Part shown: in pieces, positions 1 through 64,000 of the stretch
How positions within the stretch are numbered: the first letter of the stretch is position 1
Layout of the letters: each line of letters starts with the position of its first letter
Assembly: GCF_003722315.1 (NCBI RefSeq)
Contig: NZ_CP033580.1
Location: 2,322,501 to 2,386,500, forward strand
DNA from: Thermoanaerobacter ethanolicus JW 200
GTDB taxonomy: Bacteria > Bacillota > Thermoanaerobacteria > Thermoanaerobacterales > Thermoanaerobacteraceae
Direction: 5' to 3'
Length of the DNA stretch: 64,000 nucleotides
Position numbers and translations under genes: made by a program
Notes under the pieces: model-generated
Database searches by the model: none
What the model was told of the DNA's origin: nothing
Seen by the model: the letters and a program-made list of their open reading frames with translations, nothing else

Positions 1-5
1 TTAAT

Positions 6-1361
6 TTATTTTCCCAATCTTTTTTCTAACAATTCTTTTCCTTTTTCATATCCAGGTTTTCCTAAAAGTGCAAACATATTTTTCTTGTAAGCCTCTACCC
101 CTGGTTGGTCAAAAGGATTGACACCATTTATATATCCACTTATGGCACAAGCCATTTCAAAGAAATATACCAAATTACCAAAGTAATAAGGTGATATTTC
201 CGGAATATTTACTACGAAGTTGGGAACATTTCCATCTGTATGAGCCAATAATGTTCCTTCAAAAGCCTTTTTATTGACAAAATCTATAGTTTTTCCTGCT
301 AAAAAGTTAAGCCCATCTATATTGTCTTTGTCTTCATTTATAACTATATCTTTAACAGGTTTTTCAACATTTATAACTGTTTCAAAAATATTTCTGCTTC
401 CCTCTTGTATAAACTGACCCATTGAATGCAAATCTGTCGTAAAATCTACTGAAGCAGGATAAATTCCTTTATTGTCTTTGCCTTCACTTTCTCCGAAAAG
501 CTGTTTCCACCATTCAGAGAAATAGTGAAGCTTTGGCTCATAATTTACAAGTATTTCTATAGCTTTGCCTTTTCTGTATAAAATATTTCTTAAAACCGCA
601 TACTGCATGCTTATATTTTCATCAAGGTTATTTTTGGTGTAAACTATTGAAGCATCGTAAGCACCCTGCATCATATCGTCTATACTAATGCCTGCTACTG
701 CTATTGGCAGAAGGCCTACAGCTGTCAAAACTGAGTATCTTCCTCCAACATCGTCAGGAATCACAAATGTTTCATATCCTTCTTCATCAGCTAATTTTTT
801 TAAAGCTCCTTTCGCTCTATCTGTTGTCACATATATTCTCGATTTAGCCCCTTCTTTTCCGTATTTTTTCTCAAGGAAATCTCTAAAAACCCTAAAAGCT
901 ATCGCAGGCTCTGTGGTAGTGCCAGATTTAGATATTACATTTATAGAAACATCTTTGCTTTCTATAAGTTCAAGTAAATCACTTAAATACGTAGAACTTA
1001 TGCTGTTTCCAGCAAAATAAATCTCCGGCGTATTCCTCTTACCTTTTGGCAATAAATTATAGAAGGAATGAGAAAGCATTTCAATTGCCGCTCTTGCCCC
1101 TAAATAAGACCCACCTATACCTATAACTACAAGCACATCAGAATCTGATTGAATCTTCTCTGCTGCTTTTTTAATGCGTTCAAACTCTGATTTATCATAA
1201 TCTTTGGGAAGACTTACCCATCCTAAAAAGTCATTCCCTTGAGCATTTTTATTAAGCACCATATCAAGAGATAACTTTGCATGCCTTTCCATATATTCAA
1301 TTTCTTTTTGACTTACAAATTGTAGAGCTTTTGAATAATCAAAACCTATCAATCTCTTCAT
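6..1361 (-). CDS. pgi: Glucose-6-phosphate isomerase
   Basis: Interconverts glucose 6-phosphate and fructose 6-phosphate in the cytoplasm. The 451-residue product has the usual bacterial Pgi length and order: a sugar-phosphate site with [14 protein letters not shown] near residue 80, [10 protein letters not shown] near 145, [11 protein letters not shown] near 205, and a C-terminal [12 protein letters not shown] segment carrying the conserved lysine. Start is ATG preceded by a GGAGG ribosome site. It is the first gene of the window and is not obviously in an operon with the next minus-strand gene, 93 bases upstream. It feeds glucose released by the starch enzymes elsewhere in the window into glycolysis. 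Identification is secure. Confidence 0.97.
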
Positions 1362-1454
1362 ATGTAAACCTCCATTCTTTATTTACATACTCATATTTTA
1401 TACCATAAATCTATCTTGTTCAAGTTTTTCAAAAGTATGTATAAGTTTACTTAA

Positions 1455-1955
1455 TCAATTGCCACTGCTGGAACTATGCCCTCCCCTATGATTAACCTTA
1501 TAAATGTAATAAGCTGTAGCAAATAAAAGACCTACAATAATAGGTTCTACATCTACATATGTTCCTTCTACATCAAAACCTATTACCTCTCCGCCCATTC
1601 TCCCCGATATCTGTCCATTGTCAAAAATCAATTTTACATCAAAACCTATTATATTTCCTCCACACCTTCCATGTATTTCTTTATCGCTAACTCTCAAACT
1701 AAGGTCATTACCATCAATAGTTCCTCCCAATCTCACAGAGACAAAGTCTTTTCCAATAGCTCCAGAAATACTCCTTCCTATAATAACGCCCCCTATCCTC
1801 CCTTCAATTGTCCCAACTTCAAAAGAATATTTTATATCAAGGTCTGCTCCCAAAAGTGTTCCTCCAATTCGACCAGCTATTCTCCCATTATCTATACTAG
1901 CATGAACATTATAGCCGGTTATAAAGCCTCCAATTCTTCCTTCAACCTTGCCCAT
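1455..1955 (-). CDS. Glycine-rich GRIGG-repeat protein with C-terminal membrane segment
   Basis: Function not recognised. The 166-residue product is built of about six imperfect repeats of 20-26 residues, each holding a core like GRIGG followed by two hydrophobic residues and G-x-D (starts near residues 5, 28, 52, 74, 95 and 117). The regular spacing with alternating hydrophobic residues suggests a beta-solenoid or beta-sandwich stack. After the repeats comes one hydrophobic segment (about 136-152) and a short tail rich in His, Gly and Ser. No signal peptide is seen at the N terminus. The ATG start has a strong AAAGGAGGG site. It stands alone between pgi and a divergent nitroreductase. A surface or membrane-attached structural role is only a guess. 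Confidence 0.8.
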   Translation of the reverse strand: MGKVEGRIGGFITGYNVHASIDNGRIAGRIGGTLLGADLDIKYSFEVGTIEGRIGGVIIGRSISGAIGKDFVSVRLGGTIDGNDLSLRVSDKEIHGRCGGNIIGFDVKLIFDNGQISGRMGGEVIGFDVEGTYVDVEPIIVGLLFATAYYIYKVNHRGGHSSSSGN

Positions 1956-2065
1956 ACTTTTACCCTCCTTTTATTCAGCTTTATTTTTACATACCCATAA
2001 ATTTTTGTCAATCTTTTTGGATTTTTTACTTTATGGGATATAATATAAAGAGGAGGTGTGAAATT

Positions 2066-2563
2066 ATGGAGGCATTAGAGGCTTTAAAGAAAAGAAGAAG
2101 TGTAAGAAAATACCTAGATAAACCTATTCCAAAAGAGATATTAGAAGACATAATAGACTGCGCAAGGCTTGCTCCTAGTGGAAATAACGCACAGCCTTGG
2201 CATTTTGTCGTTATATCAGATAAAGAAAGGCTGAAATTTATAGCCGAAAAAGCAACATACGGCAAATTTATTGAAGAGGCAGCAGCTTGTGTTATTGTTT
2301 ATTGTGATAAAAATAACAGGCATCATCTGGAGGATGGGTCAGCAGCAGCAGAAAATATATTACTCGCAGCTACTGCCTACGGCATAGGTTCCTGTTGGGT
2401 AGCGGGGTATAACAGAACCTATGAAAAAGAAATAAACGAATATCTCAACATTCCTGACAACTTAAGAATGATTTCTATAATATCATTAGGATATCCTGCA
2501 GAAGAGCCAAAGCCAAAATACAAAAAGCCTCTATCTGAAGTTTTACATTGGGAAAAATTTTAA
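2066..2563 (+). CDS. Nitroreductase family protein
   Basis: FMN-dependent NAD(P)H oxidoreductase of the nitroreductase fold, 165 residues, cytoplasmic. Visible features are the N-terminal phosphate-binding RRSVRKY motif, LAPSGNNAQPWHFVV around residue 38, and the C-terminal segment with GYPAEEPKPK typical of short clostridial members. The ATG at 2066 is chosen because AGGAGG lies at 2051-2056; an in-frame ATG at 2033 lacks such a site. The stop at 2563 is 18 bases before the next gene's start and both are on the plus strand, so nitroreductase and peptidase T are probably co-transcribed. The physiological substrate cannot be read from sequence. Confidence 0.92.
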   Translation: MEALEALKKRRSVRKYLDKPIPKEILEDIIDCARLAPSGNNAQPWHFVVISDKERLKFIAEKATYGKFIEEAAACVIVYCDKNNRHHLEDGSAAAENILLAATAYGIGSCWVAGYNRTYEKEINEYLNIPDNLRMISIISLGYPAEEPKPKYKKPLSEVLHWEKF

Positions 2564-2581
2564 ATGATGGAGGTTTTCTAT

Positions 2582-3808
2582 ATGTCAAAAGTAGTAGAAA
2601 GATTTTTAAAATATGTAAAATATCATACAACATCGGATGAAAGTTCATCAACCTATCCCAGCACTGAAGGCCAGTTAATATTTGCAAAAGAATTAGCAAA
2701 AGAGTTAGAAAGTTTAGGCTTAAAAGAGGTAAATGTAGATAAAAACGGCTATGTTACGGCTTTACTTCCTTCAAATACTGACGAAGAACTTCCTACAATA
2801 GGATTTATTGCTCATATGGACACAAGTCCTGATATGTGCGGTAAAGATGTAAATCCCCAAATAGTAGAAAATTATGACGGTAAAGACATAATACTAAACA
2901 AAGAAAAAAATATAGTTTTATCGCCTTCTGAATTCCCGGAGCTTAAAAATTACATAGGAAAGACTTTAATTGTAACAGACGGAACAACTCTTTTGGGAGC
3001 TGATGATAAAGCAGGAATTGCAGAAATAATAACAGCTATGGAATATTTAATAAATCATCCTGAAATAAAGCATGGCAATATAAAAGTAGCCTTCACACCT
3101 GATGAAGAAATTGGTAGGGGTGTAGACAAATTTGATGTAAAAAAATTTAATTGTGATTTTGCTTATACTGTAGATGGCGGTGGAATTGGAGAAATAGAAT
3201 ACGAAAATTTCAATGCTGCCAGTGCTAAAATCAAAATTAATGGCAGAAATGTGCATCCTGGAACAGCAAAAGGCAAGATGAAAAACTCCATTTTGATTGG
3301 AATAGAACTCCAAAATATGTTACCTGAGCATGAAACTCCTGCCCATACTGAAGGATATGAAGGTTTTTATCATTTGAACAATTTTGAAGGCAATGTAGAA
3401 CAAACTAAAATGTATTATATTATCAGAGATTTTAATAAGCAAACTTTTTTAGATAAAAAAGAATACCTAAAAAGCATTGTAGAAACATTAAATAAAAAAT
3501 ATGGTGAAGGTACACTAGAGCTTGAACTTAAAGACCAGTATTACAATATGAGAGAAATAATTGAAAAGCATATGCACATAGTCGATACAGCATTAGAAGC
3601 AATGAAATTAGTAGGAGTGGAACCTAAAATAGTGCCTATAAGAGGAGGCACTGATGGAGCAAGATTAAGCTATATGGGGCTTCCAACACCTAATTTATTC
3701 ACAGGAGGGCATAATTTTCACGGTAAATATGAATTTATACCGACATATGCAATGGAAAAAGCAGTCGAAGTAATAATAAAAATAATTGAGCTTTACGCAA
3801 TCGAGTAG
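2582..3808 (+). CDS. pepT: Peptidase T (tripeptidase), C terminus rewritten by an intron
   Basis: Zinc aminotripeptidase of the M20B family, about 408 residues, releasing the N-terminal residue of tripeptides in the cytoplasm. Metal-site motifs are visible: [25 protein letters not shown], and near the end [10 protein letters not shown] and [10 protein letters not shown]. Start at 2582 is preferred to the in-frame ATG pair at 2564 because TGGAGG sits 8 bases before it. The last codons, ATC GAG TAG, belong to the 3' end of the group II intron at 3800-5711. If the intron is removed, the reading frame ends GCA GAA AAA TAA, so the ancestral tail was Ala-Glu-Lys. Loss of activity is unlikely because the change is confined to the last two residues. 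Confidence 0.95.
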
Positions 3809-5711
3809 GAGCTGAATAATTATTTTATTCAGCGTCCTCTCACACCACCGTACGTACCGTTCGGTATACGGCGGTTCATTAGGAATTGTGTACAATTAGA
3901 TATCTTTGGGATAAACTCTTATAACCTATGCTTTCAAAGTATTTATTTGTAAGAGTCTTATTTAGGATTGGGCTATTGGATATTCTCCAGTAGCCTTTCC
4001 TTGTATTGGCGTATTCCCAGGCTTTTTGTTCTTCTACTCCTAGTTTTACTAAGTTATCATGCTTCGTTTTTATCTTCTTCCATTGTTTCCATATACATGC
4101 CCTTAGTCTTCGCCTTATCCATTCGTCAAGGGTTTTCATTATGCTTTTCGCGTCTGCTAATCCAAAATAGTTGACCCATCCTGTTGTTATTTGATTTAGT
4201 CTTTTTATTCTGTTTTCCATGCTTATTCCCTTGTTCCGATTGGTTATTTCTCTTACTTTTTCCTTAAACCTTTTGATGGATTTTTCATGGATTCTTATTC
4301 TTACTTCGTTTTCTTTTGTATAGAATGAAAATCCAAGAAATTTTCTTCTCCATGGTCTATCTACAGCACTTTTTGCTTCGTTGACTTTTAGTTTTAATTT
4401 GCTTTCTATGAATTTCTTTATGCTTCTCATTACTCTGTTTCCTGCAGACCTGCTTTTTACATATATGTTGCAGTCATCTGCATATCGGCAGAATTTATGC
4501 CCTCGTTTCTCAAGTTCTTTGTCTAGTTCGTCCAACATTATGTTTGCTAATAGGGGACTTAATGGCCCTCCTTGGGGTGTCCCTTCTTCTGTTGATACTT
4601 TGATTCCGTTTATCATTACTCCTGATTCTAGGTATCTTCGTATTAACTTTAGTACCCTTTTATCTCCTATCCGCTTTTCTAGTTTGGACATTATTATGTC
4701 GTGGTTTACTCTGTCAAAGAACTTTTCTAAGTCCATATCTACAACCCATGTGTATCCTTCATTTATGTATGCTTCTGCGGCTTTTATTGCGTCTTTTGCA
4801 CTGCGTCCTGGTCTGAATCCATAACTGCTATCTGAAAATGTATGGTTGTAGACTCTATTTAGTATTTGGGCTATTGCTTGTTGTATTAGTCTGTCTAGTA
4901 CTGTAGGTATTCCTAGGAGTCTTACTCCTCCATCTGGTTTGGGAATTTCTACTCTTCGCACTGGTTGTGGTTTGTATTTCCCCTCCAGCAGTTGTTGTTT
5001 TATGGTTGCCCAGTTTTCTTTGAGATACGGTAGAAGTTCATCTACTCCCATCCCATCGACTCCATGGCTTCCTTTATTTGCAACAACGCGCTTGTATGCT
5101 GCTTCCATGTTCCCTCGTTCTACTATCATTTCAAGCATCTTGCCGGTATATCTTTGTACCTCGTTTCTTCCATCTTCCGACGCCGATGATATACTATGCA
5201 CTTCCGTTGTCTTTTGAAATTCCATTTCTCTATTCAACGGATAGCCTCTTTGTTGAGTTGTCTGCAGTCTCTGCATATCTTTCGAGTCCATAAGATTTCC
5301 AAAACCTCCTAACGTTCGGTCCTTCCTTATCTATTCATGTCTAGATAAGTACTATGACCTCTGCTGACTTCTCAAGGTTCAGCCATACATCACTGCATGG
5401 GTTGTCACTTCAGATTTTACTTCCATGACTTATCCTTGAGACCTCCCCGGGTAAGAACGATAACTTTCATCTCATCTATCTGCCAGATTTACTGTATGGG
5501 ATTCGGGTAGTGTTGGACTTCGTTTTGTTACGCAAACTCATCCATCCCAATTCAGCCTCTTATCTGGTTCTTGTTCATCAGACCGAGATTTTGCCTTAAG
5601 CTTCCTTCAGATTCCACCTCACGATGGACACCCTTGCTCTTGGCTAGTGGTTCCCACTACCAAGCCCACAGCGGACTTTCACCGCCTAGTTATCGCCCAT
5701 GCCGGGCGCAC
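3800..5711 (-). mobile_element. Group IIC intron, copy 1
   Basis: A 1912-base ribozyme-type retroelement on the minus strand. Its 5' end reads GTGCGCCCGGCATGGGCG, matching the start of group IIC introns such as the structurally solved Oceanobacillus iheyensis one. Near the 3' end lie domain V (3836-3877, with paired GTATAC and GTACGTAC blocks), a domain VI hairpin (3812-3832) and the terminal CTACTCGAT. The open frame in domain IV encodes the maturase. Boundaries are fixed by comparison with the second copy at 51421-53332, which diverges exactly outside these coordinates. The 5' exon is the terminator hairpin at 5719-5744 followed by TTATTTTTC, the known group IIC target type. The 3' side interrupts the last codons of pepT, antisense to it. 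Confidence 0.95.
3879..5291 (-). CDS. ltrA: Group II intron reverse transcriptase/maturase, copy 1
   Basis: Multifunctional intron-encoded protein of 470 residues: reverse transcriptase for retrohoming plus maturase that assists splicing. Reverse transcriptase blocks run from about residue 60 to 300, with SYGFRPGRSAKDAI (157-169), VVDMDLEKFFD (183-193), EGTPQGGPLSPLLANI (236-251) and the catalytic YADD (270-273). A maturase domain X with GWVNYFGLADAK near 371 follows. The protein ends without an HNH endonuclease domain, as in class C proteins. The ATG is preceded by AGGAGG at a rather long spacing. It is intact, so the element could still be active. It differs from copy 2 at four residues: 82 (Gly here), 95 (Ala), 232 (Val) and 289 (Arg). 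Confidence 0.96.
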   Translation of the reverse strand: MDSKDMQRLQTTQQRGYPLNREMEFQKTTEVHSISSASEDGRNEVQRYTGKMLEMIVERGNMEAAYKRVVANKGSHGVDGMGVDELLPYLKENWATIKQQLLEGKYKPQPVRRVEIPKPDGGVRLLGIPTVLDRLIQQAIAQILNRVYNHTFSDSSYGFRPGRSAKDAIKAAEAYINEGYTWVVDMDLEKFFDRVNHDIIMSKLEKRIGDKRVLKLIRRYLESGVMINGIKVSTEEGTPQGGPLSPLLANIMLDELDKELEKRGHKFCRYADDCNIYVKSRSAGNRVMRSIKKFIESKLKLKVNEAKSAVDRPWRRKFLGFSFYTKENEVRIRIHEKSIKRFKEKVREITNRNKGISMENRIKRLNQITTGWVNYFGLADAKSIMKTLDEWIRRRLRACIWKQWKKIKTKHDNLVKLGVEEQKAWEYANTRKGYWRISNSPILNKTLTNKYFESIGYKSLSQRYLIVHNS

Positions 5712-5718
5712 GAAAAAT

Positions 5719-5744
5719 AAGGGATAGCGATGGAGCTATCCCTT
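5719..5744. terminator. Bidirectional terminator between hydrolase and pepT
   Basis: A perfect 10-bp stem (AAGGGATAGC with GCTATCCCTT) and a 6-base loop. On the minus strand it ends the hydrolase gene, whose stop codon is inside the stem, and is followed by TTATTTTTC before the intron. Before intron insertion it would also have closed pepT on the plus strand, just after the ancestral stop at 5718-5720. Confidence 0.9.
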
Positions 5745-6515
5745 TAACAATTCCTTTTTGAAAAACTCTACTGACTCCTCAATCGCCTTTTTCTCCCATT
5801 CTAAACTCTTAAAAGTATGGTCTGCATTTTCGATTGTCACTCTTGTAGCGTTATCCCCATAAACCTCTTTTAAGATTCTATCAGAAACTTTATATTCAAC
5901 CGCTTCATCATTTGTCCCATGAACTATAAGCACTTTTTTATCGTATCCTTTTGACAGCTCAAATATATTTAATTTTGAAATATCCTCAACAAAATCTTTA
6001 CTCAGTTTATGTCCTCCTATGTCTACAAAGCCCAATTGTTCCATAATAGCTCCGTATTGCTTTACACTTTCGTGCATTATAAGCTCAGGCATATTAAAAG
6101 CTGGAGCCCATAGCACCAACGCCTTTATTTCATCTTTATATTCCCTTGCTACAATCCCTGCAATAGCTCCTCCCATACTCAAACCAAGTAGTCCTATTCT
6201 CTCAGGGTCAGTCGTAGGTTGCTCTTTCACAAACTTTAAAATTTGTCTTGCATCTTCCAATTCACTGCTAAATGTCATTTCACTAAAGTCCCCATCACTT
6301 TCTCCAGAACCATAAAAGTCAAACCTTACACTCCCAATACCTACTTTTTCTAAAGCTCTTGACATCTTCACAAAAATAAAGTGAGACTCTACTTTATTGC
6401 CTGTAAAACCGTGAAACATTATTACCATAGGCACTTTACCCTTAACATCATCAGGCAAATGCATCATTCCTCTTAAAGTTTTGCCGTTATATGTAATTTC
6501 AACAGCCTTTTGCAT
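5736..6515 (-). CDS. Alpha/beta hydrolase (esterase-like)
   Basis: A 259-residue cytoplasmic alpha/beta-fold hydrolase resembling small esterases of the feruloyl/cinnamoyl type. Seen in the sequence: oxyanion-hole HGFTGNK near residue 36, nucleophile elbow GLSMGG near residue 107, a late acid in HGTNDEAV near 202, and the catalytic His in NADHTF near 232. The start at 6515 is chosen because CACCTCC (GGAGGTG on the coding strand) lies just upstream; an in-frame ATG ten codons earlier has no ribosome site. The gene ends in the stem of its terminator. The natural ester or peptide substrate is not deducible; an acyl-peptidase role is a less likely alternative. Confidence 0.88.
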   Translation of the reverse strand: MQKAVEITYNGKTLRGMMHLPDDVKGKVPMVIMFHGFTGNKVESHFIFVKMSRALEKVGIGSVRFDFYGSGESDGDFSEMTFSSELEDARQILKFVKEQPTTDPERIGLLGLSMGGAIAGIVAREYKDEIKALVLWAPAFNMPELIMHESVKQYGAIMEQLGFVDIGGHKLSKDFVEDISKLNIFELSKGYDKKVLIVHGTNDEAVEYKVSDRILKEVYGDNATRVTIENADHTFKSLEWEKKAIEESVEFFKKELLKG

Positions 6516-6587
6516 AATAACACCTCCAAATATTTCATAATTCAATTATACTACAGTCAAGAAAACTTTTCCACATAGACAGATTTT

Positions 6588-7526
6588 TTATCTATCAAAA
6601 ATTGAAGTTTGCCAAACAGCACAAGATTTAACTTCCCTTTCTTTTATTACATCCTCTTCTGTCAATTTGCTACACAACAAAGGAGAATTTACATTGTACT
6701 GCTTTGTATTTCTTTTTATAGTACTGATACTACTGTTTGCGTAGCAATAAATACAGCCATGTAGACAAGTATCATAGGCACCAATATCTATACTTTCATC
6801 ACAACCACAAAACTTCCTTTGATTCTTATCCTTTCCTATATTGAGTTTTTTACCAGAAAGCTCTTCTATTAAAGTTTTATCTATACATCTCGCATGCTCT
6901 ATACCATATGGCGATAAATCCAATTCTTCTGCACAAGTCTCAAGTTTAATTGAGTGCTCTTTCGCTATTTCATAAAATCTATATGCAATTTCTAACTTCT
7001 GTTCCTTGTTTATCTCATAAGCCCCTATTTTTTCCAAAGTCTTGTAAACTTTAGGATAAAGAGTCACAAAACTGATTATACATTTTGATGTATATCCATA
7101 AAGTTCAGACATTATTTCCTTAAAGCTTTTTACATGGTATTCTATATCAAATTCGGGAATTAAAATAATAGGGTCATAACGCCAAATTACCCTCTCTTTC
7201 CCTATTTTGCTAGACAGCTTTTTAAAAACTTCAATTATATGTGATTTTTCTGGCACATTCCTCTCTATTCTTTTATCATAGGGATTTAAAGTAAATAAAA
7301 AATAATAAGCATAGTCCTCTATCAAATGCAATTTCGGTATCATTTTTTCTGGATTTTTTGTCCAAAACACAATGCCATCTACTGCATCTTTCTTTAAAGA
7401 AACTTTACTGACTTGATGAAAATTAAAAGGATTCCTCACCAAAACATAGCCTTCCTCAATTCTTTTAAAAAACCAATCGCTGTAAAAAGCCGGAATATCC
7501 GTTCTCCTGCTTGCACTTATTATCAT
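6588..7526 (-). CDS. DUF1848 family protein with radical-SAM-like cysteines
   Basis: A 312-residue protein of the DUF1848 family, function unknown. It opens with ISASRRTDIPAFY, the family hallmark, followed by GIVFWTKNPEKM and a WRYDPI segment. The C-terminal quarter holds a cysteine cluster: FCGCDESIDIG and then CLHGCIYCYAN near residue 254, arranged CxxxCxxC like a radical-SAM iron-sulfur site but placed at the C-terminal end. That suggests an iron-sulfur enzyme, not shown experimentally here. ATG start with a GAAAGGAG site. A promoter embedded in an inverted repeat lies just upstream (7550-7607). Confidence 0.88.
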   Translation of the reverse strand: MIISASRRTDIPAFYSDWFFKRIEEGYVLVRNPFNFHQVSKVSLKKDAVDGIVFWTKNPEKMIPKLHLIEDYAYYFLFTLNPYDKRIERNVPEKSHIIEVFKKLSSKIGKERVIWRYDPIILIPEFDIEYHVKSFKEIMSELYGYTSKCIISFVTLYPKVYKTLEKIGAYEINKEQKLEIAYRFYEIAKEHSIKLETCAEELDLSPYGIEHARCIDKTLIEELSGKKLNIGKDKNQRKFCGCDESIDIGAYDTCLHGCIYCYANSSISTIKRNTKQYNVNSPLLCSKLTEEDVIKEREVKSCAVWQTSIFDR

Positions 7527-7549
7527 TCAAATTTCTCCTTTCAAAAAAA

Positions 7550-7607
7550 GAGAAATTGACATGTTCATTTTTACTTTAACATCAATGACAATTCATGTCA
7601 ATTTCTC
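7550..7607 (-). promoter_or_regulatory. Promoter inside a 14-bp inverted repeat
   Basis: Perfect 14-bp arms (GAGAAATTGACATG at 7550-7563, its complement at 7594-7607) separated by 30 bases. Read on the minus strand, TTGACA (7596-7601), a 17-base spacer and TAAAGT (7573-7578) form a good promoter for the DUF1848 gene. The distal arm is followed by seven T, so the same sequence can also act as a long-loop terminator for citramalate synthase. Both readings are inference. Confidence 0.6.
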
Positions 7608-7617
7608 CGCTTTTGAA

Positions 7618-9180
7618 TTAACTTTCTTTGTTAAGTTTGTACTCTATTGAATCAACAAGGGCTCTCCAACTGGCCTCAATAATATCTGTAGAAACCCCAA
7701 TTGTGCTCCATGAATCTTTTCCGTCTGTCGACTCTATTATAACTCTAACTTTAGCAGCAGTTGCAGAATTAGAATCCAAAACCCTCACTTTATAATCTGT
7801 CAACCTCATTTCTTTTATCTGTGGGTAAAATCTCTCCAGTACTCTTCTTACAGCATTATCAAGAGCATGTACTGGCCCATCTCCCTCAGCTGCAGCTATC
7901 TCCTCTATACTATCGACTTCCACTTTTATAAGTGCTGAAGAATTAACACTATTTACAGAAGGCTCATTTACAATAACTTTGAACTCTTTTAAATTAAATG
8001 CTGGTTTATATTTTCCAAGAACCTTTCTTATCAAAAGTTCTAAAGAACCTCCTGCATTTTCATATTGATACCCTAAATACTCCATTTCTTTTAATTTATC
8101 TAAAATTAACTTTGTTTCAGGAGAATCCTTTGTAATAGTTGGATCTATTTCATTTATGGCATTTAGCACTGTTCCTCTGCCTGCAACTTCAGAAATCAAA
8201 AAGGTCCTACTATTTCCCACTAAAGAAGGGTCAATCAGTTCATAAGAATAAGTATTTTTATTTACAGCATCAGCATGCATCCCCGCTTTGTGGGAAAAAG
8301 CATTTTTCCCAACATAAGGCGCCCTTTCATCGTAAGTGACATTTGCAATTTCACTTACAAATCTGGCTAAATGAGTCAATTGTTTTAGATTTTCATCAGG
8401 CACACATTTATATCCCATAAGTAATTGCAAATTCGGTATCAAGGTACATAAATTCGCATTGCCACATCTTTCACCATAACCGTTTATTGTACCTTGTACT
8501 TGTATTGCCCCTGCTTGTACTGCCATTATAGAATCTGCGACAGCCATTCCGTTATCATTATGACAGTGTATTCCTACTTCTGTATTAAATTTATCCACAA
8601 CAGTTTTTGTTATTTCATAAACCTCCATAGGAAAAGCTCCGCCTTTTGTATCACACAAGCATACACTGTCTGCGCCCGCCTCTAATGCTACTTCTAATGT
8701 CTTTAAAGCATACTCTGGATTTTGTTTGTAACCATCAAAAAAATGCTCTGCATCAAATATAACTGACTTACCTTTGTCTTTAAAAAACTTTACTGTATCA
8801 TAAATCATTTTTAAGTTTTCTTCTAAAGTAGTTTTCAAAATTTCTGTAACTTGAAAGTCCCATGACTTGCCAAAAATAGTTACTACCTCTGTGTCAGCAT
8901 TTAAAAGGGAAATCACATTAGCATCCTCTTCGGTAGTTGTATTCGCTCTTCTTGTGCTGCCAAAAGCGATTAATTTAGCATTTTTTAACTTAATATTTTT
9001 AACTCTTTCAAAAAATTCAATATCTTTAGGATTAGACCCAGGATTACCTGCCTCAATATAGGTTACACCAAACTCATCAAGAACTTTAACTATCTTTAAT
9101 TTGTCTTCCACAGTAAAAGATATACCTTGTCCTTGAACTCCATCTCTTAATGTTGTGTCGTATATCCGTATACTCCTCAC
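7618..9180 (-). CDS. cimA: Citramalate synthase
   Basis: Condenses acetyl-CoA with pyruvate to (R)-citramalate, the entry to threonine-independent isoleucine synthesis. The 520 residues show the alpha-isopropylmalate synthase fold: IYDTTLRDGVQGQGISF at the start, the metal-binding HCHNDNGMAVA near 201, GTINGYGERCGNANL near 230 and HKAGMHADAV near 298, then a C-terminal LeuA-type allosteric domain (about 385-510). GNPGSNPKD near residue 46 and the overall type fit the citramalate/homocitrate branch, not LeuA. Start is GTG with AAAGGGGGA upstream. It is monocistronic or the first of a pair with the DUF1848 gene, separated by the inverted repeat described. 2-isopropylmalate synthase activity is a less likely alternative. 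Confidence 0.92.
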   Translation of the reverse strand: MRSIRIYDTTLRDGVQGQGISFTVEDKLKIVKVLDEFGVTYIEAGNPGSNPKDIEFFERVKNIKLKNAKLIAFGSTRRANTTTEEDANVISLLNADTEVVTIFGKSWDFQVTEILKTTLEENLKMIYDTVKFFKDKGKSVIFDAEHFFDGYKQNPEYALKTLEVALEAGADSVCLCDTKGGAFPMEVYEITKTVVDKFNTEVGIHCHNDNGMAVADSIMAVQAGAIQVQGTINGYGERCGNANLCTLIPNLQLLMGYKCVPDENLKQLTHLARFVSEIANVTYDERAPYVGKNAFSHKAGMHADAVNKNTYSYELIDPSLVGNSRTFLISEVAGRGTVLNAINEIDPTITKDSPETKLILDKLKEMEYLGYQYENAGGSLELLIRKVLGKYKPAFNLKEFKVIVNEPSVNSVNSSALIKVEVDSIEEIAAAEGDGPVHALDNAVRRVLERFYPQIKEMRLTDYKVRVLDSNSATAAKVRVIIESTDGKDSWSTIGVSTDIIEASWRALVDSIEYKLNKES

Positions 9181-9297
9181 AATGCATCCCCCTTTATACC
9201 TTTTTTATGTATAGTACATATTTTATCAAATTGAACTGATAAAGTGAAGAGAAAAATTTATATTATTCCAACTCCATTACTTTCTTTTTTCCTGTTG

Positions 9298-9306
9298 TGC
9301 TATAAT
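9298..9306 (+). promoter_or_regulatory. Extended -10 promoter for the MATE gene
   Basis: TGCTATAAT fits an extended -10 element; no good -35 is seen at the usual distance. It lies 91 bases before the start codon, in the divergent gap shared with citramalate synthase. Confidence 0.5.
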
Positions 9307-9396
9307 ACTATTAGTTGCACAATTCTTTGCATGTAAATAGACTAGATGTAAAATGACTTAGCTACCGCCAATTCCTCAACAAACAGGAGGTATTAT

Positions 9397-10749
9397 ATGG
9401 CAACTAAAAAAGAAATAAAAGAAATACTTAATTTAGCACTACCTGCAGTTGGAGAAATGCTACTATACATGGTAGTGTGGGTAGTAGATACGATGATGGT
9501 GGGACAATTTGGCGGTAAAGACAGTGTCAGCGCTGTAGGCCTTGCATCAGAAATTATATATACCTTCTCTAACATTTTTATTGCAATGGGAATCTCCATA
9601 GGAGTAACTTCTTATGTCGCCCGCAGTATAGGAGCGAAAGATTTTGAAGCTGCTGAAAAATACGCATCTCAAGGAATTTTTTTAGGATTTATTTTTGCTA
9701 TTTTCATTTCTTTAATACTTTTTACCTTTGCAGAAAATTTTTTAATAATAGCTGGCGCTACTGGTAATGTGCTTGTCTTAGGAAGGATATTTATAAAAAT
9801 TGCATCAATAGGTATTTTCTTTAATATGCTTATGAATGTATTAAACGCAATTTTAAGAGCTCAAGGAAATACAAAAACGCCTATGATAGGAGCAAGTATA
9901 GTCATATTTATTAATATTTTATTGGATTGGATTTTAATATTTGGAAAATTAGCCTTTCCTCCTTTAGGTGCAAAAGGGTCTGCAATTGCTACTACTATAG
10001 CACAAATTACTGGCTTTATATTTATAATGTTATATTACTTCAACCAAAAAATATTAAATATCGAGCTTCGTGATATAGTGAACTTTGACAGGCAAATAAT
10101 TGTAGATATACTGAAACTTGCCTTCCCTGCTTCTCTTCAAGAAGCTGCCTTTGACATAAGTCGACTTATTTCAATAATCATGATAATGCACCTTGGGACA
10201 GTAGCTTTTGCAGCAAATCAAATTGCAACTACGATTGAATCTATCTCCTTTATGCCAGGATGGGGTTTTGCAGTGGCTGCAACCACAATGGCAGGTCAAA
10301 TGGTAGGAGCTAAAAAATATGACAGTGCAAAAAGGTATACAAATATTTCAGCATTATTTGCTATAGCAATTATGGGTACAATGTCTATACTATTTCTGAC
10401 AATACCTCATCTTTTTATAAGAGCTTTTATAAAAGATACTGATGTAATTGTTGTAGGAATTCTCTGCCTTATGGTAGCCTCTATTGAACAACCTTTTATG
10501 GCAGTTGGCATGGTCTACGGAGGAGGCCTTAAAGGAAGTGGAAATACAAAGACTCCTTTTGTTATTTCTACAATATCCAGCTGGTTTATAAGAATCCCTC
10601 TTATGTATGTGGTTATATACATCTTAAAACTGGGAGTTATTTATGTATGGTTTGTAACAGCTATTCAGTGGGCTTTTGAAGGAAGTACAATGTATATATA
10701 CTTTAGAAAAGAAATAAATAAATTAAAAAGTGCAGTAAAAGATTTTTAA
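9397..10749 (+). CDS. MATE family efflux transporter
   Basis: A 450-residue integral membrane exporter of the multidrug and toxin extrusion family, expected to swap sodium or protons for cationic drugs or metabolites. About twelve hydrophobic helices fall into two similar halves, with the family pattern PAVGEMLLYMVVWVVDTMMVGQFG near residue 15 and the second-half counterpart PASLQEAAFDISRLI near 245. RAQGNTKTPM near 152 and KGSGNTKTPF near 382 are the paired loop motifs. Start ATG with AGGAGGTATT. It is followed by a terminator at 10730-10770 and by a regulator on the same strand. The substrate is unknown. Confidence 0.93.
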   Translation: MATKKEIKEILNLALPAVGEMLLYMVVWVVDTMMVGQFGGKDSVSAVGLASEIIYTFSNIFIAMGISIGVTSYVARSIGAKDFEAAEKYASQGIFLGFIFAIFISLILFTFAENFLIIAGATGNVLVLGRIFIKIASIGIFFNMLMNVLNAILRAQGNTKTPMIGASIVIFINILLDWILIFGKLAFPPLGAKGSAIATTIAQITGFIFIMLYYFNQKILNIELRDIVNFDRQIIVDILKLAFPASLQEAAFDISRLISIIMIMHLGTVAFAANQIATTIESISFMPGWGFAVAATTMAGQMVGAKKYDSAKRYTNISALFAIAIMGTMSILFLTIPHLFIRAFIKDTDVIVVGILCLMVASIEQPFMAVGMVYGGGLKGSGNTKTPFVISTISSWFIRIPLMYVVIYILKLGVIYVWFVTAIQWAFEGSTMYIYFRKEINKLKSAVKDF

Positions 10750-10770
10750 TACGCTTTACTGCACCTTTTT
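10730..10770 (+). terminator. Terminator overlapping the MATE stop
   Basis: Ten-bp arms GTGCAGTAAA (10730-10739) and TTTACTGCAC (10755-10764) followed by C and five T. The first arm is inside the last codons of the MATE gene. Confidence 0.8.
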
Positions 10771-10812
10771 ATCACCATTTAAGCATTATAAAATTAACTG
10801 GGAGGTAAGAAA

Positions 10813-11499
10813 ATGATTGACGATGGCTTAATCCATGAAATCAAAAATAAATTCCCTTTTATTAAAAACCTAAAGGATAAAAATAAGTTAGACAATTTTA
10901 TGAGAATCATCAAAATTATCAAGTTGAAAAATGGAGAAAAACTTTTAGAAGAAGGAGATTACTGTACCGACATAGTTTTTGTTATAAATGGAGTAGTAAG
11001 AGTATATAAACTTTCTCCTGAAGGAAAGGAAATAACTCTCTACAGACTTTACGATGGCGAAACCTGTGTCTTAAATGTAGCGTCTATTATGAGTAATACA
11101 CCTTATCCTGCAACTGCTGAAGCTGAACAAGAAGTTTTAGTTGGTCTTATTCCAGTTTCATTTTATAATGATTTATTTTTTACAGAGCCATCATTCCAAC
11201 AATTCATTTTTAATACTGTATCTACAAGGTTTCAAGAAGTTATATTGTTAATTGATGAAATTGTATTTAAAAATGTAAACTTAAGATTGGCTAAATTTAT
11301 ATTAAAAAAATCAGCTGAAAATGGGCAAAAAGGAAGCTTGGAAATTACCCATGAAAAAATCGCCGCAGAATTGGGTACCGCAAGAGAAGTAATCAGTAGA
11401 ATACTTAAAGACTTCGAAAAAGAAAATATTGTTACACTTTTACGAGGAAAAATTATCATAAAAAATGAAGAAAAATTAAAAAGAATTGCAGAAATGTGA
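10813..11499 (+). CDS. Crp/Fnr family transcriptional regulator
   Basis: A 228-residue DNA-binding regulator with a cyclic-nucleotide-type effector domain (about 20-130, with LLEEGDYCTDIVFVINGVVRVYK) and a C-terminal winged helix (about 150-225, with EKIAAELGTAREVISRILKDFE as recognition helix). Only one cysteine is visible in the effector half (Cys near 38) and there is another near 77, so the four-cysteine iron-sulfur layout of true Fnr is absent. ATG start with GGGAGG upstream. Its stop codon is part of a palindrome (11496-11508) that is well placed to activate the next gene. A role in redox or metabolite sensing is inference. Confidence 0.92.
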   Translation: MIDDGLIHEIKNKFPFIKNLKDKNKLDNFMRIIKIIKLKNGEKLLEEGDYCTDIVFVINGVVRVYKLSPEGKEITLYRLYDGETCVLNVASIMSNTPYPATAEAEQEVLVGLIPVSFYNDLFFTEPSFQQFIFNTVSTRFQEVILLIDEIVFKNVNLRLAKFILKKSAENGQKGSLEITHEKIAAELGTAREVISRILKDFEKENIVTLLRGKIIIKNEEKLKRIAEM

Positions 11500-11508
11500 C
11501 TTTGTCAC
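11496..11508 (+). promoter_or_regulatory. Crp/Fnr-like operator
   Basis: GTGACTTTGTCAC is a perfect 5-bp inverted repeat around three bases, resembling the TGTGA/TCACA halves bound by Crp-type regulators but with shorter spacing. Its centre (11502) is about 41 bases before the start point predicted from the TATAAT at 11531-11536, the usual class II activator position. Confidence 0.55.
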
Positions 11509-11527
11509 TGAATTAAATTTTATAGTC

Positions 11528-11536
11528 TTGTATAAT
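11528..11536 (+). promoter_or_regulatory. Promoter of the DUF2892 gene
   Basis: TTGTATAAT provides a consensus -10 (TATAAT 11531-11536) with a TG just upstream. The -35 region (around 11508-11513) is poor, consistent with dependence on an activator. Confidence 0.55.
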
Positions 11537-11577
11537 AGATATCAAGATAGGAAAAATAAATCGAGGAGGTTATAAAA

Positions 11578-11772
11578 ATGAAAAATATTGGAAAAATTGA
11601 TAAAATAATCAGATATATAATAGGAATAGCTTTGTTGAGTCTGTTGTTTTTAGTTCATAGTAACATAAGATTTTTGGGATTAATAGGACTTGTGCCAATA
11701 TTAACAGCTGCTTTTGGTTTCTGCCCATTATATGCCTTATTTGGCATTAATACATGTTCAACAAAAAAATAA
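11578..11772 (+). CDS. DUF2892 (YgaP-like) small membrane protein
   Basis: A 64-residue protein with two hydrophobic segments (about 12-30 and 33-52) of the DUF2892 type: KIDKIIRYIIGIAL at the N side and a C-terminal FGFCPLYALFGINTC carrying two cysteines. Such proteins resemble the membrane part of the YgaP rhodanese and often neighbour redox or sulfur genes. Start ATG with GAGGAGG. It lies directly downstream of the Crp/Fnr gene and its own promoter carries a matching palindrome, so it is a likely target of that regulator. Function unknown. Confidence 0.85.
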   Translation: MKNIGKIDKIIRYIIGIALLSLLFLVHSNIRFLGLIGLVPILTAAFGFCPLYALFGINTCSTKK

Positions 11773-11884
11773 AAATTTTCTTTATGTAATATCTTAGTTT
11801 TAAATTTTAAATCAGTTAATGATGTAATAATTTTTTATCAAATTAATGTGAGGGTTTAATACCCTCCTTTAATTTGATATATCT

Positions 11885-13252
11885 TTAAAAAATTGAAGGC
11901 AACACCAATGCCACACTTTCCACATGGCTCGTATAAGGGAACATATCAACAGGCTGAACTTCCATCGTTTTGTATCCATTGTCCTCAAGGTATCTTAAAT
12001 CCCGTGCTAATGTGGAAGGGTTGCAAGAGACGTATACAATTTTTTTCGGATTCATTTTTATAACTGCTTCTAAAACAGATGTATCACAGCCCTTTCTTGG
12101 AGGATCCATTATAACTACATCTGCTTTGACTCCTTTATCAGCCAACTCAGGCATTACTTTTTCCGCATCCCCCGAAATAAATTCCACGTTTTTAATGCCA
12201 TTTATGTAAGCATTTCTCTTTGCGTCTTCCACTGCTTGGTAGACAGCCTCAATACCATAGACAAAGGCTGCCTTTTGTGCTGCAAACAAAGATATAGTCC
12301 CTATACCACAATACACATCTATTACAGTCTCCTCACCTTTTAAATCAGCATATTCAAGGGCTTTTCCGTATAAGACTTCTGTTTGAACAGGATTTACCTG
12401 AAAAAATGACAAAGGGGATATTTCAAATTTTATGTCTTTTATATAGTCAATAATATTATCGCTTCCGTAAATAGTTATATTTTCCTCCCCCATAATCACA
12501 TTAGTTTTTTTGGTATTAATATTTATTACTACACTTTTAAGCCCCCTTATCTCTTCTTTTAAAGCATCAATCAGTTGTTTTTTATATGGTATGTCCTTTC
12601 CATTAATCACAATAACAGCCATAACTTCCCCAGTTTTAAAAGCAACTCTTGTGACAATATGCCTTATCAGACCTTTTCCTGTTTTTTCGTCATATACAGA
12701 TATGTTGTATTTTCTAATCCAATTCCTTACAATCCTAGCAATCTCATCACTAATCTCATGCTGTATCATACAACTTTCCACAGGCACAATGTCATGAGAA
12801 CGAGGAGCGTAAAAACCTGTAACAGCAGCTTTCCCTTCAACCATTCCAACTGGAAATTGTGCTTTATTTCTATACCGCTGAGGCTTTTCCATCCCTATGG
12901 TATCGTGGACTCTAGTATACACTTTGCCTATTCTCTCTAAATTGTCTTTGACTTTTTGTGTTTTATATTTTAACTGCCCTTCGTAGCTTAAATGCTGTAA
13001 AGAACAGCCACCGCACTTATCTGCATAAGGACATAAAGGTTCTACTCTATCACGGGACTTTTCTAATATTTCTACTACATGACCTATAACGTAATTTTTG
13101 GAAATTTTATCTATTTGTGCAACGACCCTCTCTCCTGTCAATGCTCCTTCTACAAAGACAGCCACTCCTTTAATTCTTCCAACTCCTTGGCCTTCATGGG
13201 CCATATTGTCAATATATACCTCGTATTTTTCCCCTACTTTTATGTCGTGCAA
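11885..13252 (-). CDS. 23S rRNA (uracil-5-)-methyltransferase, RumA/RlmCD type
   Basis: SAM-dependent enzyme that makes 5-methyluridine in 23S rRNA; Gram-positive members may act on two positions. The 455 residues begin with a TRAM RNA-binding domain (about 5-60). Then comes an iron-sulfur cysteine set CPYADKCGGC plus an upstream Cys region near 75, a SAM-binding VIDVYCGIGTISLFAA near 312 and the catalytic cysteine in YVSCNPSTLARDL near 408. Length and order match RlmD/RlmCD. Start ATG with GGAGGCG. It stands alone between convergent and co-directional neighbours. Which uridine is modified cannot be told from sequence. Confidence 0.93.
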   Translation of the reverse strand: MHDIKVGEKYEVYIDNMAHEGQGVGRIKGVAVFVEGALTGERVVAQIDKISKNYVIGHVVEILEKSRDRVEPLCPYADKCGGCSLQHLSYEGQLKYKTQKVKDNLERIGKVYTRVHDTIGMEKPQRYRNKAQFPVGMVEGKAAVTGFYAPRSHDIVPVESCMIQHEISDEIARIVRNWIRKYNISVYDEKTGKGLIRHIVTRVAFKTGEVMAVIVINGKDIPYKKQLIDALKEEIRGLKSVVININTKKTNVIMGEENITIYGSDNIIDYIKDIKFEISPLSFFQVNPVQTEVLYGKALEYADLKGEETVIDVYCGIGTISLFAAQKAAFVYGIEAVYQAVEDAKRNAYINGIKNVEFISGDAEKVMPELADKGVKADVVIMDPPRKGCDTSVLEAVIKMNPKKIVYVSCNPSTLARDLRYLEDNGYKTMEVQPVDMFPYTSHVESVALVLPSIF

Positions 13253-13323
13253 TTCAAAAACGCCTCCTTCACAATTATTATACCTTTATATAGCAAAAAA
13301 ATATAGAGGATAATACATCCCCA

Positions 13324-15438
13324 TTATTTTTTCCCTAACACATATCTATCATAAACTGTTTGAGGCATATCTACAACTTTATGCTCTATATTTGAAACGA
13401 ACAATACTACATACTCTGCATGGGCCCAGTTAAGAGGCGATGCAGAATCTGTAGGAAGTCCTGTATCTTCCCAAACTTGCTCAGACAACACATAGCCTTG
13501 ATTTGCAAAATTCTCCATTGCCTTAAGGTATTCATCAGCACTTTTACCTGCCGCTATTTCATACATACCTCTTTCACCAGTAAGAAGAGGCCATAATCTT
13601 CCTTTACCTGTGCCATGATATGGTTCTGTTTTAGAGGGCTCTCCATAGCCATCATGATTATACCTATACCAACAAGGACCTTTTGGAGTATTAACTTTTA
13701 TGAGGTTGTCTACTACATAAATAGTGGTTAATATCTTAGGGTCATTGGCAGGTTTTACTCCCAACCGCACCAATTCAAGAAAACTTGGGTCTACAATTTC
13801 CTTTTGGTCATAGACTCCACCGCCGTTAGCGATGCTTATTAAAAAGTCTGCATTTGGATCCGGTAGTCCTGCTATTCTTATGTAATACTGTCCATTTCCA
13901 TACGGTCCTTTTGTTGTATAAGTCAGCTCATCAATTAACTTTTGCCATTTATCAGCCTTATCCAAATATTTTTGGGCACTTTCCATATCTTTATTTTGTT
14001 TTGCTATGTCCGCAGCACATACAAGTCCCGCAACTTCAGCTGCCATTGTTGCAGGTGAATATCCCCCTGCTTCTTCCCATCTTTCTTGCCCTGTTTTGGG
14101 GCCAATTTTTGTAATAAAGTCCGCAAGAGGTTTTATCAATTTTTCATACAAATCATACCGCTTTAGCTGATATGCCAGTATTATAGGGTCTGCTTGCTCA
14201 TCCATTTGAATGCCATTCCAATAAGGCTCCCCATTTATCCAGGTATTTTGTGGAATAAACCCATTTTTCTCTACTACCATAGTTAAAAAGTCTAAGGCTC
14301 TATTAGCAGAATCTTTGTCTCCAGCTGCAATAAAAGCATTCGCAATGTGATATAAGTCCCTTGCCCAAACTAAGTGGTATCCCCCTTTATTTTCATCTCC
14401 TTGACCTTCACCCCATGGAATTGAAAGAGAAGCAATGTAGGCACCTTTATTAGTCTTATCTTCACTAGCTTTTAAAATCATCATACTCGTGTAGTATAAC
14501 TCATTAGCTTTTCCTTTAAAATCTTTAAGCCCATCACAGTATTTATTCCACTCAGCAATGTATATGCCAAGCATTTTATCATAATTGTCCTTTAATGTAC
14601 TCAGGGCAGTTTTTGCTGCCTCCTCTTCACTTTCTCCAAAAGAAAGCACTGTTTTAAACTCTGTCTTATCGCTTAAATCTATCTCTATTCCTTCAATAAT
14701 ATTCCCTCTTGCCTTATCAAAATGTTGTGTCATAGTTTTGTTTTTTTCTAAATCTGATATTGGGTCATTCACCTGATTATATCCTATAGAATACCCTTTC
14801 CATTTTACATCAGTTGTCAAAGCTGAATATATTTTTTCTCTATGTACTATAAGAATTTCCTTATCATTTGCCTTTATAACATACCCCTCATTGTATTTAC
14901 CTTGATTAGCAATATGAGGGTCATAAGCAAGATAAAGTTTATAATCTTTTACATTCCCTTTCAATGCTTCAAATGTTGTCTTCATAATAACAGAATTCCT
15001 TCTAGGATCAGTGAATATCTCTTTTGTAATCTTATATCTTCCTTGTTTGTCAGTATTTATTAGTTTAAATGCTAAAGACCTAGTGCTGAGTTTCTCCACT
15101 TTGCTCACTGTATCTTTTGTCTCATCAGAAACAAAACTTTTTCCGTCAGTTACTAAAAATTTTAAAAATTTGCTATTAGCCATATCAATCGTGGGATAGT
15201 AAACTTCTGATATTGCACCATGAGTCAAAGTAAACCATACCTTTGAAACATCATTATTTGCAGTTCCAATGCCTTGTTTTTGAGCAGATGCCCAAGTGTC
15301 CTCTTTGCCAGGTGCCTGTGGTGCTTCATTAGCAGTTAAGTGCTGAATTTTTACATAAGAAACATCAGAAGAACATCCTGAAAAAATAGTTATTGAAAAA
15401 ATTATTAAAAATAATATCGCTACAATTTTTCTATTCAT
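13324..15438 (-). CDS. Glucoamylase (GH15), lipid-anchored
   Basis: Exo-acting glucan 1,4-alpha-glucosidase that releases glucose from starch and dextrins at the cell surface. The 704-residue precursor has a lipoprotein signal (FSGC, Cys about 22). After it come a beta-sandwich N domain (about 50-290) and an (alpha/alpha)6 catalytic domain (about 310-690). Catalytic-region signatures are visible: GYHLVWARDLYH, RWEEAGGYSPATMAAEVAG with the likely general acid Glu, and GYVLSEQVWEDTGLP with the likely general base Glu. This order matches Thermoanaerobacter/Thermoanaerobacterium glucoamylases. ATG start with GGAGGTG. The promoter overlaps a LacI-type operator (15491-15502), suggesting maltodextrin or glucose control. 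Confidence 0.95.
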   Translation of the reverse strand: MNRKIVAILFLIIFSITIFSGCSSDVSYVKIQHLTANEAPQAPGKEDTWASAQKQGIGTANNDVSKVWFTLTHGAISEVYYPTIDMANSKFLKFLVTDGKSFVSDETKDTVSKVEKLSTRSLAFKLINTDKQGRYKITKEIFTDPRRNSVIMKTTFEALKGNVKDYKLYLAYDPHIANQGKYNEGYVIKANDKEILIVHREKIYSALTTDVKWKGYSIGYNQVNDPISDLEKNKTMTQHFDKARGNIIEGIEIDLSDKTEFKTVLSFGESEEEAAKTALSTLKDNYDKMLGIYIAEWNKYCDGLKDFKGKANELYYTSMMILKASEDKTNKGAYIASLSIPWGEGQGDENKGGYHLVWARDLYHIANAFIAAGDKDSANRALDFLTMVVEKNGFIPQNTWINGEPYWNGIQMDEQADPIILAYQLKRYDLYEKLIKPLADFITKIGPKTGQERWEEAGGYSPATMAAEVAGLVCAADIAKQNKDMESAQKYLDKADKWQKLIDELTYTTKGPYGNGQYYIRIAGLPDPNADFLISIANGGGVYDQKEIVDPSFLELVRLGVKPANDPKILTTIYVVDNLIKVNTPKGPCWYRYNHDGYGEPSKTEPYHGTGKGRLWPLLTGERGMYEIAAGKSADEYLKAMENFANQGYVLSEQVWEDTGLPTDSASPLNWAHAEYVVLFVSNIEHKVVDMPQTVYDRYVLGKK

Positions 15439-15465
15439 CTAATAACACCTCCGTCTTATATCTCT

Positions 15466-15494
15466 ATTTTATCTCAAATCATAACTTTGTGCAA
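15466..15494 (-). promoter_or_regulatory. Glucoamylase promoter
   Basis: Minus-strand TTGCAC (15489-15494), 17-base spacer, TAAAAT (15466-15471), 28 bases ahead of the start codon. Confidence 0.75.
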
Positions 15495-15502
15495 ACGTTT
15501 GT
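15491..15502. promoter_or_regulatory. LacI-family operator at glucoamylase
   Basis: GCAAACGTTTGT is a nearly perfect palindrome around a central CG, the LacI/MalR/CcpA operator type. It overlaps the -35 box, a repressing position. It is related to the sites at 40995-41006 and 41048-41059. Confidence 0.65.
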
Positions 15503-15520
15503 TATGAATAAAAAAGAAAA

Positions 15521-15541
15521 AATACACCTAGAAAGTGTATT
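15521..15541 (-). terminator. Terminator after the thioesterase gene
   Basis: Minus strand AATACAC, 7-base loop, GTGTATT, then a T-rich run. It separates the thioesterase transcript from the glucoamylase promoter. Confidence 0.7.
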
Positions 15542-15613
15542 GAGAAAAAATCGGTTACCCTATTATTTATTATAACTCATTTTCATAGTATTTTATACCA
15601 TTTTTTATAAATT

Positions 15614-16030
15614 TTAATCACAGCATTTTGCAAGCATTTCATAAACCTCTGGCATTACTTTTTTTAAATTGATAGGCTTTTTTTCAAGATTTGTAAAGGG
15701 ATGCTCTGTATAACCTTGTGCTAAAAGTTTGTTATCCTCTTTGCGTATTATATCATATAAAAATTTAAGACGAGTTCCTTTCACAAATTCTAATCGTGTT
15801 CGTATTATTATGAGGTCATCGTACAAAGCAGAAGAAAAATATTTACACTGAGCGTCAATTACAGGTAGCATTACATTTTTTTCTTCTAAGCTTCTGTAGG
15901 ACATTCCCAAAGAGCGAAAAAACTCCGTCCTGCCAATTTCAAACCAATTAAAATAATTGGAATAGTAAACTATACCCATTTTGTCCGTTTCTCCGTATCG
16001 AACCCTTACCTCGGCATCCCATACATGCAT
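15614..16030 (-). CDS. Acyl-CoA thioesterase, YbgC/4-hydroxybenzoyl-CoA type
   Basis: A 138-residue hotdog-fold thioesterase. The N-terminal RYGETDKMGIVYYSNYFNWFEIGRTEFFR region carries the acidic residue and helix typical of the YbgC group, which hydrolyses short or aromatic acyl-CoA in the cytoplasm. ATG start with AAGGAG. It follows two tandem hairpins (16069-16122) and ends before its own terminator. Nothing in the neighbourhood shows the acyl group used. Confidence 0.88.
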   Translation of the reverse strand: MHVWDAEVRVRYGETDKMGIVYYSNYFNWFEIGRTEFFRSLGMSYRSLEEKNVMLPVIDAQCKYFSSALYDDLIIIRTRLEFVKGTRLKFLYDIIRKEDNKLLAQGYTEHPFTNLEKKPINLKKVMPEVYEMLAKCCD

Positions 16031-16068
16031 AATTTAAATCACTCCTTAAAAAAACAAAGACAAGAGTT

Positions 16069-16122
16069 CAATTATCTGAACTCCAAATGAGGCAGGTCTT
16101 ATAAACAAAGGCCTGCCTCATT
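16069..16122. repeat. Two tandem hairpins upstream of the thioesterase
   Basis: First a 7-bp stem (GAGTTCA/TGAACTC), then a 15-bp stem with one wobble pair (arms 16086-16100 and 16108-16122, core TGAGGCAGG/CCTGCCTCA) and a 7-base loop. On the minus strand the second-read hairpin is followed by a T-rich run just before the thioesterase ribosome site. They may be the old terminator of the pyk operon, cut off from it by the transposon, or a leader attenuator. Confidence 0.6.
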
Positions 16123-16194
16123 GTATATATGTAAACAATGTAAAACTAAACTGTAATAATAGATAGGGTGCATGATGCATTATACGAATGAACC

Positions 16195-16578
16195 TTAAAT
16201 ACCTTTATCGTAATCTTCGCCATATCTACGTGCCAAAATGCCTTTTAAGCGTTGGACTTCTTTCTCTAACTCTTTTATACGCTTGTTTTTTGCAGCGATA
16301 AGGACATCTTTGCTTGCATCCGTCATCTCCCGTTTTACTTGCTTTAGAGAAGGTAGTCCTTCTTGCTGTTTTCGGAGTGTATCAATACGGTCATAATGGT
16401 TATCATAAAGGTATTTTTTTGAAACATTGGCTCTTTCAGCAACACTATTAAAGTTAATCTTCTCTTTTTCCTTCAAAAGTTGCTGTATGGCTTTATCAAC
16501 TCTTTCCTGACATTCTTCCGACTTCTTTTCTCTGGCTTTAGCAAGACCTTCAGTATTTCGCTTATGGTCACTTGTCAT
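16195..16578 (-). CDS. tnpC: Tn554-like transposition protein TnpC
   Basis: Accessory protein of the Tn554 family, 127 residues from the chosen ATG, close to the usual length of TnpC. It is basic and helical, with INFNSVAERANVSKKYLYDNH near residue 40 (helix-turn-helix-like) and a C-terminal coiled coil (about 85-115, KNKRIKELEKEVQRLKG). In Tn554 TnpC influences orientation and frequency of insertion. The ATG at 16578 has GGGGAGGAA in front; a GTG nine codons upstream is possible. It overlaps the end of tnpB by 11 bases, indicating coupled translation. Confidence 0.85.
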   Translation of the reverse strand: MTSDHKRNTEGLAKAREKKSEECQERVDKAIQQLLKEKEKINFNSVAERANVSKKYLYDNHYDRIDTLRKQQEGLPSLKQVKREMTDASKDVLIAAKNKRIKELEKEVQRLKGILARRYGEDYDKGI

Positions 16579-18526
16579 TGTTTCTTTCCTCCCCGATATA
16601 CTCACGACCTTTTTTACCTGCTTTATGGTGTATCTTTCCTTCCTTTAGTACCTTTAAAATCTCTTCATAACGCTTTAAAAGGCTCATATTCTTCTCAACC
16701 CATACAGTACGTCCTTGTGCTTTACCACGTTCAATAAGGGCCTTTGTCTCCTGTATTTCAAGTTCATACTGTGGTATAAAATCTGGAGTGGTACAAAGGT
16801 TTCTACAGGTAAGGCAAGGATTTAATTGTGTATGACATTCCTGCTTTTTAGGCTTCATGCAATACCCAAGAGGCATTCTCACAGCATCAAGATTGTGTCG
16901 GATGTACTCCCATTCAATTACATCCTCATTCTGTATGTCAGAAATATTAATTTTTTTGATTTTACCTGATTCGTCAATCTTGAATAGCCCCTGTTTTGTT
17001 GCTTCTTCCCATGATTTGCGCATGGTTGTATCAAGAATTTTAGCATAACAGAGTGTCATTTCAGGGGAAGCATGAGCCATCCACTTCTGAACATGCAAGA
17101 TGTTCATTCCGTTATTGATTAATTCAACTCCTTTGGTATGGCGAAAAGCATGGTTGCCAAAGTGAAATACATTACCTTGGTCATCAGTAATATTTTGATT
17201 TTTAGAAAGACGATTAAGTGCCTGTTGTATTAAATATCCTTGAGGGCAACGGCCTTTTCTTTTTCCATCAAACCTGACAAACAATAGATGATTGGGATTG
17301 TTGTCATCTGTACTTTTTTCTTTGACTTCATCAACTACTGCTTGTACAACTGCATAGACTTCATCGGTAATTGGTATACGATGGTTTAAAATCTGTGTTT
17401 TTAGAATATCTCCACAAAGATACCAACCTTGGGAAGTACGGTCTAAACAAGTATCATAACGCAAATTAAGAATATCCGATATTCGCCAGCCACTGGCTCT
17501 TAATAGAAAAACAATTGGGATGTATTCAGAAGGTGTTAAATGCTCCAGATTATCTTCCAACTGTTGAAGAACTCTTTCAGGAATATATTTAATATCATTT
17601 TCGGGCTTTTGAGGTTTTCTTGGAATATCCTCTTTGAATAATAAACATACAGATGGTAATTCAGGTGCTTCTGAATACATAGCACGTTGAATATAATCAA
17701 GGAAGATTCGTAAGGAAATTAGATATTCAATGTGCCTTTTTTTCCAACCAATTGTATATTCTCTATACCAGGATAAATAGTTCTCCATATGTTTTCGTGT
17801 CAGCATAGTTAAGTTTTTCCATGTAGGCTCTTGAGCATGAATGTATTTTGTAAATAGGCGTAGAGCCATAATGTCTGCTTCGCATTGTCCCTGTGAATTG
17901 TTGGTTGTTCTAAATTTTATAAATTTTTTAACTAATTCTCGAAATTCTACTGGTATATCTGAAAAATTGAGGTAATAATTAGATTTATTTTCTGTTATCT
18001 TTGCTCCAGGTATCTTTCGGCAATCCCAAATATCCTTTTCATATTCATCACGAGTATCATAAAGATTGGTAAAGAAAGAATATAATTGGTTAAAAACCGT
18101 CTCGTATTGCTTATTTGAAATTTCTCCGTCATCATTTATACTCATACCCTTGTCAACAAGAAAAGAACGCCATTGTAACAGAGCCTTGTCATATGTAATA
18201 TCTACAATACTGGCTATGTGAGGATAATATTCATTAAGAAATTCAGCAAAACGGTTTAATGCAATACCATATGCAACAACGGTAATGAGCCTAATTTCCT
18301 TTTCCTGCAATCGGTAAGCATACATATACTTAACTTCATTTTTGATTGAAGAGCTAAAGGATGAAAAGTCAATAGTTTTATTGGATAAACTCCACTTTGC
18401 AGGGCGTAAGTCATCAAAAAAGGAATCTCTAATATCCCAAACATCATTACCCCAATAACCACTCAATAACTTCCTAATTTCTTGCTTTTTTTCTACTGTT
18501 GGTTTAACTTGATATGCAACACTCAC
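16568..18526 (-). CDS. tnpB: Tn554-like tyrosine recombinase TnpB
   Basis: Large site-specific recombinase of 652 residues. The C-terminal half holds the tyrosine recombinase catalytic set: Arg in FLLRASGWRISDILNL near 345, HAFRHTKG near 460, and WMAHASPEMTLCYAK with the nucleophilic Tyr near 490. After it comes a cysteine-rich stretch (CMKPKKQECH...CLTCRNLC near 560-585), typical of Tn554 TnpB. The start is GTG and its GTGA overlaps the tnpA stop. It works together with TnpA in strand exchange. The frame is intact, so the element may still move. Confidence 0.92.
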   Translation of the reverse strand: MSVAYQVKPTVEKKQEIRKLLSGYWGNDVWDIRDSFFDDLRPAKWSLSNKTIDFSSFSSSIKNEVKYMYAYRLQEKEIRLITVVAYGIALNRFAEFLNEYYPHIASIVDITYDKALLQWRSFLVDKGMSINDDGEISNKQYETVFNQLYSFFTNLYDTRDEYEKDIWDCRKIPGAKITENKSNYYLNFSDIPVEFRELVKKFIKFRTTNNSQGQCEADIMALRLFTKYIHAQEPTWKNLTMLTRKHMENYLSWYREYTIGWKKRHIEYLISLRIFLDYIQRAMYSEAPELPSVCLLFKEDIPRKPQKPENDIKYIPERVLQQLEDNLEHLTPSEYIPIVFLLRASGWRISDILNLRYDTCLDRTSQGWYLCGDILKTQILNHRIPITDEVYAVVQAVVDEVKEKSTDDNNPNHLLFVRFDGKRKGRCPQGYLIQQALNRLSKNQNITDDQGNVFHFGNHAFRHTKGVELINNGMNILHVQKWMAHASPEMTLCYAKILDTTMRKSWEEATKQGLFKIDESGKIKKINISDIQNEDVIEWEYIRHNLDAVRMPLGYCMKPKKQECHTQLNPCLTCRNLCTTPDFIPQYELEIQETKALIERGKAQGRTVWVEKNMSLLKRYEEILKVLKEGKIHHKAGKKGREYIGEERNNDK

Positions 18527-19653
18527 TTTTTATCATTCTCCTTGGTTTTATTTTTTAACTTCATACGTTTTTCAGCCTGTTCCCAGTCTTTACGCATTTC
18601 TTCTTCGTCTGGATGTGAATATATCTGCATAGGTGTTTGAACATTCGACCATCCGCCACGTTGCTTAATCTTTTCAAATCCCCAACCTTGCTTCCGAAGT
18701 GTATCAAAATGACTGTGACGAAACATATGGGGAGTTACATATATGCCCGTTTTTTCACGTAACCTTTTAAATAGTGAAGCCACATCAGGATATTCCATAG
18801 GTTGATACTTGTTTTTTCCTGAAAGTTTAATAAAGACATGGTTTGTATCTACTTCATCAGTGTGATACTCTGCAACATAGTCCATATACAGGTTCATTAG
18901 GTCAGCAGATACATCTATCCTTCTTGGACTGCAAACTGTTTTAATATCAGCAAGGTTAGGCAATTCACCCCTGTCTTTAAGGTCAATCTTCCTTGCATCA
19001 ATGATGAAATCCTCAAGCCATAAGGATAAACACTCACCTATACGGAATCCACTTTCCCAGAGCAGTTGTATAAGGAACTTGTCCCTCAAATTAGAACAAG
19101 CATCTATCAATATAGCGATTTTCTCTTTTGAAATGGTTTTTGGGCGTTTTTTTGGGACTTTAACCTTTAAAATTTTCGTATTGTAATCCCTGTTCTTGTT
19201 AATATGATATAAGAAATCCTTAAATTCTCTCCGAGAACCTGGTATCTGCTTTTTAAGCCTTTGAGATAATTGTATAGAATAATCATCAATCTTCATTAGA
19301 TAGTCATAAAACTCAATAACACTTGATATGTAGGCATTAACAGTATTTGCTTGTAAAACATCTTGCGAAGGCTTTATTGATGATACTTTTACATTCCTAT
19401 GTGGTGTTTGTAGCCATCTCATGAACTCTGCCATATCGTCTATGCTTATATCACGATAATCTCTGTCTTTTTGTTGAAGAAACTCAAAAAACTCCTTCAA
19501 ATGATAACAGTATGCACGAAGAGTGTTCCTTGCTTTTCCAGCATTATCTTTAAATTTTAAAAACCTATACACTGACTCTACTGGCTCACCGTCATCATCA
19601 ACAAGCAAGTATCGCTTCTGTCCTCCTAGTATAACTATTTCCTCCACTCTCAA
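18523..19653 (-). CDS. tnpA: Tn554-like tyrosine recombinase TnpA
   Basis: Site-specific recombinase of 376 residues, near the Tn554 TnpA length. It has an N-terminal SAM-like core-binding domain (about 20-150) and a catalytic domain with Arg in LLWESGFRIGECLSLW near 203, HMFRHSHF near 315 and the nucleophilic Tyr in MQIYSHPDEEE near 345. Start appears to be TTG, with AGGAGGTG upstream; a GTG two codons later is an alternative. It is first in the tnpABC operon. Downstream genes overlap it. Confidence 0.92.
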   Translation of the reverse strand: MRVEEIVILGGQKRYLLVDDDGEPVESVYRFLKFKDNAGKARNTLRAYCYHLKEFFEFLQQKDRDYRDISIDDMAEFMRWLQTPHRNVKVSSIKPSQDVLQANTVNAYISSVIEFYDYLMKIDDYSIQLSQRLKKQIPGSRREFKDFLYHINKNRDYNTKILKVKVPKKRPKTISKEKIAILIDACSNLRDKFLIQLLWESGFRIGECLSLWLEDFIIDARKIDLKDRGELPNLADIKTVCSPRRIDVSADLMNLYMDYVAEYHTDEVDTNHVFIKLSGKNKYQPMEYPDVASLFKRLREKTGIYVTPHMFRHSHFDTLRKQGWGFEKIKQRGGWSNVQTPMQIYSHPDEEEMRKDWEQAEKRMKLKNKTKENDKK

Positions 19654-19745
19654 GGGAACACCTCCTATGCAAAAATATTAATATACCAAGTATACTAAAT
19701 ATACTACAATTATTCAATATATATTAATATTTACTTATGTATAAA

Positions 19746-19792
19746 AATAATAGATAGAGCATACACAAAATACTGTGTAGCCTATCTATTAT
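19746..19792 (-). terminator. Pyruvate kinase terminator, also transposon edge
   Basis: Minus strand: 11-bp arms ATAATAGATAG/CTATCTATTAT, an inner 6-bp stem TACACA/TGTGTA, then TTTTT. The distal arm is the right-hand copy of the 12-bp direct repeat that bounds the Tn554-like element. Confidence 0.7.
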
Positions 19793-19822
19793 CATAGTTT
19801 AGTTAAGAAAATCTTGTCTTAT

Positions 19823-21574
<1,752 letters not shown>

Positions 21575-21596
21575 ACCTTCACTCCCTAAAATTTAT

Positions 21597-22562
21597 TTAT
21601 ATAGACAATATCTTGCTGAGCTCATAAAGTTTTCTGTTAAACTCCTTTTTCATGGAAAGGGCTTCATCTATATCATCGTCTACAATTTGATTGTTTCGTA
21701 TACTTATTATCCTCTTAGTTTTATTTTCCAAAAGCAACTCCACTGCTCTTGCTCCCATTTGGCTTGCCAATACCCTATCCATCACTGTAGGAGCTCCACC
21801 TCTTTGAATGTGCCCCAAAATAGTATACCTTAAGTCTAATTTTGGTAGCCTTTCTTTAATCATTTTCGCTAGTTCTGGAGCGCTCATAACTCCTTCTGCA
21901 AGGACAATTATATGATGAAGCTTTCCTCTCTTTATCCCGTAAGTAATTTTATCGCAAAGTTCATCGATGCTCCATTCCACTTCAGGAAGTATAATCATCT
22001 CCGCTCCACCAGCTAGACCAGCATACAAAGCAATGTAACCCGCATTTCTTCCCATCACTTCTATTATATTTGCTCTCTCATGGGAAGTAGCAGTATCCCT
22101 TATTTTATTTATTGCATCAATAACAGTATTACAAGCTGTATCAAAACCTATTGTATAATCTGTACAAGGTATGTCATTGTCAATTGTACCTGGAATTCCA
22201 ATTGTATTTACATTCCATTCTTCACTCAAAAGCTGTGCTCCTCTAAAAGAGCCATCTCCTCCAATTACAACGAGACCTTCTATTCCATGTTTTTGAAGGG
22301 TTTCGTAAGCTTTTTTGCGCACCTCTTTTTTCTTAAATTCTTCACATCTAGCAGTTCTCAAAATAGTACCGCCTTTTTGCAATATATCTCCTACTGAAGA
22401 AAGATTTAAGTCAATAACTTCGTCCTCTACTAAGCCTGCATATCCCCTCATAATACCTTTTACTTTAAGCCCATAATAAATTCCTGTCCTCACCACAGCC
22501 CTTATAGCTGCGTTCATCCCTGGTGCATCTCCACCACTCGTAAGTATACCAATTGTTTTCAT
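21597..22562 (-). CDS. pfkA: ATP-dependent 6-phosphofructokinase
   Basis: Phosphorylates fructose 6-phosphate, the committed step of glycolysis. The 321-residue length is that of the short bacterial homotetramer. Seen: ATP site [18 protein letters not shown] near 8, [10 protein letters not shown] near 102, catalytic [18 protein letters not shown] near 125, and MGRNAGYIA near 169. The Gly after GGD (Gly-Asp-Gly-Ser) fits ATP use, not pyrophosphate use. ATG start with GAGGTAAAG. Second-last gene of the dnaE-pfkA-pyk row on the minus strand. Confidence 0.97.
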
Positions 22563-22638
22563 ACTTTACCTCCTCATTTTATCCCACATGGACTTTACTT
22601 GTCCCATTTTCGTTAAAGCAGCCCTTTCGGGCAAAAAA

Positions 22639-22836
22639 TTATAAGCCATACTCAATAATAATGCTTTGCGCATCTTGAGCTTCTGCTTTTGGAACTAAAA
22701 CCTCACAATAAGAACCTTTTTTGTCTATTTTTTTATTAAGTGGACGCAATTTTACCAAAAAACCTTCTTTTGTTAAAACGTCTTTGACCTTTTCTGCTGT
22801 CTCCATATCTTGTGCCATGTATATTACCGTCCACAT
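22639..22836 (-). CDS. Small DUF2007-like protein
   Basis: A 65-residue protein with the pattern of putative signal-transducing DUF2007 domains: a ferredoxin-like beta-alpha-beta start (WTVIYMAQDMETAEKVKDVLTKEGFLVKLRP) and a second strand-helix unit. Function unknown. Strong AAGGAGG site before the ATG. It lies between dnaE and pfkA, a position kept in related clostridia in my recollection. The family assignment is a guess from the pattern. Confidence 0.7.
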   Translation of the reverse strand: MWTVIYMAQDMETAEKVKDVLTKEGFLVKLRPLNKKIDKKGSYCEVLVPKAEAQDAQSIIIEYGL

Positions 22837-22919
22837 AAAACGGCCTCCTTAGTATTTCTAAATTATATTTTAATCTATTTTTTTTCAGTTATCAACTCAA
22901 AAATTTGCAAATGCTTATT

Positions 22920-25900
22920 TCAAATTACTTTGACATTTTCCTCTCCTAAAACAACATACAGTTGTTTAATTAATTCCTTACTTCCATTTACCCACAAGTC
23001 TCTATTAGCCGCCAATAATTTTTTACTATTAAGCTTTAAAACTACTGGCATATTACCAGGATTTTTACGTAATATTTGTTTAACAATCTCAATCTTTGTA
23101 GAATCCTGCAAATTAAGATAAAGTTTTTTCACTATCGCTTGTGACAACAGCTTAATTTCATCGCATAAAATCTTAGGCTCTTCCTCTTCCTTTAAACTAA
23201 CCTTTCCTCTCACTACAACCGGGTTGTCTTCTTTTATTATACTGGAATACTTTTCATATACAGTTGGAAATACTATTACTTCTACAGTACCATATAAGTC
23301 CTCAATTGTGACAAAAGCCATCATATTGTTATTTTTGGTAAATTTAATTTTTTTTGTAGCTATAACTCCTGCTATCACTACTTCTTGGTTATCTTGCAAT
23401 TTAGGCTGAAACATTTCCTCTTCGCTAACTTTAAAATCCAAAGTAGTGGCATTAGTAATTTTAGGAATATCCTCCATGTATTCTTCTAGAGGATGCCCAC
23501 TTATATAAAGGCCTAAAGTTTCTTTTTCCATGGACAACAATCTGTTTTTAGGAAATTCTTCTAAATCAGGAAATTCAAATTCCACCCCATGACTTTGTTC
23601 TACTTCTCCAAATAAAGAAATCTGCCCATTTAAATTATTATTTCTATTTTTCTTTATATTTTCCATTAATTTGTCATATACTGATAGAAGTTGAGAACGC
23701 CGCACTCCAAAAGAACTAAAAGCTCCTGCTTTAATTAAGCTTTCCACTGCTTTTTTATTTAATTGACTGTCCTGCATCCTCTCAAAAAAGTCGACTACAG
23801 ATTTAAATTTCCCATTTCTTTCTCTTTCACTTACGATTTCCATTGTCATATTTAAACCAACATTTTTTACTGCACTAAGGCCAAACCTTATTTTATCCTC
23901 TACCACTGTAAAATATGAATCACTCTCATTTATATCTGGCGGTAGCACTTTTATACCCATTTTTTTACACACCTGAACATAAAAAGCAATCTTGTCCAAG
24001 TTATCTACAAAACTGTTTAAAAGAGCTGCCATAAATTCTACAGGATAATACCTTTTCAAATATGCAGTCTGATAAGCTATAACAGCATAAGCCGCAGCAT
24101 GAGATTTATTAAAAGCATAGTTTGCAAAATCTAGCATTTCGTCAAAAAGTTTATTAGCAGTTGCCTCGTCTAATCCATTTCTTAAAGCCCCTGGAACTAT
24201 CACATTTCCCTCTTCATCAACTATCCCATAGATAAAATTCTTTCTTTCTTGTTCCATTACATCCATTTTCTTTTTAGCCATAGCTCGTCTTACCAAGTCA
24301 GACCTGCCTAAAGAGTAACCAGCGACATCTCTTACAATTTGCATAACTTGCTCCTGATACACCATGCAGCCATAAGTTACGTCTAAAATTGGCTTTAAAA
24401 GAGGATGGTCATAGACTATACTCTCTGGGTGATTTCTATTTGCAAGATATCTTGGAATTTGGTCCATAGGTCCGGGGCGATAGAGAGAAATTCCTGCTAT
24501 TATGTCCTCAAGGTTTTTAGGCTTTAATTCTGCCATAAACTGTTTCATGCCAGAAGACTCTAATTGAAAAACTCCTTCTGTTTCCCCTTTTGATATAAGT
24601 TCATAAACTTTAAGGTCATCGTACTCCATGGAATCAAAGTCTATAATCACACCCTTGTTCTTTTTTACCATTTCAATTGTATCCCTTATAACCGTCAAAG
24701 TTCTCAGTCCCAAAAAGTCCATCTTCAAAAGTCCTAACTCTTCAAGGGTGGTCATCGGAAATTGGGTCACTATGGAATCCTCATTTTTTTGCAGTGGCAC
24801 GTAGTTGACAAGGGGTTCTTTTGATATTACTACTCCCGCAGCATGAGTAGAGGCATGTCTAGGAAGGCCTTCTAAAGACCTGGAAATATCAATAAGCTGT
24901 TTTACTTTTTCTTCATTTTCGTATCGCGCTTTAAGTTCAGGGTTTAAAGATAAAGCTTTATCAATAGTCATTCCCAATTCAAAAGGAATCATTTTAGCTA
25001 TTGTATCTACCTCTGCATAGGGATAATTTAAAGCCCTTCCTACATCCCTTATAACCGCTCTCGCCGCCATTGTACCAAAAGTTATAATTTGAGCCACATT
25101 GTCCTTACCATATTTTTTTACAACGTAATCAATTACTTCTTGTCTTCTCTCATAACAAAAGTCTGAATCAATATCAGGCATGCTGACCCTCTCAGGGTTT
25201 AAAAACCTCTCAAAAAGAAGGTTGTATTTTATAGGATCTATGTTGGTTATTCCCAACGTATAGGCTACCAAACTACCTGCCGCAGAACCTCTTCCTGGTC
25301 CCGTCATAATCCCGTTGTCTTTTGCAAACTTTATAAAGTCCCACACTATGAGGAAATAATCCACATATCCCATTTGCTTTATCACAGAAAGTTCGTAATC
25401 TAATCTTTCAATCACTTCTTTGCCTGGATTTTTGTACCTCTTGTACAATCCTTCATAACATAAATTTCTCAAATATTCATAGGAATCAACGCCTTCTGGC
25501 AAATCGTATTTGGGCAATTTCGTCTTATTAAACTCAAATTCTACATTGCACATGTCTGCAATCTTCTCAGTATTTTCAATGGCCTCTTTACAACAAGAAA
25601 AAAGATTCTCCATCTCTTCTGGAGATTTTAAATAAAATTCATCAGTTGGAAAAGACATGCGATCTTCATCATCAATTGTCTTCCCTGTTTGAATGCACAA
25701 AAGCACTTCATGAGCTTTTGCGTCTTTTTTTTCAAGATAGTGTACATCATTAGTAGCAACTAAAGGTATTCCTGTCTCTTTGGATAGTCTTATAAGCTCT
25801 TTATTTACCTTTTGCTGTTCTAAAATTCCATGGTCCTGCAGTTCTAAATAAAAATTCCCTCGTCCAAAAATAGAGTCGTAAAAAAGTGCTGCCTCTTTCG

Positions 25901-26357
25901 CTTTTTCATACTCACCTCTTAAGATATAAGAAGGAACTTCTCCTGCAAGGCAAGCACTTAAAGCGATTAGCCCCTCACTGTGCTCTTTTAAAAACTCTCT
26001 GTCAACTCGCGGTTTATAATAAAAGCCCTCAATTGAAGCCACAGTCACTATCTTCATTAAATTTTTATACCCTGTCATATCTTTTGCCAGTAACACCAAG
26101 TGATAATTTTCATTATCAATCCCATATTCTCTATCCTGCATGCTTCGAGGGGCTACATAAATTTCACAGCCTATAATAGGTTTTATTCCTTGTGCTACGG
26201 CTTCTTTATAAAAATCTATTACGCCATACATCACTCCATGGTCTGTAATAGCTATGGCTTTCATGTTTAACTCTTTAGTTTTAGCAATCAAATCCTTGAT
26301 TCTGCAAGAACCGTCAAGTAAACTGTATTCAGAATGAACGTGTAAATGGACAAACAT
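22920..26357 (-). CDS. dnaE: DNA polymerase III subunit alpha
   Basis: Replicative-type polymerase of the DnaE class, 1145 residues. It begins with a PHP domain (FVHLHVHSEYSLLDGSCRI). The palm and fingers follow (about 280-850), with GPGRGSAAGSLVAYTLGIT near 345 and the catalytic aspartates in MPDIDSDFCYERR near 390. Helix-hairpin-helix DNA-binding motifs lie near 830-900 and an OB-fold near 1000-1070. No exonuclease domain is inserted in the PHP, which separates it from PolC. The start follows the upstream regulator's stop by 10 bases, implying co-transcription. Confidence 0.96.
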   Translation of the reverse strand: MFVHLHVHSEYSLLDGSCRIKDLIAKTKELNMKAIAITDHGVMYGVIDFYKEAVAQGIKPIIGCEIYVAPRSMQDREYGIDNENYHLVLLAKDMTGYKNLMKIVTVASIEGFYYKPRVDREFLKEHSEGLIALSACLAGEVPSYILRGEYEKAKEAALFYDSIFGRGNFYLELQDHGILEQQKVNKELIRLSKETGIPLVATNDVHYLEKKDAKAHEVLLCIQTGKTIDDEDRMSFPTDEFYLKSPEEMENLFSCCKEAIENTEKIADMCNVEFEFNKTKLPKYDLPEGVDSYEYLRNLCYEGLYKRYKNPGKEVIERLDYELSVIKQMGYVDYFLIVWDFIKFAKDNGIMTGPGRGSAAGSLVAYTLGITNIDPIKYNLLFERFLNPERVSMPDIDSDFCYERRQEVIDYVVKKYGKDNVAQIITFGTMAARAVIRDVGRALNYPYAEVDTIAKMIPFELGMTIDKALSLNPELKARYENEEKVKQLIDISRSLEGLPRHASTHAAGVVISKEPLVNYVPLQKNEDSIVTQFPMTTLEELGLLKMDFLGLRTLTVIRDTIEMVKKNKGVIIDFDSMEYDDLKVYELISKGETEGVFQLESSGMKQFMAELKPKNLEDIIAGISLYRPGPMDQIPRYLANRNHPESIVYDHPLLKPILDVTYGCMVYQEQVMQIVRDVAGYSLGRSDLVRRAMAKKKMDVMEQERKNFIYGIVDEEGNVIVPGALRNGLDEATANKLFDEMLDFANYAFNKSHAAAYAVIAYQTAYLKRYYPVEFMAALLNSFVDNLDKIAFYVQVCKKMGIKVLPPDINESDSYFTVVEDKIRFGLSAVKNVGLNMTMEIVSERERNGKFKSVVDFFERMQDSQLNKKAVESLIKAGAFSSFGVRRSQLLSVYDKLMENIKKNRNNNLNGQISLFGEVEQSHGVEFEFPDLEEFPKNRLLSMEKETLGLYISGHPLEEYMEDIPKITNATTLDFKVSEEEMFQPKLQDNQEVVIAGVIATKKIKFTKNNNMMAFVTIEDLYGTVEVIVFPTVYEKYSSIIKEDNPVVVRGKVSLKEEEEPKILCDEIKLLSQAIVKKLYLNLQDSTKIEIVKQILRKNPGNMPVVLKLNSKKLLAANRDLWVNGSKELIKQLYVVLGEENVKVI

Positions 26358-26367
26358 AATATATCAC

Positions 26368-27675
26368 CTAAGCCATCTTTATTCTTTTAGAAAGCCTGAC
26401 AGACATCAACGCCTTTGCAATTTCTTCTTTTTCATGAATGATTTGAATTTCCAACTTACTAAAATTATTACTAACCTCTATTATTTTTGCGAAAACTTCT
26501 ATTACTTCTTCTGTGCGCATGGGTTTTATAAAATAAATTGAGAAATTATCCAAAACTGCATCATATCTTTTATTCTGCGTTATAGCAAAAATACCAGATT
26601 CACACATTAACATCATCAAGGCACTGCTACTTACTGTACCAAATTGGTTAATCATCATCGAAGGAATCTTACCTTTAAATTTTACTCCATTTTCTATTTT
26701 TTCCATATCAAAATCTTTAAAAATTGTATCTTGAATAGCTTCACTAATCTGGGGCTGTTTTGTCGTATAATGTAGGGCCTTAATTACATCTTCCCTGCTT
26801 ATGAGTCCTATCAATTCTCTGCCACGAGTCACAGGTAGTATCTCTACATTCCACCATATCATCAGATGGGCTGCATAAGAGAGCGTAGTAGTATCCGTTA
26901 CAAATACAGGGTTAGGAGTCATAATACTCCCAATTTTATCATCATCCGATGCAGTGGCAACATCTCTTGAAGTTACCATACCGACTAACATCCCTTTAGA
27001 ATCAACAACGGGATATCTGGTATGTTTAGTCTCTGTATATAATTTTTTCCAATCTTTTACTGTTTGTTGAGGCGTCATATAGATTGGATTATATGTCATT
27101 ACGTCGCTGACGTACAAAATCTTTTTTCGTGTCATACTTTCATTGATCGCCTTGTTTATAAGAGTCGCTACAGTAAAAGTGTCATAAGAAGTAGATATAA
27201 GCGGCAATGAAAGCTTATCCGCCAGTTCTTTTATGTGAGGTAACGTATCAAAACCTCCTGTAATCATCACTGCTGCCCCTGCTTTCAAAGCCGCTTCCTG
27301 CGCATCTTCTCTATTTCCCAAAATTACAAGGTCCCCTGGAGTTATGTACTTCACCATTTCATCAATGGTCATGGCTCCAATTAGAAACTTGTGAAGTTCC
27401 ATCCCCATTCCACCATGGCCGCCTAATACTGTCCCTTCTACTACATCTGTAATAACCTCATAAGTAAGACGGTCAAAAAATGGATCTTTTTGTTTCCTTC
27501 TTATAGTTCCCACTCTTGGAATCGTAGTCACAAGCATTAAATTTTCTGCATCCTTTATAGCTTTGTAAGCAGTACCTTCACTTATATGTAAAGCCTGTGC
27601 AAGACCTCTTACTGAAATTTTTGTACCTTCAGGTAAATTTTTTATATATTCCAATACAATTTCATTTTTTTTCAT
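26368..27675 (-). CDS. DRTGG/CBS-domain regulator, YtoI type
   Basis: A 435-residue multidomain protein like Bacillus YtoI. It has an N-terminal winged helix (about 1-60, with GTKISVRGLAQALHISEGTAYKAIKDAE), a DRTGG domain (about 70-180), two CBS domains (about 190-310) and a C-terminal hotdog thioesterase-like domain (about 320-430). CBS pairs usually bind adenine nucleotides, so ligand-sensing control is likely, but the targets are unknown. The ATG at 27675 is chosen because AAAGG lies nine bases ahead; an in-frame ATG three codons earlier abuts that site. It leads into dnaE. Confidence 0.85.
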   Translation of the reverse strand: MKKNEIVLEYIKNLPEGTKISVRGLAQALHISEGTAYKAIKDAENLMLVTTIPRVGTIRRKQKDPFFDRLTYEVITDVVEGTVLGGHGGMGMELHKFLIGAMTIDEMVKYITPGDLVILGNREDAQEAALKAGAAVMITGGFDTLPHIKELADKLSLPLISTSYDTFTVATLINKAINESMTRKKILYVSDVMTYNPIYMTPQQTVKDWKKLYTETKHTRYPVVDSKGMLVGMVTSRDVATASDDDKIGSIMTPNPVFVTDTTTLSYAAHLMIWWNVEILPVTRGRELIGLISREDVIKALHYTTKQPQISEAIQDTIFKDFDMEKIENGVKFKGKIPSMMINQFGTVSSSALMMLMCESGIFAITQNKRYDAVLDNFSIYFIKPMRTEEVIEVFAKIIEVSNNFSKLEIQIIHEKEEIAKALMSVRLSKRIKMA

Positions 27676-27693
27676 AACTATCATCCTTTATAC

Positions 27694-27723
27694 AAAAAAG
27701 GTTTCTAAAAAGAAACCTTTTTT
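27694..27723. terminator. Terminator after HPr
   Basis: Perfect 12-bp stem AAAAAAGGTTTC/GAAACCTTTTTT with a 6-base loop. It separates the whiA-HPr transcript from the CBS regulator-dnaE row. Confidence 0.9.
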
Positions 27724-27725
27724 GT

Positions 27726-27992
27726 TTACTCCTCACCGAATTTTGATTCAATGAGGTCGACCAATGCTTTTATAGCAGCCTCTTCGTCGTCTCCTTCGGC
27801 ACTCAATTTGACAACATTGCCTTGTGAAACTCCAAGAGACATAATTCCCATTATACTTTTGGCATTTACTTTTTTGTTATCCTTCTCTACCCATATTTGT
27901 GAGGAAAATTTGCTAGCAGTTTGTACAAATAATGCTGCAGGTCTTGCATGAAGCCCCGTCTTATTTTTAATTTCAATCGTAACTTCTTTCAT
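27726..27992 (-). CDS. ptsH: Phosphocarrier protein HPr
   Basis: An 88-residue HPr-fold protein. It has the catalytic histidine in [12 protein letters not shown] (His15 region, with the accompanying Arg) and the regulatory serine in [11 protein letters not shown] (Ser46 region), so it can be phosphorylated by both Enzyme I and HPr kinase. It directly follows whiA with a TAATG overlap, the slot occupied in Bacillus by crh, whose product lacks the histidine. It may serve sugar transport, CcpA co-repression or both. No other PTS gene is present in the window. Confidence 0.93.
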
Positions 27993-28948
27993 TATTGAAC
28001 TCTCCTCTCTTTCAATTTCTTTGAAATTTCTTCAATTTTCCTAAGTCTATGATTCACTCCTGACTTACCGACAGGAGGAACTAGCATTTGTCCTAATTCT
28101 TTTAAGCTCAGATCAGGATAATTAATCCTGAGTTCCGCCACCTCTTTCAAATTAGGCGGCAAATAATCAAGTCCTACTGTCTCTTTAATGTAATTTATAC
28201 TCTCTATTTGCCTTAAAGATGCATTAATAGTTTTTGTCAAATTTGCAGTTTCACAATTTACAATTCTATTTACATTGTTTCTCATTTCTTTGTATACTCG
28301 TATATTTTCCAAGTTCAAAAGAGCACTGTGGGCCCCCATTATATTTAAAACATCAACAATTTGCTCTCCTTCTTTTAAGTATACTACATAATTATTTTTT
28401 CTTGCAATAACCTTTGAATTTAAATCAAAAGAATTTATCAATTTGCTTAAATCTTTTCCGTGTTCTAAATTATGAGTAATAAACTCCATATGATAAGCTT
28501 TTTCAGGATCGCTTATTGAACCACCCCCTAAAAAAGCTCCTCTTAAATAAGCTTTTTTTGCTTTACTGTTTTTTAGAATCTTTTGGTCTATCCCATAATT
28601 TAATTTTATATGACCTTTTTCATAATTCAATATCTTAACTTTACCCAAAATTTCTTCTACAATTTTTGTATCAGGTACAAATATGAGATAGGTTAAGGTT
28701 TTTTTAAGATACTTACCTCTTCTTACCATTGTCTCAGGAATTATCCCAAATAAATCTTTTATTAACTTAAAAACTAATCTCGCCACAGAGGCATTTTCTG
28801 TAGTAAAGGTTAAAGAAATTTTCCTATTGCCATATATCGAAATGCTGCCTATCGTCCTAATCAAAGCAGCTAACTCTGCTATTTTACTTTCTTCATCTTC
28901 AGGATAAATCCTTGCTAATTCGTCTTTTGTATCTGAAGAAAATGACAT
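27992..28948 (-). CDS. whiA: WhiA family DNA-binding protein
   Basis: A 318-residue sporulation and cell-division-associated DNA-binding protein. The N-terminal two-thirds is a degenerate LAGLIDADG homing-endonuclease fold ([24 protein letters not shown] near 133). The C-terminal part is a helix-turn-helix ([43 protein letters not shown], about 255-310). ATG start with AGGTGATG. In most Firmicutes it follows rapZ and yvcK; here those genes are 12 kb away (41142-42972), so the cluster is split. Confidence 0.95.
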
Positions 28949-28995
28949 AAAGCATCACCTCAACAGGCTTATCTTTATTATACTACATTATTTCA

Positions 28996-29038
28996 AAAAA
29001 AAACCCCTTTCAAAAACAAATGAATAAAAGGGGTTTTT
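28996..29038. terminator. Terminator after the 77-residue gene
   Basis: AAAACCCCTTT and AAAAGGGGTTTTT arms with a 15-base loop, downstream of the stop at 29055 on the minus strand. Confidence 0.75.
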
Positions 29039-29054
29039 ACACTTCTATAACAAA

Positions 29055-29288
29055 CTACAATAATTTTTTCTTTTCCCATTCAATATATTTAGGTGAATTT
29101 TTCCAATTATGTCTTTCTTCAGAATTACACCATTCCTTGAACTCTTTGTAATCTTTCCACTCTTCATATTCACTTGCTTCAACTAATTTTTTTAATGTGA
29201 TAAGCTTTGTAATGTCGTAACTTCCATACAATTTCTCATAATCCTTATAGTATTGATAATCTCTGCCATAGCGGGATGTATCTTTCAT
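29055..29288 (-). CDS. Small Tyr/Trp/Lys/Glu-rich hypothetical protein
   Basis: Not recognised. 77 residues, very rich in Tyr, Trp, Lys and Glu, with recurrent short units such as YEEWKDYKEFKEWC and NSPKYIEWEKKK. One cysteine, no membrane segment or signal peptide; probably helical and highly charged. GGGTGATGG precedes the ATG and terminators lie on both sides, which supports a real monocistronic gene. Neighbours (whiA and cyclomaltodextrinase) give no clue. Confidence 0.7.
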   Translation of the reverse strand: MKDTSRYGRDYQYYKDYEKLYGSYDITKLITLKKLVEASEYEEWKDYKEFKEWCNSEERHNWKNSPKYIEWEKKKLL

Positions 29289-29320
29289 ACCATCACCCCT
29301 GTTTTTTTAAAAAATATAGG

Positions 29321-29339
29321 GGAATTTTCATTCCCCTTT
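29321..29339 (-). terminator. Terminator after cyclomaltodextrinase
   Basis: AGGGGAA, short loop, TTCCCCT, then ATATTTTTT on the minus strand. Confidence 0.7.
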
Positions 29340-29379
29340 ATTTTTCTATCTTCATATTATTCACTTAAACTCAGATTGG

Positions 29380-31104
29380 TTACTTTAAAATATAGGCAGA
29401 GTTAGGTTGCAAATAAAGGAGATTTCCACTTCTTTTTAATTCCTTCATCTTTAAAATATCTTCTTTCCCTTCTGCTTCATTCAAAAATATCACTTCCTGC
29501 TTGCTACTGTTATTTAGTACAACAATTATTGATTTACCTTTGTATTCCCTCTTAAAAGCAAACACCCTTCCTATAGCATATAAAGTACAGAAACTTCCGT
29601 ATTTGAGCTCCTCATTTTCTCTCCTTATAGAAATCAACTTTTTATAGAAATTAAAAATACTTTTATTTTGCTTTTCCTCCTCCCATATCATGCATCTTCT
29701 GCAATCAGGGTCATAATCTCCCACCATTCCTACCTCGTCCCCATAGTAAATATATGGGATTCCAACAAAGGTAAATTGAAACACTAATGCTAACTTCATT
29801 CTCGCAACCATGCCATTAGCTAAAGTCAAAAACCTCTCAGTATCATGACTTCCTATTAAATTAAACATAACCCTATTTACACTATCCATATGCCTCATAA
29901 GTTGCTCTGTAATCATTGTATTAAAGCGAGAAGCACTTATTTTCCTTTTTGCAAAAAAGTCCACAACCGCATTTCTAAAAGGATAGTTCATTACACTGTC
30001 AAACTGATCCCCTCTAAGCCAAGGAGAAGCATCATGCCAAACCTCTCCTACAATTATGGCCTCCGGTTTAGCTGCCTTTACAACTTCTCTAAACTTTCTC
30101 CAAAAATGGTGGTCTATCTCATTAGCAACATCCAGCCTCCAGCCGTCTATGTCCACTTCTTTAATCCAATATTCCGCTACTTCCAATAAATACTTCTGTA
30201 CTTCTGGATTTTTTGTCATAAGTTTTGGCATTCTCCATACAGTATCTGCAAAAGCTTCATAGGAAGGTTTTGGATGAGTTTTAATTGGCCATTCGTATAT
30301 ATTAAACCAATCCCAGTATTTTGATTTTTTACCATTTTTAATAACATCCTGAAATGCAAAAAAGTCATATCCGCAGTGATTAAAAACGGCATCAAATATA
30401 ACTTTTATGCCATTGTCATGACATTTTTGCACAAGTTCTCTCGCTTTTTGCGTATCACCAAAGTGGGGGTCAATTGTATAATAATCAGTAGTATCATATT
30501 TGTGGGTGGAAGGCGATAAAAATATGGGGGTTAAATAAATGGCATTTATACCCAAATCCTTTAAATAATCTATTTTATCTATTATTCCTTGCAAATCTCC
30601 TCCAAAGAAAGAATCTGCAGTAGGTTTTTCACCCCAGGGCTTTACATTTTCAGGGTCATTTGATTTATCACCGTTATTAAACCTTTCAGGAAATATCTGA
30701 TACACCATGCAATCGCTTGTCCACTCTGGAGCAAAAAAAACATCCTTTTCTCCTATATACGGGTAATGGAAAAATCCCCAAAACTGATTTTCTGGCCTTT
30801 TTTTGTAAAATCCTGCTTCTGTATAATATAACTTCTCGCCCCCCTCAGCTACCAAATAGAAAAAATACACAAATTTTTTATTAAGCTCTAAAGTAGTCTC
30901 ATAATAATCAAATAACTCGTTGGTATGAGTTAATACCATTGGTTTTATTTTGAATTTTCCCAGCCAATCGTATCTGTCTTTGTATAAAACATACACCCTA
31001 TCTACATCAAATACAGCAGTCCTTAGTACTATCTTTAATTGATTTTCATTCAGTGGATATGCGAAAGGTATATCACTTTTATGAAATATAGCTTCTTTTA
31101 TCAT
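29380..31104 (-). CDS. Cyclomaltodextrinase/neopullulanase (GH13)
   Basis: Intracellular enzyme opening cyclodextrins and cutting maltodextrins or pullulan. The 574 residues lack a signal peptide. An N-terminal CBM34-like domain (about 1-120) precedes the GH13 barrel. Visible conserved regions are DAVFNHCG (about 240), DGWRLDVANEIDHHFW with the nucleophile Asp (about 325), GEVWHDASPWLRGDQFDS with the acid Glu (about 355) and NLIGSHDTERFLT with the third Asp (about 420). ATG start with AAAGGGG. It follows the RodZ-like gene by 13 bases. It probably processes sugars brought in by MalEFG. The exact substrate preference cannot be read. Confidence 0.93.
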   Translation of the reverse strand: MIKEAIFHKSDIPFAYPLNENQLKIVLRTAVFDVDRVYVLYKDRYDWLGKFKIKPMVLTHTNELFDYYETTLELNKKFVYFFYLVAEGGEKLYYTEAGFYKKRPENQFWGFFHYPYIGEKDVFFAPEWTSDCMVYQIFPERFNNGDKSNDPENVKPWGEKPTADSFFGGDLQGIIDKIDYLKDLGINAIYLTPIFLSPSTHKYDTTDYYTIDPHFGDTQKARELVQKCHDNGIKVIFDAVFNHCGYDFFAFQDVIKNGKKSKYWDWFNIYEWPIKTHPKPSYEAFADTVWRMPKLMTKNPEVQKYLLEVAEYWIKEVDIDGWRLDVANEIDHHFWRKFREVVKAAKPEAIIVGEVWHDASPWLRGDQFDSVMNYPFRNAVVDFFAKRKISASRFNTMITEQLMRHMDSVNRVMFNLIGSHDTERFLTLANGMVARMKLALVFQFTFVGIPYIYYGDEVGMVGDYDPDCRRCMIWEEEKQNKSIFNFYKKLISIRRENEELKYGSFCTLYAIGRVFAFKREYKGKSIIVVLNNSSKQEVIFLNEAEGKEDILKMKELKRSGNLLYLQPNSAYILK

Positions 31105-31117
31105 CTCTTTCCCCTTT

Positions 31118-31918
31118 CTATGTATGTATATTTATTGTAACTGGTGACGGTGTTTGCACTGTTGGTAGCTCCTCACCATCTACAGTTATTTTAACAGCTG
31201 GCGGATAACCCATCAAGATAGTAATACTATCTTTTACATCAAAAATTTTAGACATATCCTTTGTCATAAGGCCTTCATAAACGACATTTCCATCTACTTT
31301 TACACTAAACCAACATTTTTCACCAGGTACGCTTATTTCTACTTTATAGCTTTCTCCAAAGGGAACAACTTTATATTCTATTTTTTTAGAAGTCTCTGCT
31401 ATTTTTTCAATCGACGTCTTTACTGTAGATTGAGAAACATTGCTTTCCTGTGAAGGATTTGTTTTGTCTTCCGAAATTGTTGAAGCTTCACTTTGATTTT
31501 GTTGTGGAATTGGTGCAAGTCCTTTTTTAACTTGATTTAGAAAATAGTAAAAACCGTATCCTATAATACCTATTATTAAAACAATAATTATTGCTTTTTT
31601 TAAAGTCAAAAAAAATTGTGAAAAATCTCTCCTCTCTTTTTTGTAAGATGTGGTCTCTATATTAGGTATGGCTTCCTCCTCTTTCTCCTGAAACAAATAT
31701 TCATACTTTTTTACTAACTCATTGCCATCTAACCCTAAAGCCTCAGCGTAACTTTTCACAAAGCCCTTGGCATATACAAGGGCAGGCATTACGCTAAAAT
31801 CTCCATCTTCAATAGCTTTCAAATAGCGTGTCCGTATTTTAGTTATTTCTTGAATTTCTTCAAGAGTCAATCCCTTCTTAATTCTTTCATTTTTTAAAAA
31901 TTCTCCCAATTCATTCAT
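31118..31918 (-). CDS. RodZ-like helix-turn-helix membrane protein
   Basis: A 266-residue single-pass protein of the RodZ type, which links MreB to the membrane in rod-shaped cells. N-terminal Cro-like helix-turn-helix (about 1-70, LGEFLKNERIKKGLTLEEIQEITKIR), then a linker, one membrane helix (about 112-130), a Ser/Thr/Gln-rich linker, and a C-terminal DUF4115 beta domain (about 180-265). ATG at 31918 is preferred to a GTG three codons earlier because GGGGTG lies just upstream. It runs into the cyclomaltodextrinase gene, which looks like a chance pairing. Confidence 0.88.
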   Translation of the reverse strand: MNELGEFLKNERIKKGLTLEEIQEITKIRTRYLKAIEDGDFSVMPALVYAKGFVKSYAEALGLDGNELVKKYEYLFQEKEEEAIPNIETTSYKKERRDFSQFFLTLKKAIIIVLIIGIIGYGFYYFLNQVKKGLAPIPQQNQSEASTISEDKTNPSQESNVSQSTVKTSIEKIAETSKKIEYKVVPFGESYKVEISVPGEKCWFSVKVDGNVVYEGLMTKDMSKIFDVKDSITILMGYPPAVKITVDGEELPTVQTPSPVTINIHT

Positions 31919-32017
31919 ACCTATCACCCCTTACTAACCATCCACTTATTATATATTCCACACAAAATACATTTTTCCTTCATTATTTTCGGAAAAATAA
32001 AAATTAAAAGGATGATT

Positions 32018-33094
32018 TCAGCAAATTACCTCCATCCTTTTTCTATACAAAAGATCCACAAAAGCTTCCAAACGGGTTTGGTAACCTGCTTGCCCAGTGT
32101 TTTCGTCATATACTAAAGACATTACTGGAATATTGTAATCTCGGCTAATTTTTGCAATTATTCCTTGAGCTACTATTTCAGGGGTGCAGGTAAAGGGAAG
32201 TATGTGAATCACACCATCATAATTTAGTTTAGCATATTTTACGGTATTTGCAACAGTGTTGAGACCATGTCCTCCTATATCTCTTTCTAAATATCCTCTT
32301 GCGTTTTTCTTAAACTCCATCCTTTGAGGCAATTTAAAAGCGCTGTTAATTAGATAGTCTGAAAGATATTCTGTTTTTGTAACTTCCACTCCCAATTCAT
32401 TTAAAGATTTGCTAATATCCATATTAGTAAAGGGTTCTAATAGCATATAGATTTCTCCCACTAGTGCTACTTTAAGCTGTATTTTCCTCCGTACATTTGC
32501 ATTTTCCTTTATTTTTTTCATAGCCTCTGATACTATTTTGTCCACTTCTTTGCCATTTTGAGCTTTTTCTAGCTTTTTCATATATTCTTCGTATATTTTT
32601 GTAGTTACACCTGGTTTATCTTCATGGGCTCTGTATTTTAATAAAAACTTTTCTAATTTATCAGCCGCTATCATTTTTTTCACTGCAAATACAAAAGATT
32701 TTAAAGCCGTTTCTCCATCTACATTAGGAAAATATGAAGCTAATTCTTTTAAAAAGTCTATTAACCTGCCATGGGGTGGATCAACAATTATCATTTTAAA
32801 GTCATAGCCCAAATCTTTTAATATCTCTCTTTGCACCTGACCGTAATACCCAAATCTGCAGGGCCCAATTCCACCTAACATTATAATCGTATCTGCTCCC
32901 CTATCAAGAGCCTCAATAAAATTTCCGACATTGATTTTAAAGGGTAAACATGCAAATTCATGAGAATTTCTAACTCCTAATGTCAAGGTTTTATTAGTAG
33001 AAGGTGGTGGGTCTATCACTTCTACCCCGATTCCTTCAAACATCGTTTTTAAAATCATATTTAAAGAACCCATGTGGGGATAAGTAATTTTCAT
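32018..33094 (-). CDS. CoA-dehydratase-activase-related protein (DUF2229 type), longer partner
   Basis: A 358-residue protein of the family related to 2-hydroxyacyl-CoA dehydratase and its activase (DUF2229). It has conserved cysteines in SHEFACLPFKINVG near 48, GGIGPCRFGYYGQVQRE near 80 and LPFTCTPEIVAQGI near 302, likely for an iron-sulfur cluster. Function undefined. The original upstream gene is the related 323-residue protein at 34763-35734; the IS at 33120-34765 now separates them. Removing the IS restores an ATGA overlap between the two, so they were translationally coupled and probably make a complex. Confidence 0.85.
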   Translation of the reverse strand: MKITYPHMGSLNMILKTMFEGIGVEVIDPPPSTNKTLTLGVRNSHEFACLPFKINVGNFIEALDRGADTIIMLGGIGPCRFGYYGQVQREILKDLGYDFKMIIVDPPHGRLIDFLKELASYFPNVDGETALKSFVFAVKKMIAADKLEKFLLKYRAHEDKPGVTTKIYEEYMKKLEKAQNGKEVDKIVSEAMKKIKENANVRRKIQLKVALVGEIYMLLEPFTNMDISKSLNELGVEVTKTEYLSDYLINSAFKLPQRMEFKKNARGYLERDIGGHGLNTVANTVKYAKLNYDGVIHILPFTCTPEIVAQGIIAKISRDYNIPVMSLVYDENTGQAGYQTRLEAFVDLLYRKRMEVIC

Positions 33095-33111
33095 ACCATC
33101 ACCGCCTTTTT

Positions 33112-33119
33112 ATTAAATC
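33112..33119. repeat. IS target duplication, left
   Basis: ATTAAATC, identical to 34766-34773 on the other side of the IS. Confidence 0.85.
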
Positions 33120-34765
33120 TAGACTTGTGCAAAATTCAGAAGCCTTAATTTAAGCCATTCTACAGACATACTTTTTTCCTATCACTCTTGAATTTTTTAT
33201 CTTTTATGTAGGATTTCCCCTCCCATTTGTCGAATTATTATATATACACTATAAAAAATTTTTTAAGAAGGAGGAAATCCTACATGTACCAGCTTCAATT
33301 GCTTTTAAATATACCTGAACTCTTTACCTCTCAGTCTAAAATTGATTTCTATTCTTCTATGTTTGAAAATCTTGACCTGTCTTCAATACCTGAATTCCCT
33401 TCCTCTAGTCCTGGCCGTAAGGGTTATTCTCACCATGCACTTTTTAGAGCTTTTATTGTCATGAAAGCTGAAAGATTCGGCACAATTTCTGACCTTTTAG
33501 ATTATCTCCGCAATAATCTTATCATTGCTCATCTTTGTGGCTTCGACATTTCTAAACCTCTTCCTTCTTATTGGACTTTTCGCCGTTTTATTAATGACTT
33601 CTCTCATGATTATTTGACCTCTATTTTTCAAAATCAGGTCAATATCCTCAAAAATATGGGTATTATCTCCGGTGAGTTTATTTCCATGGATTCTACCCCT
33701 ATTAAAGCTAACACTAAGTTAAATAACCCTAAGTCTTTTTCTAAAAATAAATTCTCTAAAGATAATCAGCCTAAGTCAGATAAGGATTGTAAATTAGGCG
33801 TTTATTCTGCTTCTAACGATTCTTCTAATAAACGCTATAAGTTTTATTGGGGCTATAAAAATCACATTATTGTTGATGCTATCTCTGGTTTACCCATCGC
33901 TGAAACTACTACCCCCGCTGATGCCCCTGATTTTGAAGCCGCTTTATCTTTGCTTGAGAAGACTAATAAGTGGTTTAACCTTAAGTATGTTAATTTTATT
34001 GCTGATAAAGGCTATGATGTTAAGAAACTTTATAATTATGTTAGAAATATTCTCCACGGTCATTGCTTTATTCCTCTTAACAAGCGTAATTCTAAAAATC
34101 CCCCTCTGACTGATGATGGTTATATGGTCTGTGAAGCGGGTATTAAAATGCTTAAAGATGGCAAGCAATATTTTGATGGTTTTATTAAGCAAAAATTTGT
34201 TTGCAAGTTCTGTAATTCTAAGGATGATTCTGCCTGCCCTATAAATCATCCTAAATATTTTAATGGCAAAAAGCATAGAGGCTGTACTAAGTATGCTATT
34301 ATATCTTCTGATTATAGGTCCTCTATTAATAGAGACTCCCTATATTTTAAGGCCGTCTACAAATTGAGAATTGAATCAGAAAGATATAATTCCCGCTTTA
34401 AAGCTCTGGATTTTGAAAAGGCTTATGTTAGAAATATTAATTCTGTGAGCAACCTTAATACTTTTGGCCATATTACTTTGCTTACTGTCGCTATTGTAGC
34501 TATTAAATTGGGCAAATATGATGAGTTTAGATCTCTTGTTGCTTTGATGCAATCGGCCTAATTTTTATTGAATCTATTTCATGCCATTTTTTAACATTTG
34601 ACTTCTACAGGATATTTATGCCCTTTTTTAGCTCCTCTTTTTGTCTTTTCTTTTCCCTTACCACTTCCTTTATGTTTGATTGTCAGTGTTGATTACTATA
34701 TATTGTATGTAATACATATTTTGGTTTTTGATTATGATTATTTTAATTAATTTTGCACATCCCTA
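33120..34765 (+). mobile_element. Insertion sequence with DDE transposase
   Basis: A 1646-base IS. Ends are 17-bp inverted repeats matching at 14 positions (TAGACTTGTGCAAAATT at left, TAGGGATGTGCAAAATT inverted at right), flanked by the 8-bp duplication ATTAAATC. One intact transposase gene; about 190 non-coding bases follow it. It has interrupted a two-gene operon on the opposite strand: the terminal TAG of the right end now serves as stop codon for the upstream gene. Confidence 0.92.
33284..34561 (+). CDS. DDE transposase with DUF772-like N terminus
   Basis: A 425-residue transposase that cuts and joins the IS ends. N-terminal DUF772-type DNA-binding region (YSHHALFRAFIVMKAERFGTISDLLDYL, about 48-75). 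Catalytic candidates are Asp in SMDSTPIKAN near 143, Asp in FIADKGYD near 244 and Glu in RIESERYNSRFK near 378. A cysteine insertion (CKFCNSKDDSACP) near 310 may bind zinc. Start ATG with AAGGAGG. T-ending codons (TCT, CTT, TTT) are far more frequent than in the host genes around it, a sign of foreign origin. IS1182/IS5-like; the family is not certain. Confidence 0.9.
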   Translation: MYQLQLLLNIPELFTSQSKIDFYSSMFENLDLSSIPEFPSSSPGRKGYSHHALFRAFIVMKAERFGTISDLLDYLRNNLIIAHLCGFDISKPLPSYWTFRRFINDFSHDYLTSIFQNQVNILKNMGIISGEFISMDSTPIKANTKLNNPKSFSKNKFSKDNQPKSDKDCKLGVYSASNDSSNKRYKFYWGYKNHIIVDAISGLPIAETTTPADAPDFEAALSLLEKTNKWFNLKYVNFIADKGYDVKKLYNYVRNILHGHCFIPLNKRNSKNPPLTDDGYMVCEAGIKMLKDGKQYFDGFIKQKFVCKFCNSKDDSACPINHPKYFNGKKHRGCTKYAIISSDYRSSINRDSLYFKAVYKLRIESERYNSRFKALDFEKAYVRNINSVSNLNTFGHITLLTVAIVAIKLGKYDEFRSLVALMQSA

Positions 34766-35734
34766 ATTAAATCTTAAAAGGTCTGTAAAGGCCTCCAACC
34801 TCGTCATAATGCCAGCCTCTCCAGAATGTTCATCAATTGTAATCAACATAAAGGGTACCTCCTTCTCTCTTTTAAAAATCCTCTCCAACAGTTCTTCTGT
34901 CATAGAATTAGGTCCACATCCAAAAGCAGAAACCATAATTACCCCATCTACATTCTTTTGTTTTAAAAAATACAATCCCGCTCCCAAAATATCTCTTTCA
35001 TAGTTCCAAAACATTTCTTTTGAAAGCATTGATGCTCCTTCTAATATTAGATCTTTCTGTAGCATTTCCATGGTATAAACTTGTGCTCCCATGTTTTTTA
35101 GCTTCTCAATAATCCCCATACTTATGTATTCATCCATAATATCATAAGGATGAGCAATGACGGCTATTTTAAGGTCATAATTACTTTCTTCTTTTACCAA
35201 ATTCTTTCCTTCCCAAACTTTTAAAGCTTCTAAATTGGTAAGACCTTCTTTCAACAAACTCTCGAACTTTTTTTGTTGGTGGGTAGCCTCAAAATAGGCT
35301 TTTAAAGATTGGTCTTTAGTCTTCCCAAACATCCTACCAACTTTTATAAATTCATTTTGAGTAAATTCATCGTTATTTTTATAATAATTAATCTCAATAT
35401 CTATAATAGGTGGTAAATCACCAATTAAGCTTTTTATAAAATCTGGCAGTCCTAAAAACTTTGAACAAAGGTATTTTTTTCTTTCTACACTTACAATCCT
35501 CGGAATAAATATATAATCAACATCTTTTTCTTTTAAATTTATCACATGTCCTACATAAGTTTTAACAGGAAGACAAGCATCTTCAACACAGTTTTTTACT
35601 CCTTCATCAAGAATTTTTTTATTTGTATCCTGGGAAACCACTACTTTTGCTCCCACACCTTCAAAAAAAGTCTTCCACATTGGATAAAAATCGTAATATA
35701 AAAGTCCTTTAGGTATTCCTACAGTCTTGCTCAT
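34763..35734 (-). CDS. CoA-dehydratase-activase-related protein, shorter partner, trimmed by IS
   Basis: A 323-residue relative of the 358-residue protein. It has GIPKGLLYYDFYPMWKTFFEGVGAKV at the start, cysteines in KNCVEDACLPVKTYVGH near 50 and SAFGCGPNSMTEE near 272, and IDEHSGEAGIMTRLEAF near the end. AAAGGAGG before the ATG. The present stop codon is the first three bases of the IS right end. In the IS-free sequence the frame would continue AAA AAG GCG GTG ATG GTA TGA, adding Lys-Lys-Ala-Val-Met-Val and overlapping the next start codon. The loss is small, so the protein is probably still functional, though coupling to its partner is broken. Confidence 0.85.
   Translation of the reverse strand: MSKTVGIPKGLLYYDFYPMWKTFFEGVGAKVVVSQDTNKKILDEGVKNCVEDACLPVKTYVGHVINLKEKDVDYIFIPRIVSVERKKYLCSKFLGLPDFIKSLIGDLPPIIDIEINYYKNNDEFTQNEFIKVGRMFGKTKDQSLKAYFEATHQQKKFESLLKEGLTNLEALKVWEGKNLVKEESNYDLKIAVIAHPYDIMDEYISMGIIEKLKNMGAQVYTMEMLQKDLILEGASMLSKEMFWNYERDILGAGLYFLKQKNVDGVIMVSAFGCGPNSMTEELLERIFKREKEVPFMLITIDEHSGEAGIMTRLEAFTDLLRFN
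34766..34773. repeat. IS target duplication, right
   Basis: ATTAAATC, the partner of 33112-33119. Confidence 0.85.
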
Positions 35735-35803
35735 TTTTGACCTCCTTTAAAAGCAAATACATATTTATTTTTGCCATAAGTTTTTATTTATATACAAAAA
35801 TAA

Positions 35804-35828
35804 AAATACCGGAAATAATCCGGTATTT
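35804..35828. terminator. Duplicated terminator hairpin, left copy
   Basis: A 25-base hairpin (AAATACCGGA...TCCGGTATTT), identical to 36162-36186. The MITE-like element begins on the very next base. Confidence 0.85.
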
Positions 35829-36161
35829 CAGTTTGTTGACAAAGTTAAAAAATATTCAAAGGAGATATTTTGCATCGTCGCTCCGATGTTCCAAAGCGAC
35901 AAAACTAAAGCTCGACCTTCAGGCTCCGGCAGGGTACCTACGTCAGGTGGCATCCATGCCTTAAGGTGCCCGCCTCCGCCATCCATGGCTTCGGCCCTGC
36001 CTCCACCCTCGGTCTTGCTAAGTTTCCCGGCACTCAAGTAAGAAAGTTTATAAAGCAAAAATAGAAAAAAAACAAGCGTACTTACTTAAGTGCCGGGTCG
36101 CTTTGTAACAAGTCGCTCCTTATGCAAAATATCTCCTTTACGAAAGTTTGTCTACAGTCTT
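35829..36161. mobile_element. MITE-like GC-rich inverted-repeat element
   Basis: 333 bases between two identical 25-base terminator hairpins. Terminal inverted repeats of about 45 bases share GTAGACAAA-type tips and the block AAAGGAGATATTTTGCAT. The interior is far richer in GC than the surroundings and full of potential stems: GGCAGGG/CCCTGCC arms enclose a structured core, and a 17-bp near-perfect stem runs from CCCGGCACT to AGTGCCGGG. A 76-residue open frame crosses it but looks non-coding. I read it as a non-autonomous transposable element or structured RNA cassette. A second copy begins at 63965. Confidence 0.8.
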
Positions 36162-36186
36162 AAATACCGGAAATAATCCGGTATTT
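36162..36186 (-). terminator. Duplicated terminator hairpin, right copy (malG terminator)
   Basis: Identical to 35804-35828 and placed 27 bases beyond the malG stop, so it is the likely original terminator of the maltodextrin operon. A weaker hairpin (AAATTGTT/AACAATTT) lies between it and malG. Confidence 0.85.
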
Positions 36187-36213
36187 ACAAATTGTTCCAT
36201 GTGTAACAATTTT

Positions 36214-37107
36214 TTATCCTTTTACTGCACCTGCTGCAAGACCAGCTTGCAAATACCTCTGCAATACCATAAAGAGTATTACAAGAGGCAAAGATGCCAT
36301 AACAGAGGCTGCCGCAAATTGAGTCCAGTGGGCCGAAAATTGGTTTTGAATAAACCTTTGAAGCCCTAACGCTATTGTGTAATTTTCAGGTGACTTTAGT
36401 ACCGCACTGGACAAAATAAATTCACTGTATACTCCCATAAAGCTAAATAAGAATATAACTACAAGCATGGGAGTCGCCAAAGGAAGAATTATTTTCGTGA
36501 AAATTTGCCAATGAGTAGCTCCATCAACTAAAGCAGCTTCGTCCAACTCTTTTGGAAGACTATCAATATAGCCTTTTAAAAGCCATATACTAAAAGCGCT
36601 GCTACCTGCCATGACCAGCATAAGGGCATAGAGATTATCCAGAAGGTTTAATTTTGCCATTATACCAAATATAGCAGGTAATGCCATAAACGTAGGAAAC
36701 ATCTGAAGTATTAAGAGAGTCTTTAAGCCATTTTTTCTTCCAGCAAACTTCATTCTACTGAAAGCATAAGCTGACGTAGCAGTCAAAAATAATTGAATAG
36801 TTGCTACACCAACGCTTAAAATCATACTATTTTTTACCCAAAGTAAAAAATTAGTCTTAACAAGCACATCCTTATAATTTTGAAATGTCATATGTTGTGG
36901 AAAAATTGAACCGGAGAAAAAGGCATCTCCAGGCGCCATAGACGCTCCTACTACCCAAGCTACAGGAAACATCATTATTGCAATTACAGCCCATATAATA
37001 AGTCGGCTAATCCATAGAGATACTTTTTCATGAGGTTTTAATTTTTCCCTATAATAAATCTTTTTAGTCGTTTTTTTGTCACCAATTTTAACACTTGCAT
37101 ATTCCAC
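36214..37107 (-). CDS. malG: Maltodextrin ABC transporter permease MalG
   Basis: One of two membrane channel subunits importing maltose/maltodextrins. About 297 residues with six hydrophobic helices and the ATPase-docking loop DEAALVDGATHWQIFTKIILPLATP near 190 (EAA motif). The start is taken as GTG at 37107, two bases after the malF stop, because AGGAGG lies nine bases ahead inside the end of malF; the in-frame ATG upstream is before that site. Last gene of amylase-malE-malF-malG. No ATPase gene is nearby, so a shared MsmX/MalK-type ATPase elsewhere must energise it. Confidence 0.93.
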   Translation of the reverse strand: MEYASVKIGDKKTTKKIYYREKLKPHEKVSLWISRLIIWAVIAIMMFPVAWVVGASMAPGDAFFSGSIFPQHMTFQNYKDVLVKTNFLLWVKNSMILSVGVATIQLFLTATSAYAFSRMKFAGRKNGLKTLLILQMFPTFMALPAIFGIMAKLNLLDNLYALMLVMAGSSAFSIWLLKGYIDSLPKELDEAALVDGATHWQIFTKIILPLATPMLVVIFLFSFMGVYSEFILSSAVLKSPENYTIALGLQRFIQNQFSAHWTQFAAASVMASLPLVILFMVLQRYLQAGLAAGAVKG

Positions 37108-37108
37108 C

Positions 37109-38029
37109 TTAATCCACCTCCTCGAAAGCACGAGTCATCTTCATATTGATAAGGCTCAATGTGCCAATTATCAAGAATATAATTATAGACAAAGCTGCCG
37201 CCAAGTCATACCTATTAAACTGCATTGTCATTTTATAAGCTGAACTTACAAGCAAATCAGTATGACCTGCAAAAGAAGTATCTGTCCTTGGAGGTCCTCC
37301 TCCTGTAATTAAAAACGCTGCGCCAAAATTGTTGAAATTATAAGCAAAAGATGAAATAATAAGTGGCAAAGTAGAAGATGTCAACATTGGTACTGTTATC
37401 ATTCTAAACTTTTGAAACCATGTAGCACCATCAATATCTGCAACTTCATAAAGTTCAGGTGGAATAGCCTGCAAAGCTCCTAATGAGGCATTCATCATAA
37501 AAGGATAACCCATCCACACACTGACAATTATAATCGCAACTCTTGCCCAAAAAGGATCAAGAAGCCATGGTATCATGGGAAGGTGCAACTTTTGCAGTAT
37601 CAGATTTATACCCCCATACTGCTGATTTAAAAGTCCTGTCCAGGTAAGTGCGGCAATTGTGCCAGGAAGTCCCCATGGAATAATCAATATTGCTCTATAT
37701 AAATTTGTTTCCCACATATTTTTGTTATTCAAAATAACTGCTAAAAGAAGACCGATAATATAACTCAATAATGTAGCTGAAAGAGCAAAAATAACTGTCC
37801 ACACAAATACAGGAGCAAAAACTACTTTGAAAGGGCCGGCAAGTATATCAACAAAATTTTTAAATCCTACAAATTGATAATTTTTAAAATGATATAAATT
37901 AAAGTTTGTAAAAGCAATATAAATAGTATACAAAATAGGGGCAAAACTTAATACAGTCATAGATAGTATAGCAGGAGACAAATAAGCATAAGGTCTTAAT
38001 TTATCCCGCATAGTTTTGTTTGTTTTCAT
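37109..38029 (-). CDS. malF: Maltodextrin ABC transporter permease MalF
   Basis: Partner permease of MalG, 306 residues, six or so membrane helices, without the long periplasmic loop of enteric MalF. The EAA loop is seen as PPELYEVADIDGATWFQKFRMITVPML near 190. ATG start with AAGGAGG, just beyond the hairpin that follows malE. The 3' end contains the malG ribosome site, so translation of the two is coupled. Confidence 0.94.
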   Translation of the reverse strand: MKTNKTMRDKLRPYAYLSPAILSMTVLSFAPILYTIYIAFTNFNLYHFKNYQFVGFKNFVDILAGPFKVVFAPVFVWTVIFALSATLLSYIIGLLLAVILNNKNMWETNLYRAILIIPWGLPGTIAALTWTGLLNQQYGGINLILQKLHLPMIPWLLDPFWARVAIIIVSVWMGYPFMMNASLGALQAIPPELYEVADIDGATWFQKFRMITVPMLTSSTLPLIISSFAYNFNNFGAAFLITGGGPPRTDTSFAGHTDLLVSSAYKMTMQFNRYDLAAALSIIIFLIIGTLSLINMKMTRAFEEVD

Positions 38030-38050
38030 CTAGCAACCTCCTTCTCTAAA

Positions 38051-38074
38051 AAAAGGGGCTAAAAGCCCCTTTTT
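38051..38074 (-). terminator. Hairpin between malE and malF
   Basis: A 10-bp stem AAAAGGGGCT/AGCCCCTTTT with a 3-base loop and a T run on the minus strand, immediately after the malE stop. In this place it would lower permease transcript relative to binding protein, or protect the malE 3' end. Confidence 0.85.
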
Positions 38075-38075
38075 G

Positions 38076-39320
38076 TTATTGCTGTGTTGCAATGCCTTGC
38101 TTGATTTGATTCACCATATCGTCAGCAGCTTTGTCAACCGGAACTTTTCCAGATGTAATAAGCTGTAATGCATTGCCTGCAGGAGTCCAGACTGCTGCCA
38201 TTTGCGGTATATTAGGCATTGGAATAGCATGTGTAGCTTGCTCAGCAAATGCATTCAAAATCTCATTATTCTTAACTTCTGGATTGTCTAAGAGGGATTT
38301 AAGAGCTGGTATCCTGTTACCTGTTTCAAATAATGGCAATCCTGTATTTTCAGCAAGATACTTCATTAAATCCCATGCTTCTTGTTGATGTTTTGAATTT
38401 GCACTTACAAAAGCAGCTTGCACACCTGCAAAGGAAGGCATTGGTTTACCATCAACCTGTGGTAGTGGAGCAACTTTGAATGGAACATTAGCTTTCTTGA
38501 AGCCATCCACATCCCATGGACCACTTATATACAAACCAGTCTTTCCACTTTGGAAGTTACCTTTTGCCATATCTCCATTTATATCTGCAGGCATGAATTT
38601 ATACTTTGTCACAAAGTCTTTTATAAGTTCTAAGCCTTTCTTTGCACCATCGTTATTCAATCCTATATCGTTTGGATCAAGTCCACCGCCTGTATCCTTG
38701 AACACATAACCGCCATAAGCAGATATAAAGGCAAAGCTAAAATAGAAGTTATTTACATCGTATTGGAATCCTACTTCTTTGCCCAGCTTAATTAAATCAT
38801 CAAGTGTTGCTGGTGGTGTTGGAACTTTATCTGTATTGTAGAAAAGTGCATAAGTCTCCATTGAAATTGGTACAGCATACATTTTTCCATCGTAAGATAC
38901 AGCACTTATGCTCATTGGAACATAGTCGTCTTTGTTTATAACTCCGTCTGGTACTTCAGCTAAAAGTCCTGCCTTTTGGAAAGTACCCAAGTTATCGTGT
39001 GGTAAACCAAACATGATGTCTGGGCCTTTACCACTTTGAGCAGCTGTTGAGAAAGCTTGGAAGTCACTCTGGTCTGCCAAAACTTTTACTTTGTTGCCAG
39101 TTTGCTCTGCCCACTTATTTGCAATCTCTTGAACCTTTGCTATTTCAGGATCTGTTAAGTGTGACCATACTACAAGTTCTACAGGCTCTTTCTTTTGTTC
39201 TGTCTGACCTTGTGATGAAGTATTGTCACTTGTCTTGCTGCCGCCACAACCTGTTAAAGCAGCTGACAAAACGAATACCATCACAGTCAGCAATGCAATT
39301 ATTTTTGTGTACTTCTTCAT
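38076..39320 (-). CDS. malE: Maltose/maltodextrin-binding lipoprotein
   Basis: Extracellular solute-binding protein of the transporter, lipid-anchored, 414 residues. The signal peptide MKKYTKIIALLTVMVF ends at a lipobox LTGC near residue 25, followed by a Ser/Thr/Gln linker. The body shows the family segments ELVVWSHLTDPEIAKVQEIANKW and GPDIMFGLPHDNLG. The start at 39320 (GAGGAGG in front) gives a proper signal peptide; an upstream in-frame ATG at 39401 would not. It follows the amylase gene by 56 bases. Confidence 0.94.
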   Translation of the reverse strand: MKKYTKIIALLTVMVFVLSAALTGCGGSKTSDNTSSQGQTEQKKEPVELVVWSHLTDPEIAKVQEIANKWAEQTGNKVKVLADQSDFQAFSTAAQSGKGPDIMFGLPHDNLGTFQKAGLLAEVPDGVINKDDYVPMSISAVSYDGKMYAVPISMETYALFYNTDKVPTPPATLDDLIKLGKEVGFQYDVNNFYFSFAFISAYGGYVFKDTGGGLDPNDIGLNNDGAKKGLELIKDFVTKYKFMPADINGDMAKGNFQSGKTGLYISGPWDVDGFKKANVPFKVAPLPQVDGKPMPSFAGVQAAFVSANSKHQQEAWDLMKYLAENTGLPLFETGNRIPALKSLLDNPEVKNNEILNAFAEQATHAIPMPNIPQMAAVWTPAGNALQLITSGKVPVDKAADDMVNQIKQGIATQQ

Positions 39321-39376
39321 ACAAATCCTCCTCTTAATTTTTAATTTTATTATAATTTTGGGAAAAACCCAAAATC

Positions 39377-40957
39377 TTATTTCACTTTTACATTTGTCCA
39401 TATGCTTACACTGTCTTTAGGTAAAGTTATACTTAAAATGTTGTTTTCACTATTTCCTCTTTCAACTTTTAAATTAACTCCTTCTAATAAACCCTTTAAA
39501 TAATCACTGTATTTGCCTTTTCGAAGAGAAGTCTCTATATTTTTTATAGTAGTCTCTTCTCCTTTATTTATTGCAACTACAACTATGTCTTTCCCATATT
39601 GCCTCTCATAGATATAAACATCATTACTAACATACCTTGCTACAGTCTTCCCATACTGTAACGCCTGTGTAGCCTTGCGCAAGTTTGACAATTCTCTAAT
39701 TAAAACATAAGCCTTAGTATTCCCATCAAACTTTTCCATCATTGGCCTATTGTAAGGGTCATTTCCGCCATTTGTGTCATTATGCAAATACTGTTCTGTC
39801 CCATAATATATAGCCGGAATCCCACGAGATGTCATTATAAACGCAATAGCTTCATGCAATTTGTTCTTATCATCATTGACTGATAAAAACCTCGGCATAT
39901 CGTGATTGTCCACAAAAGTAACCAACTTATAAGGATTATCATAATCTTTATTTGTCTCTTCAATAGTATCATTCAATCTGTCAAAGCCATAACCTTTTTC
40001 AAAAACATCCTTTATCGCATTGTTGAGCATAAAATCCAATACAGAAAAACCACTCATATTGGCAAATTGAATATTATAACCGTACAAAGGATCAGTGGGA
40101 CCGTTTAACATCCACTCGCCAAAAAGAATAGCATCTTTTTTAACGCCGTATATGGTATCAGCAAAACTTTTTACCCATTCCATAGGCATATGCTTTACTG
40201 CATCTAGCCTTACCCCATCAATTCCATGACTAAACCATAACTTGATAGAATCCTTTAAATACTTGTCAACAATAGGATTACTTTGATCAAGGTCCGCAAG
40301 GTCAAACAAATTTTTATCCTGCAAGTCCTTTAAATTATTCCAGTTGGTAATTCCACCATTATGATGAAAAAGTTTATTGACATCATTGCTATAAGTTCCC
40401 AATAATTTCCCATCGCCATAAAGTGCACCGTTTTCAGCAAAGTCAGGATTGTTTTCATCTGCAGGACTCGTATGATTTGGAGCAAAATCTAGTATAACTT
40501 TTATCCCATTAGCATGAGCAGTCTTTACAAAATTGTCAAAGTCCTCCCATGTACCAAAATGTTCTTCTACTCTTTTAAAGTCCCTTGCCCAATATCCGTG
40601 ATAAGGTGCATTTATTTCGCCATTATATATTGCCGGTTTGTTGATGTTGTCTACAACAGGAGAAATCCAAATAGCTGTTACTCCCATCCCTTTTATATAA
40701 GGAATTTTTTCTGTCAAACCTTTTAAATCTCCACCCCAATACATCCTCCAATTGGTATAGGTTGGATCAAACATACCTTTACTTACTTCCGGGTCATCGT
40801 TGGACTTATCCCCATTGTAAAACCTATCTATCATAACCTGATATATTACATCCGATTCAGCGGAATTATTAGAACTAGTCTCTTTAATACCACAACTGGT
40901 CAGCAATAAAGAAAAGACTAAAATTATTGCCGCAAATAGCTTTACATTCTTTCCCAT
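39377..40957 (-). CDS. Lipid-anchored alpha-amylase/CGTase-like enzyme (GH13)
   Basis: Endo-acting starch hydrolase at the cell surface, 526 residues. Lipobox LTSC near residue 22. The GH13 barrel shows VILDFAPNHTSP near 150, DGVRLDAVKHMP with the nucleophile Asp near 250, LFGEWM with the acid Glu near 285 and FVDNHDMPRFL with the third Asp near 350. YYGTEQYLHND..GGNDPYNRPMM resembles cyclodextrin glucanotransferases, but their C-terminal starch-binding domains are missing. ATG at 40957 with GGGGGAAAG; the GTG just before it is a possible start. First gene of the operon, transcribed from the operator-bearing promoter at 41076-41104. Confidence 0.92.
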   Translation of the reverse strand: MGKNVKLFAAIILVFSLLLTSCGIKETSSNNSAESDVIYQVMIDRFYNGDKSNDDPEVSKGMFDPTYTNWRMYWGGDLKGLTEKIPYIKGMGVTAIWISPVVDNINKPAIYNGEINAPYHGYWARDFKRVEEHFGTWEDFDNFVKTAHANGIKVILDFAPNHTSPADENNPDFAENGALYGDGKLLGTYSNDVNKLFHHNGGITNWNNLKDLQDKNLFDLADLDQSNPIVDKYLKDSIKLWFSHGIDGVRLDAVKHMPMEWVKSFADTIYGVKKDAILFGEWMLNGPTDPLYGYNIQFANMSGFSVLDFMLNNAIKDVFEKGYGFDRLNDTIEETNKDYDNPYKLVTFVDNHDMPRFLSVNDDKNKLHEAIAFIMTSRGIPAIYYGTEQYLHNDTNGGNDPYNRPMMEKFDGNTKAYVLIRELSNLRKATQALQYGKTVARYVSNDVYIYERQYGKDIVVVAINKGEETTIKNIETSLRKGKYSDYLKGLLEGVNLKVERGNSENNILSITLPKDSVSIWTNVKVK

Positions 40958-40994
40958 CACTTTCCCCCTTACAAGTGATTGCCAATATATTACA

Positions 40995-41006
40995 GCAATC
41001 GCTTTC
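40995..41006. promoter_or_regulatory. LacI-type operator, downstream site
   Basis: GCAATCGCTTTC, related to the stronger site at 41048-41059, between the transcription start and the amylase gene. Confidence 0.5.
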
Positions 41007-41033
41007 TTGAAATGTATTTTTTAAAAGCGCCCA

Positions 41034-41059
41034 ATTGCAACAGTGTTGCAATCGCTTGC
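41034..41059. promoter_or_regulatory. Overlapping palindromic operators of the amylase-mal operon
   Basis: ATTGCAACAGTGTTGCAAT (41034-41052) is a perfect 9-bp palindrome around a central G. It overlaps GCAATCGCTTGC (41048-41059), a LacI/MalR-type palindrome with central CG. Both lie 10-35 bases after the predicted start point, where a bound repressor would block transcription. Confidence 0.7.
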
Positions 41060-41075
41060 GCTTGCTTTTAATATT

Positions 41076-41104
41076 ATTGTATATCTTAATTTAACAAATG
41101 TCAA
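41076..41104 (-). promoter_or_regulatory. Promoter of the amylase-malEFG operon
   Basis: Minus strand TTGACA (41099-41104), exactly 17 bases, TACAAT (41076-41081): nearly consensus housekeeping promoter. Confidence 0.85.
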
Positions 41105-41141
41105 TATGTTTTTTTGTACAACATAGACTAAAATTCCTCGT

Positions 41142-42116
41142 TTACTTAAGCAGGCTTACAATTACTTCTGCAAGCTTTTGCTCATCGTGCCTTATAAATT
41201 CCTTTTTTAAAGCTACTAAATTTTCCTCTACCACTTTAATTCCCATACTTTCTAACTGATTTTTATCGTATTCAACAGGTTGTGACATGTCTTTTATATA
41301 GCGCTTCATATAATCATGGGGAATTTCGCCATTGTTGACAATAATGTAATCTAGAGATTTAAGCCCATGTTCAAAAAGAGCCTTCACATGGTCACAAGCA
41401 GTATAGCCCAAAGTCTCTCCTGGCTGTGTCATGATATTGCAAACATAAACTTTAACCGCTTTGGAAGCTTCAATGGCGTCACACACTCCATCTACCAAAA
41501 GATTAGGAATTACACTCGTATATAAACTTCCAGGACCTAATACAATGGCATCAGCATTTAATATATCCACTAACACTTCTTCAAAAGGCTCTGCATGAGA
41601 AGGTTCAATATATATTCTCTTTATCTTACTGTTTTCTTTTTGCTGTACAACAGGAATTTGCGATTCCCCTTTAATGATAGTTCCGTTTTCAAGCTCTGCT
41701 ACAAGCCTTACATCATCAAGAGTTACAGGAATAACTTTTCCTGATACAGCAAGCACATCACTCATCTTTTTTACAGCTTCTTCAAAATTTTTAGAAATAC
41801 CTATCATGGCTGCCAAAAACAAATTCCCAAAATTTTGGCCTTTTAACATTCCCTCAGTAAACCTGTACTGCAAAAGTTGTTCCATTGTAGGCTCTGTATT
41901 TGCTAAAGCCAGTATACAATTTCTTATATCTCCAGGCGGCAGTATCCCTAAATCCTGTCTTAGGATTCCCGAGCCGCCGCCATCATCTGCTACTGTAACT
42001 ACCGCAGTAATATTGGTTGTATAAAGTTTTAATCCTCTTAGCATAGTAGAAAGCCCTGTACCTCCACCAATAGCAACAATATGAAGTCCCCCTTTAGAAT
42101 TATTTTTCATAATCAT
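41142..42116 (-). CDS. yvcK: YvcK/CofD-like gluconeogenesis factor
   Basis: A 324-residue cytoplasmic protein needed for growth on gluconeogenic carbon and for cell shape in Bacillus. It binds UDP-sugars with a Rossmann-like CofD fold. Seen: VAIGGGTGLSTMLRGLK at the start, VTVADDGGGSGILRQDLGILPPGDIRNCILAL near 38 and VLGPGSLYTSVIPNLL near 190. Start ATG overlaps the upstream ribosome site region 2 bases after rapZ; a second ATG two codons later is possible. Part of murB-PHP-rapZ-yvcK. Confidence 0.95.
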   Translation of the reverse strand: MIMKNNSKGGLHIVAIGGGTGLSTMLRGLKLYTTNITAVVTVADDGGGSGILRQDLGILPPGDIRNCILALANTEPTMEQLLQYRFTEGMLKGQNFGNLFLAAMIGISKNFEEAVKKMSDVLAVSGKVIPVTLDDVRLVAELENGTIIKGESQIPVVQQKENSKIKRIYIEPSHAEPFEEVLVDILNADAIVLGPGSLYTSVIPNLLVDGVCDAIEASKAVKVYVCNIMTQPGETLGYTACDHVKALFEHGLKSLDYIIVNNGEIPHDYMKRYIKDMSQPVEYDKNQLESMGIKVVEENLVALKKEFIRHDEQKLAEVIVSLLK

Positions 42117-42117
42117 A

Positions 42118-42972
42118 TTACTCCTCTCCTATATCTCTATGGTGCAAAATAACAGAATAATCTTCTTTTTTTAGAAACTCATAAAGGGCATTTGCAATAG
42201 TAACAGACCTATGCTTTCCTCCTGTGCATCCAATAGCTATAACAAGTTGAGATTTACCTTCTCTTATATAATACGGGATTAAAAATTTAATCATGTCCCC
42301 TAATTTCTTTAAAAACTCCTTTGCTTCCTCCCACTTCATCACGTACTCTTTTACCTTATCATCATTTCCTGTTAAAGGTCTTAATTCTTCAATATAAAAA
42401 GGATTGGGCAAAAACCTCACATCAAATACAAGGTCAGCATCAAGAGGTATTCCATATTTATATCCAAAAGACATAATATCTATTATGATTCCTTTAAACT
42501 TTTTCCCTTTTAAAAAGATATTAGACAATTCCTCTTTTAACTGAGAAGAAGTTAAATTAGAAGTATCTATTATGCTATTGGCAATTTTCCTTATTTCTGC
42601 AAGTCTCTTTCTTTCCTCATTTATTCCATCAACTATTCTACCTTCCTCAGAGAGAGGATGTTTTCTTCTGGTTTCTTTAAACCTCTTTATCAAAACCTCG
42701 TCAGAAGCTTCCAAAAAAACTATTTCGTAATCGTAGTTGTTTTTTTTCAAAAACTCAAGGCTAGAATAGATGTCCTCAAAAAACTGGCCACCTCTTAAAT
42801 CCATGCCAAGGGCTACCTTATCAACATTTTTTGAGTGATAAAAAAGGTCAGCAAGTTTTGGAAGAAGAGCAGGTGGAAAATTGTCTATACAAAAAAAGCC
42901 CATATCCTCCATAGCCTTCAATGCCTGTGTTTTTCCAGCACCAGAAAGCCCTGTTATTATTACAAACCTCAT
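42118..42972 (-). CDS. rapZ: RNase adapter/nucleotide-binding protein RapZ (YvcJ)
   Basis: A 284-residue P-loop protein hydrolysing nucleotides; enteric homologues guide small-RNA decay to control GlmS. Walker A GLSGAGKTQALKAMEDMGFFCIDN at residues 8-31, Walker-B-like VALGMDLRGGQF near 55, and a C-terminal domain with CTGGKHRSVTIANALYEFL near 250. ATG start with AAAGGGGTG. It is followed two bases later by yvcK and preceded by the PHP gene, the arrangement usual in Firmicutes. Confidence 0.95.
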   Translation of the reverse strand: MRFVIITGLSGAGKTQALKAMEDMGFFCIDNFPPALLPKLADLFYHSKNVDKVALGMDLRGGQFFEDIYSSLEFLKKNNYDYEIVFLEASDEVLIKRFKETRRKHPLSEEGRIVDGINEERKRLAEIRKIANSIIDTSNLTSSQLKEELSNIFLKGKKFKGIIIDIMSFGYKYGIPLDADLVFDVRFLPNPFYIEELRPLTGNDDKVKEYVMKWEEAKEFLKKLGDMIKFLIPYYIREGKSQLVIAIGCTGGKHRSVTIANALYEFLKKEDYSVILHHRDIGEE

Positions 42973-42979
42973 AAAAATA

Positions 42980-43711
42980 TCACCCCTTTGCGTTTATTAT
43001 ATCTTCTTCTGTTAGTCCCGCCTCTTTTGCAATTTCTATTCCTCTTTCAAAGTCTCCTACTTTATGAGGCGTATGGGCATCGCTGTTTATTACAAATTTG
43101 CACCTCTCTTTTTTAGCTATCTTTACATATTCAACTGTCATATAACCGTGACTAGAATTAATTTCAAGAGCCGTTCCTTTCTCTTTTGCTGCCTTTGCAA
43201 GCTTTTGTGTATCAATGTCTACTTTAGCCCCTGGGTGTGTTATTATGTCAATTTTGTACTTTTTTATAGCATTAATCATCGCTTGAGTATTTTTTTCTCT
43301 CATCTCTTCCCGCAAGGAAATAAAATATTTACTTGCTATGTTCTTGCCAAAAAGCTGTAAAGCACTTCTAAAGTCTTTAGGCATAACTCCTTCATGATAT
43401 CCCATAAGCAAAATATCTAAATATTTCATAAGTTCATCTGGAATATCAATATCCCCTTCTAAGCTGATTAAATTAGCTTCTACTCCCATCAGCACTTTAA
43501 TTTGGGGATATTTTTCATTAATCTTATCTATTTCTTCTCTCATTTTTTTGAAATCCCCTTTTCTTAAGCCATAAAATACATGAGCTGGTCCATGGTCAGT
43601 GATTGCAATCTCCTCAAGCCCAATTTCTATCGCCCTTTTTACATTATCTTCTATTGTGCCCTTCCCATGACTGTATACCGTATGGGTGTGATAATCAGCA
43701 AAAATTTTCAT
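42980..43711 (-). CDS. PHP-domain phosphatase (YcdX-like)
   Basis: A 243-residue metal-dependent phosphoesterase. The PHP metal site is seen as FADYHTHTVYSHGKGTIEDNV (HxH), EIAITDHGPAH near 36, a His in IITHPGAKVD near 155 and NSDAHTPHKVGDF near 212. Substrate unknown; relatives act on small phosphorylated metabolites. It lies 12 bases after murB and 7 before rapZ in a tight operon. Confidence 0.9.
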   Translation of the reverse strand: MKIFADYHTHTVYSHGKGTIEDNVKRAIEIGLEEIAITDHGPAHVFYGLRKGDFKKMREEIDKINEKYPQIKVLMGVEANLISLEGDIDIPDELMKYLDILLMGYHEGVMPKDFRSALQLFGKNIASKYFISLREEMREKNTQAMINAIKKYKIDIITHPGAKVDIDTQKLAKAAKEKGTALEINSSHGYMTVEYVKIAKKERCKFVINSDAHTPHKVGDFERGIEIAKEAGLTEEDIINAKG

Positions 43712-43723
43712 TTGTCAAATCAC

Positions 43724-44629
43724 CTATTTCTCTCCTATTATTCTTATTTCTGGTACAAGTTCCACTCCAAACTTTTCTTTTACTACTTTTTGTATATGCT
43801 CAATCAAATTTAAAACATCGTAAAAAGTTGCATTGCCAGTATTTATAATAAATCCCGAATGCTTTTCAGAAACTTTAGCTCCTCCAATTGAATAGCCTTT
43901 AAGTCCTGCTTCCTCAATCAATTTTCCAGCATAATATCCAGGTGGCCTTTTAAAAGTACTTCCGGCACTGGGATACTCTAAAGGTTGTTTTTCCTTCCTT
44001 TTTGCATTTAGTTCTTCCATTTTGCTTTTTATCTCTTCGTATTTCCCTTTTGTTAAACTAAGCCACGCTCTTAAAACAATCCAATCCTTTTCTTGAATAA
44101 TGCTATGTCTATAGGAAAAATTCATTTCTTCATTTGATAAAATCAATATATTGCCTTCTCCATCTAAAACCTCTACTTTTTCTACCACGTCCTTCATTTC
44201 AGGCCCATAAGCTCCTGCGTTCATCACTATTGCTCCACCTAAAGTGCCAGGAATCCCGCTAGCAAATTCAAATCCCGCAAGTTCATGTACAAGTGCCACA
44301 TTGGCAATATAGGAAAGAGGCGCTCCTGCTTCAGCGATTATCCTATTACCCTCTACAATTACATTTCTCAAAGAGGATAATTTTATTACAACTCCTCTTA
44401 TGCCTTTTTCACTTACTAATAGATTAGTGCCATTTCCTAGTATAAAAAAAGGTATGTTTTCTCGTTTCAACAAAGATATGGCTTCCAATAATTCTTTTCG
44501 ATTATTTGGCACAACTAACACATCTGCAGGTCCACCTATTTTAAAAGAAGTGTGTCTTTTCATGGGCTCGTTTAAATACAATTTCCCTTCTCTAAGGATA
44601 TCCTTCAATTTGTCAACTATCTCAATCAC
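43724..44629 (-). CDS. murB: UDP-N-acetylenolpyruvoylglucosamine reductase
   Basis: FAD-dependent reductase making UDP-N-acetylmuramate for peptidoglycan. The 301 residues show PMKRHTSFKIGGPADVLVVPNN near 22 (FAD site), GIPGTLGGAIVMNAGAYG near 124, and YPSAGSTFKRPPGYYAGKLIEEAGLKG near 220 with the catalytic Ser. The length fits the type II enzyme without the third-domain insert. Start GTG with AAGGAG. First gene of the murB-PHP-rapZ-yvcK operon. Confidence 0.96.
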   Translation of the reverse strand: MIEIVDKLKDILREGKLYLNEPMKRHTSFKIGGPADVLVVPNNRKELLEAISLLKRENIPFFILGNGTNLLVSEKGIRGVVIKLSSLRNVIVEGNRIIAEAGAPLSYIANVALVHELAGFEFASGIPGTLGGAIVMNAGAYGPEMKDVVEKVEVLDGEGNILILSNEEMNFSYRHSIIQEKDWIVLRAWLSLTKGKYEEIKSKMEELNAKRKEKQPLEYPSAGSTFKRPPGYYAGKLIEEAGLKGYSIGGAKVSEKHSGFIINTGNATFYDVLNLIEHIQKVVKEKFGVELVPEIRIIGEK

Positions 44630-44760
44630 TGTACCACTCCTTAAAATTTAAAGTTAATTAATTATTCCATCTATAGTCTATCAATAATATATTGTTTTCA
44701 TTCCAAAATGAAACTTTATATGCAATTTTATAATATCACTTTTTTTTCACAAAATAAATA

Positions 44761-44776
44761 GAGGGGACTACCCCTC
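44761..44776 (-). terminator. Terminator after the zinc-ribbon gene
   Basis: GAGGGG, 4-base loop, CCCCTC, then TATTTATTTT on the minus strand, just after the stop at 44779. Confidence 0.8.
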
Positions 44777-44778
44777 CT

Positions 44779-44949
44779 TTATGCATTGTAACAAACTTTA
44801 AATCTCTTGCTTATGCAACCCTCCGAATCATACATGCTCACAACAGCTGTACACTTTTTTATCTTTATCTCGCAATTGCAATCCCTGCAAAAATACAGGT
44901 TATTCCCTATTTTGCCCACATTCGTACTTTTGCAATTTGGGCATTCCAC
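44779..44949 (-). CDS. Zinc-ribbon mini-protein
   Basis: A 56-residue product, MECPNCKSTNVGKIG...YFCRDCNCEIKIKKC..., with a CPxC and a CRDC pair forming a zinc ribbon and three further cysteines towards the C terminus. Start is GTG with GAGGTG nine bases upstream; a terminator follows directly. A nine-codon leader peptide inside an inverted repeat lies 25 bases upstream (44974-45003). Function unknown. The ribosome site, terminator and conserved-looking cysteines support a real gene. Confidence 0.8.
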   Translation of the reverse strand: MECPNCKSTNVGKIGNNLYFCRDCNCEIKIKKCTAVVSMYDSEGCISKRFKVCYNA

Positions 44950-44968
44950 GGCAATCACCTCTTCATTA

Positions 44969-45042
44969 GCTGCTTACACTCTAAAACTATCAAAAGGAAA
45001 CATTACACCTCCTGTAATTAGTTTTATTCCAGTCTAAGCAGC
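44969..45042 (-). promoter_or_regulatory. Leader stem-loop with nine-codon leader peptide
   Basis: Inverted repeat GCTGCTTA (44969-44976) and TAAGCAGC (45035-45042), extendable by three pairs past a mismatch. It encloses AGGAGG (45008-45013) and a tiny frame ATG...TAA (45003-44974) coding Met-Phe-Pro-Phe-Asp-Ser-Phe-Arg-Val. The leader's stop lies in one arm. Such a layout could couple leader translation to access of the zinc-ribbon ribosome site. Confidence 0.5.
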
Positions 45043-45353
45043 TTTTGATTTGTGCATTAAATAATCTCAAAATTTTGAATATTTTATGTACCCGTCAAGA
45101 TTTTTTCTATTCCAATTTTTATTATACCACAAGGAAAGAAATCGGATATAGCTTGAAATTCCCTTATATCTTCTAATATTTTGAATTTTTCCTTATATTT
45201 ATTCAATATTTCTCCCTTTATCAAAAAAAATATCCGTTTTTCTATGTTTTTTGCTAAAACTTAGAGCATAATTATATGAGATGTTCAATATGATTTTTAA
45301 AGCTATAAAAGTATTTTCCGTTCCTTTTTTCACATCAATGGGGGTTGTTTATT
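45043..45353. other. AT-rich non-coding gap
   Basis: About 310 bases between the zinc-ribbon leader and the patatin 3' end. I see no gene; the sequence is AT-rich with repeated ATATTT-like runs and no convincing terminator for the patatin gene. Confidence 0.5.
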
Positions 45354-46217
45354 CTATACTTCCAGTTCTCTCTTTATTCTCCAAACAATAGAATCGGCAG
45401 CTTCAAATCCCATATTTATGCATTTTCCCGCCTGGTCAAACCTATACCAGCGAATATTATTAACATTAGGTTTTATTGTATAGACTCTTTTACCCCTCTC
45501 TGTTTTTTCAGAATTTTTGTTAGAGCTGTCTTTTAATAACTTCATAGTTGTAGCTGTAATAGATATGATTTCGGGCAATGTTCTTTTTAAATTGAAATAT
45601 TTTTTTAGAGGCAGCAACCTATCACTATTAGCTAAAGAATAAAAGGTTTTTTCAAAAACTCCCATATCTATGCTAGAGCTCACATCACATTCTATAATTA
45701 TATCTGCACCCAATTTAGCTGCTAATTCTATTGCCTCAGAATCAACAATTGACCCATCAACTAATTTGGTTCCATTGTACTCCACGGGTTCAAAAAAGAC
45801 GGGGATAGAAATGCTTGCCCTTATAGCTTTTATCAAGTCTCCCTCTGAAAATACTATTTCTTTTCCTGTTTGAATATCAGTAGCCACAATATATAGAGGA
45901 ATATTAAGTTCCTCAAAACTTTCTTTCACATAACCCCGCAAGTATTTCTCTATTTTTTCACCCTTTACTAAGCCGGTTTGTGAGGCTTTAAAATCCAATA
46001 AACTTAAAAATTTTAACATATTAATCTTTTTTGCATCATTTATAAGTTTGTCTACATTATGTCCTGAAGCATAGATTGCTCCTATTATTGCTCCCATACT
46101 TATGCCTATTATAAAATCAATAGGAATATTTTCTTCTTCAAATCTTTTTAGTATACCTAAGTGCGCATATCCTCTTGCTGCTCCACCGCCCAGTATAAGT
46201 CCTACTTTTGGTCTCAT
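45354..46217 (-). CDS. Patatin-like phospholipase (RssA/NTE group)
   Basis: A 287-residue lipid acyl hydrolase with a Ser-Asp dyad. Oxyanion-hole GGGAARGYAHLG at residues 10-21, nucleophile in GISMGAIIGAIYASG near 40, and Asp in VDGSIVDSEAIELA near 152. No signal peptide. It follows the TetR gene by 15 bases and probably belongs to the same operon (phasin-like, ABC1 kinase, TetR, patatin), which suggests lipid turnover as the theme. Confidence 0.92.
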   Translation of the reverse strand: MRPKVGLILGGGAARGYAHLGILKRFEEENIPIDFIIGISMGAIIGAIYASGHNVDKLINDAKKINMLKFLSLLDFKASQTGLVKGEKIEKYLRGYVKESFEELNIPLYIVATDIQTGKEIVFSEGDLIKAIRASISIPVFFEPVEYNGTKLVDGSIVDSEAIELAAKLGADIIIECDVSSSIDMGVFEKTFYSLANSDRLLPLKKYFNLKRTLPEIISITATTMKLLKDSSNKNSEKTERGKRVYTIKPNVNNIRWYRFDQAGKCINMGFEAADSIVWRIKRELEV

Positions 46218-46232
46218 TTTTCATCACCATTT

Positions 46233-46802
46233 CTACTCAAAGATAATTTGTATGGCATTTAACGCATCCAAAATTTCATTTTCATTAGAATCTAAAATCA
46301 CTTGAATTCCCGTACCAAACATTGCACCAAGTATCATTCTCGCCACTGCTCGTGGAGAATAATTTTTAAAATTCTCTCCTAAAGCACTGTTACTTAAAAT
46401 TTTTTCCTCAATCATTTTAGACAAATCACTAAACAAATCCTTTAATAAACTGTTAAAAGAAGAGGACCACATGGCTAAACCTGTAAAGTCGTACAACAGT
46501 TTAAAAAGTCCCGGATTATTTTTAAGCAGGTCTTTAAAAAATTTCACTAAGGATAGCATCTTATCCTTTGCAGTTTCTCCAACACTCAAAGCTTCATTTA
46601 TTTCTTTTAAATATTTATCTATCATCATCTTTATTACCTCCGTAAAAAGTCCTTCCTTACTGCCAAAATAATAATGCAATTGGCTTAATACAACACCAGC
46701 TTCCTCTGCAATGTCTCTTAAGGAAACATTAGCATATCCTCTAGTTGAAATACACTTATATGCAGCATTTAATATTCTTTGCGATTGGTTTCTTTCTTCC
46801 AT
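46233..46802 (-). CDS. TetR family transcriptional regulator
   Basis: A 189-residue repressor: N-terminal helix-turn-helix (about 8-55, RILNAAYKCISTRGYANVSLRDIAEEAGVVLSQLHYYFGSKEGLF) and a variable ligand-binding remainder. The ATG at 46802 is chosen because AGGGG lies nine bases upstream; a TTG eleven codons earlier is possible and would overlap the ABC1 gene end. It is within the phasin-ABC1-TetR-patatin row, and a palindrome at the head of that row (48897-48908) is a plausible operator. The ligand may be a lipid or acyl-CoA, by context only. Confidence 0.9.
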   Translation of the reverse strand: MEERNQSQRILNAAYKCISTRGYANVSLRDIAEEAGVVLSQLHYYFGSKEGLFTEVIKMMIDKYLKEINEALSVGETAKDKMLSLVKFFKDLLKNNPGLFKLLYDFTGLAMWSSSFNSLLKDLFSDLSKMIEEKILSNSALGENFKNYSPRAVARMILGAMFGTGIQVILDSNENEILDALNAIQIIFE

Positions 46803-46831
46803 CTTGGATTTCCCCTTTTGAAGTTTATTTA

Positions 46832-48508
46832 TCAAAGCCGCCCAGATCGGAAAATAGAAATTGCTAAACCTAAAACTATGACAAAAGCTATTGCTAAACC
46901 AATCTTTAAAATTATCACATTAAGCTTATACATTTCTGCACCAGCATTAGCACTCATTCCTGACCCTATTAAAATCCCTGCAATAACAATACTTAAAGCC
47001 AAAAGTATAATACTGGTGGAAAGTCGATTAAATACCTTATCAACCCGTTTCTCTAAATTTTCAAAGTCTCTTATTTTCAATTCTACAGCATAATTTTCTT
47101 CTTCTGTTTTCCTTAAAAAATTCAATAAAAATGATGGCAACTCTTTTATCAATCTGCTATAATCCATTGTGGCATTTATTATCTCTTCTTTCATATGTTG
47201 AGTAGAAAACATTTTAGGTATCAACTGCTTTGCAATTGGTTTTGCCACTTCTAAAACGCTAATTTTAGGATCTAACTTTTCTACTATTCCCTCTAACGTT
47301 ATAAGGCTTTTAGCCAGCATATTAAATTCATTGGGAATTACAATATTATACGAAAATACAAGGTCAAATATCCCATTGAGGACTTCCCCAACTTTGAGCT
47401 TTTCTAATGGTATTTCAACATATCTATCTCGCAAATTATTTATGTCTTTTTCTAGCTTTTTCATATTAACATTTAGAGTCACAGCATTTAAATCTATAAT
47501 GCTTTCAGTAATCATCCTGCTATTTTTGTAAACAATCCCCAACAACATTTTAGAAAACTGCCTTTTTCTTTCTGGGCTTAAGCTACCTACCATTCCAAAA
47601 TCTAAAAATGCTATTGTCCCATCCCCTAGCACCATAATATTTCCCGGATGAGGGTCTCCATGAAAAAAACCATCCCTTAAAATCTGATTCAATACAGATT
47701 TTGCAAGGTTTCTTGCAATTGCACCGCGGTCTAATCCAGCCTCATCAATTGCATTAAAATCATTTAACGGAATGCCATCAATGTATTCCATCGTCAATAC
47801 ACGTCTTGTCGTATGGGTCCAGATTATAGAAGGAATTTTGACTTTTTTGTCTTTTAAAAAATTCTTTTTGAACTTTTCTGCGTTTTCCCCCTCTATTCTA
47901 AAATCTAATTCCTCTTCCAATCTCTTTTTGAAGTCTTCTACCATTTTTGTAAAATTATATAGTTTGCCATATTTTGTATGATTATCAACAAATTTGGCAA
48001 TATCTTCTAATATCTTCATATCTTGGGCTATGATTTTTTCTATCCCTGGCCTTTGAACTTTGACAACAACAGTTTTGCCTGACCACAACAAAGCTTTGTG
48101 AACTTGTGCTATAGAAGCAGCCGCTAAAGGAGTAGGCTCAAATTCAGCATAGGCTTCCTCCAAACTTTCGCCAAATTCATTTTGTATAACTGATTTCACC
48201 TCATCAAAAGAAAAAGCAGGAACTTTGTCCTGTAATTTTTCCAATTCTTTTATAACATCCTTTGGCAAAATGTCAGACCTTGTGCTTAAAATCTGCCCCA
48301 TTTTTATAAAAGTAGGTCCTAATTCTTCAAGAGCAAGTTTTAATCTTTCTCCACGGGAAAGTTTCGCAATATTTTCATCATTTGTTTGCTTCAAGATTTT
48401 TCTTCTTACATTTATATGTTTTAAAATTCCAATATTGTCAATTATAGCACCAAACCCATATTTGATAAATACAAACACTATTTCTCTGTATCTTCTTAAA
48501 TGTTGCAT
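46832..48508 (-). CDS. ABC1/UbiB family atypical kinase
   Basis: A 558-residue protein of the ABC1 (AarF/UbiB) family, an atypical protein-kinase-like ATPase tied to lipid or quinone metabolism. Seen: LGPTFIKMGQILSTRSDILP near 48 (KxGQ motif), AAASIAQVHKA (A-rich loop) near 130, the lysine in VVVKVQRPG near 150, HGDPHPGNIMV near 300 and FLDFGMVG near 320. Two C-terminal hydrophobic helices (about 500-545) anchor it to the membrane. No quinone genes are nearby. Operon partners are a phasin-like protein and a TetR regulator. Confidence 0.93.
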   Translation of the reverse strand: MQHLRRYREIVFVFIKYGFGAIIDNIGILKHINVRRKILKQTNDENIAKLSRGERLKLALEELGPTFIKMGQILSTRSDILPKDVIKELEKLQDKVPAFSFDEVKSVIQNEFGESLEEAYAEFEPTPLAAASIAQVHKALLWSGKTVVVKVQRPGIEKIIAQDMKILEDIAKFVDNHTKYGKLYNFTKMVEDFKKRLEEELDFRIEGENAEKFKKNFLKDKKVKIPSIIWTHTTRRVLTMEYIDGIPLNDFNAIDEAGLDRGAIARNLAKSVLNQILRDGFFHGDPHPGNIMVLGDGTIAFLDFGMVGSLSPERKRQFSKMLLGIVYKNSRMITESIIDLNAVTLNVNMKKLEKDINNLRDRYVEIPLEKLKVGEVLNGIFDLVFSYNIVIPNEFNMLAKSLITLEGIVEKLDPKISVLEVAKPIAKQLIPKMFSTQHMKEEIINATMDYSRLIKELPSFLLNFLRKTEEENYAVELKIRDFENLEKRVDKVFNRLSTSIILLALSIVIAGILIGSGMSANAGAEMYKLNVIILKIGLAIAFVIVLGLAISIFRSGRL

Positions 48509-48542
48509 TATTTCACACCTGTCATCAAAATTTTATAGTTAC

Positions 48543-48869
48543 TTATTTCTTTGTGTTTTGCATTTCCTCCAGCACTTTTTTAATTTCTTCACGAACAATA
48601 TTTCTTATATCTTCTTTACTAACAATGTCCTCCTTTTTGGCGATGTTCATGTAATCTAACGTTTCAGCAACTGCGTCTTTAATCATTTTTCTCAATTCTT
48701 CCTTCTGTTCTTCACCTTTTTTTACCAAGTCTTTTACCATTTTTTGTGCATCTTCTCTTGCAACTTCTCCTCTATCTACAAGTTCTTCTACTATTTTTTC
48801 TATTTTCTCTCGCGATAATGCAAATAATCCCAAACCAAAATTGATAGATTTTTCAAGCAAACTTGTCAT
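48543..48869 (-). CDS. Phasin-like coiled-coil protein
   Basis: A 108-residue helical protein similar to polyhydroxyalkanoate phasin-type regulators often found next to ABC1 kinases. N-terminal SLLEKSINFGLGLFALSREKIEKIVEELVDRGEV, then long charged heptad-like helices (KKGEEQKEELRKMIKDAV, EDIRNIVREEIKKVLEEM). The ATG at 48869 follows AAAGGGG. First gene of the operon, just downstream of a strong promoter and palindrome. The organism need not make PHA; a helical scaffold role is equally possible. Confidence 0.78.
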   Translation of the reverse strand: MTSLLEKSINFGLGLFALSREKIEKIVEELVDRGEVAREDAQKMVKDLVKKGEEQKEELRKMIKDAVAETLDYMNIAKKEDIVSKEDIRNIVREEIKKVLEEMQNTKK

Positions 48870-48896
48870 ATATATAACCCCTTTCAAAATTAATTC

Positions 48897-48908
48897 GGAC
48901 ATCCGTCC
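48897..48908. promoter_or_regulatory. Palindromic operator, candidate TetR site
   Basis: GGACATCCGTCC (GGAC and GTCC arms, four-base centre), 10-21 bases downstream of the predicted start point of the phasin-ABC1-TetR-patatin operon. Confidence 0.5.
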
Positions 48909-48924
48909 TAATATCTCTACTAAT

Positions 48925-48952
48925 ATTATATACTAAAATTTCCTAAAGTCAA
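48925..48952 (-). promoter_or_regulatory. Promoter of the phasin-ABC1-TetR-patatin operon
   Basis: Minus strand TTGACT (48947-48952), 16-base spacer, TATAAT (48925-48930). Confidence 0.75.
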
Positions 48953-49001
48953 TATGGAATTTTATTACTCTCACAAATAGGCATAATCATAGAAATAAAA
49001 A

Positions 49002-49018
49002 AAGCCCCTTTTGGGGAA
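49002..49018 (-). terminator. Terminator after the propeller lipoprotein gene
   Basis: CCCC, AAAA loop, GGGG, C and seven T on the minus strand. Confidence 0.7.
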
Positions 49019-49063
49019 ATAGACATCTTAGCGACATAAAATTGAGTTCAAAAGTGCAAGACA

Positions 49064-50110
49064 TTAAGTAGGGAGTACAAGAAATTGCGGTGTAGTTTTA
49101 TCATTTTCCCATTTAATCCATGTTAGTATATTATCAAATATCCTAGATGCATTATTAGTTTTGACAGGAAGGATTTGAATTTTAGCCAACTTAATGTTAT
49201 ATAACTCCACTTTGCCCATACTATCATACCATGTAACATACTCATCATTCAGCGACGGTAACCATCTCTCTTCAATACCACCTCCCCTTGTAATCTCTAC
49301 AATATTTTTCTTTTTTATATTGTAGAGCATTATACGGGATTTATCCGATACCCACACTATATTTTCTCCGTAAATATTTGGAGTAACTCCATTATCGCTT
49401 ATTTTTACAATCTGGCCGTTCGCAATATTATAAAGATAGACTTCTCCGACCTCAGATTGCCCTTCAATTTTTCCTTCATGCCATACTATAAAATCGCCAA
49501 AAACTTTTGGATGCCCAATATAGCTTTTCCCCAATCCGTCTATGCTTCTTATCGTGTCTTTTTTGTTTTTTTTCAAATCATACAGAATCAGGGAACATAG
49601 AATTTTATCATTTTCCAATTCATAAGTAGACCACACAAGTTTTGATTCATTTAGCGATAGCTTGGGCTCCTGACTGAAAGGTATTTTTGAACTTATTTCA
49701 GTATCCAATTTCCCATAATCAATTTTCGTAACAGAACTACTTGCTAAATCCTTTACATATATTGACCAATCATTTCTTATTAAATTATCCGATGCCTCTA
49801 CCCATGCGACGTACTTTCCGTCTGTAACGGCATTATGTATGTTTTTATTAGAATCAACAGGCTTTACCAGAGCTTCAATTTTGCCGTTTTTAAGGTCATA
49901 AAAACCCAGTTCTATTTTTTGATTTTTATCTTCTATCATCAGCAACACTCTCTTTTCATATTTATCAAATCCCACGGGGACTGTGTTTTGTGGGAGAGAG
50001 ACAGCCTTTTTAATATCAAGACTATTGGACGCTAATTCACTAGTCTTTACATAGCAGGAAGATAATAAAATTGAAAATAAAATTAATGAAATTATTGTAA
50101 TTTTCTTCAT
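49064..50110 (-). CDS. Beta-propeller-like lipoprotein
   Basis: A 348-residue exported lipoprotein, lipobox LSSC near residue 19. The rest is a series of repeats of about 45 residues with patterns such as GKYVAWVEASDN, ESKLVWSTYE, GDFIVWHEGKIEGQ, GENIVWVSDKSRIMLYNIKK and NDEYVTWYDSMGKVELYNIK. These are the TolB/WD40-like blades of a beta propeller, perhaps six or seven. Start ATG at 50110; AGGAGG lies 11 bases upstream and a GTG three codons earlier is too close to it. Function unknown; possibly surface protein or sugar binding. It follows the C39-like protease gene on the same strand. Confidence 0.8.
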   Translation of the reverse strand: MKKITIISLILFSILLSSCYVKTSELASNSLDIKKAVSLPQNTVPVGFDKYEKRVLLMIEDKNQKIELGFYDLKNGKIEALVKPVDSNKNIHNAVTDGKYVAWVEASDNLIRNDWSIYVKDLASSSVTKIDYGKLDTEISSKIPFSQEPKLSLNESKLVWSTYELENDKILCSLILYDLKKNKKDTIRSIDGLGKSYIGHPKVFGDFIVWHEGKIEGQSEVGEVYLYNIANGQIVKISDNGVTPNIYGENIVWVSDKSRIMLYNIKKKNIVEITRGGGIEERWLPSLNDEYVTWYDSMGKVELYNIKLAKIQILPVKTNNASRIFDNILTWIKWENDKTTPQFLVLPT

Positions 50111-50304
50111 AAAACTCACTTCCTCCTCAAATATCTTACAATTATAATTAAGTTAATTAAGTTTTTAAATCCCACTTTCTCGCTGAATTCATCCCATTTT
50201 AATGTCATTCATGAACAAAGGCTAAAATAAGACGACAATTTCGTACAATACGATTGTAAGATAATTTTAAACAATAATTTAAAAATTTTGTATTTCAAAA
50301 AATA

Positions 50305-50327
50305 AAAGAGATGCACAACATCTCTTT
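50305..50327 (-). terminator. Terminator after the C39-like protease gene
   Basis: AAAGAGATG, 5-base loop, CATCTCTTT, then TATTTTTTG on the minus strand. Confidence 0.8.
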
Positions 50328-50366
50328 CTTATTTATACTACTAAATCATCAAAAAATGCAGAATTA

Positions 50367-51137
50367 TTAATAAATAATCCCTCTGTCTCTAACCGCTGCT
50401 TGCATAACACTCACTTCAACTGTATGCAATCCATAAGCACCCTGACGAAATACATTAGGATCAAAATATGTAACGTAATGCATAGCATTATAATAACCAC
50501 TATAGCCTACACCAGTAACATAATGCCATACATTGATATTAGGATCTCCTTCATAACCAGGTAATATAGCCGTACTTGAAGAAATATGTGTATCTAAAAT
50601 CAATGGATATCCATCTATTATATCCCCTACAAACGCTGTCCATAAACTATCAATATTAGGACTCCACATTCCTACGTACCAACTTCTTCCTATATGTCCA
50701 TTTAATACATTTGACCATCTGTTTGTATCAAAAGGTGTACCATCCTGAGTTGTTCCCAATTCATTACTTAATGTATCTATTGAAACATTCTTCCCCAAAG
50801 TAAGTAATAAATTGTGTGCAGATGTAGGACCACATGTATATTTATTAGGTTGACCTACATAACCATTAGTACTTAGCTGTTTAGATGAAGGAATATCAGG
50901 ATAACTCTGTATAATTAAATTATCATTATTTGTTTTCGTATTTTCTGCCATTCTTAGTCTTTCTTTAAACATATTTAATTTTTCAATAGCCTTCTTATCC
51001 ATTTCGGCACTGGGCTTAACGTATTGCTCATTGATTTGCAAATCATTCTTACCTTCAGCAAAAACCACTGAAGCAGACAATAAGCAAGCTAATAAGACTA
51101 AACCAATAAATTTTTTAATTCTCTTATTCTTCATCAT
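50367..51137 (-). CDS. Secreted C39-like cysteine peptidase
   Basis: A 256-residue exported papain-fold protein. Signal peptide (about 1-28, LVLLACLLSASVVFA). After a helical prosegment-like stretch comes the catalytic domain: Cys in NKYTCGPTSAHNLLL near 102, His in NVWHYVTGVGYSG near 203, and Asp/Asn in VTYFDPN near 222. This is the Peptidase_C39_2 layout without any ABC transporter, so it is not a bacteriocin exporter peptidase. Function may be wall or peptide processing. GGGGAGAG precedes the paired ATGs. Its own promoter is at 51260-51289. Confidence 0.85.
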   Translation of the reverse strand: MMKNKRIKKFIGLVLLACLLSASVVFAEGKNDLQINEQYVKPSAEMDKKAIEKLNMFKERLRMAENTKTNNDNLIIQSYPDIPSSKQLSTNGYVGQPNKYTCGPTSAHNLLLTLGKNVSIDTLSNELGTTQDGTPFDTNRWSNVLNGHIGRSWYVGMWSPNIDSLWTAFVGDIIDGYPLILDTHISSSTAILPGYEGDPNINVWHYVTGVGYSGYYNAMHYVTYFDPNVFRQGAYGLHTVEVSVMQAAVRDRGIIY

Positions 51138-51259
51138 TACTCATCTCTCCCCTAATTTTTAAATTTAGTAACTATTTATTAAATTTTAGTCACAAACTTT
51201 CATATTACGTCACACATACATCTTTGAAATATTTTAGAAAATTTATTTGCTCAATTCCA

Positions 51260-51289
51260 ATTATATTACAAATAAAGGAACAGTGTCAA
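51260..51289 (-). promoter_or_regulatory. Promoter of the C39-like peptidase
   Basis: Minus strand TTGACA (51284-51289), 18-base spacer, TATAAT (51260-51265); leader of about 115 bases. Confidence 0.7.
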
Positions 51290-51420
51290 GATTTTATAAA
51301 TAAAAATTTCCCGAAGGGATATAAACATATTTAAACCACACGTTATCTCACTTTGAGGTAATTCTCTCCTATTCCCCTAAAATCGAGTATCTTACGGAAG
51401 TAATTGAAAATTCACATAGA

Positions 51421-53332
51421 ATCGAGTAGGAGCTGAATAATTATTTTATTCAGCGTCCTCTCACACCACCGTACGTACCGTTCGGTATACGGCGGTTCAT
51501 TAGGAATTGTGTACAATTAGATATCTTTGGGATAAACTCTTATAACCTATGCTTTCAAAGTATTTATTTGTAAGAGTCTTATTTAGGATTGGGCTATTGG
51601 ATATTCTCCAGTAGCCTTTCCTTGTATTGGCGTATTCCCAGGCTTTTTGTTCTTCTACTCCTAGTTTTACTAAGTTATCATGCTTCGTTTTTATCTTCTT
51701 CCATTGTTTCCATATACATGCCCTTAGTCTTCGCCTTATCCATTCGTCAAGGGTTTTCATTATGCTTTTCGCGTCTGCTAATCCAAAATAGTTGACCCAT
51801 CCTGTTGTTATTTGATTTAGTCTTTTTATTCTGTTTTCCATGCTTATTCCCTTGTTCCGATTGGTTATTTCTCTTACTTTTTCCTTAAACCTTTTGATGG
51901 ATTTTTCATGGATTCTTATTCTTACTTCGTTTTCTTTTGTATAGAATGAAAATCCAAGAAATTTTCTTCTCCATGGTCTATCTACAGCACTTTTTGCTTC
52001 GTTGACTTTTAGTTTTAATTTGCTTTCTATGAATTTCTTTATGCTCTTCATTACTCTGTTTCCTGCAGACCTGCTTTTTACATATATGTTGCAGTCATCT
52101 GCATATCGGCAGAATTTATGCCCTCGTTTCTCAAGTTCTTTGTCTAGTTCGTCCAACATTATGTTTGCTAATAGGGGACTTAATGGCCCTCCTTGGGGTG
52201 TCCCTTCTTCTGTTGATATTTTGATTCCGTTTATCATTACTCCTGATTCTAGGTATCTTCGTATTAACTTTAGTACCCTTTTATCTCCTATCCGCTTTTC
52301 TAGTTTGGACATTATTATGTCGTGGTTTACTCTGTCAAAGAACTTTTCTAAGTCCATATCTACAACCCATGTGTATCCTTCATTTATGTATGCTTCTGCG
52401 GCTTTTATTGCGTCTTTTGCACTGCGTCCTGGTCTGAATCCATAACTGCTATCAGAAAATGTATGGTTGTAGACTCTATTTAGTATTTGGGCTATTGCTT
52501 GTTGTATTAGTCTGTCTAGTACTGTAGGTATTCCTAGGAGTCTTACTCCTCCATCTGGTTTGGGAATTTCTACTCTTCGCACTGGTTGTGGTTTGTATTT
52601 CCCCTCCAGCAGTTGTTGTTTTATGGTTGGCCAGTTTTCTTTGAGATACGGTAGAAGTTCATCTACTTCCATCCCATCGACTCCATGGCTTCCTTTATTT
52701 GCAACAACGCGCTTGTATGCTGCTTCCATGTTCCCTCGTTCTACTATCATTTCAAGCATCTTGCCGGTATATCTTTGTACCTCGTTTCTTCCATCTTCCG
52801 ACGCCGATGATATACTATGCACTTCCGTTGTCTTTTGAAATTCCATTTCTCTATTCAACGGATAGCCTCTTTGTTGAGTTGTCTGCAGTCTCTGCATATC
52901 TTTCGAGTCCATAAGATTTTCAAAACCTCCTAACGTTCGGTCCTTCCTTATCTATTCATGTCTAGATAAGTACTATGACCTCTGCTGACTTCTCAAGGTT
53001 CAGCCATACATCACTGCATGGGTTGTCACTTCAGATTTTACTTCCATGACTTATCCTTGAGACCTCCCCGGGTAAGAACGATAACTTTCATCTCATATAT
53101 CTGCCAGATTTACTGTATGGGATTCGGGTAGTGTTGGACTTCGTTTTGTTACGCAAACTCATCCACCCCAATTCAGCCTCTTATCTGGTTCTTGTTCATC
53201 AGACCGAGATTTTGCCTTAAGCTTCCTTCAGATTCCACCTCACGATGGACACCCTTGCTCTTGGCTAGTGGTTCCCACTACCAAGCCCACAGCGGACTTT
53301 CACCGCCTAGCTATCGCCCATGCCGGGCGCAC
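51421..53332 (-). mobile_element. Group IIC intron, copy 2
   Basis: 1912 bases, same orientation and length as copy 1, with only about ten base differences. Domain V lies at 51457-51498; the 5' end is GTGCGCCCGG and the 3' end CTACTCGAT. The 5' exon ends ATCATTTAC and contains only a weak hairpin (TGAGT/ACTCA) instead of a strong terminator. Inserted in an intergenic stretch between the isochorismatase-like gene and the C39-like peptidase promoter. Confidence 0.95.
51500..52912 (-). CDS. ltrA: Group II intron reverse transcriptase/maturase, copy 2
   Basis: 470 residues, intact, with the same reverse transcriptase blocks, YADD at 270-273 and maturase domain as copy 1, and again no HNH endonuclease. 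It differs at residue 82 (Glu for Gly), 95 (Pro for Ala), 232 (Ile for Val) and 289 (Lys for Arg). The catalytic motifs are untouched, so both copies may be active. AGGAGG upstream is separated by 13 bases from the ATG. Confidence 0.96.
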   Translation of the reverse strand: MDSKDMQRLQTTQQRGYPLNREMEFQKTTEVHSISSASEDGRNEVQRYTGKMLEMIVERGNMEAAYKRVVANKGSHGVDGMEVDELLPYLKENWPTIKQQLLEGKYKPQPVRRVEIPKPDGGVRLLGIPTVLDRLIQQAIAQILNRVYNHTFSDSSYGFRPGRSAKDAIKAAEAYINEGYTWVVDMDLEKFFDRVNHDIIMSKLEKRIGDKRVLKLIRRYLESGVMINGIKISTEEGTPQGGPLSPLLANIMLDELDKELEKRGHKFCRYADDCNIYVKSRSAGNRVMKSIKKFIESKLKLKVNEAKSAVDRPWRRKFLGFSFYTKENEVRIRIHEKSIKRFKEKVREITNRNKGISMENRIKRLNQITTGWVNYFGLADAKSIMKTLDEWIRRRLRACIWKQWKKIKTKHDNLVKLGVEEQKAWEYANTRKGYWRISNSPILNKTLTNKYFESIGYKSLSQRYLIVHNS

Positions 53333-53506
53333 GTAAATGATGAGTACTTTTTAATGACTCACGCGAAGCGTTGTAAAATAAAAGTTTATTACAAGGGCTC
53401 AAAAACAGCAAGACACTTGGAATTTTTTTAGACCTTATGGGGCTTTTATTCTCTCGTAAAGAATAATTTAGGTGGTAAATATGCCCTTACCAAGTACTGC
53501 ATTTTG

Positions 53507-54253
53507 TCACTCCTCAAGAAGCTCTTTTACAACTTCTATACCGTTTAATTTCATGTGATACAAAAACATGGTATGTATCAAATTGCCATCATGAGGCATT
53601 ATCTTGAGGGACTCGGCAGTTTTTACAGATGTATCATAGGTTTCAACGCAATTTTCCGGTACAATTACATTTACTTTAAGATTATTGGCATTTGCAATCA
53701 TTTTTATAGACATAGCCGTCTGGTAAACGCATAAGTCAGTGCAATCTCCCACTACAATAAAAGTAGATTTTCCTTCCTTTATCATTTCAACAACTTTCTT
53801 CAAAAACTCATTCCAGCCTTCTAATTCCCCTCCAAAAAACACATTCAACGAATTTTTCTCCACAATCACAGGTTCCCCTTCAATTACTTCCTTCAGTTCG
53901 TCAACAATTTCACCCTCATAGGTGGCTTTTACACAGTGAGGTGGAAATTCTCCAAATTCAACTGCATCTGAAGGATGAGCGTCATTTAAAAAGAACACAT
54001 TTTTTATCCCCATTCTGTAGCAGGCCTTTAATAAATTCTTTATAGGTTCTATTATGCCTGCCACTCTTGGACTAGCTAATGGACCGCTTTTACAAAAACC
54101 GTTTAGCATATTCACAACCAAAACTGAAACCTTATCCTCTCCACCAGCATTGTATATCACACTGCTTAAACTTTTTTCTTCCAGGTTGCTATAAAAATCA
54201 AAAAGGTAATTTAAAAATGGCCTTGTGTTATACAAAAAACTGTCAAAATTCAT
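53507..54253 (-). CDS. Isochorismatase-like cysteine hydrolase with altered acid residue
   Basis: A 248-residue member of the isochorismatase/nicotinamidase superfamily. The nucleophilic Cys is in VGDCTDLCVYQTAM near 174 and the Lys in VIVEKNSLNVFFGG near 132. The first strand reads VLVVNMLNGFCKSGPLASPRV (about 45-65), where the family's catalytic Asp is replaced by Asn (codon AAT). The amidase function may therefore be impaired or changed. ATG at 54253 with AAAGGGGTG; a GTG three codons earlier is possible. Relatives are often called nicotinamidases; the assignment should be held loosely. Confidence 0.85.
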   Translation of the reverse strand: MNFDSFLYNTRPFLNYLFDFYSNLEEKSLSSVIYNAGGEDKVSVLVVNMLNGFCKSGPLASPRVAGIIEPIKNLLKACYRMGIKNVFFLNDAHPSDAVEFGEFPPHCVKATYEGEIVDELKEVIEGEPVIVEKNSLNVFFGGELEGWNEFLKKVVEMIKEGKSTFIVVGDCTDLCVYQTAMSIKMIANANNLKVNVIVPENCVETYDTSVKTAESLKIMPHDGNLIHTMFLYHMKLNGIEVVKELLEE

Positions 54254-54323
54254 AAAAAACACCCCTTTATATGTTTATTCTTACCAAAATTATACCATAA
54301 AAACAATTCTTAAACATAATGTA

Positions 54324-54743
54324 TTACATATTGAAAAAAGTTTCTCTAGCTACAGCCAAAAGTCTCCCCTCTTCTGTGTAAGCCTCACAAACTGCAACAG
54401 TAGTTTTATTGCCAGCATGTACTATTTTTCCAATCGCCTTTACTTTGTCGACCAAATTTGCAGGTGAAACATAATTTATATTCATTTCAAGAGTCACCAC
54501 TTGCTTTCCAACTGTGCGAGCTGCCATACCCATTGTAATATCCATCAAAGAAAAAAGCACGCCTCCGTGAGCAATGCCAAAAGGATTTAAGTGTTTTTCT
54601 TCAATTTCCATTTTTGTAACAGCATAACCCTTCCCTAATTCTGCTACATGCACCCCTATTAATTGATGAAAATTAGTACTCCTATTTATTTTTAAAAGCT
54701 CTTCAAAAAGTTTTTCATCTATTCCACCATTTATTGCTTTCAC
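54324..54743 (-). CDS. PaaI/YdiI-type hotdog thioesterase
   Basis: A 139-residue thioesterase. The family core is seen in HLNPFGIAHGGVLFSLMDITMGMAAR near 52, with the catalytic acidic residue and the HGG motif, then NINYVSPAN near 92. It should cleave small acyl- or aryl-CoA esters in the cytoplasm. GGAGGGCGGGAATG start region. It lies alone between PAP2 and isochorismatase-like genes. Confidence 0.9.
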   Translation of the reverse strand: MKAINGGIDEKLFEELLKINRSTNFHQLIGVHVAELGKGYAVTKMEIEEKHLNPFGIAHGGVLFSLMDITMGMAARTVGKQVVTLEMNINYVSPANLVDKVKAIGKIVHAGNKTTVAVCEAYTEEGRLLAVARETFFNM

Positions 54744-54787
54744 ATTCCCGCCCTCCTCATAAGTAGTTGTTATTATTATAGCATAAA

Positions 54788-54811
54788 AAACACAGGACTT
54801 TTCCTGTGTTT
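54788..54811 (-). terminator. Terminator starting in the PAP2 stop codon
   Basis: AAACACAGGA, 3-4-base loop, TCCTGTGTTT, then TTTATG on the minus strand. The stem starts at the PAP2 stop. Confidence 0.85.
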
Positions 54812-55358
54812 ATGCAAATATTTTATGCCATATTTTTATAATATACTCTTCAACAGAACTAAGTATTCCTTCAAGATCTCTTAAAATTTTACTGCTTATA
54901 AATCCTATTATAAAGCCGGCTATGACATCCAGTGGATAATGTACTCCCACATATATTCTTGCAAATAAAAGTAATAGAGTTAAAACCATCATTATACTGC
55001 CAATAATTTTATCATACATAAGCTCTGTAAAAGATAAAGCCGAGCCTCCTGACGCATGGTCACTCGGAAAAGAAGCATCTGCAGGATGTTTTACCAAAAG
55101 ATTAACCTTATGGTGTACAAAAGGTCTTGGCTCAAAATAAATAGTTGAAATTATTAAATTTAACCCTAGTGCAATAATAGCTGCAAAAAAGGCGTTCATA
55201 GAAGCCTTTTTACCCTTATCACCGCCCATAAACCACTGAACCAACATAAGCATCCCATACAAAATTGGAGAATACACAGCAATAAAAGTCATAATCTTGT
55301 CCAAAAAAATATTATGGCCTGCTAAGCCATTTATCATGTGAAAAAGTGTCAAATTCAT
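54810..55358 (-). CDS. PAP2 family phosphatase
   Basis: A 182-residue membrane phosphatase with about five helices. The three PAP2 motifs are seen: KxxxxxxRP-like region at FEPRPFVHHKVN near 72, FPSDHASGG near 96 and RIYVGVHYPLDVIAG near 133 with the catalytic His. The length and helices fit undecaprenyl-diphosphatase of the BcrC type, which recycles the cell-wall carrier lipid, but a lipid phosphatase role is also possible. ATG start with GAGGTGAAG. Confidence 0.9.
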   Translation of the reverse strand: MNLTLFHMINGLAGHNIFLDKIMTFIAVYSPILYGMLMLVQWFMGGDKGKKASMNAFFAAIIALGLNLIISTIYFEPRPFVHHKVNLLVKHPADASFPSDHASGGSALSFTELMYDKIIGSIMMVLTLLLLFARIYVGVHYPLDVIAGFIIGFISSKILRDLEGILSSVEEYIIKIWHKIFA

Positions 55359-55438
55359 GTTTCTTCACCTCACAAAATATTATAGAGGTGAAGTCTTAAA
55401 GGAAAATTAGATTTTCATTAAAAAGAAATTAAAAAATT

Positions 55439-55762
55439 TTAATAATCAATTCCCAAATTTTCTATTACAGATATAAACGCATCAACAATTTTAGGATCAA
55501 ACTGTGTTCCCGCATTTTTCTTCAATTCTTCAATAGCTTGAGCCATTGTAAATGAATCTCTGTAAGGCCTTTTAGAAGTCATGGCATCAAAAGCATCAGC
55601 CACGGCTATTATTCGTGAACCTAAAGGTATCTTCTCACCTTTTAATCCATCAGGATATCCTTTGCCATCATATTTTTCGTGATGATGACGTATTATCTTT
55701 GCGATATTTTCCATAACCTTCATCTTATTTATAATCTCATAACTCATAACCGGATGATCCAT
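55439..55762 (-). pseudogene. C-terminal fragment of an HD-GYP protein
   Basis: 107 residues covering only the back half of an HD-GYP cyclic-di-GMP phosphodiesterase domain: HHHEKYDGKGYPDGLKGEKIPLGSRIIAVADAFDAMTSKRPYR. The N-terminal HD motif (HDIGK) and any sensor are missing. Reading upstream, the homology starts abruptly at about 55765 (SLMDHP) and a stop follows. The break adjoins a fragment of a sensor kinase on the other strand, indicating a deletion or rearrangement. Probably non-functional. Confidence 0.8.
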
Positions 55763-55771
55763 TAAACTATT

Positions 55772-55915
55772 ATGCTTCCAATTTTAATTGCAATTGCAAT
55801 TTTAGGAGGAATAATCATCTCAAACAAAGCATTAAACCCAATCAGTCATATGACTGAAGTAGCAACAGAAATAAGCGAAAAAATGAGTTTGGACAATTCC
55901 AAACTCATTCCCTAA
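55772..55915 (+). pseudogene. HAMP-region fragment of a sensor histidine kinase
   Basis: A 47-codon frame on the plus strand encodes a membrane helix (MLPILIAIAILGGIIIS) followed by NKALNPISHMTEVATEIS, the TM2/HAMP junction typical of sensor kinases. Neither the sensor nor the kinase domain is present. The rest of the frame runs into the copA terminator. A decayed remnant next to the HD-GYP fragment. Confidence 0.65.
55884..55907 (-). terminator. copA terminator containing its stop codon
   Basis: TGAGTTTGG, 6-base loop, CCAAACTCA, then TTTTTT on the minus strand. The first TGA is the copA stop codon. Confidence 0.85.
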
Positions 55916-58295
55916 ATCTTCTCAATCTCAAGGCATTTGATACAACTGATACTGAGCTAAATGCCATTGCCCCTCCTGCTATAGCTGGAGTTAAAAGGCC
56001 CATTGCGGCAAATGGTATGCCGATTGTATTGTATACAAAAGCCCAGAATAAATTTTGATATATATTTCTCATGGTAGCTTTGCTTAATTTTATGGCGGTC
56101 ACAATACCCATAAGATTTCCACTTATCAACGTTATATCTGAGGTTTCTATCGCCACATCTGTACCTGTACCTATCGCTATGCCAACATCCGCAGTAGCTA
56201 AAGCAGGAGCATCATTAATACCATCTCCCACCATTGCAACTACTTTTCCCATTTTTTGAAGCTTCATAACCTCTTCAGCTTTATGTTCTGGCAATACTTC
56301 TGCCACCACATTTTTTATACCAACTTGTTTTGCTATTGCCTCAGCAGTCCTTTTATTATCTCCCGTAATCATGTATACTTCGATACCCATAGCTTGTAAC
56401 TCTTTAATAGCTTTTGCCGAGTCACTCTTTACGGTATCTGCAACAGCTATAATGCCATAAACTCTGTCGTGAGATGCCAATATCATTGCTGTTTTACCTT
56501 GTGATTCTAGTTCTGTGACCTTATCTTCAATTGACGTTATATCAATATTTTGTCTGTCCATGAGCCTTCTATTGCCAATATAAAACTCTTTTTCATTTAT
56601 CGTAATGCATATACCGTAGCCTGGTATAGCCTCAAATTTCTCAGGGTCTTCCAATATTTTGAATTTTTCTTTTGCTTTATTGACAATTGCTTGTCCCAAT
56701 GGATGCTCAGAATTTTTTTCCGCAATTCCCGCAATTTTCAAAATCTCATCTTCGGTGAAATCTCCAAGAGCTACTATGTCTGTAACTTCCGGTTCTCCTT
56801 TTGTTATCGTCCCAGTCTTATCAAATACTATTGCCGTTATTTTCCCTGCCCTCTGCAGATGTTCTCCTCCCTTTATGAGTATACCATTTTCTGCTCCTTT
56901 TCCTGTCCCTACCATCACAGAAGTGGGAACTGCAAGTCCAAGCGCACACGGGCAGGCAATTACAAGTACTGATACTGCATTTATTATGCCCGCATTAAAA
57001 TCTCCATACCCAAAATACCAAATTAAAAATGTGGTAGCAGCTATGGCTATAACTGTGGGTACAAAAATACCAGAGATTTTATCAGCAATTTGTTGAATTG
57101 GCGCTTTTGATCCTTGGGCATCTTCTACCATTTTAATAATTTGCGATAGTACCGTATCTTTACCCACTTTTGTCGCTTCAAATTTAAACGTTCCTGTTTT
57201 ATTTATCGTAGCGCCAATTACTTCATCACCAACGCCTTTTTCTACAGGAATAGATTCACCAGTTATCATAGATTCATCTATTGTGGAACTACCCTCAACT
57301 ATTTTACCGTCAACTGGTATTTTTTCGCCCGGCCTTACAACAACGATATCCCCGACTTTGACTTCTTCAATAGGTATATCTAATTCTTGCCCATCCCTTA
57401 TCACTCTTGCGGTCTTTGCTTGTAGTCCCATGAGGTTTTTTATTGCTTCAGATGTTTTTCCCTTGGCTGTAGCTTCAAGCAGCTTACCTAATGTTACAAG
57501 CGTTATAATAACTGCTGATGCCTCAAAATACAAGTAATTGTGTATCTCATGAGAGGGTTTGGTAAATACATTGTACAAACTATAAAAATACGCTGCAGAT
57601 GTTCCCATAGCTACCAAAGTATCCATATTTGCCGTCATATTTTTTAAATTGTTCCACGCACCCTTATAATATCTAAAACCTACGATAAACTGAACAGGTG
57701 AAGATAAAAATACCTGTAACCACGGATTATCAAGTATTCCTCCTGAAATTTTAAACATTCTAAAAACCATTGATATTACTAACGGCACAGTTAAAATCGC
57801 TGAATATATTACAAGTTTCCTTAATGTATTTATTTCTCTCTCCTTTATCTCTTTTCCTGTATCAATACCTACTCCAGTTTTTTCCTTTGCATCATATCCT
57901 ATATCTTTTATCGCTTTAATCATTTTTTCTGTATCAACTTCATTTGAATCATATTCGACAATTGCTGTCTCAGTCGCAAAATTAACTGATGCATTGCTTA
58001 CACCAGGCAGGTTTTTTAAGGTTTTTTCGATTTTGGCAGCGCATGATGCGCAGGACATACCCACAAGTGCAAGCTCTGCTTTATCTTTTATTACACCATA
58101 TCCTATATCTTCTATTTTTTTCTCAATATCGCATATGTTAATTTTATCTGGATCATATATAACCGTTGCTTTTTCAATCGCAAGATTTACATTTGCATCT
58201 AAAACTCCATCTAAGCTTTTAAGCCCTTTTTCTATTTTTGTTGCACAGGCTGCACAAGACATCCCTGTTATTTTTAAATTAGCTTTTTCGGCCAT
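55905..58295 (-). CDS. copA: Copper-translocating P1B-type ATPase
   Basis: Copper (I) export pump of 796 residues in the membrane. Two N-terminal metal-binding domains with GMSCAACA near 12 and GMSCASCA near 80, eight membrane helices, the CPC transport site in [15 protein letters not shown] near 445, the phosphorylated DKTGTITKG near 490, SEHPLG (HP locus) near 530 and [11 protein letters not shown] near 690. ATG start with GAGGAG. Separated from mnmA upstream by about 70 bases; no copper regulator gene is adjacent. Silver transport is a minor alternative. Confidence 0.95.
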
Positions 58296-58366
58296 ATTTT
58301 CATCTCCTCTTCATCTCTCAGTATTCTTATAGGAAATTCTTCCACATAAAAGGAGATTCAGAAATT

Positions 58367-59461
58367 TTATCTAACTTTTCTTTCTATTGTTCCCCCTCCT
58401 ACAACAATATCTCCATCATAAAAAACTACTGACTGCCCTGGTGTAATAGCCCTTTGTGGATTGTCAAATTTCACAAAAACCCTCCCATCTTCAAGTGGTC
58501 GTATTACTGCATCCTGCTCTTTTGCAGTGTACCGTATCTTTGCTTTTACTCTCATCTCTCCTTCAAGTTTGTCAATTGAAATAAAGTTGTTATTATAGGA
58601 AATGAGTTCATCCCCAAATACTTCGTCACCGTATCCTAATACTACCACATTATTTTCTGCATCAATATCGACAACATAGAGGGGTTTGCCAACAGAAATT
58701 CCTAAACCTTTCCGTTGTCCTATTGTATAATGTATAATCCCTTTATGATAACCTAAAAATCTACCTCTCGTATCGCGGAATTCTCCTGGTTTTATCTCTT
58801 CTTTGGCATTTTCTCTAATAAATTTTCCATAATCATTATCAGTTACAAAACAAATTTCTTGACTGTCTGGCTTTGATGCAACAGGCAGGCCTAAATTTTT
58901 AGCTAACTCTCTGACCTCATCTTTTTTATATTTACCCAGTGGAAACAAAATATGCTCAAGCTGAGTTTGAGTAAGATTATATAGTACATAAGTCTGGTCT
59001 TTGGAAGTATCTACAGATTTCTTTAATAAATACCTTCTTCTTTCTTCATCGTACTCTTTAATCGCATAATGGCCTGTTGCTACATAATATGCATCTATCA
59101 TCCAGGCTCTTTTTAAAAGTTCTTCAAATTTTATATATTTATTGCAAGCAATACAGGGATTGGGAGTCCTACCTTTTAAATATTCATCTACAAAATAATC
59201 TATTACTTTTTCTTTAAAAACATCCTTAAAATTCATTACATAATATTTAATACCAATCTTATTTGCTACTCTTCTGGCGTCATTAACAGCACTTAATGAA
59301 CAACAGCCGCCTTCAACTCTTACGGCTTCCTCATCTTTGTCCTGCCATATTTGCATCGTAACACCTATAACATCAAATCCCTGCTCTTTTAAAAGATACG
59401 CTGAAACAGAGCTATCAACACCTCCGCTCATTCCCACAACTACTCTGTTATTCTTTTTCAT
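58367..59461 (-). CDS. mnmA: tRNA-specific 2-thiouridylase
   Basis: ATP-dependent enzyme placing sulfur at position 2 of the wobble uridine in Lys, Glu and Gln tRNAs. About 364 residues from the chosen ATG: PP-loop [15 protein letters not shown] near 10, catalytic cysteines in [16 protein letters not shown] near 95 and DSQEICFV near 195, and a C-terminal beta domain. The ATG giving [14 protein letters not shown] is favoured by homology, with AGGAGG 15 bases ahead. An ATG twelve codons earlier overlaps the cysteine desulfurase stop (ATGA). The upstream desulfurase would supply the sulfur. Confidence 0.93.
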
Positions 59462-59493
59462 AAAAAAATTTTTTAACCTCCTTGTAGATTCTC

Positions 59494-60648
59494 TCATACA
59501 ATCTGTGATATTGACCTTAATCTTTTAACAATTTGTGGAAGTACTTCTAAAACCTTATCTATATCTTCTTCTGTGTTATCTTTACCTATTGTAAGTCTCA
59601 AAGACCCTCGAGCTAATTCTTTTGAGAGCCCAATTGCCAGAAGCACATGAGATGGCTCAAGTGAACCAGAAGTGCATGCTGAACCACTTGAAGCACATAT
59701 TCCTGCCATATCTAAGTTTAAAATAAGGGATTCGCCATCTACAAATTCAAATGATACATTAACATTGCCTGGAAGCCTTTTTGTTGGATGCCCGTTTAAC
59801 CTCGCATATGGTATTTTTTCTAATATTCCATTTATAAGTTTATCTCTTAAAAATGTAAGTTTATTTATATGAGAATCCAAATTTTTCGTGATAAGCTCTA
59901 TCGCTTCCCCCAGTCCTACTATTCCTGCAACATTTTCTGTGCCCGCTCTTCTATTCCTTTCCTGTGTTCCACCTTGTATAAGCGAATGAATCTTTACACC
60001 CTTTTTTATATATAATGCTCCCACGCCTTTAGGTCCATATATTTTATGGGCAGATAGAGATAACAAATCAACATCTAATTTTTTTACATCTATTGGTATA
60101 TTACCAACTGCTTGCACAGCATCAGTATGAAAATATACATTTTTCTCATGAGCTATTTTGACAAGCTCATCAACTGGCTCTATCGTACCTATCTCATTAT
60201 TGGCAAACATTATAGAAACAAGGATTGTTTTATCTGTAATTGCCTTTTTTAAATCTTCAGGTTTTACAAGTCCATATTCGTCAACTGGAAGATATGTTAC
60301 TTTGAATCCTTCTTTTTCAAGATATCGACAAGTATTAAGTACTGCATGATGTTCAATTTCCGTTGTAATAATGTGATTTCCCTTATCTTTTAACGCATAT
60401 GCTACACCTTTTAATGCCCAATTATCAGACTCAGACCCACCACTGGTAAAATATATTTCGTCTGCATCTGCACCCAGCGCTTTTGCCACTTTTTCCCTCG
60501 CTTCTTCCATAGCTTTTTTCGCTTCTTGACCATATGAATACGTGGAAGATGGATTACCAAAAACATCACTATAATATGGTAACATCGCCTCTAATACCCT
60601 TTTATCAACTGGAGTAGTCGCTGCATTGTCTAAATAAATTCTATCCAC
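59494..60648 (-). CDS. Cysteine desulfurase (NifS/IscS type)
   Basis: PLP enzyme taking sulfur from cysteine, 384 residues. [15 protein letters not shown] at the start, the PLP lysine in [18 protein letters not shown] near 205, and the sulfur-carrying cysteine in [19 protein letters not shown] near 328 within the long loop of class I enzymes. ATG with GAGGCGATTTTT. It overlaps the mnmA region by ATGA and follows cysK, so cysteine made by the latter could feed thiolation of tRNA. IscU and other iron-sulfur genes are absent. Confidence 0.94.
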
Positions 60649-60707
60649 AAAAATCGCCTCTCTCTATTATTTTCTATTTCTTAGTATCTGTTCATATTCT
60701 GCTTTTT

Positions 60708-61643
60708 TTATTCAAAAACTTTGTGCATACTTAAATATCTTTCCCCAGTATCAGGCAACACAGTTACAACCCGTTTTCCTTTCCCGAGGCGATTTGCAAC
60801 TTCAATTGCCGCAAAAACATTTGCGCCTGAAGAAATACCACAAAGAATCCCTTCTTGTTTTGCAAGTATCATTGACATCTCAAAAGCATCTCTCTCTTTT
60901 ACCTTTATAATTCCATCGATAATGTCAAGATTTAATGTGTCAGGAATAAATCCAGCTCCTATTCCTTGTATCTTATGAGGTCCAGGTTTGCCGCCTGACA
61001 ATACAGGAGATTCTTCCGGTTCAACTGCAAAAATCTTTATATTTTTGTTATATTGCTTTAAAACTTTTCCTACCCCGGATATTGTTCCACCTGTACCTAC
61101 ACCTGCTACAAATGCATCTATTTCTCCATTTGTATCTTTTAATATTTCTTTTGCCGTTGTAAGTTCATGTATTTCTGGATTCGCAGGATTTTTAAACTGA
61201 TCTAACATTATATAATCAGGATTTAATTCCAAAATTTCTTGTGCCTTTTTTATGGCTCCTTTCATGCCCTCTGCACCGGGTGTTAAAACAAGCTCTGCTC
61301 CATATGACAAAAGTAAATTTCGTCGTTCTATACTCATCGTATCAGGCATTACAAGAATCAACTTATACCCTTTTACAGCACTAACCATCGCAAGACCAAT
61401 ACCTGTATTTCCACTGGTAGGTTCAACAATTGTCCCACCAGGTTTTAATCTTCCTTCTTCCTCAGCTCTTTTTATCATATTTAATGCAATTCTGTCCTTA
61501 ACACTTCCACCTGGGTTAAAAGACTCTAATTTTACTATGACCTCCGCTGTATTTTCAGGAACAATTTTATTTAACCTAATCATAGGTGTATTGCCTATAA
61601 GCTGGGTTATATCCTCATAAATTTCGTTTTGTCTTTTAGGCAT
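60708..61643 (-). CDS. cysK: Cysteine synthase
   Basis: O-acetylserine (thiol)-lyase making cysteine from sulfide, 311 residues, PLP-dependent. The PLP lysine is in [14 protein letters not shown] near 43, [13 protein letters not shown] near 75 is the substrate loop, [15 protein letters not shown] near 180 the phosphate site, and [13 protein letters not shown] near 272 the C-terminal loop. ATG with AAAAGGAGG. First gene of a probable cysK-desulfurase-mnmA row; a TTGACA box lies upstream near 61727. Confidence 0.94.
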
Positions 61644-61754
61644 AACTTTTTGCCTCCTTTTAATTCCGAGTATTACGATAAGAATTATAAATTTTCTCTT
61701 TTTAAGGTATCACAATCTTAAATTAATGTCAATGGATATATTCACGTTATGCTG

Positions 61755-62120
61755 TTATTCTGTAGCATTTTGCTGCGAGTCGATCTTCCCTTCTAAAAAT
61801 TTAATGTATTCACTACCCCATTCATGCATTTTATCCATGACTTCTAGAAATTTAATACCTATTTCAGTCAGTGAATATTCCACTTTGGGTGGTACCACAT
61901 TATACACTTCTCTGTGTACAAGGCCATCCCTCTCTAATTCCCTTAGCTGCTGCGTCAAGTATCCCTGCCTTATATCAGGCAAAAGCCTTTTCAGCTCATT
62001 AAAACGCTTAGGCCCTTCTCGTAGCTGCCATATTATGACCAGCTTCCATTTGCCAGCTACCACGTATTGAGTAACAGCTATAGGACATTTTACATTTAAC
62101 AATCCTTTTCTTAATTCCAT
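61755..62120 (-). CDS. HxlR family transcriptional regulator
   Basis: A 121-residue winged-helix regulator. It carries the family cysteine and Lys-Trp pattern in CPIAVTQYVVAGKWKLVIIWQLREGPKRFNELKRLLPDIRQGYLTQQLRELERDGLV. The N-terminal Cys can act as a redox or electrophile sensor in relatives (YodB, HypR). ATG with AAAGGGGTG. It is transcribed away from the azoreductase gene, and a candidate operator lies at 62171-62185, so control of the azoreductase is likely though unproven. Confidence 0.92.
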   Translation of the reverse strand: MELRKGLLNVKCPIAVTQYVVAGKWKLVIIWQLREGPKRFNELKRLLPDIRQGYLTQQLRELERDGLVHREVYNVVPPKVEYSLTEIGIKFLEVMDKMHEWGSEYIKFLEGKIDSQQNATE

Positions 62121-62533
62121 CTTTACACCCCTTTAGTACGTTTTTTTATACTACGTATGAAAAATTGTTGTACTTGCGAAAAGTAATTTTATTTGATATT
62201 ATTTTACCCGAACGTCAAAAAAACATCAATGCCTGGAGGTGGAATATAAGAAACATATTTAATTTCTTAATAGAAAGCACTGGATAAAGCCACAGTAGCT
62301 TCCATCTGAACAAGGAGACATATTTTGTTTGTGAACATTCAATACTAAAAATGTATAAAACTCCATGCATAATTTCAAAGACGCCCAGCGACATAATTAT
62401 AAATCAGTAGACAATTCATTTTCTGAGGTATTTTATATAGAGCATAGCAAAAGATTTTTATTCAGCATACATATTCAAGTGCTCAAAAGTCAATTTTTTA
62501 ACCAAAAATTTTTCGCACGAAAGGAGACTAAAT
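62121..62533. other. Divergent regulatory gap between HxlR and azoreductase
   Basis: About 410 bases without a convincing gene. It holds the candidate HxlR palindrome near its left end and a further inverted pair around TAGTACG/CGTAGTA (62130-62155). A GGAGGTGG ribosome-like site at 62234 leads only to a few codons, and a 63-codon frame (62365-62556) lacks its own ribosome site. It may contain remains of a lost gene. Confidence 0.5.
62171..62185. promoter_or_regulatory. Candidate HxlR operator
   Basis: TACTTGCGAAAAGTA: arms TACTT and AAGTA around five bases, about 50 bases upstream of the hxlR-type gene start, like the TACTT-type sites of this family. Confidence 0.5.
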
Positions 62534-63139
62534 ATGAGCAAATTATTGTATATTAAAGCAAATCCCAAAAATGATGATGCATCAAGGACTTTCAGGATAT
62601 CTGAACAATTTATAAAGACCTATAAAGAATATAATCCTCAAGATGAGATAATCACTTTGGATCTATACAAAGAAAAAATACATTTTTTGACACTGGATGA
62701 CATCAACAGCATTTTTGGACCCAAAACTGATAGCTCAAAGGATCATCCAATATTAAAATATGCTTATCAATTTGCAGAAGCTGACAAGTACGTCATAGCT
62801 GCTCCTATGTGGAACTTAGGTATTCCCTCCATTTTAAAAGCCTACATCGACTATATAACAGTATCAGGTATAACATTCAAATATACAGAGCAAGGGGCCG
62901 TGGGGCTGATGAAGGGCAAAAAAGCTGTCCACATCATGGCCACTGGCGGGGAATACACTCATGGACCTTTTTCAGGATTTGAAATGGCAAACAGATATAT
63001 AAAGGCAATACTTACCTTTATGGGAATTGAAGTAGTAGAAACTATAGTAGCAGAAAGACTGGATATAATAGGAGAAGATGTAGAAAAAATAGTGTCAGAG
63101 GCAACCAAACGAGCTCAGGAAGTTGCTAAAACATTTTAA
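62534..63139 (+). CDS. azoR: FMN-dependent NADH-azoreductase
   Basis: A 201-residue flavodoxin-fold quinone/azo reductase. KANPKNDDASRTFRISEQF (phosphate loop region) at residues 8-26, APMWNLGIPSILKAYIDYI near 88 (FMN loop), and GGEYTHGPFSGFEMANRYIKAILTFMGI near 142. It reduces quinones or azo dyes with NADH, protecting from electrophiles. ATG with AAAGGAGACT. The divergently placed HxlR regulator is its probable controller, as in YodB-AzoR pairs of Bacillus. Confidence 0.93.
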   Translation: MSKLLYIKANPKNDDASRTFRISEQFIKTYKEYNPQDEIITLDLYKEKIHFLTLDDINSIFGPKTDSSKDHPILKYAYQFAEADKYVIAAPMWNLGIPSILKAYIDYITVSGITFKYTEQGAVGLMKGKKAVHIMATGGEYTHGPFSGFEMANRYIKAILTFMGIEVVETIVAERLDIIGEDVEKIVSEATKRAQEVAKTF

Positions 63140-63534
63140 TACAAAAGTCTTCCATGAGTAATTTAGAAAGGCCAGATAGATATTTTATCGTAACCCAATG
63201 CGAAGATGAACCTCATGTTGTTAATGCATGGAATAGCTATGTCAATGTTACACTTGGGCGTTAATTCCTGTCGGTAAATGAACAAGGCGGAAAAAAAGAT
63301 AGAAATGAGCAATCGGGTTAAATCGACAATTTGGAATCGAATAGTTCAGCGAAAAATATACAAAGGAATAAGTTTTTTGAACACTGGAACTACAAAATTC
63401 ATAAAAGAACGTTCCCATTTGACATGAGGAAAGAGAAATTTCCATGGTTTAGAACTATTCTAGAAATAACCATTGATACTGCTAAACAAACCTTTTAAAA
63501 TTAGTTTAGCATTATCATTATTTCTAATATTTAT
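63140..63534. other. Gene remnants downstream of azoreductase
   Basis: Two short plus-strand frames look like relics: 63152-63262 (36 codons, MSNLERPDRYFIVTQCEDE...) and about 63325-63498 (starting at TTG, with NKFFEHWNYKIHKRTFPFD and ending in KQTF). Neither has a ribosome site or recognisable family. A 7-bp inverted repeat GCTAAAC/GTTTAGC (63481-63510) follows the second. Confidence 0.4.
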
Positions 63535-63563
63535 AAAGACCCCATTTGATGCGGGGTCTTTTT
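63535..63563 (+). terminator. Terminator downstream of the azoreductase region
   Basis: AAAGACCCC, about 9-base loop, GGGGTCTTT, then TTA. Strong GC-rich stem with T tail. Confidence 0.85.
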
Positions 63564-63718
63564 ATGCACTTTCATGTATTTTTTAAAAGCTTATAAACTT
63601 TTTGCTATTTTTGTTTTAATACTCTTATAAATATTACCATTAATTTTTAATGTTTTTTCTTTCTTAAGAATTGCCATTAAGCTGCGCAAAACACCCTGTT
63701 ATTTTGTTTTCAGAAAGG

Positions 63719-63724
63719 TATAAT
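63719..63724 (+). promoter_or_regulatory. -10 box for the DUF1540 gene
   Basis: TATAAT, 53 bases ahead of the start codon; no clear -35 box. Confidence 0.4.
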
Positions 63725-63776
63725 AAAATAATATATGCAAATACTATTTTTGATAATAAAAAGCGAGGTGTGTCAC

Positions 63777-63929
63777 ATGTCAGCAGAAAATGTAGTTAAA
63801 TGTTCAGTAAATACTTGTAGTTACTGGAAAGATATGAAATGTCATGCTCCATCGATTGAAATAAATTCAAAAGTAATGTCTGCAAAAACTAGTGCAGAAA
63901 CAGAATGCACAACATTTAAACCAAGATAA
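63777..63929 (+). CDS. DUF1540 cysteine mini-protein
   Basis: A 50-residue protein with regularly spaced cysteines (VKCSVNTCSYWKDMKCHAPSIEI, then TECTTF), the pattern of DUF1540 domains common in clostridia, possibly metal-binding. Start at 63777 with GAGGTG seven bases ahead; an ATG fourteen codons upstream lacks a site. It ends 9 bases before a terminator, after which a MITE-like element begins. Function unknown. Confidence 0.88.
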   Translation: MSAENVVKCSVNTCSYWKDMKCHAPSIEINSKVMSAKTSAETECTTFKPR

Positions 63930-63938
63930 CGCAAAGAA

Positions 63939-63964
63939 AAGCATTGATATTTCATTCAATGCTT
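63939..63964 (+). terminator. Terminator of the DUF1540 gene
   Basis: AAGCATTGA, 8-base loop, TCAATGCTT. There is no T run because the MITE-like sequence starts on the next base. Confidence 0.75.
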
Positions 63965-64000
63965 CAGACTGTAGACAAACTTTCGAAAATAGGATATTTT
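63965..64000. mobile_element. Second copy of the MITE-like element, cut by the window edge
   Basis: The last 36 bases begin CAGACTGTAGACAAACTTTC and continue to ATATTTT, matching the terminal repeat of the element at 35829-36161. It starts exactly after a terminator hairpin, as copy 1 does. It could instead be the end of a full-length relative. Confidence 0.75.

Follow-up and report, generated by a model that had tools for sequence, protein, structure and literature searches.

A six-repeat protein of Thermoanaerobacter may fold into a 12-stranded barrel with its own C-terminal helix as the core

Small barrels built from repeated beta-hairpins have been described in the beta-flower families. 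According to Durairaj et al. 2023 (PMC10584680; PF21784, PF21785 and PF21786; clan CL0395), the sixfold form of the beta-flower arranges short antiparallel hairpins in a shallow 12-strand barrel. As that report describes them, the petals are four-, five- or sixfold, a C-terminal hydrophobic helix is enclosed in many members, not all, the hairpin tips carry a semiconserved [DNEQ]xxG motif, and some beta-flowers have an N-terminal lipoprotein signal. The Tubby C-terminal domain, LOR (PF04525) and scramblase (PF03803) are presented in the same report as a 12-strand barrel around a hydrophobic helix (PMC10584680). Intimin-type barrels are likewise reported to have 12 strands (PMC6555100), and the pore of the intimin barrel is described as occluded by an alpha-helix that connects the barrel to the exported domains (PMC3297439). 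Among the literature matches listed, no functional work on beta-flowers beyond Durairaj 2023 appears by title.

The protein considered here is encoded in a 64,000-nucleotide stretch of the Thermoanaerobacter ethanolicus JW 200 genome, which we call the window. Its gene, the parts of its product and the neighbouring sites are as follows, in window coordinates and protein residues.

1455..1955, minus strand: coding sequence of the six-repeat protein, 166 residues, stop codon included in the coordinates; an open reading frame with homologues in other genomes
1887..1952, minus strand: repeat 1, residues 2-23, RIGG at 7-10, model strands 2-9 and 14-22
1815..1886, minus strand: repeat 2, residues 24-47, RIGG at 29-32, model strands 25-31 and 36-44
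1749..1814, minus strand: repeat 3, residues 48-69, RIGG at 53-56, model strands 49-55 and 61-67
1683..1748, minus strand: repeat 4, residues 70-91, RLGG at 75-78, model strands 71-76 and 83-90
1617..1682, minus strand: repeat 5, residues 92-113, RCGG at 97-100, model strands 93-100 and 105-112
1545..1616, minus strand: repeat 6, residues 114-137, RMGG at 119-122, model strands 115-120 and 127-134, leading into a D-V-E-P linker
1491..1544, minus strand: C-terminal hydrophobic helix of the model, residues 138-155, the putative barrel plug
1458..1490, minus strand: polar Ser/Gly tail, residues 156-166, Ser/Gly-rich across the family, pLDDT below 50 at 160-166
1983..2011, minus strand: promoter-like site by consensus match, TTGACA-17-AAAAAT with TG preceding the second hexamer
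immediately 5' of the ATG of the six-repeat gene, minus strand: AAAGGAGG, putative ribosome-binding site read from the sequence
6..1361, minus strand: downstream neighbouring open reading frame, by recognition presumably a glucose-6-phosphate isomerase gene, with its own promoter-like site at 1423-1395

The codon differences between the window gene and its relatives are consistent with a coding gene at 1455-1955. In a crude count over the first 156 codons, synonymous and non-synonymous differences number 14 and 9 against homologue L001, 25 and 16 against L002, and 25 and 18 against L003. The promoter-like sites are matches to the consensus only; the scan returned seven of them across the region, where 2.9 +/- 1.5 were expected.

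The sequence-only reading of this gene had described a sixfold repeat of about 24 residues with a near-invariant RxGG core and alternating hydrophobic residues, and all of these features hold up under comparison with shuffled and homologous sequences. The R.GG motif occurs at residues 7, 29, 53, 75, 97 and 119, with a unit length of 22-24 residues; its count of six compares with a mean of 0.41 and a maximum of four in 10,000 shuffles of the window protein. The best internal diagonal scores 107, where 500 shuffles of residues 1-138 average 28.9 +/- 5.1 and peak at 52. The conservation of the unit was assessed on 42 homologue rows, a set that omits 17 of 47 places in the phylum without a locus, some of them fragments and two interrupted by stops. 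Repeat 1 is missing from the L021 row, so that 251 rather than 252 repeat sites are available, and the row of L019 carries extra upstream residues. Taken together, the six repeats of the 42 rows give the consensus unit Phi-x-G-R-Phi-G-G-x-Phi-x-G-x-D-Phi-x-Phi-x-Phi, whose positions we number from the core Arg as 0. This Arg is present at 249 of the 251 sites, with all six retained in 40 of the 42 rows. Hydrophobic residues occupy -3, +1 and +10 in approximately 100% of cases, +5 in 96% and +12 in 90%, in contrast to 0-21% at the neighbouring positions -4, -2, +9, +11 and +13. The pooled Kyte-Doolittle (KD) values follow the same alternation, at approximately +3.8 to +4.1 for -3, +1 and +10 and -1.7 to -4.5 for -4, -2, 0 and +11. 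The +9 residue is D or E at 194 of 251 sites and one of D, E, N, S or T at 250. The repeats of one protein are approximately 37-42% identical to each other over 20 positions, and symmetry is broken most clearly, at the thresholds applied, by F105 of repeat 5, where 38 of 42 rows have Phe against approximately 10% at the equivalent place in the other repeats, and by residue 120 of repeat 6, where 33 of 42 have Leu.

The window protein belongs, by sequence comparison, to a widespread family that is without a Pfam model and separate from the published beta-flower families. Of 37 genomes of the class, 13 have a member, and the sample of the phylum has members in 44 of its 398 genomes and 31 of its 266 genera; outside the phylum, four Deinococcus records among 72,556 plasmid records carry the gene. 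That the family had gone unrecognised in the sequence-only reading agrees with the profile searches, in which the window protein has no Pfam or NCBIfam match at E <= 10 and no PDB sequence match better than E 0.09. Pfam searches with 42 distinct members gave single-member matches at chance level (E >= 0.059), and NCBIfam searches with 17 members gave a lone match at E 0.23. A DUF7662 match in one member (E 3e-16) lies in a separate N-terminal part of a Deinococcus taeanensis protein (L021:5611-6477), in which this part is fused to the putative barrel; a literature search on DUF7662 found nothing. Searches of the literature for RxGG, RIGG or GRIGG repeats or an RxGG motif retrieved just plant peptides and a desulfinase. 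One genome (L076, G372) carries a tandem pair of family genes, each matched over nearly the whole profile, and another (L078, G125) carries a second, degenerate copy from which the Arg has gone in several repeats. A match in Shinella (L005) was spurious, its open reading frame being without such repeats. A link to phages was considered and rejected: neither 50,697 phage records nor pattern scans of viral contigs yielded a family match, and no weight was given to borderline matches to phrog_1277, a profile named DNA methyltransferase (E 0.0014 with the window protein, best stretch 37 residues; borderline in 7 of 42 members, best E 0.00026).

Structure prediction with AlphaFold2 returned a similar fold for the window protein and for a 52% identical homologue (L004). 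The best models each consist of twelve strands followed by one helix, placed at 138-155 in the window protein (pLDDT 86.1, pTM 0.85) and at 137-154 in the homologue (pLDDT 82.8, pTM 0.84); each rests on an alignment of five sequences, four of them being close relatives that are 86-91% identical to the window protein. The remaining models reach pLDDT values of 64.5, 33.5, 31.2 and 29.4 for the window protein and 78.1, 40.6, 32.7 and 28.1 for the homologue, so that one of five and two of five models, respectively, exceed 70. In the structural search with VIA-align 2, the window model aligned first with KdgM, which we take to be a 12-strand porin (Z 12.2, 2.8 Å, 134 residues of 1-135, excluding the C-terminal helix), and the next row scored 7.1. 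The homologue model aligned first with intimin, as 5g26 (Z 10.5, 3.3 Å, 152 residues of 1-161) and 4e1s (Z 10.1, 3.0 Å, 138 residues of 1-153), with the next row at 7.4. The two models thus differ in their top rows, each of which is an outer-membrane barrel. Foldseek had no match at E <= 0.001 for either model, predicted viral structures gave no fold match at E <= 0.001, and no Tubby-like entry is among the matches listed in the fold searches with both models. On the evidence of these models, we consider a barrel architecture highly probable.

What is the role of the C-terminal hydrophobic segment? The membrane tail suggested by the sequence-only reading survives as a hydrophobic helix in both models; its membrane role has become doubtful, given the intimin alignment and the short or weakly hydrophobic segments of most homologues. 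In a tail-anchored membrane protein, residues 138-155 would span the membrane, with the repeats as a domain on its cytoplasmic side; this is in keeping with the hydrophobic C-terminal stretch and subsequent polar end of the aligned rows and with a 19-residue hydropathy of at least 1.6 in 12 of 42 members. However, the other 30 fall below 1.6, so that a spanning segment is not kept across the family, and the uncharged run in the four Deinococcus rows is just 10, 10, 10 and 14 residues long. The window protein itself reaches 1.39 as the best 19-residue value in its last 50 residues. Moreover, the hydrophobic interior of the barrel would be empty if the helix were elsewhere. A buried helix explains both the short tail forms and the hydrophobic interior, and a membrane anchor explains neither; tail anchoring is therefore unlikely, and the hydrophobic tail is more likely the core of the barrel than a membrane tail. 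The intimin alignment bears on the same point. Since the strands of the homologue end at residue 133, at least 17 of the 152 intimin-aligned residues lie beyond 135, in the linker, helix and end, and this extension, together with the pore helix of intimin, supports a helix inside the barrel without proving it. The radius computed for a 12-strand barrel with a shear of 12, a value that sixfold symmetry permits, is 10.6 Å, which is approximately the distance of helix-to-sheet packing. An internal position of the helix is probable on these grounds. Near the helix end, Tyr occupies residue 149 in 38 of 42 rows and residue 152 in 32 of 42, making this end aromatic. The tail beyond, which had been read as Ser/His/Gly, is polar with Ser and Gly throughout the family; His is rare, being found at 160 in 4 of 41 rows and at 163 in 4 of 35.

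Other uses of the lumen, and other folds, are less compatible with these data. A carrier of hydrophobic ligands, comparable to fatty-acid-binding or nitrobindin-like barrels, would keep a lipid or small molecule in its lumen and use the helix as a displaceable lid. This reading draws on the Foldseek result, in which the top row of each model is a fatty-acid-binding protein, and on nitrobindin-type rows at Z 6.3-6.9 for the window model. Those Foldseek rows are weak, however (E at least 0.0095, TM-scores below 0.5), Z values below 8 may, by the tool's own note, reflect just a common arrangement, and fatty-acid-binding and nitrobindin-like barrels have fewer strands. In addition, the inward positions would be Gly or aliphatic, which suits a buried helix, and we regard a ligand carrier as quite unlikely. 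The beta-solenoid with a membrane tail that had been predicted from the regular 22-24-residue repeats and alternating hydrophobic residues gives way to the predicted structures, which place two strands in each repeat and find their best matches among barrels. Solenoids also usually vary in length, and the full rows of the 42-row alignment all have six aligned repeats (a loose regular expression gives a different count in 11 of the 42 rows); a solenoid is thus very improbable. The top structural rows would by themselves favour a porin-like barrel of the outer membrane. However, repeat 1 opens within the first residues of the window protein, and therefore a signal peptide has no room; the host genus has a single membrane, and strands with a polar side and a hydrophobic side, together with a hydrophobic tail, would better suit a soluble barrel with a greasy core. 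An outer-membrane barrel is accordingly the least credible of these readings.

Thus, we propose, with a probability of roughly 0.6 for the reading as a whole, that the protein is a soluble cytoplasmic 12-strand antiparallel barrel of six hairpins with the C-terminal helix as its core. Six beta-hairpins would close into the barrel, and the hydrophobic helix would thread back through the lumen. The hydrophobic residues of the unit would point inward, where Gly at -1 may give the helix room. The six Arg residues would point outward, each opposite an Asp, Ser or Asn across its own hairpin, and together form a girdle; the strand limits of the model place R7 opposite N16 and R29 opposite D38. Against this arrangement, the second copy of L078 is without several of the Arg residues, and the helix position is read indirectly. 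The six hydrophobic hairpin tips (GG-x-Phi-x-G) might encircle the end at which the helix exits, and, as beta-flower and Tubby-like proteins suggest by analogy, the resulting face could conceivably dock to a partner or to the inner surface of the membrane. Such docking to membrane or lipid is doubtful. The barrel is near-neutral to acidic (14 K+R and 17 D+E in window residues 1-136), which argues against plain electrostatic membrane binding.

The proposed fold resembles the sixfold beta-flower/Tubby-like barrel more than any other described architecture, yet the family is separate in sequence. Like the beta-flower, its predicted structures have hairpins in a sixfold 12-strand barrel with hydrophobic residues at one set of tips; unlike the beta-flower, the family has a near-invariant RxGG core, and it is without the N-terminal lipoprotein signal of some beta-flowers. 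PF21784, PF21785 and PF21786 match neither the window protein nor 17 members at E <= 10, none of the 42 members at E <= 1, and nothing in the window's genome at E <= 0.001; across 199 phylum genomes the three models match in 3, 3 and 1, several of the matches being partial. The [DNEQ]xxG motif is not enriched at the inter-repeat tips, where it occurs in 33 of 217 against 30 expected by shuffles. With the intimin/invasin beta-domain (5g26, 4e1s), the protein shares a predicted 12-strand barrel and, as proposed, a helix in the pore; unlike it, those domains are outer-membrane barrels, and with 3-4% identity the likeness is one of shape only. The Pfam model IAT_beta matches one member at E 0.33, a chance level.

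The Tubby C-terminal domain, LOR and scramblase share with the window family the predicted 12 strands and one hydrophobic helix, unlike which the window family has a very regular internal repeat. None of the 42 members has a Tubby, LOR or scramblase match in Pfam at E <= 1, and hhalign of the 42-member profile against one bacterial LOR protein gave a probability of 0.2% (E 0.36). Scramblase PF03803 was found in 0 and LOR in 1 of 119 genomes. It is improbable, although conceivable, that the family is a sixfold-symmetric bacterial barrel of the Tubby/scramblase type whose helix can exit into the membrane, switching the protein between a soluble plugged form and a membrane-tethered form. If that were true, the six similar hairpins would provide a living model of the origin of the Tubby barrel by repeated duplication of a hairpin.

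The genomic setting places the gene between conserved flanks. On the side opposite the isomerase gene lies a divergent gene that, by recognition, we take to be nitroreductase-like, and these two genes border the site in all ten Thermoanaerobacter genomes compared, whether the six-repeat gene is present or not. The gene occurs in four of the ten; the other six are without it at the site or elsewhere in the genome. The two flanking start codons have 704 bases between them in the window genome, compared with 177 at locus L094. The sister genus has the gene in 4 of 9 genomes, and two of its loci (L072 and L085) have it at the same place, with an extra open reading frame between it and the isomerase gene. 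Because the sister genus has the gene at the same place and the flanks are conserved in the genus, loss of the gene is likelier than gain. Elsewhere in the window, a group II intron lies at 3800-5628 on the minus strand after a peptidase gene, with Rfam matches at both ends; inside it, the open reading frame 3879-5291 is, by recognition, presumably reverse transcriptase-like. At the same locus in another genome (L101, G024), a single in-frame stop interrupts the isomerase gene, and just fragments of the peptidase gene are matched.

Among 39 loci compared, in 35 of which a rough ORF caller detected the family gene, immediate neighbours that recur do so in 2-4 loci and are confined to loci of one genome family. 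The most widely spread gene clusters, in 10 and 6 of the 39 loci, do not adjoin the family gene in a recurring way. Two loci of different genome families (L079 and L082) have several surrounding genes in common, and the ORF caller missed the family gene in both. On two Deinococcus plasmids (L019 and L020), the gene overlaps a cyclase-family gene and a kynureninase gene is nearby; the other two Deinococcus plasmids are not so arranged. Operon logic was rejected as a clue to function, as no neighbour points to one. The gene looks to have been long kept in some lines and dispensable in many strains, without a fixed partner gene.

Approximately one in nine of the sampled phylum genomes has a member of this family, yet no Pfam model (42 members) or NCBIfam model (17 members) describes it. 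With six copies of one hairpin and its own tail as the proposed core, the protein offers a clean test case for the evolution of barrels by duplication, and a small self-plugged barrel is a possible scaffold for design. Its structure and location would tell whether hydrophobic tails of this kind merit annotation as membrane anchors.
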